Source: Helicobacteraceae bacterium
Lineage (GTDB): Bacteria; Campylobacterota; Campylobacteria; Campylobacterales; Sulfurimonadaceae
Assembly: GCA_021163845.1 (NCBI GenBank)
Contig: JAGGTH010000031.1
Location: 1-38,984 of the forward strand
Direction: 5' to 3'
Length of the DNA stretch: 38,984 bases
The notes beneath the pieces are model-generated. The model saw nothing but the letters and a program-made list of their open reading frames with translations. It did no database searches and was not told the DNA's origin. Every line of letters begins with the position of its first letter. Position 1 is the stretch's first letter. Positions 1 to 38,984 of the stretch are shown in pieces. The translations under genes and the position numbers were made by a program.

Positions 1-6
1 GTTGTT

Positions 7-93
7 TTACTCGTCAACATCCTTGGCACATCCGCCAAAGAACAAACTAAAGAGCAAAATAAGCGTGGGTATACGTAATTTTTTCATCATCAT
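7..93 (-). CDS. Very small lipoprotein (28 residues)
   Basis: This short ORF begins with three consecutive ATG codons and encodes a basic N-terminus, a hydrophobic core and a lipobox (Phe-Phe-Gly-Gly-Cys, Cys22), then stops after only six more residues (AKDVDE). An AGGAA ribosome-binding sequence lies 6 bases before the first ATG, and a TAAAAT-like -10 box lies at 122-127. If translated and processed it would leave a seven-residue lipopeptide anchored in a membrane. Tiny lipoproteins such as LptM of E. coli are real, so the size does not rule it out. No family is recognised. It could also be the start of a longer gene broken by a stop codon, but only six bases follow the stop in this window, so this cannot be tested here. 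Confidence 0.55.
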   Translation of the reverse strand: MMMKKLRIPTLILLFSLFFGGCAKDVDE

Positions 94-209
94 AAAAGTT
101 CCTAATTTTAAGTAAGATGCTATTTTATCCAAAAGAGTTATATCTGTGTTTAAAGTAGGTACATTTTATGCTTAAAGTGTTACAATAAAAAAAATATTAA
201 AGGGTTTTA

Positions 210-590
210 ATGAAATTTAATATCTGCTCATCTTTGCTTGGTTTTGAAAATATAAAAGAGGTTCAGTTAGAAAAAATTGATGATATTTTTATGAAAATGG
301 TCTCTGCTGAGGATTCAAATATCTCTTTTACACTTATCAATCCTTTTGTTTTACGTGCTTATGATTTTGAGCTGACAACTCAGATGCAAGAGCTCTTAGA
401 AGCAACACCCGAATCGAACCTTTTGATACTCAATATCGTTGTGATACAAAAACCTATAGAAGACTCCCTCATCAACTTCCTCGCCCCACTTATTTTCAAC
501 ACAGACACAAATAAAGCAGGACAACTCATCCTCTCTGACAATCAAAAGTATGGGATCGCGGAGAAGATTTCGGATTATTTAACTAAATAA
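210..590 (+). CDS. fliW: Flagellar assembly factor FliW
   Basis: The 126-residue product matches FliW in length and in conserved blocks: an N-terminal LLGFEN segment, a central FTLINPF segment, the LNIVVIQ strand and NFLAPLIFN. FliW is a small cytoplasmic protein that binds flagellin and the RNA-binding regulator CsrA. When flagellin is exported, FliW is freed and sequesters CsrA, which lets flagellin mRNA be translated. The start has an AAAGGG ribosome-binding site 5 bases upstream. A possible TACAAT -10 box lies near 181. The gene stands alone, which suggests independent expression. It implies a flagellated host, although no other flagellar gene is in this window. Confidence 0.92.
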   Translation: MKFNICSSLLGFENIKEVQLEKIDDIFMKMVSAEDSNISFTLINPFVLRAYDFELTTQMQELLEATPESNLLILNIVVIQKPIEDSLINFLAPLIFNTDTNKAGQLILSDNQKYGIAEKISDYLTK

Positions 591-611
591 CAATTTTTAT
601 TTTATTTAGTT
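581..611 (+). terminator. AT-rich terminator hairpin after fliW
   Basis: AACTAAATAA (581-590) can pair with TTATTTAGTT (602-611) around an 11-base loop to form a 10 bp stem that includes the fliW stop codon. It is followed by ATTTT. The stem is weak because it is AT-rich. It would separate fliW from the promoter of the next cluster. Confidence 0.45.
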
Positions 612-642
612 ATTTTAAGCGTTTATTAAGTAGTTCTTAAGG

Positions 643-648
643 TATAAT
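643..648 (+). promoter_or_regulatory. Sigma-70 -10 box of the fibre cluster
   Basis: A perfect TATAAT is found in a T-rich context typical of Campylobacterota promoters. It lies 40 bases before the ATG at 689, so the in-frame ATG at 647 falls inside the promoter and is unlikely to be the start codon. Confidence 0.7.
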
Positions 649-688
649 GAAAGGTTTAGTACTAAATAAGCATCTTAAGGAGTTTGCC

Positions 689-3600
689 ATGAAATTTATA
701 ATCTTTTTTCTCTTTTTTTTTCCGTTCTCTTTACAAGCTGCTGCGACTTTCAGTGATGGTCAATCTGCCACTGATCTCGCGAATGCTATTCAAGGAACAG
801 GTATCACTATTACAAATCCTGTTCTTACTAAAGGAAAAGACTCTCAACGAGGCGTATTTTCTGATGGAATCAATGGAGCAGGCTTAGAAGTGGATGAAGG
901 AATTATTCTTACTACTATGACTGTAGAGGAATCCTTCACAACTAACCACGTTATCAATTACTCTAAAAACCATAATGTTATATATTCAGACAGTGATTTG
1001 ACTGCTATTGATGCAAATGCCAAATACAATCCTATTATATTCGAGTTTGATGTCACACTCGATGAGCGAACACGACTTCTTATTATTGACTACCAATTTG
1101 CTTCAGAAGAGTATCACGAGTATGTCGGCACTAGATACAACGATGCATTTGGATTTTTCATCTCTGGAGGAGATTTAACTCAAACCTATAATATTGCTAG
1201 AGTTGTAGATAATCAAACCTATGTAAATGTTGATAATATGCAAAATTACCCTCCTGTTGTTGTCAATAATGTTAATAACGGTTCACCTGGGGAACACGCA
1301 ACAACTTATCCGGCTTCTACACCACCAGATTATAGTAACAGTGCTTATTTTATTGACAACAATCAAAATAATGAAGGAGGAACATCACCTGTTATTGTCG
1401 AATACGATGGCTTGACAGTAAGACTCAACGCTACACTTGACAACCTAACACCAGGAGAGACATATCATGTTAAAATGGCCATTGCTGATACTTCAGATAG
1501 TCAACTAAATACAGGAGTTTTTATTAATAAGATACGTGGTCTCAGAGAACCTGCCTTATGTTATGACTACTCCTTCAAACAAGACCAACACTATATTACA
1601 AATGACCATAATGACACATCAGGTCCTCGTCTTCAAACTGACAATATAACAACTAGTCCTATACAAGTGGGTATGTACTTTAAAAATACAGAAGTTTCAG
1701 AGATTACAACAAGTGATATTTCACTCACTATTTTTGATATCAACCAAAGTCAAGCTGCATATTCGTCTAATTCAGTTTATGTGACAGACCCAGGAAGCTC
1801 AATAAATGAACATATACCAGATAATAGTTCAGGTATGACAAATAGCGCTTCGGAGATTAATAATATACCTATATCTTCTTTTGACAGTTTAGAGTTTTTC
1901 TATACTTATTTCTCATTAGACCCACAAACAAGTGCACTTAACTTACCTATCAATGCAAACTTAAACTATACTATCACTCTTCCACTCTCCCCTACTCAGT
2001 CTATTAATATACCTAGGTTCACTACAATAGATGAAGATATCCCTTTTTGTGATGGCTCTTTTTATGATTACACCCCTTTGTATGGAAAATTCAATATTAT
2101 ACAACAAGAGCTAGGTGGAGCCTATAATCTTTTAACACAAGTAACTAACAGACCAGGTCAACTACGTTTAGTATCTTTAGATGAAAACGATTTAGTAACT
2201 CCAAAAAATATTTCAACACTTGTTGGTGTTGATATGGTACACTTAACTTCTTTTCATGATTCACAAGCCTCTTGTGATGATTTAACTAACGCTATAGGTA
2301 ATAAGACTTGGTTTCTTTTTAACAATGAGTCTACCATAAACTTTGCAGCAAATTTTCCAGAAGCAAGTCCAAATACAGCCTATCGCATGAGTGTCAACTT
2401 AACAAATGATGGCGATGATTCTCTTGTACAAACAGAGGTGCAAGCTAATGGAAGGATCAAAGTTTTAAATTTTTCTCGACTCACTCAAGACTTAGGTACC
2501 ACACAATGTGCAGGGGGACAATATGTTCTTAACCCGCAGTCTGGACAAATGACAAATCAAATACCAGTTGCTTGCGGAAATGCTGGAAATGCGGGGATTA
2601 GTAAAGATCAACTTGACGCTTGTATGGAGTGCCTCTTTGGTTACAATGTGCAAAGTGTTTGTTCACGTGACAACTTTGCAATTAGACCAGAAGCTTTTAA
2701 GATTTCTATTGATGACAATGCCGTGCCACTTACACAAAACTTTACAGGAGCTATTAATCCAGCCTTACAAGATTTGGATATTTCTGCCGGATATGATTAT
2801 GATCTTACAGTAAGAGCTGTACATCATGCTGATGTAGCTGGTGATGGAGATATCGCTACTGAGGCTTCAATTGGGTACAGAACGTCAACAAACTACACTT
2901 TTACTTGGAATCCTTTAGCAAATAGAAACATCAACGGATGTAATGATACTCAAGACTACTCTTTTAACCTCAACTTCAATAATGGCGTAGCAAATCTATC
3001 TCAAGCACTTAGCTTATCACAAGTAGGTAGATACAGCCTCAATATCGTTGATTCTGACTGGACAAAAGTTGATTGGGATCCTGTTTACCGTACACACCAT
3101 ACAGGTGCATCATTTTTAGCTAACACTGATTGTACCCTCAATAGTGCCAATGTAGTGGCGCAAGGTAGTGATCTTACAAATGGGTGTGACATTAGTAGCA
3201 CTCATACCAACCCTGATACTAATGTAGCTTATGTAGATTTACAAACAGTTTTTAAACCATACAAGTTTGATATCGCTCAAATTCAACTCAGCCTCGGTCT
3301 CAATAATATCAACTTCCTCAATCCAGCAGTTGATTTTATATATAATGAAACACTCAACTATCCGATGAATAATTACAATAACACTATGTCTGTTCATTAC
3401 ACTGGTCCTGTTAGAGCTATAGGATTTGACAATGTGGTCACAACAAACTTTGTGAATAATTGCTACAGCGAAAATATAAATATAGTAGTCAATACTATGG
3501 ACATAGATCATCCAAGACTTGATAACCCGAACCAGCAATATCAGTATAGATTTAGATTTCATAATCTTGATCAAAATGCTCTGCCTATTGCTGCTCATGA

Positions 3601-4411
3601 AAACAACCAAGTTGTTCCCAACAATGCAGGAAATGAAGTAATACAAATTCAACTTTTGCAAGATCGCTTTCAACAAAACCAACAAGGAGTACTTACACCT
3701 CATATCAATTTTAATTACGATAGGGATGTGAACATTCCTGCAAATCCAATACAATTGCCTTATGGATCACGTTATCAAAATGTTGCTTGCGCAAATCCCC
3801 AAGATTGTCACTTTTTAGTGCTAGGCGGTCAAGATTTTTTTACGGACTCTAACAATGTCACTCCAAATGCCGTAGTTGCGAATATGAATGTAAATAATGT
3901 AACTCACTCTTACGCTCGCTCTTTTACTCCAAGACAATCATATGTTAATCTTATAGGGAATGCTCCTATCTTTTATGAGGTATACTGCAACGTGAATACT
4001 GGAAATGTTAATACTCAGTGTAATCCAGCTCTACTTGAAGGAACAGATATAAGCAAAGATGGTGATTCTCGCTGGCGTATCAATCCAAATCATACAAATA
4101 ACTATGGCTCCGCACAAAATATTACGCAAAAAAATGCTGCTTTAGTTACTGCTGATGCACTTGCAACAGGGAACTTACCAGATAGCATAAACCTGACTTA
4201 CGATAACACACGTGGTCGCCCATACACAGCAACTATGCAACACAACTCTGATCCATGGCTAATCTACAATCCATACAACAATGCCGCAGTAACCAATGAG
4301 TTTCAAGCAGAATTTATTGGTGGGGCATCAAGCTGGGCTGGAAAAACAAAAACTACTGATACAACAGAAACAAATGCTTCTCAAAGAACAAATAGGAGAT
4401 TAGTATGGTAA
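689..4411 (+). CDS. Large exported MshQ-like surface protein with choice-of-anchor L domain
   Basis: The 1240-residue product begins with a signal peptide (MKFIIFF..., hydrophobic, ending near LQAAA). The ATG at 689 is chosen because AAGGAG lies 6 bases upstream and an earlier in-frame ATG overlaps the promoter. Residues of about 20-290 look like a choice-of-anchor L domain: a DLANAIQG-like start, FDVTLDERTR, FASEEYHEYVG, the NDAFGFF block and a DSQLNTGVFI strand. The long C-terminal part is low in lysine and rich in Asn. It contains CSRDNFAIRPEAF, which resembles the DUF6701 region of MSHA-pilus protein MshQ, plus several cysteines between about residues 600 and 650. The stop overlaps the ATG of the next prepilin gene. 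I infer an exported adhesin or tip protein of the fibre made by the following genes. Anchor mode and ligand are unknown. Confidence 0.7.
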   Translation: MKFIIFFLFFFPFSLQAAATFSDGQSATDLANAIQGTGITITNPVLTKGKDSQRGVFSDGINGAGLEVDEGIILTTMTVEESFTTNHVINYSKNHNVIYSDSDLTAIDANAKYNPIIFEFDVTLDERTRLLIIDYQFASEEYHEYVGTRYNDAFGFFISGGDLTQTYNIARVVDNQTYVNVDNMQNYPPVVVNNVNNGSPGEHATTYPASTPPDYSNSAYFIDNNQNNEGGTSPVIVEYDGLTVRLNATLDNLTPGETYHVKMAIADTSDSQLNTGVFINKIRGLREPALCYDYSFKQDQHYITNDHNDTSGPRLQTDNITTSPIQVGMYFKNTEVSEITTSDISLTIFDINQSQAAYSSNSVYVTDPGSSINEHIPDNSSGMTNSASEINNIPISSFDSLEFFYTYFSLDPQTSALNLPINANLNYTITLPLSPTQSINIPRFTTIDEDIPFCDGSFYDYTPLYGKFNIIQQELGGAYNLLTQVTNRPGQLRLVSLDENDLVTPKNISTLVGVDMVHLTSFHDSQASCDDLTNAIGNKTWFLFNNESTINFAANFPEASPNTAYRMSVNLTNDGDDSLVQTEVQANGRIKVLNFSRLTQDLGTTQCAGGQYVLNPQSGQMTNQIPVACGNAGNAGISKDQLDACMECLFGYNVQSVCSRDNFAIRPEAFKISIDDNAVPLTQNFTGAINPALQDLDISAGYDYDLTVRAVHHADVAGDGDIATEASIGYRTSTNYTFTWNPLANRNINGCNDTQDYSFNLNFNNGVANLSQALSLSQVGRYSLNIVDSDWTKVDWDPVYRTHHTGASFLANTDCTLNSANVVAQGSDLTNGCDISSTHTNPDTNVAYVDLQTVFKPYKFDIAQIQLSLGLNNINFLNPAVDFIYNETLNYPMNNYNNTMSVHYTGPVRAIGFDNVVTTNFVNNCYSENINIVVNTMDIDHPRLDNPNQQYQYRFRFHNLDQNALPIAAHENNQVVPNNAGNEVIQIQLLQDRFQQNQQGVLTPHINFNYDRDVNIPANPIQLPYGSRYQNVACANPQDCHFLVLGGQDFFTDSNNVTPNAVVANMNVNNVTHSYARSFTPRQSYVNLIGNAPIFYEVYCNVNTGNVNTQCNPALLEGTDISKDGDSRWRINPNHTNNYGSAQNITQKNAALVTADALATGNLPDSINLTYDNTRGRPYTATMQHNSDPWLIYNPYNNAAVTNEFQAEFIGGASSWAGKTKTTDTTETNASQRTNRRLVW

Positions 4412-5025
4412 AACCTTTCTCTTCTAAAAGTCGCTTTGGCTTTACCATGATTGAACTCATCTTTGCTATTGTGATCATAGGCATAACAGTAGTTTCACTC
4501 CCTATGATGACACAAGCTACATCCCGAGGTATTGACAATAACTTTGTGCAAGAAGCTATCTTTGCAGCATCTACCGAAGTGATGCAAGCCATGTCTTATA
4601 GATGGGATCTCAACTCTGCAGAAAACAACACTCCAGGTGAACTTTCTCGTGTCATCGATATAAATGGCGACTGTTCTGCAATTTCAAAACGTCCAGGGCA
4701 TATTGTACGAAGTTGTTATAGTGATCTCAGTGATGTTGATGCAAATATTTCAGCAAACACATCTGACCCTCTTATTGAAAATCTTAACAACGCTGTAAAA
4801 ACAGACTCTAACGTTTTTACAGGAATAGATGGGAGTGGCTATGGCTACAAAAAAGCCTACACACAAACTACTACTGTCAGTATGTCGAGTTTTGGTGGTG
4901 TAAATAATGGAAACTTTAAACATATAGAAACAACTATAACTGATCCTGTAAATGAAACTCAAGTAGTTTTAGAAGCTTTTAGTGCCAATATTGGTGAAGT
5001 GGAACCACTAAAGAGGAGTTTTTAA
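4405..5025 (+). CDS. Prepilin-type protein 1 of the fibre cluster
   Basis: The 206-residue protein has a type IV prepilin leader: a basic N-terminus ending in Gly, then FTMIELIFAIVIIGI with Glu at position +5 after the predicted cleavage Gly-Phe. Such proteins are cleaved and N-methylated by a prepilin peptidase and packed into pili or type II secretion pseudopili. The globular part has two cysteines but no recognisable domain. The ATG overlaps the stop of the large upstream gene (ATGGTAA) and has a TAGGAGA ribosome-binding site, so translation is probably coupled. By gene order it could correspond to MshD of MSHA clusters, but I cannot assign it firmly. No assembly ATPase or peptidase gene is in the window. 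Confidence 0.8.
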   Translation: MVKPFSSKSRFGFTMIELIFAIVIIGITVVSLPMMTQATSRGIDNNFVQEAIFAASTEVMQAMSYRWDLNSAENNTPGELSRVIDINGDCSAISKRPGHIVRSCYSDLSDVDANISANTSDPLIENLNNAVKTDSNVFTGIDGSGYGYKKAYTQTTTVSMSSFGGVNNGNFKHIETTITDPVNETQVVLEAFSANIGEVEPLKRSF

Positions 5026-5918
5026 TGCAAAGTAAAAAAGGCTTCTCTATGCTAGAGCTTATCTTTGTGATCGTAGTCATAGGCATACTAAGTAAATTTG
5101 GTGTTGAGTTTCTCGCCCAAGCGTATAGAAGTTTTATTTTTTCTAATGTTAACAATAGACTTCAAGCTCAAAGTGAAGCTGCAGTTGAGTTTATTGCCAA
5201 ACGGCTAGAACATCGTTTAAAAGGTTCAGAGGTGGCTCGTAAAGGCTTAGGCGGCACAGCAACTTCCATCAAAAATAATACTGTATCAGGTACCTTGTGG
5301 ACAGTATTGGAGTGGGTATGTGAAGACGTTGATGGACTCAGAGGTGATACAGCAGCATACTGGAGTGGAGTAGTAGATCTTGATGATCCATTGACAACAA
5401 ATATCAACCTTGTTTCTCCAGGAACAAATTCAGGTTCACTTGCTACCAATATAACCAACTTAGGTGGTACAGGCTTGGCAGATGCCGCTATAAGCTTTGT
5501 GCGTGGAACACAAGACATTACAGGATATGGATGGAATGGAGCTGGTCTTATAGCCAATAATGCTGGAAGAAGTATTCACCCTATTGGAGCAAATGGAAAT
5601 GCGTTAACAGGAAATTTTGTAGGTGCTGAAGTTTATGAATTTTATAAACTCTCTTGGACTGCGTATGGAATCTTACACGATGCAAATGATAATTTATGGC
5701 TTTACTATAACTACCAGCCATGGCTTAATGAAACGATAAATTCAAATACGACACAAAGGCAACTTATTATGGAAAACGTAAGTTCTTTTCAGTTTCGTCC
5801 AGTAGATGACCTACTTAAAATTCAGGTTTGTATCCATAGTGACGGTATTATAGACGGTGATGCAACTACAACAGTGAGTGGGGAGTATGCAATATGCAAA
5901 GAAAAAACAGTATTTTAA
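5025..5918 (+). CDS. Prepilin-type protein 2 of the fibre cluster
   Basis: This 297-residue protein has a second clear prepilin leader: MQSKKG, then FSMLELIFVIVVIGIL with Glu+5. The start overlaps the preceding stop (TAATG) and follows a GAGGAG ribosome-binding site. The mature part has aromatic and beta-strand character and several cysteines toward the C-terminus. Length and position suggest a minor pilin of the MshO or GspJ type, which caps or initiates fibre assembly. That assignment is inference from order and size. Its 3' end overlaps the next gene by 25 bases, so the three genes are probably made together. Confidence 0.8.
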   Translation: MQSKKGFSMLELIFVIVVIGILSKFGVEFLAQAYRSFIFSNVNNRLQAQSEAAVEFIAKRLEHRLKGSEVARKGLGGTATSIKNNTVSGTLWTVLEWVCEDVDGLRGDTAAYWSGVVDLDDPLTTNINLVSPGTNSGSLATNITNLGGTGLADAAISFVRGTQDITGYGWNGAGLIANNAGRSIHPIGANGNALTGNFVGAEVYEFYKLSWTAYGILHDANDNLWLYYNYQPWLNETINSNTTQRQLIMENVSSFQFRPVDDLLKIQVCIHSDGIIDGDATTTVSGEYAICKEKTVF

Positions 5919-6418
5919 AACGTCGCCGTGCTTTTGCTATTATCATGGCAATGGCTGTTATTGTGGTTATTGGGACTATTATGGCTCTTTCCCTAGCACT
6001 CACCACACAAACAGCTAAGCGCACAACAGATATCTATCTCTACGAACAATCTGTATTACTTGCTAAAAGCGCAGCAGAGTTAGCCCTAGAACAAATTGCG
6101 GCTAATCCTATTTGTGATCCTGCAAATCCTGCAAATCTATCTCTCTCCAATATAAATTTTCTCCATGATGGAATCTATAATATTAATGTAGATATGCGCT
6201 ATTTTTTACCTCCAAACCTTGATGCTAATGGTGATGGGATAGTAGATTATCAGTGTGCAAATACTCCTCCCAACACACCTTACTCTATACCAACTTCAAT
6301 AGGACCCAGAGGACATCTTTATGGTACCGTAATGCTCGATGTCACCGTTAGCGTAAATAATGCCACTATTACATCCGAGCCTATCACCTACTTTAAAAGA
6401 ACTGTCCAAAAACTCTAA
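5894..6418 (+). CDS. GspK/PilX/MshP-like minor pilin
   Basis: The 174-residue protein starts with a basic stretch (KRRR) followed by AFAIIMAMAVIVVIGTIMALSL. This is a pilin-like helix that lacks Glu at the +5 position. Loss of Glu+5 is typical of GspK and PilX-type tip subunits, which do not need to dock on a preceding subunit. The following segment (YEQSVLLAKSAAELALEQI) also resembles PilX/MshP proteins. It overlaps prepilin 2 by 25 bases and closes the cluster. The likely role is a tip or priming subunit together with the two preceding prepilins and the large surface protein. The exact family is uncertain. Confidence 0.7.
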   Translation: MQRKNSILKRRRAFAIIMAMAVIVVIGTIMALSLALTTQTAKRTTDIYLYEQSVLLAKSAAELALEQIAANPICDPANPANLSLSNINFLHDGIYNINVDMRYFLPPNLDANGDGIVDYQCANTPPNTPYSIPTSIGPRGHLYGTVMLDVTVSVNNATITSEPITYFKRTVQKL

Positions 6419-6447
6419 AATATTAATATTTCTAAACCTTTTAATGT

Positions 6448-6453
6448 TATAAT
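6448..6453 (+). promoter_or_regulatory. -10 box of long hpf
   Basis: TATAAT within TGTTATAATCG lies 29 bases before the hpf start codon. It separates hpf from the fibre cluster, so hpf is probably expressed on its own. Confidence 0.65.
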
Positions 6454-6482
6454 CGATCATTAAAATATTAAAAGGATTTTTC

Positions 6483-7016
6483 ATGAATATCTCTCTAACA
6501 GGAAGACATGTAGAACTTACAGATGCTATCAAAGCACATATGACAGCATCGATTGAAACACTCAGCAAATACAACATGGATATCATCTCTGTCAACGTGA
6601 TCGCGTCTACGCAAACAAAAAAGGGAAAAGAGCATTCACTCGTAGAATATGTGATCAATCTTGCACACAAAAACTCTGTGATTATCAAACAAAACGATGA
6701 AGATCTCTACGCTGCGATCGACCTTGCAACTTCAAGAGCACAAAAAGCACTTCGCCGTATGCATGACCGTGATACAGAACACCACAAAGTGGGTCTCAAT
6801 GGGGCAAAAGCAGAAACTGCAGATGTAAAAGAAGCAGAAGAGGCAATGGAAGACGAGATCGTTCCAGTTGCACTTGATCTTTACAAACCACGTGAAGTTG
6901 AGGATGTACTCAACGACCTTAAAGAGGGTGGCAAAATGTTCGAGATCTTTATCGACAACGAAGATAAAACGCGTGTTCTTTACAAAAGAAATGATGGAAG
7001 ATTTGGACTTTATTAG
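6483..7016 (+). CDS. hpf: Ribosome hibernation promoting factor, long form
   Basis: The 177-residue product has the S30AE/HPF fold at residues 1-105 (start MNISLTGRHVEL, ending in ATSRAQKALRRMHDR). After an acidic linker it carries the C-terminal dimerisation domain of long HPF, residues about 118-177, ending in VLYKRNDGRFGLY. Long HPF binds the 30S subunit in stationary or starved cells and drives 100S ribosome dimers. An AAAGGA ribosome-binding site precedes the ATG. A second, short HPF paralogue lies at 20846-21175. Long-form HPF normally suffices alone for 100S formation, so the pair is unusual. Confidence 0.93.
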   Translation: MNISLTGRHVELTDAIKAHMTASIETLSKYNMDIISVNVIASTQTKKGKEHSLVEYVINLAHKNSVIIKQNDEDLYAAIDLATSRAQKALRRMHDRDTEHHKVGLNGAKAETADVKEAEEAMEDEIVPVALDLYKPREVEDVLNDLKEGGKMFEIFIDNEDKTRVLYKRNDGRFGLY

Positions 7017-7037
7017 AAGCTTCTAAGCCATTCTCTA

Positions 7038-7087
7038 CCAAAGGCAAGGCATTGTCTCCTTTGGAAGCGATGGCTTGCCTTCGCTCT
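7038..7087. repeat. Dispersed two-module palindromic repeat, copy A
   Basis: Module 1 (7038-7064) begins CCAAAGG and ends CCTTTGG. Module 2 (7060-7087) contains GCGATGGCTTGCCTTCGC. The same two modules occur inverted at 31085-31161. AAGGCAAG (7041-7048) is also complementary to CTTGCCTT (7074-7081), and a T6 run follows at 7091. The repeat lies between the convergent genes hpf and recG, which suggests a bidirectional terminator. Confidence 0.7.
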
Positions 7088-7115
7088 TGCTTTTTTACAG
7101 GTTAAAGTCCGCACT

Positions 7116-8909
7116 TCAAAGCCCAAGATCACTTTTCACCTCAGCTACTACATCCCCATCCTCCGCCATATCGACCCAAACGAACTGACTTCCACTTTGA
7201 TTGACCCCTTTGAGTAGATCACCACTTTTTCGATATTTGAGATCCAAGTTCGCGATATCAAAACCACTCGTCGTCTCGACAAAACGTTCAAGCCGCTCCG
7301 CCTTTTCTTTGTTGGTATATAGATAGCAGTATCCCTGCAAGCCGGTACGACTCACACGTCCTCGAAGCTGGTGCAAGGTAGAAAGACCAAGTCTCTCAGC
7401 TCCCACGATCACTACAGTGCTGAGCCTTGGTAAAGATATCCCCACCTCCACCACCGTTGTGGCTACGAGTATTTTTCCTCTCTGGCGAAAGTCAAAAAGT
7501 ACCTGTTCTTTTTCCTTGTCTTTACCATGGGTGACATACACAGCATCAAAGTTTTTCTCCCAGTAGCCACGCGCTTCATCGATGCTTTGATACTCCAAAA
7601 CCTCACTTTGTTCGACGAGTGGATAGACAAGCAACACCTGATGCTCTTTTGCGATCTCTATACGGATATGCTCAAGCAGATCTTTAAAATCTTTTTTGCC
7701 GATCACCTTACTTGTGATATTTTTCGCAAAAGGTGTGGATGTAATAAGACTCACATCGATGTGAGCTGTCTCTATCATCGCTTGGGTTCTTGGAATCGGT
7801 GTCGCTGAAAACTGTAAAAAGTGGGGCTTTTTCTCCCCAAGGCTCACAAGTTTTTCGAGCATATTTCTCTGCTGTGTCCCAAAGCGGTGTTGCTCATCGA
7901 CCATCACAAGAGATGCACTAGGAAGCTCGCGGTACAAAAGTGCGTGAGTGCCTATAATAAAGTTGTACTCACTAAGATCTATCTTTTTTGTTTTGTTGGT
8001 CACAAGCACCGATCGAAGCTGGGGTGCGTGTTTTTGCGCCTCTTCAAAGAGCTGATTGGCTAAGATAGTTGTGGGTGCCATCAACAAAGATCGATGCTCA
8101 CGATTCATCATCGCCGCGCACAAGATCACCATCGTCTTACCACTCCCCACATCTCCTACAACCATCCGCTTTGCCGCTACATCCAAAGAGAGATCATGCT
8201 TGATATCTTCTATCGCTGCTCTTTGCTCTTTTGTAAGCTCAAAAGGGAGTGTTTTGATCCACGAGTCACACTCTACTACTTGGAATGTAAGAGCGTTATA
8301 GTAGCGCCTCTTTGTTGCGAGTTGTTTCATATAGGTGTAGAGTTCTAGATATTTCAAGGCATTGCTCTTTTGGGAGCTGAGATCTTTTAGGGAAGCCTTG
8401 CCTTGTGTAGGAAAATGGATAGCAAGTATCTCCCGTGCGATCTCCTCTTTGATCCCCTCGGCTTTGAGATTTTCAAAGCTAAGCAAACTCTCTACAAGAC
8501 GCACCATCACATCGGTGCGAAGTGCAGATTTATACTTTGCCACGATTGATCCCACCGTACTTACCTTACGCGGCATAGCCATAGAACAAGCCCCCGCCTT
8601 ACACTCTACATTGCCATAATAATAATCTCTCTCCCCCACTTGAAACTGGTGCATCATATAGGGTTTTGGGCGAAAGAGCACCCCTTGGAGTCTATGACCA
8701 AAGTTGTGTGCAAAAAAAGTGATCTGAATAGAGTTTGGAGCGCGATGGACTGACTCTACAGTAGCATCTATCACACAAAAAGTATGAGGAGTAAGTTTGT
8801 CAGAGATTCGTAGATCTTCATAAGAAGAGGGGGTAATAAGGGCGAGTTCACTTACACTAGAGATGCCAAGTTTTTGAAACTTCGCCTCTTGATCTTTTGT
8901 AAGTGTCAT
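7116..8909 (-). CDS. recG: ATP-dependent DNA helicase RecG
   Basis: The 597-residue protein has superfamily 2 helicase motifs in RecG order: Walker A GDVGSGKT near residue 255, DEQHRFG (motif II), FSATPIPRT (motif III), VATTVVEVGI (motif V) and the conserved LHQLRGRVSR box (motif VI). The N-terminal 230 residues form a reduced wedge domain. E. coli RecG is 693 residues, so this is the short epsilonproteobacterial form. RecG remodels stalled forks and Holliday junctions in the cytoplasm. It is last in a seven-gene minus-strand operon, 9 bases after the M16 gene. Its ribosome-binding site is weak, so translation may be coupled. Confidence 0.93.
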   Translation of the reverse strand: MTLTKDQEAKFQKLGISSVSELALITPSSYEDLRISDKLTPHTFCVIDATVESVHRAPNSIQITFFAHNFGHRLQGVLFRPKPYMMHQFQVGERDYYYGNVECKAGACSMAMPRKVSTVGSIVAKYKSALRTDVMVRLVESLLSFENLKAEGIKEEIAREILAIHFPTQGKASLKDLSSQKSNALKYLELYTYMKQLATKRRYYNALTFQVVECDSWIKTLPFELTKEQRAAIEDIKHDLSLDVAAKRMVVGDVGSGKTMVILCAAMMNREHRSLLMAPTTILANQLFEEAQKHAPQLRSVLVTNKTKKIDLSEYNFIIGTHALLYRELPSASLVMVDEQHRFGTQQRNMLEKLVSLGEKKPHFLQFSATPIPRTQAMIETAHIDVSLITSTPFAKNITSKVIGKKDFKDLLEHIRIEIAKEHQVLLVYPLVEQSEVLEYQSIDEARGYWEKNFDAVYVTHGKDKEKEQVLFDFRQRGKILVATTVVEVGISLPRLSTVVIVGAERLGLSTLHQLRGRVSRTGLQGYCYLYTNKEKAERLERFVETTSGFDIANLDLKYRKSGDLLKGVNQSGSQFVWVDMAEDGDVVAEVKSDLGL

Positions 8910-8918
8910 CGCTTTGTT

Positions 8919-10202
8919 TTATTTGCTCACGATTGCAAAGCTAAGATCATTGATCTCTGCGTGTTTTTGGATAAAGGCATTAAGATCTTTGAGTTTAAGA
9001 TCTTTGATAAGTTCAAGTTCTCTAAGGGAATATCCAAGCTCATGCCCACGATAGAACTCTTGAAAAGTTCGCCCAAGTCTTTGACTCATCGTCTCCACAC
9101 GAAGTGGCTCGCTACCGAGTAAAAACTTTTTGGTTTGTTTGAGCTCCTCTTTACTTACGCCATTTTTTACAAAATCAGCGACCACATCTCTTACTGTTTT
9201 TTCTGCTTCTTTTTGTGATTCGAGTTTTGTTTGCAAGTAGCCACTCAAGTAAGAGCTTGATTTGTTGACATGAATGCGTGCATAAGCAGAATATGCCAAA
9301 CCACGTTTCACACGGATCTCTTCCATCAAGCGTGAGCCAAAACCACCCGCACCCAAAATATGTGCCGCTACTCTTGCTTTGTAGTACTCTTTATCTTCGA
9401 CATCCATAGCAAATGGCGCGCCAAAATAGATATAGGCTTGCTTGGTATCTTTTGCTAAAAGAGACTCTTTTGGCTCCTTACGCACCTCATAATGAACCAC
9501 CTGTTCATGTTCACCTTGAGGAAGAACGTTGATAATATTTTCTAGTTTCTTACTTAGATCTGCAAGAGAGACATCCCCTCCTACAGCGATAATAAGACGT
9601 GAGCTTACAAGGTTTTTTGCCAAAAATTTTTCAACATCCTCTAGAGTAATTTTCTCTACACTCTCAATCGTTCCAGAGCTTGGATTTGCAAGGGGAGTCC
9701 CTTCAAAAAGGATCGCTTTGAGTTCGTTGGATGCGACATAATCAAAATCGTTTGCCTTACCACTCAGCCCACCAATTGTGGTAGTTTTTACTTTTTTGAA
9801 CGCTTGTTCAGTGAGGTTTGGATCCGCTAGGAGCTCGGCAACATACGCAAGTGCTTCATCAAACTGCTCTTTGAGCGCGCCCGTTTCAAGCACAAAGGTT
9901 TCCGTCCCGATAGAAGAGTGGATGTGGATCGCTTTTTCTTCAAGAGCATCTGCAAAAGCGGAGCTTCCAAGTTTTTTAGTTCCCTCATTCATCATCTTGG
10001 AGCTAAATTTTGCAAGACCTACTTTGGAGCCATCTGCTATGCTTCCACTGTTTGTAAAAATAAACTGCACAGTTGCTAAAGGCAAACGCTCATCTTGTTC
10101 AAAAATAAGTGGAACTTTCACTCCATTGGTCTCTATATATTGTACTGTTGCTGCCATCATTATCTGTCCTAAAAGTAAAAGTGTTAAAAATATCTTCTTC
10201 AT
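8919..10202 (-). CDS. M16-family peptidase homologue lacking the zinc motif (YmxG-like)
   Basis: The 427-residue protein has an N-terminal signal sequence (MKKIFLTLLLLGQIMMAA) and the two-lobed M16 pattern. The usual zinc-binding HxxEH is replaced: in the matching block GLAKFSSKM the two His and the Glu are Lys65, Lys69 and Ser68. A later GSRLMEEIRVKRGLAYSAY block matches the Arg/Tyr element of non-catalytic M16B subunits. Such subunits pair with a second, zinc-bearing M16 protein to make an active periplasmic peptidase. H. pylori HP0657 is a comparable gene, placed next to mqnC. The ATG directly follows the mqnC stop. No catalytic partner is in this window. Confidence 0.8.
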   Translation of the reverse strand: MKKIFLTLLLLGQIMMAATVQYIETNGVKVPLIFEQDERLPLATVQFIFTNSGSIADGSKVGLAKFSSKMMNEGTKKLGSSAFADALEEKAIHIHSSIGTETFVLETGALKEQFDEALAYVAELLADPNLTEQAFKKVKTTTIGGLSGKANDFDYVASNELKAILFEGTPLANPSSGTIESVEKITLEDVEKFLAKNLVSSRLIIAVGGDVSLADLSKKLENIINVLPQGEHEQVVHYEVRKEPKESLLAKDTKQAYIYFGAPFAMDVEDKEYYKARVAAHILGAGGFGSRLMEEIRVKRGLAYSAYARIHVNKSSSYLSGYLQTKLESQKEAEKTVRDVVADFVKNGVSKEELKQTKKFLLGSEPLRVETMSQRLGRTFQEFYRGHELGYSLRELELIKDLKLKDLNAFIQKHAEINDLSFAIVSK

Positions 10203-11252
10203 CTATGCAAACTTCTCTAAAGTCTCATATGCCGTGTTGCGAATCGCTGGTATCTCGCCGACATCTTGGATCAAGCGAACCATCTCCTCTTTTGCCATAC
10301 GAAAGCCTGCTCCCGCACTTCGCACCACATTCTCTTCCATCATCGTAGAGCCTAAGTCATTGGCTCCAAAACGAAGTGCCATCTGACCGATGTACGGACC
10401 TTGCGTCACCCAAGAGCTTTGGATGTTAGGCACATTGTCAAGATACAGACGTGCGACAGCCAAGAGTCTGAGATAGCGATTTGAAGATGGTTTTTCCATA
10501 TCTGGGATCAAGCGCAAAAGCTCTGTATTTTGCCCTTGAAAACTCCACATGATAAAAGCGCGAAATCCCCCCGTCTCATCTTGGAGTGAGCGCACCATCT
10601 CAAGGTGATCGATAATATCTTCATCACTCTCTACAGTACCATACATCATCGTCGCAGTAGACATAATGCCAAGCTTATGTGCTTTTCTATGTATATCGAC
10701 CCACACATCACTATCGATCTTTTTAGGTGCGATGATATCACGCACTGCATCACTGAGTATCTCAGCACCCGCTCCAGGGATAGAAGCGAGTCCTTTTGCT
10801 TTAAGGCGCTCTAGTACCTCTTCAACACTAATGCGAGAAACTTTGGCGATAAAATCGATCTCGATAGAGGAGAAACCGTGGATAGTGATAGTCGGATATT
10901 TTGTGTGGATATGTTCAACAAGGTCTTCGTACCACTCGATCTTGAGCTTGGGATGTACGCCCCCTTGAAAGAGTATCTGTGTCCCACCGATCTCTAAGAG
11001 TTCATCGATCTTTGCATCGATCTCTTCAAAACTCAGCACATAAGCATCTGCATCTTTTTCGTGACGATAAAAAGCACAGAACTTACAATCAACCCAGCAT
11101 ATATTGGTGTAGTTGATATTTCTATCGACCACAAAAGTGGTAACACCCTTGGGATGTAGCTCTTTTTTACGCGCACTTGCCATACGCCCTAGCTCTTTAA
11201 GATCGGCATTTTTTATCAGATCAAGTGCTTCTTCTTTGCTTAGTCTTTTCAT
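10203..11252 (-). CDS. mqnC: Dehypoxanthine futalosine cyclase MqnC
   Basis: This is a 349-residue radical-SAM enzyme. The iron-sulfur motif CxxxCxxC is at Cys52, Cys56 and Cys59 (within NICWVDCKFCAFYR). MqnC-specific blocks include VVDRNINYTN, GGTQILFQGG, SIPGAGAEIL, TATMMYGTVE, LQDETGGFRAF and GANDLGSTMMEENVV. It cyclises dehypoxanthine futalosine in the futalosine route to menaquinone. Menaquinone is the respiratory quinone of Campylobacterota, so the gene fits the assignment of the window. It sits between DUF302 and the M16 gene with no gap to the latter. Confidence 0.93.
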   Translation of the reverse strand: MKRLSKEEALDLIKNADLKELGRMASARKKELHPKGVTTFVVDRNINYTNICWVDCKFCAFYRHEKDADAYVLSFEEIDAKIDELLEIGGTQILFQGGVHPKLKIEWYEDLVEHIHTKYPTITIHGFSSIEIDFIAKVSRISVEEVLERLKAKGLASIPGAGAEILSDAVRDIIAPKKIDSDVWVDIHRKAHKLGIMSTATMMYGTVESDEDIIDHLEMVRSLQDETGGFRAFIMWSFQGQNTELLRLIPDMEKPSSNRYLRLLAVARLYLDNVPNIQSSWVTQGPYIGQMALRFGANDLGSTMMEENVVRSAGAGFRMAKEEMVRLIQDVGEIPAIRNTAYETLEKFA

Positions 11253-11264
11253 TTACTTCTCTCT

Positions 11265-11696
11265 TTATTTCGTAGCTTTTGCGATAATAGCACCCAAACC
11301 TTTATCCATCGCTTCTAATTGTTTGTCGTTGCTAAGCTTAAAATCTTTTTTAAGTGTGCTAAGATCTCTATACGCAACCTTAACACTCGAAGCAGAATCT
11401 CTATATACAAGCACCCGGATCGGTAGATCAAGAGCAGTGAGGATATCTTCTTGCATCAGTTTTGTTCCCGCCTTTGGATTTCCAAAGAGGATCACTTTTG
11501 CCTCAGGCATCTCCATCCCAACCATACCGGCATTTCCTTTATGGTTGATGATCCCAAAGACTCCAAAACCTTTGGATGTAACGATCTCTTTGATATTATG
11601 TATCGTTTGTGAGACACCATATTTACTCTCTACGATCTTGATATCATTAGCATAGAGACTCAGTATACATCCTAAGAGAAGAAGAAGTTTTTTCAT
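11265..11696 (-). CDS. Periplasmic DUF302 protein
   Basis: The 143-residue protein has a signal peptide (MKKLLLLLGCILSLYA) and then a DUF302 domain: GFGVFGIINHKGNA, VILFGNPKAGTKLMQEDI and ALDLPIRVLVYRDS are the conserved blocks. DUF302 proteins are small alpha/beta proteins of unknown biochemical role, often seen near respiratory or sulfur-metabolism genes. Cleavage after ANA-like residues would release it to the periplasm. The Cys in the hydrophobic core (LLGC) could mark a lipobox, but the hydrophobic stretch continues beyond it, so I favour secretion. It lies 12 bases before mqnC and 3 bases after nusB. Confidence 0.82.
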   Translation of the reverse strand: MKKLLLLLGCILSLYANDIKIVESKYGVSQTIHNIKEIVTSKGFGVFGIINHKGNAGMVGMEMPEAKVILFGNPKAGTKLMQEDILTALDLPIRVLVYRDSASSVKVAYRDLSTLKKDFKLSNDKQLEAMDKGLGAIIAKATK

Positions 11697-11699
11697 CCC

Positions 11700-12107
11700 T
11701 TATGCACCCTGTTTGTCTTTACTAATAGCATCTAAAACACCGTTGATAAACTTCGGTGACTGCTCAGTTCCAAAAGCTTTTGTGATCTCTACGGCTTCAT
11801 TGATCACCACCGCAGAATCAAGCTCACCAAAGAGGATCTCATAGCACGCAAGACGTAGTGTTGCACGCTCGATACTTCCAAGACGCTCAAAATCCCACTC
11901 TTTGAGATGCTCGATAATCGCTTTATCTACCGCGTCAATATTTTGCATCACACCCTCATAAAGCCCCATTGCAAAATCTTTTTGTTTATTACGGATCTTT
12001 TTCTCTTCTAAAATCTCATCTGAGTGCTCTGCGATGTTTCCATTACCTAGGTCAAAAGCATACAGCAGGCTTACAACTGCCATTCGGGCTTGATGTCTTG
12101 TTGCCAT
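11700..12107 (-). CDS. nusB: Transcription antitermination factor NusB
   Basis: The 135-residue all-helical product begins ATRHQARMAVVSLLYAFD, the typical NusB RNA-binding N-terminus. It also carries ERATLRLACYEIL and VINEAVEITKAFGTEQSPKFINGVLDAI, the most conserved C-terminal block. NusB with NusE (S10) binds boxA RNA and supports rRNA antitermination and processing. It follows ribH with a 3-base gap. The ribH-nusB pairing is common in many bacteria. Confidence 0.94.
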   Translation of the reverse strand: MATRHQARMAVVSLLYAFDLGNGNIAEHSDEILEEKKIRNKQKDFAMGLYEGVMQNIDAVDKAIIEHLKEWDFERLGSIERATLRLACYEILFGELDSAVVINEAVEITKAFGTEQSPKFINGVLDAISKDKQGA

Positions 12108-12110
12108 ATC

Positions 12111-12575
12111 TTAAAGCCCCTCGTAAAGGTCTAAAAGCTCGATCACTACAGTCATCGCCTCAAAACCTTTGTTTCCTGCTTTTGTTCCTGCACGCTCGAT
12201 CGATTGCTCGATTGTATCTGTTGTAAGAAGTCCAAAAGAGACTGGTTTTTGGTATTTTAAACTTACAGTTGCGATCCCCTTAGTTGCCTCAGCTGAGACA
12301 TAATCAAAGTGTGGAGTCGCTCCACGGATCACTGCACCAAGAGCACAAACTGCATCGTATTTTCCACTTGCTAAGAGCTGATCGATCACCATTGGAAGCT
12401 CAAAAGCACCCGGTGCTAAAACATGTGTAAGATCCTCTTCATTCCCACCATGACGTGCAAAAGCGTCTTTTGCACCCTCTACGAGTCTATCCACAATAAA
12501 GTGATTCCATCTTGTGCTTACTATTGCTACTTTTTTCCCATTTACTACTTTTAATTTGCCCTCAATTAAGTTCAT
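12111..12575 (-). CDS. ribH: 6,7-dimethyl-8-ribityllumazine synthase
   Basis: The 154-residue protein matches RibH. It has the aromatic substrate-contact residue in STRWNHF, the PGAFELP phosphate-binding block, [14 protein letters not shown] containing the catalytic His, and the [10 protein letters not shown] segment. It condenses 5-amino-6-ribitylaminouracil with dihydroxybutanone phosphate in the penultimate step of riboflavin synthesis. Lumazine synthases assemble into pentamers or 60-mers. Its ATG follows the kdsA stop directly, and its CAGGAGAT ribosome-binding site lies inside the kdsA end. Another riboflavin gene, ribA, lies at 25477. Confidence 0.95.
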
Positions 12576-13367
12576 CTATATCTCCTGTATTTTTTTAATT
12601 TTAGTTATGAGTTGTTCAAGTTGATCAAGTTTGATCATATTTGGTCCATCACTCAGAGCCACGCTTGGGTCAAAGTGAGTCTCAAAGAAAAAGCCATCCA
12701 CACCTACAGCTGCTGCCGCACTTGCAAGATAAGGCACCATAGAGCTATCGCCCCCAGTTTTTCCACCTAAAGCTCCAGGAGCCTGTACCGAGTGTGTCGC
12801 ATCAAAAATAGTAGGTGCGAACTCTCGCATGATCACAAGCGAGCGCATATCGACCACGATATTGCCATAGCCAAAAGAGCTTCCACGCTCACATAGATAC
12901 ACTCCATGTTTTTGTGATGCCGCGTAACTCACCTCATCACATCCGCGTGTTTTGAGCACTTTTGCGACTGAGTATTTCATATCAGGCGGGTTGATAAACT
13001 GCCCTTTTTTGATATTTACCTCTCTATCTGTTTTTGCACATGCCACAAGCAGATCGGTCTGACGACATAAAAATGCTGGGATCTGAAGCATATCTACCAC
13101 CTCAGCGACAGGGGCTACTTGATACGATTCGTGTACATCCGTGACCACTTTATAGCCAAAGTCGTTTTTTACTTTTTCCAAGATGCGAAGCCCCTCGTCG
13201 ATTCCTAGTCCACGAAAACTATCAAGGGATGTACGGTTTGCTTTGTCAAAACTTGATTTGAAATAAAAATCTATCGTAGGATCGTTTTGATAGATCTCTA
13301 AAGATTTTGCGATTTTAAAAATATTTGTTTCACTTTCAATAACACAGGGTCCTGCTAAAAGTTTCAT
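12576..13367 (-). CDS. kdsA: 3-deoxy-8-phosphooctulonate synthase (metal-dependent class)
   Basis: This 263-residue TIM-barrel enzyme condenses PEP with arabinose 5-phosphate to make Kdo 8-phosphate for LPS inner core. The N-terminal [10 protein letters not shown] has Cys8 where metal-independent enzymes such as that of E. coli have Asn. With the His in [10 protein letters not shown], the Glu in FFETHFDP and the Asp in ALSDGPN, this completes the divalent-metal site of the Aquifex-type class. It is first in the minus-strand operon and has an AAAAGG ribosome-binding site and a TATAAT upstream. Confidence 0.94.
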
Positions 13368-13395
13368 TTATTTACCTTTTAAAAAATAGAAAATG

Positions 13396-13401
13396 ATTAT
13401 A
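13396..13401 (-). promoter_or_regulatory. -10 box of the kdsA-recG operon
   Basis: TATAAT on the minus strand lies 28 bases before the kdsA start. The genes from kdsA to recG follow with gaps of 0-12 bases, so this box may drive all seven. Confidence 0.65.
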
Positions 13402-13433
13402 TCATATTGGGTTTAAACTTGGTTAATATCGCC

Positions 13434-14321
13434 CTATTTTGAACGAGCGACAATGATTCCCGCAAGCACAATCAAGACAATCCCAAAACTCGTCATTAAA
13501 CTAGGCAAGGCATCCCCTAAAAGAAGCCCAACCAAGATAGCAAAAAGGATATTTGAATAGCTCACAGCTCCAACAATCCCAGCTTTTGTCTCTCCATATG
13601 CTTTGGTCATAAGTGTTTGCGAGATGGTCGCAAAGATCCCCATCCCGATCACATAAGCCCAAACCACACCCTCGGGCATCACAAATTCACCGAGCATAAA
13701 ATCAAGCTCAGCAACAGCAATATAAGGGGAGATAAAAAACAGCACAAGAGGACCGATTGTACCTACTCCCATAAATGAGAGCACGATTGCACGGGTATCA
13801 TAGTAGTTGCGAAGCTCCCGTATTGAAGTATATGCGAGTGCTGCTCCTATCCCACTAAAAAGACCAAGCAGATCATATTTGCTAAAGCCTATCCCGCTTG
13901 GTTGAGTAATAAAGACAATTCCCACAAAACCAAGCGCTATGGCGCCCCAAGCTTTAAGACTGAGCTTCTCACTCAAAAAAAGCCAAGCAAAAATAGCAGT
14001 AAATATAGGGGATGTTTTTGACCAAGTCATCGCGTCACCTAAAGGGATATTTGCGATATTGTAAAAAAAGGCAAGCAGAGCTAGAAAGCCCATAAAGCCA
14101 CGAAAAAATAAAAGAAGAGGCTTCCCACCTTGATGTTTCATAGGCCTGCGCAGGACTGCGGCACCGATCAGGAGTACCCCCGCAAGGTTTCTAAAAAACA
14201 CTACCTCTAAAGAGCTTAAAGACTCACTCGCAAGCTTTGCAAAAGCGCCCATAATAGCGAAGGTAAAAGAGGCAAGAAGCATATACTTCACACCTTTATT
14301 TATGTGTTGCAATCGTTTCAT
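13434..14321 (-). CDS. EamA/DMT-family inner-membrane permease
   Basis: The protein of about 295 residues has ten predicted membrane helices in two EamA halves. The first starts at MLLASFTFAIMGAFAKLASE, and the second includes WAYVIGMGIFATISQTLMTKAYG. Members export or import small metabolites, but the substrate cannot be told from sequence. A TATAAT box ends 7 bases before the ATG at 14321 and no ribosome-binding site fits it, so the mRNA may be leaderless. A GTG 18 bases further upstream is in frame but would lie upstream of the predicted transcript start. The internal ATG at the first helix, with AAAGG before it, is an alternative start. Confidence 0.85.
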   Translation of the reverse strand: MKRLQHINKGVKYMLLASFTFAIMGAFAKLASESLSSLEVVFFRNLAGVLLIGAAVLRRPMKHQGGKPLLLFFRGFMGFLALLAFFYNIANIPLGDAMTWSKTSPIFTAIFAWLFLSEKLSLKAWGAIALGFVGIVFITQPSGIGFSKYDLLGLFSGIGAALAYTSIRELRNYYDTRAIVLSFMGVGTIGPLVLFFISPYIAVAELDFMLGEFVMPEGVVWAYVIGMGIFATISQTLMTKAYGETKAGIVGAVSYSNILFAILVGLLLGDALPSLMTSFGIVLIVLAGIIVARSK

Positions 14322-14328
14322 AGATGCA

Positions 14329-14334
14329 ATTATA
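14329..14334 (-). promoter_or_regulatory. -10 box of the DMT permease, leaderless type
   Basis: Minus strand reads GGGTATAATTGCATCTATG: TATAAT, then 7 bases, then ATG. Transcription normally begins 6-8 bases after the -10 box, which would place the first base at or next to the A of ATG. Confidence 0.6.
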
Positions 14335-14370
14335 CCCACACTCCTATCTTAAAGTGTGCAGTAGCTAGAT

Positions 14371-14766
14371 TTACGCGATAAACTTATTTGCAAGCTCGCG
14401 TAAAATAGCTTCACTTTGTGGCGAATCTCCGCCATATTTAACGACACTTATCCCATTAGATTTCATTGCGTTTACTGTATTTTTACATGCACGCTTGACC
14501 ACAATAAAGTTGCAATCTTCTAGTACCATACCCATCTTATTATGCTGTGCGATATGTTCCTCATCATCATGTCCGTGGGAGCATTCATGTTCTTCCTCAG
14601 TATGGTCATGATCGAGGTCACTCCGTGGATTATCACGAACCTCTTGAAGTTGGAAAGAGCGAAACATCCCACTCCCATTCATCTCATAAATAGCAAATTT
14701 TGGGGTGTGCCCCGCATTGCTAAAAAACTGTAAACTTTCATCTTTGACTGGAATAGCTATTTTCAT
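14371..14766 (-). CDS. NifX/NifB-type domain protein with His-rich insertion
   Basis: The 131-residue protein starts MKIAIPVKDESLQFFSNAGHTPKFAIYE, the signature of the dinitrogenase iron-molybdenum cofactor family (PF02579). It ends with a VVKRACKNTVNAMKSNGISVV core. Between the halves is an acidic and His-rich loop of about 28 residues (DLDHDHTEEEHECSHGHDD and onward) with seven His and one Cys. That loop is unusual for the fold and suggests metal binding. No nif genes are nearby, so the family name should not be read as nitrogen fixation. A TATAAT and a GAGGTAG ribosome-binding site precede the ATG. Confidence 0.85.
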   Translation of the reverse strand: MKIAIPVKDESLQFFSNAGHTPKFAIYEMNGSGMFRSFQLQEVRDNPRSDLDHDHTEEEHECSHGHDDEEHIAQHNKMGMVLEDCNFIVVKRACKNTVNAMKSNGISVVKYGGDSPQSEAILRELANKFIA

Positions 14767-14787
14767 AATCTACCTCACTTTTTATGT

Positions 14788-14793
14788 ATTATA
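14788..14793 (-). promoter_or_regulatory. -10 box of the NifX-like gene
   Basis: TATAAT on the minus strand in GCTATAATAC lies 21 bases before the start codon. It is one half of a divergent promoter region with the djlA-like gene. Confidence 0.65.
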
Positions 14794-14864
14794 GCATTCT
14801 TTTATAAAAAAATTTATAACTATAATAATCTGAAGTTATTTTCTTCTTGTTGCTTGTAATAGGG

Positions 14865-14870
14865 TATAAT
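14865..14870 (+). promoter_or_regulatory. -10 box of the DjlA-like gene
   Basis: A perfect TATAAT in AGGGTATAATTTTG lies 26 bases before the start codon at 14897. It is preceded by T-rich blocks at roughly 10-base intervals, as in Campylobacterota sigma-70 promoters. Confidence 0.7.
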
Positions 14871-14896
14871 TTTGCACTTTTTATTGAGGATACACA

Positions 14897-15649
14897 ATGT
14901 CAAATATTATTATCTTAGCCCTTTTGGGACTTGTCTTTTATTATATTTTTAAAAGTTATTCAAAATATACAGCGTATTCACAAGAGGCGTTTAAAAATTT
15001 TTCGGTCTCTAAAGAGTCTCTTGCAAAGAGTGAACTTGGTCTTTTTGTAGCACTTGTAGCAAAAGTCGCAAAGGCAGATGGGAAAGTTGATGCACTCGAA
15101 GCACAACTCATCGGGATTATGTTTGATGATATCTCAGCTATATTTCCAGAGCCACAAAAAACGAAAGGTATATTAAAAGAGATCTTTGCCCAAGAAAAAC
15201 TGAGAATAGATGACACACAAACAATCGCGCGAACACTTGGACAAGCTATCAAAAGAGATAAAGCAAAACAGCAACAATTTATGGGCTTTTTGATCCAGCT
15301 CGCATTTGTCGATGGTGAAGTAAGTAAAAGTGAAGAGGAACTGCTTCAAACAATTGCTGAGGCTCTAGAGTTTGATCCTAATGCTTACCATGCGATTTTC
15401 GATCGTTTTGAAGAGATGCTTCAAAATATGCGACCAAAAGAGAATATTCAAGATGCGTACGATCTTTTAGGTGTGAGTGAGCATAGCGATATGGAAACGA
15501 TCAAAAAAGCGTATAGAAAACTGATCAAACAGTACCACCCAGATATCATCAAAGCGCAAGGCAAAAGTGAAGCCTATATGCAAGAAGCTACCGCGAAAAC
15601 TCAAGAGATCAATCAAGCCTATGAGATGATCAAGAAGGCTCGGAACTAA
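14897..15649 (+). CDS. DjlA-like membrane-anchored TerB/J-domain co-chaperone
   Basis: The 250-residue protein has one N-terminal membrane helix (IIILALLGLVFYYIF). A TerB-like helical domain (residues about 45-175) follows, with the repeated acidic motifs VAKADGKVD and AFVDGEVSKSE. A J-domain at the C-terminus (about 186-250) has the essential His-Pro-Asp in KQYHPDII. This order is that of DjlA, which recruits DnaK at the inner membrane. It has a GAGGAT ribosome-binding site. Its 3' end overlaps that of the convergent phosphoribosyltransferase gene by 20 bases. Confidence 0.88.
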   Translation: MSNIIILALLGLVFYYIFKSYSKYTAYSQEAFKNFSVSKESLAKSELGLFVALVAKVAKADGKVDALEAQLIGIMFDDISAIFPEPQKTKGILKEIFAQEKLRIDDTQTIARTLGQAIKRDKAKQQQFMGFLIQLAFVDGEVSKSEEELLQTIAEALEFDPNAYHAIFDRFEEMLQNMRPKENIQDAYDLLGVSEHSDMETIKKAYRKLIKQYHPDIIKAQGKSEAYMQEATAKTQEINQAYEMIKKARN

Positions 15650-16082
15650 AATCTCTTTCCCAAAAAAAGTCTATCCACTCATTTGCCTCATTGATCCAGT
15701 AATGAGGTTCATACATAGATGTCTTTTTATAAAAGAGTGTCGCCACGTGGAAAGTGGTTTGAGGAAACTTCTTCTCTAGATGACACATCACTGCTTTGAG
15801 CGTATCTCCACTATCGGCGATATCATCAACAACTAAGACTCTTTGGATCCCTTCAAGCTCACAAGAGCCAAAAAGAGTGATATTCTCACGTTTTTCTTCA
15901 CTATCATAGAGCTCTGTTCGAAGGCTTTGCACATTACGCAGATTTAGACCTTCTGAGAGCGCGTGAGAGAGTGTCATGCCACCTCGAGCGATTGCAACGA
16001 TCGCTTGAGGGTCAAAACCTCTAAGCTTCTCTAACAAGTGATTTGTATCATTTTTAAACTGTTCATATGGATAATATTTCAT
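15630..16082 (-). CDS. Purine-type phosphoribosyltransferase
   Basis: The 150-residue enzyme has the type I phosphoribosyltransferase fold. The PRPP-binding loop is VLVVDDIADSGDT and the N-terminal block is AIVAIARGGMTLSHALSEGL. It resembles Gpt-like xanthine/guanine salvage enzymes of Campylobacterota, but the base specificity is inferred. The ATG at 16082 starts MKYYPYEQF. An upstream in-frame start would lie inside the promoter. TATAAT ends 7 bases before this ATG and no ribosome-binding site is visible, so a leaderless mRNA is likely. It converges on the DjlA-like gene and diverges from the LPP20 lipoprotein cluster. Confidence 0.85.
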   Translation of the reverse strand: MKYYPYEQFKNDTNHLLEKLRGFDPQAIVAIARGGMTLSHALSEGLNLRNVQSLRTELYDSEEKRENITLFGSCELEGIQRVLVVDDIADSGDTLKAVMCHLEKKFPQTTFHVATLFYKKTSMYEPHYWINEANEWIDFFWERDFSSEPS

Positions 16083-16089
16083 AAATGCA

Positions 16090-16095
16090 ATTATA
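16090..16095 (-). promoter_or_regulatory. -10 box of the phosphoribosyltransferase gene, leaderless type
   Basis: Minus strand reads AGGTATAATTGCATTTATG: TATAAT, 7 bases, ATG. It is nearly identical to the DMT permease promoter at 14329-14334, including the TGCATYT spacer. Confidence 0.6.
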
Positions 16096-16125
16096 CCTAG
16101 CAAGAATTATTTAAAGCTTCATAGG

Positions 16126-16131
16126 TATAAT
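16126..16131 (+). promoter_or_regulatory. -10 box of the LPP20 lipoprotein gene
   Basis: TATAAT in ATAGGTATAATTTC lies 29 bases before the ATG at 16161. It is divergent from the box at 16090-16095. Confidence 0.65.
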
Positions 16132-16160
16132 TTCTTTTCATACACAAAAAAAGGGTTCTT

Positions 16161-17144
16161 ATGTATAAAATACTCCTCACTGCTTTATTAATAGCATTTT
16201 TTGCAGGCTGTAGTGCTCCAAAACCAAAAACACCACCCACTTGGTATACATCTCCTCCACAAGATTTTAATTATTTTTATGCTGTCGGTGCTGCTGATGA
16301 AGAGATAAAAGCGCGCAATATTGCAATACTCTCTTTGAGAGAACTTCTTGCAAAAGAGATGATAACAGCATTTGATGATCCAAACCATAGACTTGGTGCT
16401 CTAGACAAAAATGAAAAGGCACAACTTGCACAGAGTGCGAAACATATCGCTAACACACTCTCTATGAGAAATGTAGAACTTGACAAGTCAGAAGAATACG
16501 ATGGCTATACCCTCGTACTTGTTAAAATTGCTCGCAAAAGTATCTTTGATGCAATAAACAAAGCTTCACAAAACAAATTTGAGATATTAGAAAGTAAGTA
16601 CAAAGCCCTTGAAAGTAAAAAAGCCATTGAACAATACAGTGAACTTGCAAACCTTCTAGATGAATATCATACACTTGCTAGCTCTGCCCAACTCAAAGAA
16701 TCAAGCATATCGACGTACCGTGCAGATAAAGAGTTCTCGCTTCTTAAAAGTATAAAAGAGAGATATGAAGCCCTGAGATCCAATATAAGTTTTTATGTTC
16801 TCAGCGATGCCAACTCCATTGCTTTTATTACAACAATAAAGGATGCAATTACAAAAACGGGTCTTGAGATCAGTAAAAAACCAAAGAGTAAAGAGGCTCT
16901 AACACTTCTTATGAGCTCTATTACAGAACAATCAATGGATTATAGTTTTATGAAATCCAAAACTTTAATTACATTTAAAGTCTATGATCTACAAAAAAAT
17001 GAAATAGCATCTCGCCAACACACGATCATAGGAAAATCACGTAAGAGTTATTTAGATGCAAAAATACAGTCAGCCAAAAGTCTGCAGTCCATCATTCATA
17101 AAATGGGGATTTTTAATATTCTTGGTTTGGAAGAGAAAAAATAG
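16161..17144 (+). CDS. LPP20-type lipoprotein, long form
   Basis: This 327-residue lipoprotein has its lipobox FAGC at Cys17. The segment TPPTWYTSPPQDFNYFYAVGAADEEIKARNIAILSLRELL matches the LPP20 family start: a Pro-Trp-Tyr motif, then a glycine-rich strand and a helix. The rest is helical with many Lys and Glu, and then a C-terminal domain of mixed strands (residues about 215-320). Family members sit in the outer membrane. Some, such as FlgP of Campylobacter, belong to flagellar basal structures. It is separated from the next two lipoproteins by a promoter. The exact function is unknown. Confidence 0.78.
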   Translation: MYKILLTALLIAFFAGCSAPKPKTPPTWYTSPPQDFNYFYAVGAADEEIKARNIAILSLRELLAKEMITAFDDPNHRLGALDKNEKAQLAQSAKHIANTLSMRNVELDKSEEYDGYTLVLVKIARKSIFDAINKASQNKFEILESKYKALESKKAIEQYSELANLLDEYHTLASSAQLKESSISTYRADKEFSLLKSIKERYEALRSNISFYVLSDANSIAFITTIKDAITKTGLEISKKPKSKEALTLLMSSITEQSMDYSFMKSKTLITFKVYDLQKNEIASRQHTIIGKSRKSYLDAKIQSAKSLQSIIHKMGIFNILGLEEKK

Positions 17145-17180
17145 TTTTTCCATGGTAAATATTATTTAAGATTAGATATG

Positions 17181-17186
17181 TATAAT
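17181..17186 (+). promoter_or_regulatory. -10 box of the two-gene lipoprotein operon
   Basis: TATAAT in ATATGTATAATTTAG lies 32 bases before the ATG at 17219. An AAGGAG ribosome-binding site follows it. Confidence 0.65.
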
Positions 17187-17218
17187 TTAGTAAGTTAAAT
17201 TCAAGGAGACATAAGATT

Positions 17219-17794
17219 ATGTTGAAAACACTATCGTCAATCGCATTAGCAGGACTCATCGCTGCAGGTATTACAGGATGTGGAGCGAAACCAGCTCCAG
17301 AAGAGGCGGACTTCCGTTGTAAACAAGACAATGTTCTTGCTCCAGAATGGACATGTATGCCTATGGCTGAAGGTGCGTATGCAGGTCTTGGTGTAGCTGC
17401 AAAAAGTAAAGCTGGATACAATATGATGGTCAAAGAAGCACAAGCAAACGGGAGAAGTGACCTTGCACAACAGATCCAAACTCAAGTAAAAGACAAAGTA
17501 GAAAACTTTACTCGTGCTACAGGTGTAGGAAGCGGTGAATCAGTCGATAAAGTCACAACTGCTGTAACAAAACAAATAGCAAAAGTGGATCTTGCGGGTT
17601 CAAAAATGATCAAATCTTGGACACATCCAGCAAATGGATCACTCTATGTACTTATGGCCGTACCTGAGGGTTCTGTGAACCAAGAAGTAAAAGACGCTGT
17701 AAAAACTAGCTTCAAAAATGATGAAGCTCTTTGGCAACAATTTCAATCAAAACAAGCACTTGAGAGTTTAGATAAAGAGTTCCCAACTGAGTAA
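17219..17794 (+). CDS. LPP20-type lipoprotein
   Basis: The 191-residue protein has a lipobox ITGC (Cys21). The mature part contains a Pro-Glu-Trp-Thr-Cys segment and then GAYAGLGVAAKSKAGYNMMVKEAQANGRSDLAQQI, the LPP20 strand-helix core. The C-terminal part (SWTHPANGSLYVLMAVPEG) is the matching last strand. The Cys in FRCKQD and the one in WTCMPM could form a disulfide. The ATG is preceded by AAGGAG. The stop overlaps the start of the next lipoprotein (TAATG). Expected location is the outer membrane. Role unknown. Confidence 0.8.
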   Translation: MLKTLSSIALAGLIAAGITGCGAKPAPEEADFRCKQDNVLAPEWTCMPMAEGAYAGLGVAAKSKAGYNMMVKEAQANGRSDLAQQIQTQVKDKVENFTRATGVGSGESVDKVTTAVTKQIAKVDLAGSKMIKSWTHPANGSLYVLMAVPEGSVNQEVKDAVKTSFKNDEALWQQFQSKQALESLDKEFPTE

Positions 17795-18192
17795 TGAAAA
17801 GAGCTTTTAGTGCATGTTTTCTACTCGTGTTAGCTTTTGCAGGTTGCACCACCCCGCAACCTGCTGTCAATCAAAAGCCAGCATGGATACTCAACCCTAA
17901 CATCAACAATCAACGCGGAGCAGTAGGTGTAGCTGCAATCCCTTATGATCAAAAAATATCTACGCAAAGAAAACTCGCAATAACACGTGCATTAGATGAA
18001 CTTTCTCTCCAACAAGGGGTCCAAGTCCAGCTTGACATGCAAAAATCTGAAAAATATTCCAATGGTTCTTTAAGCACGAGTCTTGATTCGCAAAGTAGCT
18101 ACAAAGCCAATGCAAGGACAACTGCACATATTGAAGATGTATGGGAAGATAAACGCTCAGGCGAGCTCTATATATGGATGGTCATCGATTAA
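17794..18192 (+). CDS. Short LPP20-type lipoprotein
   Basis: The 132-residue protein has a lipobox FAGC (Cys18) followed by KPAWILNPNINNQRGAVGVAAIP and RKLAITRALDELSLQQGVQVQ, a compact version of the LPP20 core. The C-terminal WEDKRSGELYIWMVID is the closing strand. It overlaps the preceding lipoprotein gene by one base, so the two are translated together. The three adjacent proteins (16161, 17219, 17794) share this core at different lengths and likely arose by duplication. They may form a hetero-oligomer in the outer membrane, which is inference only. Confidence 0.78.
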   Translation: MKRAFSACFLLVLAFAGCTTPQPAVNQKPAWILNPNINNQRGAVGVAAIPYDQKISTQRKLAITRALDELSLQQGVQVQLDMQKSEKYSNGSLSTSLDSQSSYKANARTTAHIEDVWEDKRSGELYIWMVID

Positions 18193-18217
18193 GATTCCAT
18201 CCCCTCACTAATTCTGC

Positions 18218-18223
18218 TATAAT
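18218..18223 (+). promoter_or_regulatory. -10 box of der
   Basis: TATAAT in CTGCTATAATTTC lies 69 bases before the der start codon. The leader is longer than for the neighbouring genes. Confidence 0.6.
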
Positions 18224-18292
18224 TTCAGATATATTTAAATATCTTTTATACTGCTCCTATAAAACATAAATCAGAATAACACAAGGTCATAC

Positions 18293-19777
18293 ATGAAAAA
18301 AATAGCTATTATTGGTCGCCCTAATGTTGGAAAAAGTTCACTTTTTAATAGACTTGTCAAAAAAAGAGATGCGATCACATCTGATCTGGCAGGAACAACA
18401 AGGGATGTAAAAAGAAGAAATGCGATCATCCTTAACAAACAAGTTGAACTCCTTGACACGGGTGGACTCGATCAAGGATGCGAACTCTACGATAAGATCA
18501 AAGAAAAATCACTAGAAGCTGCACATAAGGCAGACATTATCCTTTTTATGGTGGATGGAAAAGGACTTCCAGAGGAAGATGACAAAAAACTTTTTTATCA
18601 GCTTCAAGCTCTTGGAAAAGATGTTGCACTTGTTGTAAACAAAATCGATAATGACAAAATGAAAGAGAAACTTTGGGAGTATTATGAGTTTGGAACAGAT
18701 GCTATTTTTGGGATCTCTGTTGCACATAACCGTAATACGGTAGAGCTTTTTGACTGGATCGCGAGCAAGGTTCCAGATAGCGATATTGTTCAAGAAAATG
18801 AAGAAGAGAACACTATTGGTATCATAGAACCTGAGATCAGTGATGATGAGTATTTTGCTTCTTATGAATATGACGAAGAGGATGATGGATTTTTCTACCC
18901 TGAAGAGGGAGAGGATGAAGAGATAATAGAGGAAGACTCTATCTTTGCACAAAACGACCTTATCAAAGAGTTTGATCCAGAAGATTTAAACCATATCAAG
19001 ATCGCAATCATAGGACGTACAAACGTTGGAAAAAGCTCTCTTTTGAATGCTCTCTTGGGTGAAGAACGTTCGGTAGTAAGTAGTGTTGCGGGAACTACGA
19101 TCGATCCAATTGATGAAAGTATAGATTATAAAGACAAACAACTCACTTTTGTCGATACCGCAGGTCTGAGACGTCGCGGAAAGATACTAGGAATCGAAAA
19201 ATATGCACTTATGCGCACAACAGAGATGCTTGAAAATTCCAATATGGCGCTTGTTGTTTTAGATGCGAGTGAGCCTTTTCTCGATCTCGATGAAAAGATC
19301 GCAGGCCTTGTGGACAAGAATAGACTGGCATGTATCATTGTACTCAACAAGTGGGATATTGCTAAGCGTGACGATTATGACAAGATCATAAAAGAGGTAC
19401 GTGAGCGTTTTAAGTTTTTGGCATATGCTCCGATCATCACCCTCTCAGCACAAACGCACCAAAGGGTCGATAAACTTTACGATATGATCCTTCAGATCAA
19501 TGAGAACTACTCACAAAGGATTCCAACTTCAAAACTCAATGAAGTGATGGAAAAAGCGATGCGCAGACACCAACTCCCATCAATGCATGGTCAGATCATA
19601 CGTATCTATTATGCAACACAGTATGAAACACGACCACCAAAGATAGCAATTGTGATGAACAAACCAAGAGGTTTGCATTTTACCTATAGAAGATATCTGA
19701 CAAATAAACTCAGAGAAGCGTTTAACTTTACGGGGACTCCACTTTTATTTAAAGCGAAAAAAAGAGGGGAAAAATAA
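18293..19777 (+). CDS. der: Ribosome biogenesis GTPase Der (EngA)
   Basis: The 494-residue protein has two tandem GTPase domains. The first has GRPNVGKSSLFN near residue 8, DTGG and NKID. The second has GRTNVGKSSLLN near residue 240, DTAGLRRRGK and NKWD. A C-terminal KH-like domain (about 400-494) follows. Der acts in late 50S subunit assembly. The linker between the GTPase domains is long and very acidic (repeated Glu and Asp, residues about 165-225), a feature also seen in other Campylobacterota. Its stop codon lies in the loop of a terminator hairpin. Confidence 0.95.
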   Translation: MKKIAIIGRPNVGKSSLFNRLVKKRDAITSDLAGTTRDVKRRNAIILNKQVELLDTGGLDQGCELYDKIKEKSLEAAHKADIILFMVDGKGLPEEDDKKLFYQLQALGKDVALVVNKIDNDKMKEKLWEYYEFGTDAIFGISVAHNRNTVELFDWIASKVPDSDIVQENEEENTIGIIEPEISDDEYFASYEYDEEDDGFFYPEEGEDEEIIEEDSIFAQNDLIKEFDPEDLNHIKIAIIGRTNVGKSSLLNALLGEERSVVSSVAGTTIDPIDESIDYKDKQLTFVDTAGLRRRGKILGIEKYALMRTTEMLENSNMALVVLDASEPFLDLDEKIAGLVDKNRLACIIVLNKWDIAKRDDYDKIIKEVRERFKFLAYAPIITLSAQTHQRVDKLYDMILQINENYSQRIPTSKLNEVMEKAMRRHQLPSMHGQIIRIYYATQYETRPPKIAIVMNKPRGLHFTYRRYLTNKLREAFNFTGTPLLFKAKKRGEK

Positions 19778-19786
19778 ATTCCCCTC
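19757..19786 (-). terminator. Rho-independent terminator of the hemJ operon
   Basis: On the minus strand GAGGGGAA (from 19786) pairs with TTCCCCTC (to 19764) around a 7-base loop and is followed by seven T. The hairpin overlaps the end of der, so it may also shape the 3' end of that convergent transcript. Confidence 0.75.
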
Positions 19787-19791
19787 CAAGA

Positions 19792-20214
19792 TCAAAACGG
19801 CTTAAAGATCACGAGTGCGACTATCACTAAAAGTAAAAGTGTAGGCACCTCGTTGTAATAGCGAAAGAATTTTCCACTCTTAATACATTTACCCTCTAAA
19901 AACTGTACTCGATAACGATTGAGTGAATAAAAATAGACTATCAAGATCACAACAAGTAAGATCTTAAAATGGATCCATCCATTTCCAGCAAATCCGTAGA
20001 TATATGCAAGTGTTAATCCACTCAATACAGTCGCCCACATTGCGGGTACACCGATATACTTATAGATCTTAAACTCCATCACCTCAATAACGTCACAAAA
20101 ACCTTTATTCTCTCTATTTTCTGCATGATAAACTAAAAGACGTGGCATATAAAAGAGTGCCGCAAACCATGAGATAAGTGAGAGAATATGAAACCAAAGA
20201 ATCCAGTTATACAT
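19792..20214 (-). CDS. hemJ: HemJ-type protoporphyrinogen IX oxidase
   Basis: The 140-residue membrane protein has four predicted helices. It starts MYNWILWFHILSLISWFAALFYMPRLLVYH, which has the conserved His of the first helix. The central HFKILLV carries the conserved Lys and the end has YNEVPTLLLL. HemJ oxidises protoporphyrinogen IX in bacteria that lack HemG and HemY. This matches hemB in the same window, although the two genes are not linked. The ATG has AAGGGG 8 bases upstream. It lies 10 bases after the preceding outer-membrane gene, likely as one transcript. Confidence 0.88.
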   Translation of the reverse strand: MYNWILWFHILSLISWFAALFYMPRLLVYHAENRENKGFCDVIEVMEFKIYKYIGVPAMWATVLSGLTLAYIYGFAGNGWIHFKILLVVILIVYFYSLNRYRVQFLEGKCIKSGKFFRYYNEVPTLLLLVIVALVIFKPF

Positions 20215-20224
20215 CCAAAGCCCC

Positions 20225-20824
20225 TTAAAACTTTTTCTCTAGGTAGAAACAGTTATAGTTTGTACCACCTTTTTCAACACTATTGACTAGTCCAAAAATA
20301 CTTGAACGGTGCTTGATAAGAAAGCCTAATGTCGTATCTTCGAGCTCTTTGAATCTCAAAGCACGACCTAGATCAAAATCGAGTGTAAAATCCAAATAAT
20401 TAAGATATTTTGAGGTTTTATCACCCTCTTCTACCGCTTCAATATACTCTGCATAAAGGGTTGAGCTCACGTACGATCCCCCTTCGCCAAAGCCTAGACG
20501 AAAACGCTGAGACCACAGATCAAGATTGTAAAATAATTTGATATAAAGAGTTCCTTCATAAACATTTTGTTTCATACTATCTTCATCAAAATAAGCGACC
20601 CCTCCATACACATACAAATCTAAAGGCAAATCATAGATATCTTTTGCCAAAAGGTATCCAACATCCAAAGCTGTTACTTTTAAATTATTGGGATGTTCTT
20701 TAATATGTCCACCCAAGATCTCACCAAAATCACTATCAACAGCCATACCATGTGCTACGCGCACAGAATAATCCTGCGATGCACTCAAGTGCAAAAACAA
20801 GAACAGTAATAAAATATACTTCAA
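20225..20824 (-). CDS. Predicted small outer-membrane beta-barrel protein
   Basis: The 199-residue protein starts at TTG (AGGG lies 6 bases upstream). It has a signal peptide (MKYILLLFLFLHLSA) and then alternating aromatic strands ending in Phe (NCFYLEKKF), as outer-membrane barrels do. The segment IKHRSSIFGLVNSVEKGGTN near the C-terminus recalls the His-Ser region of PagL-type lipid A deacylases, but the match is too weak for a call. It lies 21 bases after the short hpf and 10 bases before hemJ. Function unknown. Confidence 0.65.
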   Translation of the reverse strand: MKYILLLFLFLHLSASQDYSVRVAHGMAVDSDFGEILGGHIKEHPNNLKVTALDVGYLLAKDIYDLPLDLYVYGGVAYFDEDSMKQNVYEGTLYIKLFYNLDLWSQRFRLGFGEGGSYVSSTLYAEYIEAVEEGDKTSKYLNYLDFTLDFDLGRALRFKELEDTTLGFLIKHRSSIFGLVNSVEKGGTNYNCFYLEKKF

Positions 20825-20845
20825 TAACTACCCTAGTGCTGAATT

Positions 20846-21175
20846 TTAAACATCTAAAGGTTCAAGCTCTCTTACAGAGGTTGCTTGTTTGCTTGTCATT
20901 TTTTCATGCAAACGACGAAGCGCTGTTGTAGCTCTATCTACCGCCAAGTCGATTGCCGCATCAAGAACTGCATCACTTTGATTGATTACAACTGGTTGCG
21001 CGTGTGCTACATGAATATCAAACTCAACATTAACATCTTTTTTTTGTGCTTCGATATTGACATTGACCGTCGTAATATCGAGTCCATATTTTGAAAAAGC
21101 ATCCACTGCAGCCTCAATATGACTACGTAGTTGATCGTGAAGGGTTATATCTTTTGTTCTGATCTGTACATTCAT
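20846..21175 (-). CDS. Ribosome hibernation factor, short form
   Basis: The 109-residue protein matches the S30AE/HPF core (MNVQIRTKDITLHDQLRSHI, DLAVDRATTALRRLHEKM) but lacks the C-terminal dimerisation domain of long HPF. The ATG at 21175 is chosen because AAAGGAT lies 6 bases upstream and it aligns with the family start. The preceding in-frame residues are unlike HPF. Its first domain closely resembles that of the long HPF at 6483 (KYGLDITTVNV against KYNMDIISVNV), so the two are paralogues. Short forms usually act with RMF or as YfiA-type inactivators of 70S ribosomes. Here it is the first gene before the barrel gene and hemJ. Confidence 0.88.
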   Translation of the reverse strand: MNVQIRTKDITLHDQLRSHIEAAVDAFSKYGLDITTVNVNIEAQKKDVNVEFDIHVAHAQPVVINQSDAVLDAAIDLAVDRATTALRRLHEKMTSKQATSVRELEPLDV

Positions 21176-21256
21176 TTTGTATCCTTTATAAAGCAAAACT
21201 GCTCTTACTTTTAATATGTAAATCCTAACACATTCTTGCTGAAACACTCTTTTGGC

Positions 21257-21262
21257 TATAAT
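21257..21262 (+). promoter_or_regulatory. -10 box of trpS
   Basis: TATAAT in TTGGCTATAATACG lies 26 bases before the trpS start. An AGGAAA ribosome-binding site is between them. Confidence 0.65.
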
Positions 21263-21288
21263 ACGAAAAAAATTTAGGAAAAACTATA

Positions 21289-22254
21289 ATGAGAGTATTT
21301 ACAGGGATACAACCATCGGGTGATCTACATATTGGAAACTATTTTGGATCGATCAAACAGATGCTTCATGCACAAGAGACAAGTGATACTTTTGCTTTTA
21401 TTGCCAACTACCATGCTATGACGAGTTTAAGCGATGGAAAACGTTTGGCAGAGCTTACAATGCAAGCTGCAACAGACTTTCTCTCACTGGGTATCGATCC
21501 AAATAAAGCAACATTTTGGGTACAGTCAGATTGTAAAGAGGTACTTGAGCTTTACTGGATACTCTCCTCTTTTACCCCTATGGGACTCTTAGAACGCGCG
21601 CATAGCTATAAAGATAAAACAGCTAAAGGGATCGCAGCAAACCACTCTCTTTTCTCTTATCCTGTTTTGATGGCTGCGGATATTTTACTCTTTTCTCCAG
21701 ATGTCGTTCCTGTAGGAAAAGATCAGATCCAGCACGTTGAGATCGCACGTGATATCGCTATTAAATTTAATAACCAATATGGAGATATTCTCAAGCTTCC
21801 TACATTTCGTGTCGATGATACTGTCGCTACAGTTCCAGGAACAGATGGTCAAAAGATGTCAAAAAGCTATGGTAATACGATCAATATCTTTGGGGAGGAG
21901 AAAGCACAGCTTAAAACTATTAAAAAAATAGTTACAGAAGCTGTCCCTCTAGAAGATCCAAAAGAGTTTGAAAACTGTAATATTTACAATCTTGCAAAAC
22001 TCTTTTTAGAGCCTAGTGATCTCCGTGCTCTTGAGAAAAGATATACACAAGGTGGTGAGGGTCATGGACACTTTAAACTTTATCTAGCCGACGTGATTTG
22101 GGATCATTTTGCAGATGCTAGAGCAAAACGAAGCTACTATGAAAAGAATCAAAACGAAGTAAGAGAGATTTTACATATGGGCGCTCAAAAAGCAAGAGAA
22201 GAAGCACTTCCAATGATCGAGAAGATCAGAAGTGCTACAGGAATTTTATACTAA
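21289..22254 (+). CDS. trpS: Tryptophanyl-tRNA synthetase
   Basis: This 321-residue class I aminoacyl-tRNA synthetase charges tRNA-Trp. The HIGH-type motif is GIQPSGDLHIGNYFG near the N-terminus and the KMSKS loop is DGQKMSKSYGN near residue 190. The length matches bacterial TrpS (about 320-340). The conserved PVGKDQIQHVE block is also present. It has its own promoter. The stop is one base from the stop of the convergent cytochrome gene, so the two transcripts share their 3' ends and no clear terminator is visible. Confidence 0.95.
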   Translation: MRVFTGIQPSGDLHIGNYFGSIKQMLHAQETSDTFAFIANYHAMTSLSDGKRLAELTMQAATDFLSLGIDPNKATFWVQSDCKEVLELYWILSSFTPMGLLERAHSYKDKTAKGIAANHSLFSYPVLMAADILLFSPDVVPVGKDQIQHVEIARDIAIKFNNQYGDILKLPTFRVDDTVATVPGTDGQKMSKSYGNTINIFGEEKAQLKTIKKIVTEAVPLEDPKEFENCNIYNLAKLFLEPSDLRALEKRYTQGGEGHGHFKLYLADVIWDHFADARAKRSYYEKNQNEVREILHMGAQKAREEALPMIEKIRSATGILY

Positions 22255-22255
22255 G

Positions 22256-23446
22256 TTATTTAAGTTTTATGGTTTTAGAGGTGATAAAAAACTTCTGAGA
22301 CCAGATAGGCTCTTTGAGCTTCAGTAAGGAGTGTACTTCATCATTTACCAAACGATACGAAAGTATAACCTCTACCCTATTTGCCCCTGGGACATTTTCT
22401 ACTTTTAAAATTCTTTTTCCATTTGCTGGAATACTCATATCTTTAGAAGCCTCTACAGCTAAGTGTGGGATCGTAGGCTTCTCTCTTTTATCTGTGTAGT
22501 GTCGTGTCAATGAGAGTGTTTTCGTATCCAAAATAGAAGAGTCTTTTTTATAGATCACATCTACAACTAACTCTCTAGAGCCAAACCCACTTGGGATGTT
22601 ATGAGGTTGTGGATTAGAGATGGAGAGTACTGTTTCCTCTTTTTTCTGCCAGATCGCAAGTCTTAGAGCGTCCTTCCAAAGTGTTTCAGTATGAGCACCT
22701 ATAAAGCCGTGACTACGTATATCACGTTGCTTCGCTTTTCCATTATCTATTTTATAAGTTGAAGCGTAGCCTTTTCTTTTCTCCCCCATATGACAATCGA
22801 CACAGCCCTTCTCACCTTTTTTATATTCACTATGCATATCTGTAAAAACAAAGTCGCTTACTGATCTATCATTTGCATGACATACAAAACAAAGTTGGTC
22901 AGATTTTTCATCCATAAAATCTCTATGTTCTACTTTATGATAAGGAGATCTTGCATCTTCATATGGTCCTGTCATCACTCCTGATTTCGTCCATTCTATA
23001 CGGTTAATTCCACGAAAACTTTCATCTCTATCTGCATGTATCTTGTCAATATTATGACAAACAACACAGTTGATCCCCTCATCAATCGCATCACTTTGCA
23101 AGGCTTTGTTCACCTTTGAATCTTTATCCAAATTCATGACAGCCATGATCTCATAATCCATACCGGTGGATGTAACAGAGATTCTTGGATTGTGACATGT
23201 TGCACATTGTACCTTGACACCATTGAGACTTTTTCTTGTTTTTCTACTTACATACTCAATAGAAGCACGAAAATATTCATCATTTTGGTAATGAGATTTT
23301 GCATGCCACGAGGACTCCCAATCTTTTACAAGATGAACATGACATGCTTTACATTGCGAAGAATCTTTAAAACGATCTCCTATTTCAGTCACTTTTGCAC
23401 CCATTAAAGATGCAACCATCACAAGTGATATAAAAATATACTTCAT
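22256..23446 (-). CDS. Periplasmic pentahaem c-type cytochrome
   Basis: The 396-residue protein has a signal peptide (MKYIFISLVMVASLMGA) and five CxxCH haem motifs: CKACH, CATCH, CVVCH, CFVCH and CVDCH. These fall in the first 220 residues, as in the cytochrome c554 family. The C-terminal part (about 240-396) is beta-rich and contains NPQPHNIPSGFGSREL, similar to a block in the pentahaem lipoprotein at 35540. The electron donor and acceptor are not evident. The ATG follows the argF stop directly, with GGGAG inside argF as ribosome-binding site. A cytochrome behind a biosynthetic gene suggests shared transcription and not shared function. Confidence 0.87.
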   Translation of the reverse strand: MKYIFISLVMVASLMGAKVTEIGDRFKDSSQCKACHVHLVKDWESSWHAKSHYQNDEYFRASIEYVSRKTRKSLNGVKVQCATCHNPRISVTSTGMDYEIMAVMNLDKDSKVNKALQSDAIDEGINCVVCHNIDKIHADRDESFRGINRIEWTKSGVMTGPYEDARSPYHKVEHRDFMDEKSDQLCFVCHANDRSVSDFVFTDMHSEYKKGEKGCVDCHMGEKRKGYASTYKIDNGKAKQRDIRSHGFIGAHTETLWKDALRLAIWQKKEETVLSISNPQPHNIPSGFGSRELVVDVIYKKDSSILDTKTLSLTRHYTDKREKPTIPHLAVEASKDMSIPANGKRILKVENVPGANRVEVILSYRLVNDEVHSLLKLKEPIWSQKFFITSKTIKLK

Positions 23447-24373
23447 TTATTTCTCCCTTTGTTGATCAAGCCAAACCATCAAACCTTTTTGTGCGTGTAG
23501 TCTGTTTTCAGCCTCTGTAAAAACAATATCGGCATGTCCTTCAAGCACAGACTCACTCACTTCCTGCCCGCGGTAGGCTGGAAGACAGTGTAAAAACTTT
23601 GCACCTTTTTTTGCAAGGCACATTTTGAGATCATCGACGATATATCCCTCAAATGCTTTGACTCTTTGCTCTTTTTCATCCTCTTGTCCCATAGATGCCC
23701 AAGTATCCGTTGTTACGATAGTCGCACCACGAATCGCCTCTTTTGGGTCATTGGATACTGTGATATTCGCCCCACTCTCTTTGGCAAGTTTCAGTGCATC
23801 TTCTAGCACTTTACTATCCACCTCGTACCCTTTTGGTGTTGCGATTCTCAGATCAAACCCCATCTTTGAAGCGAGCATAAGCCAAGAGTGTGTCATATTG
23901 TTTCCATCACCAACATACGCTACTTTTGCACCCTCAGCGATTCCATATTCTACCATCGTCATATAATCAGCCAAAAGCTGTACAGGGTGGTATGAATCCG
24001 TCAGACCATTGATCACAGGTACTTTAGAGAACGAAGCAAACTCTTCTATCATAGAGTGTTCAAAAGTACGGATCATCACCATATCACACATACTAGAGAT
24101 CACTCGTGCTGTATCTTTGATCGGCTCACCGCGCCCCAAATGAATATCACGATTGGATAAGAACAGAGCATGTCCACCAAGTTGGAACATCCCAGTCTCA
24201 AAACTCACACGTGTACGTGTTGAACTTTTTTCAAAGATCATCGCTAATGTTTTGCTTTTGAGTTGCTGTTTGTGTGTTCCCGATTTGAGATCTTTTTTGA
24301 TCTCTAAACCTAGTTCTATAATCTCTAGAATCTCTTCTTTTGTAAAATCTTTCAGTGTTAAAAAGTGTCTCAA
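23447..24373 (-). CDS. argF: Ornithine carbamoyltransferase
   Basis: The 308-residue enzyme makes citrulline from ornithine and carbamoyl phosphate in arginine synthesis. Conserved sites are STRTRVSFE (carbamoyl-phosphate binding), HPVQ-like [11 protein letters not shown] and [12 protein letters not shown] (catalytic Cys). It starts at a TTG codon with AGGA at 6-7 bases upstream. It lies 64 bases after hemB on the same strand, in a gap that may hold its own promoter, and runs directly into the pentahaem cytochrome gene. Confidence 0.94.
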
Positions 24374-24437
24374 GTGTTTTTCCTAATTATTAAAAGTTAC
24401 ATATTCTAATATAGTTTTCTTTAAACTAACAAAAATA

Positions 24438-25409
24438 TTAGTTTTTCAACATCTTTGCTACCTCTTTTGCATGGTAGGAGATGATGATATCTGCGCCTGC
24501 TCTTTTGAAACTCATCATAGTTTCCATCACGACACGCTCATAATCGATCAGACCATGTTTGCCTGCGAGTTTGAGCATCGCATACTCTCCACTCACGTTG
24601 TATACAGCAAGAGGGAGGGATGTATTGTCTTTTATTTCACGTACGATATCTAGGTAAGCAAGGGCTGGTTTAACCATTAAAATATCAGCCCCCTGCAATT
24701 CATCTGAGATACTCTCTGCTACAGCCTCACGGCGATTTGCAGGGTCCATTTGATACGAACCGCGATCTCCGAAACTCGGAGTTGATTCGGCTACATCCCT
24801 AAATGGTCCATAATACGCACTTGCAAATTTTGTCGAATAACTCATAATTGGAAGATTTGGATAGCCCCCATTATCAAAAGCCTCTCGCAGTGTCTGAATA
24901 ATTCCATCCATCATTCCAGATGGAGCGATCATATCTGCTCCCGCTTTTGCATGGACAAGTGCTTGGGATGCTGAGATCTCAAGTGTTGCATCGTTGTCTA
25001 CTGTTTCGTGCTTATGATCGATGATCCCACAGTGTCCATGATCTGTATATTCACAAAAGCAAAGATCAGTAACGACGAACATATCAGGATGCGCTTTTTT
25101 TATAGCACGTACGCATGAAGCGATGATCCCATGATCACAAAGTGCATCTGAACCAATGGAATCCTTCACATCCGGAATTCCAAAAAGGATAATTGCATTC
25201 ATTCCAAGAGATTTGAGCTCCACGCATTCTTCTAAGATCACATCTATACTCATCTGGTACACGCCTGGCATCGAGGAAACTTCTGTTTTTATCCCCTCAC
25301 CGCTACGTACAAACAATGGATAGATAAAATCATTGACACTAAGTGTCGTTTCACGAGTGAGTGAACGAAGAGTTTTATTGAGGCGAGTTCTGCGAAATCT
25401 TTGAAACAT
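24438..25409 (-). CDS. hemB: Delta-aminolevulinic acid dehydratase (porphobilinogen synthase)
   Basis: The 323-residue enzyme joins two aminolevulinate molecules to porphobilinogen, the second common step of haem synthesis. The two Schiff-base lysines are in [15 protein letters not shown] and [10 protein letters not shown]. The three-cysteine zinc site is [12 protein letters not shown]. The ATG has AAAGG nearby. It diverges from ribA across 67 bases. Confidence 0.95.
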
Positions 25410-25425
25410 TTACAACCTTTTTTGC

Positions 25426-25431
25426 TATAAT
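25426..25431 (+). promoter_or_regulatory. -10 box of ribA in the hemB-ribA divergent region
   Basis: TATAAT in TTTGCTATAATAATT lies 45 bases before the ribA ATG. The opposite strand of the same stretch offers TATTAT for hemB, so the two promoters may overlap. A second possible plus-strand box, TATAAA at 25461-25466, lies 10 bases before the ATG. Confidence 0.5.
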
Positions 25432-25476
25432 AATTTTAATTTACGATGATTATACCAAATTATAAAGTTTAAACAG

Positions 25477-26040
25477 ATGAATATACAGATTTCCCAAGAA
25501 GCAAATTTACCCTCAAGATTTGGCGATTTTAAAGTTAAATCTTTTAAAGAAAAAGACAAAGAACATCTCGTTATCTACACAGACCATATGGAAAAAACAC
25601 CAATTGTTAGAGTCCATTCTGAGTGCCTCACAGGGGATGCTATAGGGAGCCTTAAATGTGACTGCCGTGACCAACTCGAATATGCGTTGAGTATGATTGC
25701 AAAGACAGGAGGTATGGTGATATATCTGCGTCAAGAGGGAAGAAATATCGGGTTATTTAATAAGATCAATGCCTATGCACTCCAAGACAAGGGGCTTAAC
25801 ACTATCGAAGCCAATCATCAGCTTGGATTTGCAGCGGATGAACGTAGCTATGAGATAGTCACCACCATCTTACACCATTTTAATATTCATGCAATCAAAC
25901 TTCTCACCAATAATCCAAATAAAATAAGCTCTATCTCTGATGTGAAGATTGTCGAGCGTATCCCAATAATAATGAAGTCCAATAAATTCAATGAGGGGTA
26001 TATCAATGTTAAAAAAGATGAAATGGGACATCTTTTTTAG
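25477..26040 (+). CDS. ribA: GTP cyclohydrolase II
   Basis: The 187-residue enzyme opens the GTP ring in the first step of riboflavin synthesis. The zinc site is within VHSECLTGDAIGSLKCDC (three Cys). The nucleotide-binding block is YLRQEGRNIGL. It is the stand-alone RibA form and not the RibBA fusion. The ribosome-binding site is poor. Its 3' end overlaps the next gene by 35 bases, counting the start at 26006. Confidence 0.93.
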   Translation: MNIQISQEANLPSRFGDFKVKSFKEKDKEHLVIYTDHMEKTPIVRVHSECLTGDAIGSLKCDCRDQLEYALSMIAKTGGMVIYLRQEGRNIGLFNKINAYALQDKGLNTIEANHQLGFAADERSYEIVTTILHHFNIHAIKLLTNNPNKISSISDVKIVERIPIIMKSNKFNEGYINVKKDEMGHLF

Positions 26041-28696
26041 ATCTCTTCTCCTAGCAGCACTCTTGAGCATAAGCTCTCTTTACGCTTCGAGTGCCGTTGT
26101 CCCACACGATCAAGAATATTTTCTACATGATGAAAAAGAATTTTCTCTCATCTATACCCAAGAAAACCTTCCCTACGCCGTGCACACAGCGCAAGTGGCA
26201 GGGGAACTCACTAAGGAGTATACAGATTTTTTTTCATGGGAACTTGATGAAAAACTTTATATAGGGCTCATCTCAAGTCACAACCAGATTCCAAACGGCT
26301 TTTCTTCACAATGGCCAAAGAATCGCCAGATAAATTATATAGGCGGGACAGAGCTTATCGATCAGTTTAGCTCTATTTCATGGCTTGATACGCTCCTCTA
26401 CCATGAAAGCGCACACAACTACCAAATGAATGTCAAAGGGAGTAAATTTTCTCAACTTCTACATTCCTTATTTGGAAATGGAAACGTTTTACTCCCCTAC
26501 CTTACAGTTCCAAATATTATGGAAAACCCTTTCATGTTAGAGGGAAATGCTGTGCTCAACGAATCATGGCATAAAAATGGTGGACGCCTCTATAATGGAA
26601 GATATAAAGCACAAACTATCCTCCAAGCAAAAGCAGACAATATTAAAGCAAAAAATGTATACAACTATTCACTTACATTTCCTTACTATAGTGATATGTG
26701 GTATATCCAAGGTGGTTTTTATAACCTTTTTCTTGCGCAAAAGTACGGTATCAAAAATCTTAATAGCTATTTCAAGTACAACTCTGAAAAATTTTTTTGG
26801 CCACTTTTTACCAATAGAAGTATGTATGAAGCTATAGGGATCTCTTTTGAGGATTCACTCAATGCCTTTGCTGATGAGTATAAAAAGCTAGGGGAGCACT
26901 TTAGCTCTCAACAAGGGGAAAGCATACTAACTTCTCAGTTTTTCTATCCACTCAACAGCGATACTGAGGAGATATTCTTTCTCACTAATGAGAGTGGACA
27001 TCGATCTCCTGAACTGATCAGGCTTAACAAAAGAACGAAAGAATTCACACGAGAGAGAGATTCTTGGCGTACAGGAAAAGTGATCAAAGAGAAAAATAAG
27101 TTTTATACGCAGGCAAGCGCATATACCTCAGTGTTTCAGATCACACAAGGTCTCTATGATTCGGAGGGCTCTATCAAAAAAGGCTCTTCTTCTCAAATGG
27201 TGCAAGGTTATCTGCAGGACAAGCGCCCTGTTTATTTTGATATCAATAGCTCTTTTATGCAAGCCCAGCTCTATCTCGGAGAAGACTTTTATGATCAAGT
27301 CAACTCCTCAGTATTTATAGATAAAGAGGACTCGATCTACTATTTTAAGCAAAAAGGTAAAACAAGAACCCTCTATAAAAACAAGCAAGCTCTTTTCTCT
27401 TTCAAAGGCTATTATGGGATCATAAGCGATGTCGATAGCAAGGGAGTTATCTATTTTATAGCCAACTCAGCACTTGGCTCTACCCTTTATCGTTGGGATG
27501 GCAATGAGTTCTCACGCGCTTCATTAGCCGACAATGTCGTAGAGGTCAAACTTCTTAATGATGATGAGGCCTTATTTGCTTGTATCAGTGATAAAGATTA
27601 CTACTATACCCTAGATGCACTTGTATCCTCCAAGCAAGTCCCCTTTGAGAGCAAGCTCTTTTTTGAGGAGATGGAGTATTATAAAAAAGAGAAAAAATTT
27701 CATAGTGATCTGCAACCAACACTAGAGCATAGCTATCATCCACTCAAGGAGATTGGATATAGTGGTACAGATCTCTCTTTAGGAACTACACAAGAGAGTG
27801 TTATTGCAAATGTCGCACTCAACTTTGCTGATCCACTTAATCAAAATAGCGCTTCTATCTATTTTTTACATGATGAAAACAACACCTCGCTCGCAGGGGT
27901 AAGTTACACCAATGAGCAATATCTCCTCTCTTATTCTTTGGGAGTTTATCAGGTACTTGCCAATGAAAAAACGATCGATACACGAGACAACGGAGTGATG
28001 CTCAAAGCACTTTTACCGCTCTATAAATCTGGATACAATAAAGTGAGCTTCTCTACAAACTTTTATCAAGATTATGAGCTCAAAACACGAGAATCACTTA
28101 ACTTTACTTTAGGTTTTTTACAAGCATACCAATATGGACTCAGTCTCTACCCTAACTATCATAATCAAGCGAAAATCTATTATTCTATGCTCAAAGATGG
28201 AGATATCTACGGATTTGATTACACATACTCTCATGACCTTCCCTACCAATTTTACTTAGGCCTTGAACTCAAAAAATCGATCTCAAATGCCAAAGATGGA
28301 AATTTTGATAGTGGAGTCAAGATTACGAATACATCAAGTACTCTCTTTCAAGATTCTAGTGATATTGTGATACCTAGTCTAAGTGCAAGTTCTTATGTCA
28401 AAGAGACTGGATATGTAGGTTTGAGCATCCATAAGGTTATTGACCTTTCAAGCTACTGGTTCACTTTTCCTCTCTCACTCCAAAGGGAGGCACTCTATGC
28501 CAAACATAGATACTATGAAATTTTGGGCTTCAGTGATACGCTCTACAAGATGCACGAGAGTAGTGTCGGACTCACTCTTTATAGTGTATTTTTTAATAAG
28601 AACATCGTGCCTATCAGCCTTGAATATATCTATAACGATGCAGATTTTTTACAAGAGAATCATAAAATACGTGCATTCATCAATTTTGAATTTTAA
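26006..28696 (+). CDS. Predicted outer-membrane metallopeptidase: peptidase, propeller and barrel domains
   Basis: The protein has 896 residues from the ATG at 26006, chosen for GAGGGG 8 bases upstream over an ATG 15 bases earlier. It has a signal sequence (FFRSLLLAALLSISSLYA). Residues about 35-300 carry a zinc peptidase motif HESAH (133-137) with Glu179 in MLEGNAVLNES as a likely third ligand, a gluzincin pattern. Residues about 310-590 have repeated short strands like a beta-propeller (FLTNESGHRSPELIRLNKR, IISDVDSKGVIYFI). The last 300 residues alternate as a beta-barrel and end in FINFEF, typical of outer-membrane proteins. The domain limits are by eye. It starts inside ribA, but the function appears unrelated. 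Confidence 0.72.
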   Translation: MLKKMKWDIFFRSLLLAALLSISSLYASSAVVPHDQEYFLHDEKEFSLIYTQENLPYAVHTAQVAGELTKEYTDFFSWELDEKLYIGLISSHNQIPNGFSSQWPKNRQINYIGGTELIDQFSSISWLDTLLYHESAHNYQMNVKGSKFSQLLHSLFGNGNVLLPYLTVPNIMENPFMLEGNAVLNESWHKNGGRLYNGRYKAQTILQAKADNIKAKNVYNYSLTFPYYSDMWYIQGGFYNLFLAQKYGIKNLNSYFKYNSEKFFWPLFTNRSMYEAIGISFEDSLNAFADEYKKLGEHFSSQQGESILTSQFFYPLNSDTEEIFFLTNESGHRSPELIRLNKRTKEFTRERDSWRTGKVIKEKNKFYTQASAYTSVFQITQGLYDSEGSIKKGSSSQMVQGYLQDKRPVYFDINSSFMQAQLYLGEDFYDQVNSSVFIDKEDSIYYFKQKGKTRTLYKNKQALFSFKGYYGIISDVDSKGVIYFIANSALGSTLYRWDGNEFSRASLADNVVEVKLLNDDEALFACISDKDYYYTLDALVSSKQVPFESKLFFEEMEYYKKEKKFHSDLQPTLEHSYHPLKEIGYSGTDLSLGTTQESVIANVALNFADPLNQNSASIYFLHDENNTSLAGVSYTNEQYLLSYSLGVYQVLANEKTIDTRDNGVMLKALLPLYKSGYNKVSFSTNFYQDYELKTRESLNFTLGFLQAYQYGLSLYPNYHNQAKIYYSMLKDGDIYGFDYTYSHDLPYQFYLGLELKKSISNAKDGNFDSGVKITNTSSTLFQDSSDIVIPSLSASSYVKETGYVGLSIHKVIDLSSYWFTFPLSLQREALYAKHRYYEILGFSDTLYKMHESSVGLTLYSVFFNKNIVPISLEYIYNDADFLQENHKIRAFINFEF

Positions 28697-29148
28697 GACA
28701 AAGATTTTGCAAATTTTGAATCACTAAGAGCCATCACTCTCCGCTCTGAAATACTCATCATTTTCAATAGTTCCTGTGTATTTTGCTGAAGTTCTGCATA
28801 ATAGAGTTTCGCTTTATCAAGCTCTAGCATACTCACTTTATTCAGCTTCAACACCTTAGAAAAGAGCCCATTTTTAGGCTTAGTAAAGAATATTTCATAA
28901 ATTTTATAATACTGCTCATGCCATTTCCCATGCAACTGTTCTATCGCTTCATAAAATTGAGAACCAAGTATTACCCGCAGATGTTTTTCTTCATCATATA
29001 TCCATTGACCAAAAGCACATTCTCTTTTAGAAACAGATGTAGGATCTACAATTGTTTTGCCAGACACTAAAGCACTAATCTTTTGCATTTGAACTTCATG
29101 ATACTTTCTTGCTGTTTGAATTGAGTCGAGTGTTTGTTGTTTTGTCAT
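28693..29148 (-). CDS. CZB (chemoreceptor zinc-binding) domain protein
   Basis: The 151-residue protein has the zinc-binding pattern of CZB domains: His17, Cys44 in ECAFGQW, and His73 and His77 in LHGKWHEQY. CZB domains occur at the ends of chemoreceptors and respond to zinc or to oxidants through the Cys. Here it is a free-standing protein without a receptor. It diverges from the PAS protein gene with 91 bases between starts, and its stop codon overlaps that of the metallopeptidase gene. A role in redox or energy taxis is inferred from the pair. Confidence 0.78.
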   Translation of the reverse strand: MTKQQTLDSIQTARKYHEVQMQKISALVSGKTIVDPTSVSKRECAFGQWIYDEEKHLRVILGSQFYEAIEQLHGKWHEQYYKIYEIFFTKPKNGLFSKVLKLNKVSMLELDKAKLYYAELQQNTQELLKMMSISERRVMALSDSKFAKSLS

Positions 29149-29205
29149 AATGCATACTTTAAAAAAAATTACAATATTATTACATAACTTTAATAAACTT
29201 ATGTC

Positions 29206-29211
29206 TATAAT
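29206..29211 (+). promoter_or_regulatory. -10 box of the PAS gene
   Basis: TATAAT in ATGTCTATAATTG lies 28 bases before the ATG at 29240. AAGGAA is the ribosome-binding site. Confidence 0.6.
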
Positions 29212-29239
29212 TGTTTAATTTCGATATTGAAGGAACGTG

Positions 29240-29803
29240 ATGACAAAGCCAACACCAAAAGATAATGAAATACAACTCAGCACAAAAAGATATATAGTTT
29301 CTAAGACAGATCCTAAAGGGATCATAGAGTACGGAAATGATTATTTTGTCGAGATCTCAGGCTACACAGAAGCGGAACTCATTGGCAAACCTCACAGTAT
29401 TGTACGTCACCCAGATATGCCAAAAGTGGTCTTTAAGATGATGTGGGACCGTATCAATCGCGCCAAAAACATTATGGCGGTGGTCAAAAATATGGCAAAA
29501 GATGGAAGCTACTACTGGGTTATCACCGAGTTTGAACCGCGGGTAGACCCTATCTCGAACGACATAATCTCCCATACCGCTTTTAGAAAAGCTGCTCCAA
29601 AAAAAGCGGTCGAGGTGATGGAACCGATCTATCAAAAACTTCTCGAGATAGAAAAAGATGGCGGTGTAGAAGCAAGTGAAAAATATCTTCGCGGATTTTT
29701 AGAGGAGAAGAGAACAACCTATGATGAATTTGTAGACGAGCTCGTAGGAAATACAGGTCTATTCAAAATCTTTTTCAAAACTATGAAAAAAATGTTTTCC
29801 TAA
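29240..29803 (+). CDS. Aer/CetB-type PAS domain protein
   Basis: The 187-residue protein is mostly a PAS domain. It contains GNDYFVEISGYTEAELIGKPHSIVRHPDMPKVVFKMMWD, the hallmark of aerotaxis receptor Aer and CetB, which bind FAD. It continues with MAKDGSYYWVITEF. Without receptor or membrane domains it would act in the cytoplasm with a partner, as CetB does with CetA in Campylobacter. The ATG at 29240 is chosen for its 5-base spacing from AAGGA over the GTG just upstream. The C-terminal helices (about 135-187) are charged. Confidence 0.86.
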   Translation: MTKPTPKDNEIQLSTKRYIVSKTDPKGIIEYGNDYFVEISGYTEAELIGKPHSIVRHPDMPKVVFKMMWDRINRAKNIMAVVKNMAKDGSYYWVITEFEPRVDPISNDIISHTAFRKAAPKKAVEVMEPIYQKLLEIEKDGGVEASEKYLRGFLEEKRTTYDEFVDELVGNTGLFKIFFKTMKKMFS

Positions 29804-29861
29804 AAGATAAATCACTCCTCAGTAAATTTAAGATAAAATATCTTTTTTAAAGGATATTTTA

Positions 29862-30458
29862 TTGGATCTCAAAGCAACAATTTTACAAGCGAACATCCCA
29901 GTTCCTGAAAACTTTTTTTACAATATACAAAAATACAAAGAGCACCTTATGAAGTGGAACAAGATCCACAATCTCACAGGTGCCAAAAATGAAGTAACGA
30001 TCGATTCTTTTATCTATGATGCGCTTTATCCCGTGAGTTTTCTACCAAAGCGTAAAACACTCATGGATATCGGTACGGGAGCTGGTTTTCCTGGGATGAT
30101 CCTCGCTCTTGCACTTCCCGATACACAGGTCACTTTAGTTGAACCTCTTGCAAAACGTGCAAGTTTTTTACAATTTATCAAAGCGGATCTTGGGCTTAGT
30201 AATGTCACTGTGGTCAAAAAACGTGTCGAGGAGATGCCAAGCCAAATTTATGATATCATCACATCCAGAGCTGTAACGGATACAAATATGTTACTTAATC
30301 TCTCTCGTGAATTTCGCGATGAACACTCACTTTTGCTTTTTTATAAAGGGGAGAAGGTTTTTGAAGAGGTAGATCAAAGCCTCAAACATAAAATCATCCA
30401 AAAACAAAACAGACACTATCTATTAGTAGGAGAAGAACTATGCAATATCTCGTCGTAA
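29862..30458 (+). CDS. rsmG: 16S rRNA (guanine527-N7)-methyltransferase
   Basis: The 198-residue protein is RsmG. The SAM-binding block is [16 protein letters not shown], and the N-terminal [13 protein letters not shown] and the central ITSRAVTD are conserved. It methylates G527 of 16S rRNA. The start codon is TTG, with AAAGGA upstream and a TAAAAT -10 box near 29834. It overlaps the next gene by 19 bases. It heads a three-gene unit. Confidence 0.94.
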
Positions 30459-30658
30459 TCGCGCTCATCGCACTTATTTACTTTGTTTTTATCAAGAAAA
30501 AACCGATAAAAAATCAAGAGGTACCAAAGAAAAAAAATGAAAAACTCCAAGGCAATGATCTCGTACAATGCCCGAGCTGTGGTGTTTATACAGAAGTAGA
30601 TGAAGCTTTGCTCTCAAGTGGTAAGTATTACTGCTCAAAAGAGTGTTTGGAGAAATAG
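30440..30658 (+). CDS. Small PP0621-type zinc-ribbon membrane protein
   Basis: The 72-residue protein starts with a membrane helix ([14 protein letters not shown]) followed by a Lys-rich stretch and a short zinc-binding segment: CPSCGVYTE with C-x2-C, then YYCSKEC with C-x3-C. This matches the PP0621 family of small anchored metal-binding proteins. It overlaps rsmG and has an AGGAGAAG ribosome-binding site. Function unknown. Confidence 0.8.
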
Positions 30659-31051
30659 ATGCTACTTTTTGGACACCGCTTTATTGCAAGCAAAGCTTTT
30701 TATCATATCACCGATATCGACTCTATTCAAAAGACACCCCCTTCAAGTCTCCTCTACATCCAGTGGAGCGAAAAAAACCTCGATGTGATCGAACATATCG
30801 CACTCAATGATATTGTCTTTGCACTTCGTGTCAAAGAGATCAAAGAAATTATCTACGCGTCTTCTTTGGATGCACACTACATTGTCGTAGACCCAGAGCT
30901 TGCAAAAAGTGCGCAAAATATTGCAAATAACTACCTCTTTGATGCAAAGATTTTAGTCAAGATCGAAGAGGAAGAGGAGATCGAGGAGATGGCACTCTTA
31001 GGCGTTGATGGCGTTATCTTTGCCAATGCTATTATCAAGGTGAACTCTTAA
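30659..31051 (+). CDS. Uncharacterised small protein after rsmG
   Basis: The 130-residue cytoplasmic protein has no signal or membrane helix. The core (VFALRVKEIKEIIYASSLDAHYIVVDP) looks like an alpha/beta fold, and a run of acidic residues (EEEEEIEEM) precedes the end. I do not recognise a family. It starts directly after the PP0621-type stop (TAGATG), so it belongs to the rsmG transcript. The ribosome-binding site GGAGAAA lies within the preceding gene. It ends at the dispersed palindromic repeat. Confidence 0.75.
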   Translation: MLLFGHRFIASKAFYHITDIDSIQKTPPSSLLYIQWSEKNLDVIEHIALNDIVFALRVKEIKEIIYASSLDAHYIVVDPELAKSAQNIANNYLFDAKILVKIEEEEEIEEMALLGVDGVIFANAIIKVNS

Positions 31052-31084
31052 AGAGCTTGGGATGTAAAGCTTTCATGACAACTC

Positions 31085-31161
31085 AGAGCGAAGGCAAGCC
31101 ATCGCTTCCAAAAGAGTAGCAAATTTTTTTAACACCAAAGGAGCCAATGGATTGCCTTTGG
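31085..31161. repeat. Dispersed two-module palindromic repeat, copy B
   Basis: This is the inverted counterpart of 7038-7087. 31085-31112 is the exact reverse complement of 7060-7087 (28 bases). 31135-31161 matches the reverse complement of 7038-7064 at 24 of 27 positions. The modules are 22 bases apart here but overlap in copy A. Like copy A it separates two convergent genes (30659 and alr) and could fold into hairpins. Confidence 0.72.
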
Positions 31162-31174
31162 CAAAGGGGTGGAT

Positions 31175-32191
31175 TTAAATAATCACCCTTTGAAGTTCAG
31201 GTTTGAGTGAGGTGAGAATCTCATAGCTGATCGTTCCTACAATTTTTGCTACATCCGAAGCATTATCAAAGATTAACAGCTCTTCATCTTCTGCAACAAA
31301 TGAGCTGTTATCCATAGAGATTCTTCCTAGAAGTTTTTTTCCCTCAGGGGTGATATATTTTTCTGAAAGGCAGCGAAAAAAACCATCGCCATAACCAAAA
31401 TCATAGTTAGAAACGATCTGCTCTTTATCACTCTCAAATAATCCTCCGTACCCTACTCTTTGCCCTTTTTTGACAAGACGTGAAGAGTTGCGTTTGGCAT
31501 ACACACTCAAAACAGGCTTGAAGCCCTCTACATCCAAAGGTGGTGGCAGATCCATACATCCATAGGCAGCGATCCCTACACGTGCCATATCTTCATCAAA
31601 ATCAGACTCACGCATAAGTGCTGCAGAGTTGCATGAGTGAAAAAGTAATGGTGCAAGATGAAACTCTTGAGCAAGAGCCTTTGCTTCCTCTTTGAGGCTT
31701 GCAAAGTTTTGTTTTTGCCAAAACCACTCAGAGCTGAGTTCATCAGCACTTCTGTGGTGGGTAAACACCGCTTCAAGAATCAAGCCTTGTGCGATGATCT
31801 TCTCAAAGGCACTTCGCAGCTCATCTGGCGCGATTCCATTACGGTGCATCCCCGTATCGACTTTGAGATGCACTTTTGTATTTTTTGGAAATTTCTCGAT
31901 CGAGGTGAGTTCGTTTATCGTGTAGCGGATCTTGGGATGTGGAGCAGTAGGGATCACAGCGAGTGTCAAAACACTCTCAAAGTACTCCGCAATTTGCTGT
32001 GCTTCAGCTTGTGTTTGCACTACTGTTTTGGTGATTCCATACTCACTCGCGAGCGTCGCCATCTCAATGAGCCCATGTCCATACGCATTATCTTTTAAAA
32101 CGAGAGCAATTTTATCTTTTGTTTTGGTTTTACGAGCGATAATGTCAAGATTATTATAAAAATGTGTTTTATTTAATGTAATGTAAGCCAT
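31175..32191 (-). CDS. alr: Alanine racemase
   Basis: The 338-residue PLP enzyme makes D-alanine for peptidoglycan. The PLP lysine is Lys33 in LVLKDNAYGHG, and the second catalytic block is QRVGYGGLFE. The ATG at 32191 (MAYITLNKTHF) is the start because homologues begin there. The longer upstream reading has no family similarity and runs antisense into the agmatine deiminase gene. TATAAT ends 6 bases before this ATG, so the mRNA may be leaderless. Confidence 0.93.
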   Translation of the reverse strand: MAYITLNKTHFYNNLDIIARKTKTKDKIALVLKDNAYGHGLIEMATLASEYGITKTVVQTQAEAQQIAEYFESVLTLAVIPTAPHPKIRYTINELTSIEKFPKNTKVHLKVDTGMHRNGIAPDELRSAFEKIIAQGLILEAVFTHHRSADELSSEWFWQKQNFASLKEEAKALAQEFHLAPLLFHSCNSAALMRESDFDEDMARVGIAAYGCMDLPPPLDVEGFKPVLSVYAKRNSSRLVKKGQRVGYGGLFESDKEQIVSNYDFGYGDGFFRCLSEKYITPEGKKLLGRISMDNSSFVAEDEELLIFDNASDVAKIVGTISYEILTSLKPELQRVII

Positions 32192-32197
32192 AAAGGA

Positions 32198-32203
32198 ATT
32201 ATA
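32198..32203 (-). promoter_or_regulatory. -10 box of alr, leaderless type, overlapping aguA leader
   Basis: Minus strand reads TGTATAATTCCTTTATG: TATAAT, 6 bases, ATG. The same bases on the plus strand lie between the AAAGGA ribosome-binding site (32192-32197) and start codon of aguA, so one site serves both genes. Confidence 0.6.
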
Positions 32204-32207
32204 CACT

Positions 32208-33215
32208 ATGAAAAGATTTATTGCAGAGTTTGAAGAACAAAGTTTTACCCAGATCATCTTCCCACATCCCAAGAGTGACTGGTGTGAGTATCTTGATGAT
32301 GCCAAAGAGAATTTTATCAACATCATCAAGGCTATTATCAAGTACCAAAAATGTCTTGTGGTTTGTGACAATGTAGCGGATGTATCGGGTTATTTTACTC
32401 CACACAAAAATCTTTTTTTTGTAGAGTACCAAACCAATGATACTTGGGCACGTGACTGTTCTGCACTCTCTATTGTAGAGAATAAGGAGCTCAAACTTCT
32501 TGATTTTACCTTTACAGGCTGGGGTGGAAAGTTTGATGCTTCGCTTGATAATGAGATGAGTCAAGCGATTGGCTCTTACTATGGTACCCCTATGCAAAGT
32601 ATCGATCTTATCTTAGAGGGTGGGGGTGTGGAGAGCAATGGCGAGGGGATCATCCTCACTACATCCGAATGTATGCTCAACCCAAATCGCAACAGCCATC
32701 TCAGCGAAGAACAAATGACACAAAAACTCCAAGAGCTCTTTGGTGCCAAAGAGATCCTTTATCTACACAACGGCTACCTTGCAGGGGATGACACAGATTC
32801 GCATATCGATACACTTGCGCGTTTTATTGATGCAAACACGATCATGTATGTCAAATGTGAAAACTCTCTTGATGAGCATTACGAAGCACTCAAAGCGATG
32901 GAGAATGAGCTTTTTGCTCTACAAAAATCGCACGGTTTTGAGCTTGTTGCCCTGCCGATGACAGCACCACTTTTTTATGATGAGGAGAGGCTTCCTGCTA
33001 CGTATGCCAACTTTTTATTTGTCAATGGAGCTGTGATCGTGCCAACTTATGGAGTGGTTCAAGATGAAGAGGCGTTAGAGATCTTTAGAAAGACATTTCC
33101 AAAGCATGATATCGTAGGGGTGGATTGTTCGGTACTGGTGCGTCAACACGGCTCGCTGCATTGTGTGACGATGAACTTTGCAAAAGGGGTAGAACTTAAA
33201 ACCCCTTCATCCTGA
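32208..33215 (+). CDS. aguA: Agmatine deiminase family protein
   Basis: The 335-residue protein belongs to the agmatine/peptidyl-arginine deiminase family and resembles H. pylori HP0049. Catalytic elements are WARDC (Asp), LEGGGVESNGEG (Glu and Gly-rich loop), HIDTLARF (His) and the nucleophile Cys in GSLHCVTMN near the C-terminus. It hydrolyses agmatine to carbamoylputrescine for polyamine synthesis, a role inferred from the family. It diverges from alr with 16 bases between the start codons. A TATAAA box at 32155-32160, inside the alr coding region, may be its promoter. Confidence 0.88.
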   Translation: MKRFIAEFEEQSFTQIIFPHPKSDWCEYLDDAKENFINIIKAIIKYQKCLVVCDNVADVSGYFTPHKNLFFVEYQTNDTWARDCSALSIVENKELKLLDFTFTGWGGKFDASLDNEMSQAIGSYYGTPMQSIDLILEGGGVESNGEGIILTTSECMLNPNRNSHLSEEQMTQKLQELFGAKEILYLHNGYLAGDDTDSHIDTLARFIDANTIMYVKCENSLDEHYEALKAMENELFALQKSHGFELVALPMTAPLFYDEERLPATYANFLFVNGAVIVPTYGVVQDEEALEIFRKTFPKHDIVGVDCSVLVRQHGSLHCVTMNFAKGVELKTPSS

Positions 33216-33229
33216 ACTTGATTCAGGAT
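33209..33229. terminator. Palindrome at the aguA end
   Basis: ATCCTGAA (33209-33216) pairs with TTCAGGAT (33222-33229) around a 5-base loop, overlapping the aguA stop. No T run follows, so it may be an mRNA-end hairpin or a repetitive element and not a simple terminator. Confidence 0.5.
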
Positions 33230-33241
33230 CTCACCGTAACA

Positions 33242-33255
33242 CGGACTTCAGTCCG
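33242..33255. terminator. Palindrome at the end of the small membrane gene
   Basis: CGGAC (33242-33246) pairs with GTCCG (33251-33255) around TTCA. It contains the stop codon of the 47-residue membrane protein. With the palindrome at 33209 it sits between two convergent genes. Confidence 0.45.
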
Positions 33256-33391
33256 TAGCGATCTCTTTTGGAGCTTTATCCAGCTGCTCCTCTTTATTCA
33301 AAATCGCAAAACCGCTCATTATCAAATAGGTCGCAAGACCAAAACCCAGGGCTATTAAAAATACTCTTTTTATCTTTTCTATTGTACTCAT
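33248..33391 (-). CDS. Small single-helix membrane protein (47 residues)
   Basis: The ORF encodes MSTIEKIKRV, then a hydrophobic helix (FLIALGFGLATYLIMSGFAI), then a charged tail ending KEIATD. A basic N-terminus before the helix favours an N-in, C-out orientation. There is no ribosome-binding site. A TAAAAT box in an extended form (TGCTAAAAT) ends 7 bases before the ATG, so the mRNA would be leaderless. It diverges from the TonB receptor gene. Function unknown, and it is short enough to be missed by usual gene callers. Confidence 0.6.
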   Translation of the reverse strand: MSTIEKIKRVFLIALGFGLATYLIMSGFAILNKEEQLDKAPKEIATD

Positions 33392-33398
33392 GAGCGAA

Positions 33399-33404
33399 AT
33401 TTTA
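33399..33404 (-). promoter_or_regulatory. -10 box of the 47-residue membrane protein, leaderless type
   Basis: Minus strand reads TTGCTAAAATTTCGCTCATG: TAAAAT with TG extension, 7 bases, ATG. Confidence 0.5.
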
Positions 33405-33474
33405 GCAAAAAATTAACACTAATGTAACACTTCTTCACTATTATTTCTCATATTTAATTTGAAGGTTTAAGAAT

Positions 33475-35439
33475 ATGAAAAGAATCATTCCATTATCACT
33501 CATAACTCTTACTTATTTAGGGGCAAATGAAATCACTCTCGAGCAGATCGGTGTGGAAGCAAGTGCACTTACAGAGGTAAGCCAAAACGCGAAAACTTCA
33601 GCAGATATCGCAGAAGCGCTAAGCAAATCAGTACCAAGTATCGATATGAGCCGCCGTAGCGGTATTGCAAACGATATCTTTATCCGTGGACAAAAACGTG
33701 ACAATATCTCTATAGAGATAGACGGTACAAAAGTATGTGGTGCATGTCCAAACAGAATGGATCCACCAGTTTCTCACGTACTCGCAAGCCAGATCGAAGA
33801 TATCAAAGTGATCGAAGGCCCGTATGATGTAGAGACTTTTGGTACTATGAGCGGCGGGCTGAAGATCAAAACAAAACAGCCAAGCGCTACACCTACAGGG
33901 GAGCTTAACTTTGGTTTTGGAAGCTGGGGCTATAATAAAGTAGGCACGACTCTTAGCGGTGGAAACGACACAGTGCGTGTGCTGCTAAGTGCTTCGACTG
34001 AGAGTAGTGATCAGTATGAGGATGGAGATGGAAATACGCTTGCAGAGCAAACAAAGCTCAATGCACCTGCAGGGAATCAGTATCAACCACAATATGAAGA
34101 TATGAAAGCGTATCAGAAAAAAAGTGTCAATGCAAAAATGTTTGTCAATGTCACCCAAGATCAAGAACTACAACTCTCTTTTACACAAAATAAGTCAGAT
34201 GACATTTTGTATGCGAACTCAGCAATGGATGCGATCTATGATGATTCAGACATCTATAGCATTGCATATAATATTAAAGATATGACAGAGTCTTATAAAA
34301 ACGTCAACTTACAGTATTATTACTCCAGAGTTGTGCACCCAATGAGTACAGAATATAGAAAAGTAGCTCTAATGGATCCTACAAAAAATACGACCGCCCA
34401 ACTAAAGACAACGATGCAGGGTGTAAAACTTAAAAATGATTTTGATTTTGATGGACTCAAACTCCTTATAGGGCTTGATGGAAGTAAAAGAACTTGGGAT
34501 GGTTTTTATAAAAACAATGTCAGTGGTATGGTTATGCCTGTTGCAAGTATTGATAACGCTACAACAAAAAATATGGCACTCTTTACAAAACTAGAAAAGT
34601 CATTTGGGGGCTTAGATCTCTCTTTTGGCGCGCGCTATGATACTACGAAGATCACGAATGAAGCTACCCACAACGAACCAGATTACAATAGCCTTAGTGC
34701 AAATCTTTTAACTACATACAATCTCTCTCAAACGAATAAAATCTTTTTAGGTTTTGGTCAAGCGTACCGTGTACCAGATGGGAGAGAACTCTATTTTACC
34801 AAAGGTGGAAACCTCAGCGGAAACCCACAACTTGATCAAACAAGAAACCAAGAAATTGATTTAGGATACGAGCTCAAAAACGATTTTATGAAATTTAAAA
34901 TCAAAGGCTTCTATTCTATGCTTGAGAATTATATTTATCTTCAAAAAGGTGGAAGTTTTCAAAATATCGATGCAACTATCTACGGGGCAGAACTTAGCTC
35001 TTCTGTATACGCAACAGATATGCTTAGCATCGATCTTAGTGCATCGTATAAAGTAGGTGAAAAAGATGAAGCACTTGCAGGACAAACCGACAAAGACCTC
35101 GCAGATATCGCACCACTGCGCGGAAAACTTGGGGTAACGTATGAGTACATGACAAACTCTTTAGCATCTTTGGATGTACAATATTCTGACAAGTGGGACA
35201 AATATGACAGTGACAACGGTGAGCAAGCACTCGACTCTTGGACAACACTCAATGCAAAAGTAAAACACGCATTTAACAAGCATATTGATCTTACACTCGG
35301 CGTAAATAATATTATGGATGAGACCTATGCACAATCAAATACCTATGTAGATCTCACCCTTTTAGCAGCAGGTGCTGAAACAATGCTCCTTAACGAACCT
35401 GGTCGCTACGTCTACACAAATTTAGATATTAAATTTTAA
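33475..35439 (+). CDS. TonB-dependent copper receptor (OprC/NosA type)
   Basis: The 654-residue outer-membrane receptor has a signal peptide (MKRIIPLSLITLTYLGA), a plug with SADIAEALSKSVPSIDMSR and KVIEGPYDVETFG, and a 22-strand-type barrel ending in LDIKF. The block KVCGACPNRMDPP has Cys91 and Met95 (C-x3-M), and HPM at His288 and Met290 supplies an H-x-M. This is the copper-site arrangement known from Pseudomonas OprC (C-x3-M and H-x-M). NosA, which supports nitrous oxide reductase assembly, belongs to the same family. Copper uptake is therefore the best call. No TonB gene is nearby. Confidence 0.85.
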   Translation: MKRIIPLSLITLTYLGANEITLEQIGVEASALTEVSQNAKTSADIAEALSKSVPSIDMSRRSGIANDIFIRGQKRDNISIEIDGTKVCGACPNRMDPPVSHVLASQIEDIKVIEGPYDVETFGTMSGGLKIKTKQPSATPTGELNFGFGSWGYNKVGTTLSGGNDTVRVLLSASTESSDQYEDGDGNTLAEQTKLNAPAGNQYQPQYEDMKAYQKKSVNAKMFVNVTQDQELQLSFTQNKSDDILYANSAMDAIYDDSDIYSIAYNIKDMTESYKNVNLQYYYSRVVHPMSTEYRKVALMDPTKNTTAQLKTTMQGVKLKNDFDFDGLKLLIGLDGSKRTWDGFYKNNVSGMVMPVASIDNATTKNMALFTKLEKSFGGLDLSFGARYDTTKITNEATHNEPDYNSLSANLLTTYNLSQTNKIFLGFGQAYRVPDGRELYFTKGGNLSGNPQLDQTRNQEIDLGYELKNDFMKFKIKGFYSMLENYIYLQKGGSFQNIDATIYGAELSSSVYATDMLSIDLSASYKVGEKDEALAGQTDKDLADIAPLRGKLGVTYEYMTNSLASLDVQYSDKWDKYDSDNGEQALDSWTTLNAKVKHAFNKHIDLTLGVNNIMDETYAQSNTYVDLTLLAAGAETMLLNEPGRYVYTNLDIKF

Positions 35440-35495
35440 TCTCCATCTTCCTCTTTCTCCTGTTTCATGTAAGTTTTCTTGCATGGAACATTAAC

Positions 35496-35501
35496 TATAA
35501 T
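35496..35501 (+). promoter_or_regulatory. -10 box of the pentahaem lipoprotein gene
   Basis: TATAAT in TTAACTATAATTG lies 38 bases before the ATG at 35540. It makes the gene a separate unit from the TonB receptor. Confidence 0.6.
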
Positions 35502-35539
35502 TGAAATTAGAACTATTTTAATTAGATCAAAGGATTTTA

Positions 35540-37201
35540 ATGCATTTAAAACCACTCTTTTTGACAACTCTTGTGCTTGTTTTATTTCTTGGTTGTGGCA
35601 ATTCAGATACTCCGCAAGATCAAACATCCTCACAAGATCTCAATATACCTATAACGATAGAAAATCGTGCTTTTACATCCACACATTTCTCAGGCTCAGA
35701 CAACTGTGCAGCTTGTCATAATGGAATTACAGATACTCATGGAGAAGATGTCTCGATAGAGAGTGCTTGGTCGGCAACGATGATGGCAAATTCTGCCAAA
35801 GATCCACTCTGGAAGGCAAAAGTGGTCTCAGAGATCAAACGCAATCCACACCTAGAAGATGTGATCAATGATAAATGTAGCAAGTGCCACGCACCTATGG
35901 CAAACCATGAAGCACGCTCTGCGCAAGAGGAGATCAAGATATTTGATGATGGGTTTTTAAATAGCACAAATCCCCATTATGATGAAACAATGAATGGAGT
36001 GAGCTGTACCCTTTGCCATCAAGTAAAAGAGGTAGCAGAACTAGGAACACTCGCGGGATTTTCAGGCAACTACTCTATCGGATCTGATCGTATTGTTTAT
36101 GGGCAGTATAATAATGTCGCCACCCAACCGATGATAGGACAAGTCAACTACACTCCTCAATTTGGCGCTCATATCAGCCAATCCAAAATGTGTGCGACCT
36201 GCCACAATCTCAAAACTCCTTATGTTAATGCAGATGGTATTGTCTTGAGTGATACGCCTGAGAGTGAGTTTCCTGAACAGATGCCTTACAGTGAATGGGA
36301 GCACAGTGAATTTGCCACTACACAAAGCTGTCAAGATTGTCATATGCAACGTGCCGAAGGTGTGATCATCTCCAACCGACCTACATGGCTCAACACACAA
36401 AGAGGTAACTTTGCAAAGCACACCTTTGTAGGTGGCAATGCCTTGATGCTCGATATATTAAACAACAACAAAACGAGCTTAGGTGTACCAAGTACGACCG
36501 ACTTTAGCAAAACGCTTTCAAAAACAACAGAGATATTAGAGAGTGCCGCAGATATTCATATAGCAAATAATGGGATGATAGAGAATACTCTTTACATTGA
36601 TGTCACTATCTCAAGCAATACAGGGCATAAGCTTCCTACGAGTTTCCCGTCAAGAAGAGCGTTTGTTCATTTTATACTCTACGATACAAATGGCAATATT
36701 CTGTTTGAATCAGGAAAAAGCAACAACGATGGAAGCATAAGCGGTGCAGATGCTGACACAAACATTCATAGCTATGAACCACATTACAACATCATTACAT
36801 CCCAAGATCAAGTACAAATTTATGAAGCTGTGATGCACAATAGTGATAATCAAGTCACCTACACACTCCTCAGGGCCGCAAGCTACGTCAAAGACAACCG
36901 TATCTTACCAAGAGGCTTTGACAAAGCAACTGCACCAAGTGATATCGCAGTTCAAGGTGAAGCACGCAATGATGTGAATTTTGTAGGTGGAAGTGATACG
37001 ATCAGCTATAATATAGACACCACCAACTTCACATCCACGCCTGCGCGCGTAGAAGTTGCACTTCGCTACCAAACACTTAGCTATCCATTTGCCCAAGATC
37101 TTTTTAGCGAAGAGACAAATGAATCAATGAGCTTTGAAGGTATGTATGATGCTTCGCAAATGAAGACGAGTACCATTACATCCCAAGCTCTTGAGCTCTA
37201 A
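35540..37201 (+). CDS. Pentahaem c-type cytochrome lipoprotein
   Basis: The 553-residue protein has a lipobox LFLGC (Cys19) and five CxxCH motifs: CAACH, CSKCH, CTLCH, CATCH and CQDCH, all before residue 275. The C-terminal half is beta-rich. A SNTGHKLPTSFPSRRAF block matches HNIPSGFGSREL in the pentahaem cytochrome at 22256, so the two share architecture. The lipobox suggests a membrane-anchored electron carrier on the periplasmic side or cell surface. It has an AAAGGA ribosome-binding site and its own promoter downstream of the copper receptor. The last codons form part of a direct repeat found again beyond the toxin-antitoxin pair. Confidence 0.85.
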   Translation: MHLKPLFLTTLVLVLFLGCGNSDTPQDQTSSQDLNIPITIENRAFTSTHFSGSDNCAACHNGITDTHGEDVSIESAWSATMMANSAKDPLWKAKVVSEIKRNPHLEDVINDKCSKCHAPMANHEARSAQEEIKIFDDGFLNSTNPHYDETMNGVSCTLCHQVKEVAELGTLAGFSGNYSIGSDRIVYGQYNNVATQPMIGQVNYTPQFGAHISQSKMCATCHNLKTPYVNADGIVLSDTPESEFPEQMPYSEWEHSEFATTQSCQDCHMQRAEGVIISNRPTWLNTQRGNFAKHTFVGGNALMLDILNNNKTSLGVPSTTDFSKTLSKTTEILESAADIHIANNGMIENTLYIDVTISSNTGHKLPTSFPSRRAFVHFILYDTNGNILFESGKSNNDGSISGADADTNIHSYEPHYNIITSQDQVQIYEAVMHNSDNQVTYTLLRAASYVKDNRILPRGFDKATAPSDIAVQGEARNDVNFVGGSDTISYNIDTTNFTSTPARVEVALRYQTLSYPFAQDLFSEETNESMSFEGMYDASQMKTSTITSQALEL

Positions 37202-37203
37202 AA
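37180..37203 (+). repeat. 24-base direct repeat, left copy
   Basis: This stretch spans the cytochrome C-terminal codons and stop. It recurs at 37888-37911 with 22 of 24 positions identical. The core is AAGCTCTTGAGCT. The copies bracket the toxin-antitoxin pair. Confidence 0.6.
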
Positions 37204-37213
37204 AGCTTCGGAT

Positions 37214-37231
37214 GTACGGCTTTTGCCGTAC
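37214..37231. terminator. Hairpin between the cytochrome and mazF ends
   Basis: GTACGGC (37214-37220) pairs with GCCGTAC (37225-37231) around TTTT. It lies directly before the mazF stop codon, between convergent genes, and lacks a strong T run on the plus strand. Confidence 0.5.
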
Positions 37232-37570
37232 CTAGCTCAAAATTTCACACAGTGAGTTTTGTACTATTTGCAACTCATTTTGCGTAAGTGTTGCTATTTT
37301 TTCTTTGATTCTTGTTTTACTCAGCGCTCTTATTTCATAGATACAAGCATCACTATTTTGCTGCAGTTTTTCTCGCTGTGCTATATGCAATCTATAAGGT
37401 AAGGCATCTTTTTCTATAAGTGATGAGAGCGGTATTACAATCACTGTACTCAAAATCTCCATCTCATCTTGAGTACTCATCAAAATAGCTGGACGAAGCT
37501 TGCCCATCTCTCCCCCTTTTGCAGGGTTGAAATTTACAAGGCAAATATCACCTCTACACAAGTCCGTCAT
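37232..37570 (-). CDS. MazF/PemK-type toxin
   Basis: The protein of 112 residues from the ATG at 37570 matches the MazF fold of mRNA interferases: RGDICLVNFNPAKGGEMGKLRPAILMS, then VIVIPLSS and the IYEIRALSKTRI block. Toxins of this type cleave RNA at short sequences when the antitoxin is lost. The ATG at 37570 is preferred over a GTG two codons earlier because AAGGA lies 7 bases upstream. It overlaps the antitoxin gene by 17 bases in the usual antitoxin-first order. Confidence 0.86.
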   Translation of the reverse strand: MTDLCRGDICLVNFNPAKGGEMGKLRPAILMSTQDEMEILSTVIVIPLSSLIEKDALPYRLHIAQREKLQQNSDACIYEIRALSKTRIKEKIATLTQNELQIVQNSLCEILS

Positions 37571-37805
37571 TTTCACTTCCTTGCTCTATAGGATCATCTT
37601 TTTGTGCTTTTGCAACCCTTTGTAAAAGCTTTTGTTTTTTCTTTTTTTCAATGGTTTTTATAAATTCTTCAAACTCTTTGTGAAAATATTTAGGCACAAA
37701 ATAACCAATCTCCTCTTTTTTTCTCCCATCAAAAATATGCAAGATCTCTTGTGTGTCAAAAAAACTTGTAGACTTTCTAAGGTTTGCTAATGTCGTATTA
37801 ATCAT
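37554..37805 (-). CDS. Antitoxin of the MazF-type toxin
   Basis: The 83-residue protein has an N-terminal part with STSFFDTQEILHIFDGRKKEEIGYFVPKYF and a highly charged C-terminal tail (KKKKQKLLQR, then acidic QGSENDGLV). I recognise no DNA-binding family, but size, position before the toxin and overlap indicate the antitoxin. It has an AAAGGA ribosome-binding site. It is likely autoregulatory, as in other pairs, which is inference. Confidence 0.72.
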   Translation of the reverse strand: MINTTLANLRKSTSFFDTQEILHIFDGRKKEEIGYFVPKYFHKEFEEFIKTIEKKKKQKLLQRVAKAQKDDPIEQGSENDGLV

Positions 37806-37887
37806 GCGTATCCTTTTTACATATTAATTTTACAAATTATTTTATCATTTAGAATTTTTCTTGTCAAATAACATCTCTCATTTTAGG

Positions 37888-37911
37888 ATCCTAAGCTCTT
37901 GAGCTTTAAAA
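37888..37911 (+). repeat. 24-base direct repeat, right copy
   Basis: This copy differs from 37180-37203 at two positions. In the cytochrome frame it would read Ser-stop-Ala-Leu-Glu-Leu-stop, so it looks like a decayed copy of the gene end. It lies in the non-coding gap (37806-37963) between the antitoxin and ispG. Confidence 0.55.
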
Positions 37912-37951
37912 CTTGTATCAATACCAAAGCACTTTTTTATCCCTTTGTCGC

Positions 37952-37957
37952 TAAAAT
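37952..37957 (+). promoter_or_regulatory. -10 box of ispG, leaderless type
   Basis: Plus strand reads GCTAAAATCCTTTTATG: TAAAAT, 6 bases, ATG. No ribosome-binding site is present between. Confidence 0.5.
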
Positions 37958-37963
37958 CCTTTT

Positions 37964-38984
37964 ATGATAAAAAGATACCCAAGCAAAAAAATATATGTCG
38001 GAAATGTGGCTGTGGGCGGTGATGCGCCGATCTCTGTGCAGTCGATGACCTACTCACAGACTTCGGATGTAGAGGCGACTGTAGAGCAGATCAATCGCTT
38101 GCATTTTGCGGGCTGTGATATTGTGCGTGTGGCGGTGCCTGATATGGAGGACGCACTTGCACTCAAAGAGATCAAAGAGCGTATCTCCTTGCCACTTATT
38201 GCCGATATCCATTTCAACCACAAGCTCGCACTTGTTGCAGCAGAGGTGGTGGATTGTATCCGTATCAATCCTGGCAATATCGGCTCGAAGCAAAAAGTCG
38301 CAGAGGTGGTCAAAGCGTGCCAAGCACGTAATATCCCTATCCGCATCGGGGTCAATGCTGGCAGCTTAGAAAAAGAGTTTGAGAACAAATACGGACAAAG
38401 TGCCGAGGGGATGGTTGCTTCTGCTGAGTACAACATCAAGTACCTTGAAGATCTCGGCTTTAGCGATATTAAGGTCTCTCTCAAAGCTTCGGATGTACAA
38501 AGAACGGTCGATGCGTATCGTCTCTTACGCCCAAAAAACAACTACCCTTTTCACCTCGGTGTCACAGAAGCGGGAACACTCTTTCATGCAACGGTCAAAA
38601 GCTCTATCGGACTTGGTGCGCTTTTACTCGATGGGATCGGTGATACGCTTCGTGTAAGTATCACAGGTGAGCTCGAAGAGGAGATCAAAGTGGGTCGCGC
38701 TATCCTCAAAGACAGCGGTGCGGCAAAAGATGGTCTCAATATCATCTCATGTCCTACTTGTGGGCGCATTGAAGCAGATCTTGTAAGTGCCGTGAGCGAA
38801 ATAGAAAAACGCACAGCCCATATCAAAGCCCCACTCAATGTCTCCGTGATGGGATGTGTGGTCAACGCCATCGGTGAAGCGGCACACGCAGACGTGGCTA
38901 TCGCCTATGGCAAAGGCAAAGGTCTCGTGATGGTCAAAGGTGAGGTGGTCGCAAATCTCAATGAAGATGAACTCGTGGATCGCT
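37964..38984 (+). CDS. ispG: 4-hydroxy-3-methylbut-2-enyl diphosphate synthase, 3' end outside the window
   Basis: The ORF stays open to the window edge (340 codons). It starts [19 protein letters not shown] and has the IspG block [15 protein letters not shown]. The DIHFN motif and RINPGNIG of the TIM barrel are present. The iron-sulfur cysteines are the two in SCPTCGR and the one in VSVMGCVVN. The enzyme makes HMBPP from MEcPP in the non-mevalonate isoprenoid pathway. E. coli IspG has 372 residues, so only about 10-20 residues are missing. Confidence 0.92.

Follow-up and report, generated by a model that had tools for sequence, protein, structure and literature searches.

The window analysed here, a stretch of 38,984 nucleotides, comes from a marine bacterium of the sulfur-oxidising type and carries on its forward strand, at 26006-28696, a gene encoding a single chain of three parts, whose features are collected in Table 1. 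Inspection of the sequence shows a GAGGGG at 25993-25998 that is well placed for the start at 26006, and an ATG further upstream, at 25991, is a possible alternative start. The 5′ end of the gene runs into ribA (25477-26040), whose product matches GTP_cyclohydro2 with an E-value of 1e-56. This overlap had been reported in an earlier sequence-only reading of the locus, together with the gene at 26006-28696, and both are confirmed here, the frame being open for 896 residues. At the other end, a convergent gene encoding a CZB domain (28693-29148, reverse strand) abuts the 3′ end, and beyond it lie a gene with a PAS domain (29237-29803, forward strand) and then rsmG. Since the same genome also encodes a separate TolB (E 5.6e-70) and two other, ordinary Omp85 proteins, the three-part protein is additional to these and replaces none of them.

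Table 1. Features of the gene for the three-part protein, with positions counted from the first letter of the window.
Feature	Position	Strand	Basis or assignment
Whole gene	26006..28696	+	896 aa plus stop; open ORF; full-length homologues exist
Overlap with ribA	26006..26040	+	35 bases shared with the end of ribA
Signal peptide region, residues 1-27	26006..26086	+	hydrophobic stretch; cleavage near LYA/SS judged by eye
Gluzincin-like zinc peptidase domain, residues 28-305	26087..26920	+	models, fold matches, profile match to PF13485-bearing relatives
HESAH, residues 133-137	26402..26416	+	predicted: two zinc ligands and general base
Glu179 in EGNAVLNES	26540..26542	+	probable third zinc ligand; conserved
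Tyr233 in YxxGG	26702..26704	+	probable transition-state tyrosine; conserved
TolB-like beta-propeller, residues 306-545	26921..27640	+	AlphaFold2; 21 strands predicted
16-stranded outer-membrane barrel, residues 575-896	27728..28693	+	AlphaFold2; fold matches
Barrel strand 11-12 loop	28310..28321	+	SGVK in the window; RG[VI] in the family
C-terminal FINFEF	28676..28693	+	probable barrel-assembly signal

Sequence searches of Pfam, NCBIfam and the PDB returned no significant match for the 896-residue protein, and searches with family profiles and family members yielded nothing usable, the best PDB hits (E 0.18 and 0.93) being at the level of chance. A full-chain AlphaFold2 model was built from an alignment of 77 family sequences, from which four short open-ended ORFs (L085, L088, L107, L108) had been left out, and it reached a mean pLDDT of 93.1 and a pTM of 0.92, with pLDDT under 50 in residues 1-27 only. 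In this model a mostly helical N-terminal domain is followed by a propeller and then by a C-terminal barrel. The sequence-only reading had proposed a zinc peptidase, a propeller-like middle and a barrel; structure prediction and fold comparison support each of the three, and the barrel on which that proposal depended is present in the model. A search of a viral fold library found no convincing match to the model. Full-length homologues in many independent assemblies refute the idea that a misassembly joined unrelated domains, or that the motif is fortuitous, and the chance of such an artefact is practically nil. The three-part chain is a real protein whose structure and key residues are well supported, and it is its function that we infer.

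Residues from about 30 to 300 are mostly helical in the AlphaFold2 model, and the N-terminal domain modelled alone gave a pLDDT of 90.6. When this lone domain was compared with known structures, both the Foldseek and the VIA lists were led by M30, M1 and M9 enzymes: VIA aligned 229 residues with lugdulysin (M30, 7bb8) at Z 14.7 and an rmsd of 4.6, scored M1 aminopeptidases at Z values of about 12-13.5 and gave 12.9 for M9 collagenases. Judged by these comparisons, the modelled domain has the thermolysin-type fold of the gluzincins (clan MA). It shares with these enzymes (lugdulysin of M30, M1, M9 and the PF13485 group) the fold and an HExxH motif with a downstream Glu, and it differs from them in having no significant sequence match and in being fused to a propeller and a barrel; PF13485 (Peptidase_MA_2) failed to match the window protein even at E 10. 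Membership of the M1 family was rejected. M1 aminopeptidases are defined by a GxMEN motif and an HExxH-x18-E spacing, and in the window protein GxMEN is missing and 41 residues separate His137 and Glu179.

The residues of the predicted active site, HESAH at 133-137 and the downstream Glu at 179, lie where the sequence-only reading had placed them. Glu179 falls in a helix (175-187) of the AlphaFold2 model and was aligned by hhalign to the EGLATYxET of gammaproteobacterial relatives, and Tyr233 pairs in the alignment with a Tyr that all 12 such relatives share. The transition-state role of this tyrosine is presumed by analogy with M1 enzymes. In addition, the second of the lugdulysin entries is titled as an E242Q Y315F mutant, in keeping with catalytic roles for a Glu and a Tyr; by analogy, Tyr233 is a candidate counterpart of that Tyr. 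From the residue composition of the protein 0.026 HExxH motifs are expected; after shuffling, the motif occurred in 519 of 20000 sequences, and together with a downstream EGxA in 2 of 20000.

Conservation of these positions was assessed in two sets. H133, E134, H137, E179 and Y233 are identical in 25/25 near full-length homologues, a set that was gathered without a motif filter, includes the window protein and leaves out three fragments (L009, L010, L028), so that this count is free of the circularity of motif selection. H133, E134, H137 and Y233 are likewise identical in all 77 rows of the larger alignment, as is Glu179, although the search pattern determines the latter in part and the invariance of the EGNAV region is therefore partly circular, the rows having been selected on it. 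The HExxH motif is kept in every homologue covering the site, and the four residues singled out by the sequence-only reading, the three of HExxH and Glu179, are retained without exception in the smaller set. Across the family alignment, mean column identity is 0.60 in the peptidase domain, 0.56 in the propeller and 0.48 in the barrel, with 29, 8 and 3 invariant columns respectively; the search pattern sits in the peptidase domain and accounts for a few of its 29. Of the three parts, conservation is highest in the peptidase domain and lowest in the barrel. This ranking and the invariance of the five residues (25/25) argue against a non-catalytic scaffold, in which the HExxH fold would merely bind a partner or a metal. 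In dead enzymes at least one catalytic residue has usually been lost. We hold a scaffold to be very improbable, the point in its favour being that activity has been reported for none of the homologues found.

The 21 strands of the middle part fall within residues 308-538 of the AlphaFold2 model. VIA aligned 213 residues of this propeller with TolB (2w8b) at Z 13.9, over model residues 321-542. The resemblance to TolB is one of propeller fold; unlike TolB, a separate periplasmic protein, the propeller of the window protein is part of a larger chain, and this protein, having no match in NCBIfam, stays below the cut-off of the TolB model (TIGR02800).

The C-terminal part is predicted as 16 long barrel strands within residues 584-892. 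Its best VIA matches include BamA (Z 16.2, 282 residues aligned, rmsd 4.3), FhaC (Z 15.9), Sam50 (Z 15.8) and TamA, with other kinds of porin not far below (OccAB2 at Z 15.1, chitoporin at Z 14.3). At the level of sequence, the barrel was left unmatched by PF01103 at E 10, and profile-profile comparison of the barrel of the window's subfamily with BamA and TamA gave a signal no better than that of reversed controls. The same subfamily profile aligned weakly with the barrel of the gammaproteobacterial relatives, at E 0.038 over 290 columns (reversed, 0.25-0.28); because of this weakness, the link to Omp85 rests on the fold and on the full-length alignment described below. The modelled barrel of the subfamily is therefore Omp85-like by fold, and not by its own sequence. 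The loop between strands 11 and 12 is what we take to be the place of the L6 motif, which in Omp85 proteins reads (V/I)RG(F/Y). Among the 75 rows covering the loop, G is present in 74, V or I in 75 and R in 54. The terminal Phe, part of the sequence-only reading, is borne out by the FINFEF end and by its recurrence among the 71 genome_contigs homologues with a stop (60 Phe, 9 Leu, 1 Tyr, 1 Ile).

A more distant group of proteins connects these parts to known families. The family profile matches 29 of 369 gammaproteobacterial genomes, the centre genome included, and 12 of the distant relatives, 939-975 residues long, were extracted in full. All 12 carry HExxH (mostly HEYxH) and most also EGLATYxET. 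Aligned with the window's family, they match over 830 columns with a probability of 99.8 and an E-value of 3.3e-28, and the peptidase domains alone give E 7.1e-29. PF13485 is matched by 3 of the 12 gammaproteobacterial peptidase domains (best 2.3e-5) and DUF2268 by 2, both being zinc-protease models. In the case of the propeller, the PD40 repeat exceeds the Pfam cut-off in 8 of 10 relatives, and all 6 compared with NCBIfam match TolB (TIGR02800) at 7.6e-14 to 2.3e-26, each under the cut-off. In the case of the barrel, Omp85 is found below the cut-off in 4 of 10, a BamA model of NCBIfam is weakly matched by 3 of 6, and the barrel profile of these relatives matches Omp85 at E 7.1e-5 (reversed, 0.18-0.41; the BamA-TamA positive control, 9.5e-25). 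Four nearer relatives gave no match in NCBIfam. At the place of the L6 loop, the 12 sequences read LRGY in 9 cases, IRGY in 1 and LHGY in 2.

These observations bear on whether the protein is an assembly or translocation factor, with an insertase or pore of the Omp85 type formed by the barrel, and the propeller and peptidase processing clients in passage. The identity of the top barrel matches (BamA, FhaC, Sam50, TamA) speaks for such a role, as do the G[VI], mostly after R, at the L6 loop and the [LI][RH]GY found there in 12/12 gammaproteobacterial relatives. Against it stand the apparent lack of a POTRA domain, in whose position the model shows the peptidase and propeller, the standing of the barrel as the least conserved part, and the SGVK, in place of RG, in the window protein itself. 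On balance we consider an assembly factor unlikely.

The family was traced in 10 of 41 near-relative genomes; genus-wide it occurs in 30 of 135 genomes (20 of 79 among those of good quality) and phylum-wide in 20 of 397. The genome that holds the window is part of each count, and a few of the matches are fragments. Named relatives belong to Sulfurimonas, Sulfuricurvum and other Campylobacterota, as well as to marine Gammaproteobacteria, including Alcanivorax, Marinobacter, Aliivibrio and Catenovulum. Within Pseudomonadota, a match of more than 200 bits to the gammaproteobacterial profile occurs in 18 of 398 genomes, a threshold adopted since 394 of the 398 match the full profile, nearly all by cross-match to TolB; in a second draw, made from the record labelled Pedobacter, overlapping the first and searched with the peptidase profile, 17 of 299 genomes match. 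Searches of viral contigs and plasmids found no relatives. In a tree built by a quick method with a midpoint root, leaving out five truncated rows, the main gammaproteobacterial group (15 rows and one record labelled Pedobacter) is nested within the diversity of Campylobacterota, which suits lateral transfer between the classes without proving it. So patchy a presence in genus and phylum speaks against a core part in quality control and rather for an accessory task or one tied to certain conditions.

Gene neighbourhoods were compared across 81 loci, comprising 80 kept of 123 confirmed and the window, and no neighbour was found to recur through the family. The largest clusters of neighbours hold 12 of the 81 loci and are lineage-specific: one mixes proteins of sensory type that lie at varying distances, and the other is an antiporter-like gene directly upstream in one subclade. 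A function based on a partner was dropped for this reason. The sequence-only reading was right that the gene lies next to sensory genes, those for the CZB and PAS domains; they give no clue to function, as no neighbour recurs across the family. The absence of a conserved neighbour also provides no pointer to envelope biogenesis.

In an even-stranded barrel both ends face the periplasm. The even strand number, together with the precedent of PlpD, the best-studied fusion of an enzyme to Omp85, whose enzyme domain is located in the periplasm only (PMC11116518), would place the peptidase in the periplasm. The sequence-only reading had left periplasm and surface side by side; by barrel topology and by analogy with PlpD, the periplasm is far more likely. 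A surface peptidase, delivered with its propeller to the cell surface by the barrel and digesting external protein, would recall the 'type Vd' secretion once proposed for PlpD, in which an enzyme is likewise fused to an Omp85-like barrel, and a niche trait, for instance in the use of nutrients, would fit both the patchy occurrence and the likely transfer from class to class. We nevertheless judge it distinctly improbable: PlpD turned out to be periplasmic (PMC11116518), two tight domains of more than 500 residues with a confidently predicted relative placement (pTM 0.92) would be hard to pass through the barrel, and no partner secretion gene was found to recur in the neighbourhoods of the 81 loci.

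The propeller and barrel together correspond to an architecture already on record. Heinz and Lithgow (2014) described ten Omp85/TpsB subfamilies, among them an uncharacterised WD40-Omp85 subfamily with a TolB-like propeller, and accepted subfamilies without POTRA domains (PMC4104836). Their 'Metallo' Omp85 subfamily is based on another domain, PF00149 (PMC4104836). The metalloprotease and WD40-like subfamilies have since been called not well characterised (PMC11116518). Like WD40-Omp85, the window protein has a TolB-type propeller ahead of an Omp85-type 16-stranded barrel, in that subfamily without POTRA and here with none showing in the model; unlike that subfamily as published, it adds a gluzincin domain, the two groups being compared here by description only (PMC4104836). 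Section 10 of the same paper names no gluzincin in WD40-Omp85, and 'peptidase' occurs 0 times in its main text (PMC4104836). The remark of the sequence-only reading that it could name no characterised protein with this order is accordingly to be narrowed, since the propeller-barrel part had a name and it is the peptidase part that goes unmentioned in that main text; we found no description of a gluzincin-propeller-barrel protein in the open-licence literature. PlpD and the patatin-like Omp85 proteins also fuse an enzyme domain to an Omp85-type barrel, that of PlpD being held in the periplasm, and unlike PlpD, a lipase with one POTRA, the window protein has a peptidase and a propeller and no patatin domain (PMC11116518).

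We regard an outer-membrane-anchored periplasmic zinc peptidase acting on envelope proteins as modestly probable, and for it we infer the periplasmic side, the zinc, the catalysis, the role of the propeller and the class of substrate. The hydrophobic N-terminus and the aromatic C-terminal signal suggest that the chain would be exported by Sec and that the 16-stranded Omp85-like barrel at its C-terminus would be put into the outer membrane by BAM; the gluzincin and TolB-like propeller domains would remain folded below the membrane. His133, His137 and Glu179 would bind zinc, Glu134 would activate water and Tyr233 would stabilise the transition state. The propeller, rigidly set between enzyme and barrel, may present or gate substrates or dock a partner. 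Proteins lying against the inner face of that membrane would then be trimmed or degraded in the manner of BepA, which is soluble, here by a chain anchored in the membrane. BepA is a periplasmic zinc peptidase able to act on barrel proteins during their assembly (PMC8423444), and the likeness proposed for the three-part protein is an analogy of role, that of a periplasmic zinc metallopeptidase at the outer membrane; unlike BepA, which belongs to M48 and works beside BamA, it carries its own barrel. A bolder reading, which we think quite unlikely, is a single-chain triage machine in which the Omp85-type barrel captures or inserts clients, the TolB-like propeller serves as an adaptor and the zinc peptidase degrades or matures them. 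If true, one chain would do the separate jobs of BamA, of BamB or TolB, and of BepA.

The present analysis adds a probable enzyme to the WD40-like Omp85 architecture and names residues to mutate, and the relatives in named strains of Alcanivorax, Marinobacter and Aliivibrio open function and topology to direct testing. If the proposed proteolysis is true, a further enzyme class would have been built on an Omp85-like barrel, and the finding would bear on the policing of proteins in the outer membrane of bacteria other than Enterobacteria.

Two further copies of the peptidase-propeller-barrel gene depart from its full-length form (see table). At locus L010, a signal-peptide-like start is fused directly to the final 47 residues of the family's barrel, and this short ORF is probably the remnant, or scar, of a large in-frame deletion in the gene. 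The copy in genome G877 is split over three consecutive matches, without a single continuous open frame, and looks like either a decaying gene or the product of frameshift errors.

Features and loci of the window and of homologue-bearing genomes
Feature	Position	Strand	Remark
Exported protein, 199 residues	window 20225-20824	-	
Multihaem cytochrome gene 1	window 22256-23446	-	genes 1 and 2 taken together match MtrC/MtrF-like and other cytochrome c models
Multihaem cytochrome gene 2	window 35540-37201	+	as for gene 1
TonB-dependent receptor gene	window 33475-35439		precedes cytochrome gene 2
ORF, 70 residues	L010:1435-1647 (G010:C8:187077-187211)		same-genus genome
Broken family gene copy	G877:C57:16120-18749		one genus member
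Antiporter-linked loci (n=12)	L065, L070, L079, L080, L082, L083, L084, L087, L089, L091, L096, L100		

Within the window, the small exported protein returned no match in a Pfam search, and its sequence, judged by eye, resembles a small barrel of the lipid A deacylase type.

The family copy L104, whose record bears the title Helicobacter pylori PMSS1 MAG, has an Arcobacteraceae copy as its tree sister. The copy L071, from a record titled Pedobacter sp., clusters with Gammaproteobacteria, and the neighbours of its genome drawn from the genome collection are Pseudomonadota. Both records look mislabelled or mixed.

In one Campylobacterota subclade, an antiporter-like gene lies immediately upstream of the family gene. 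The majority of the loci concerned also have a penicillin-binding protein 2-like gene facing the family gene (both neighbours named by eye).
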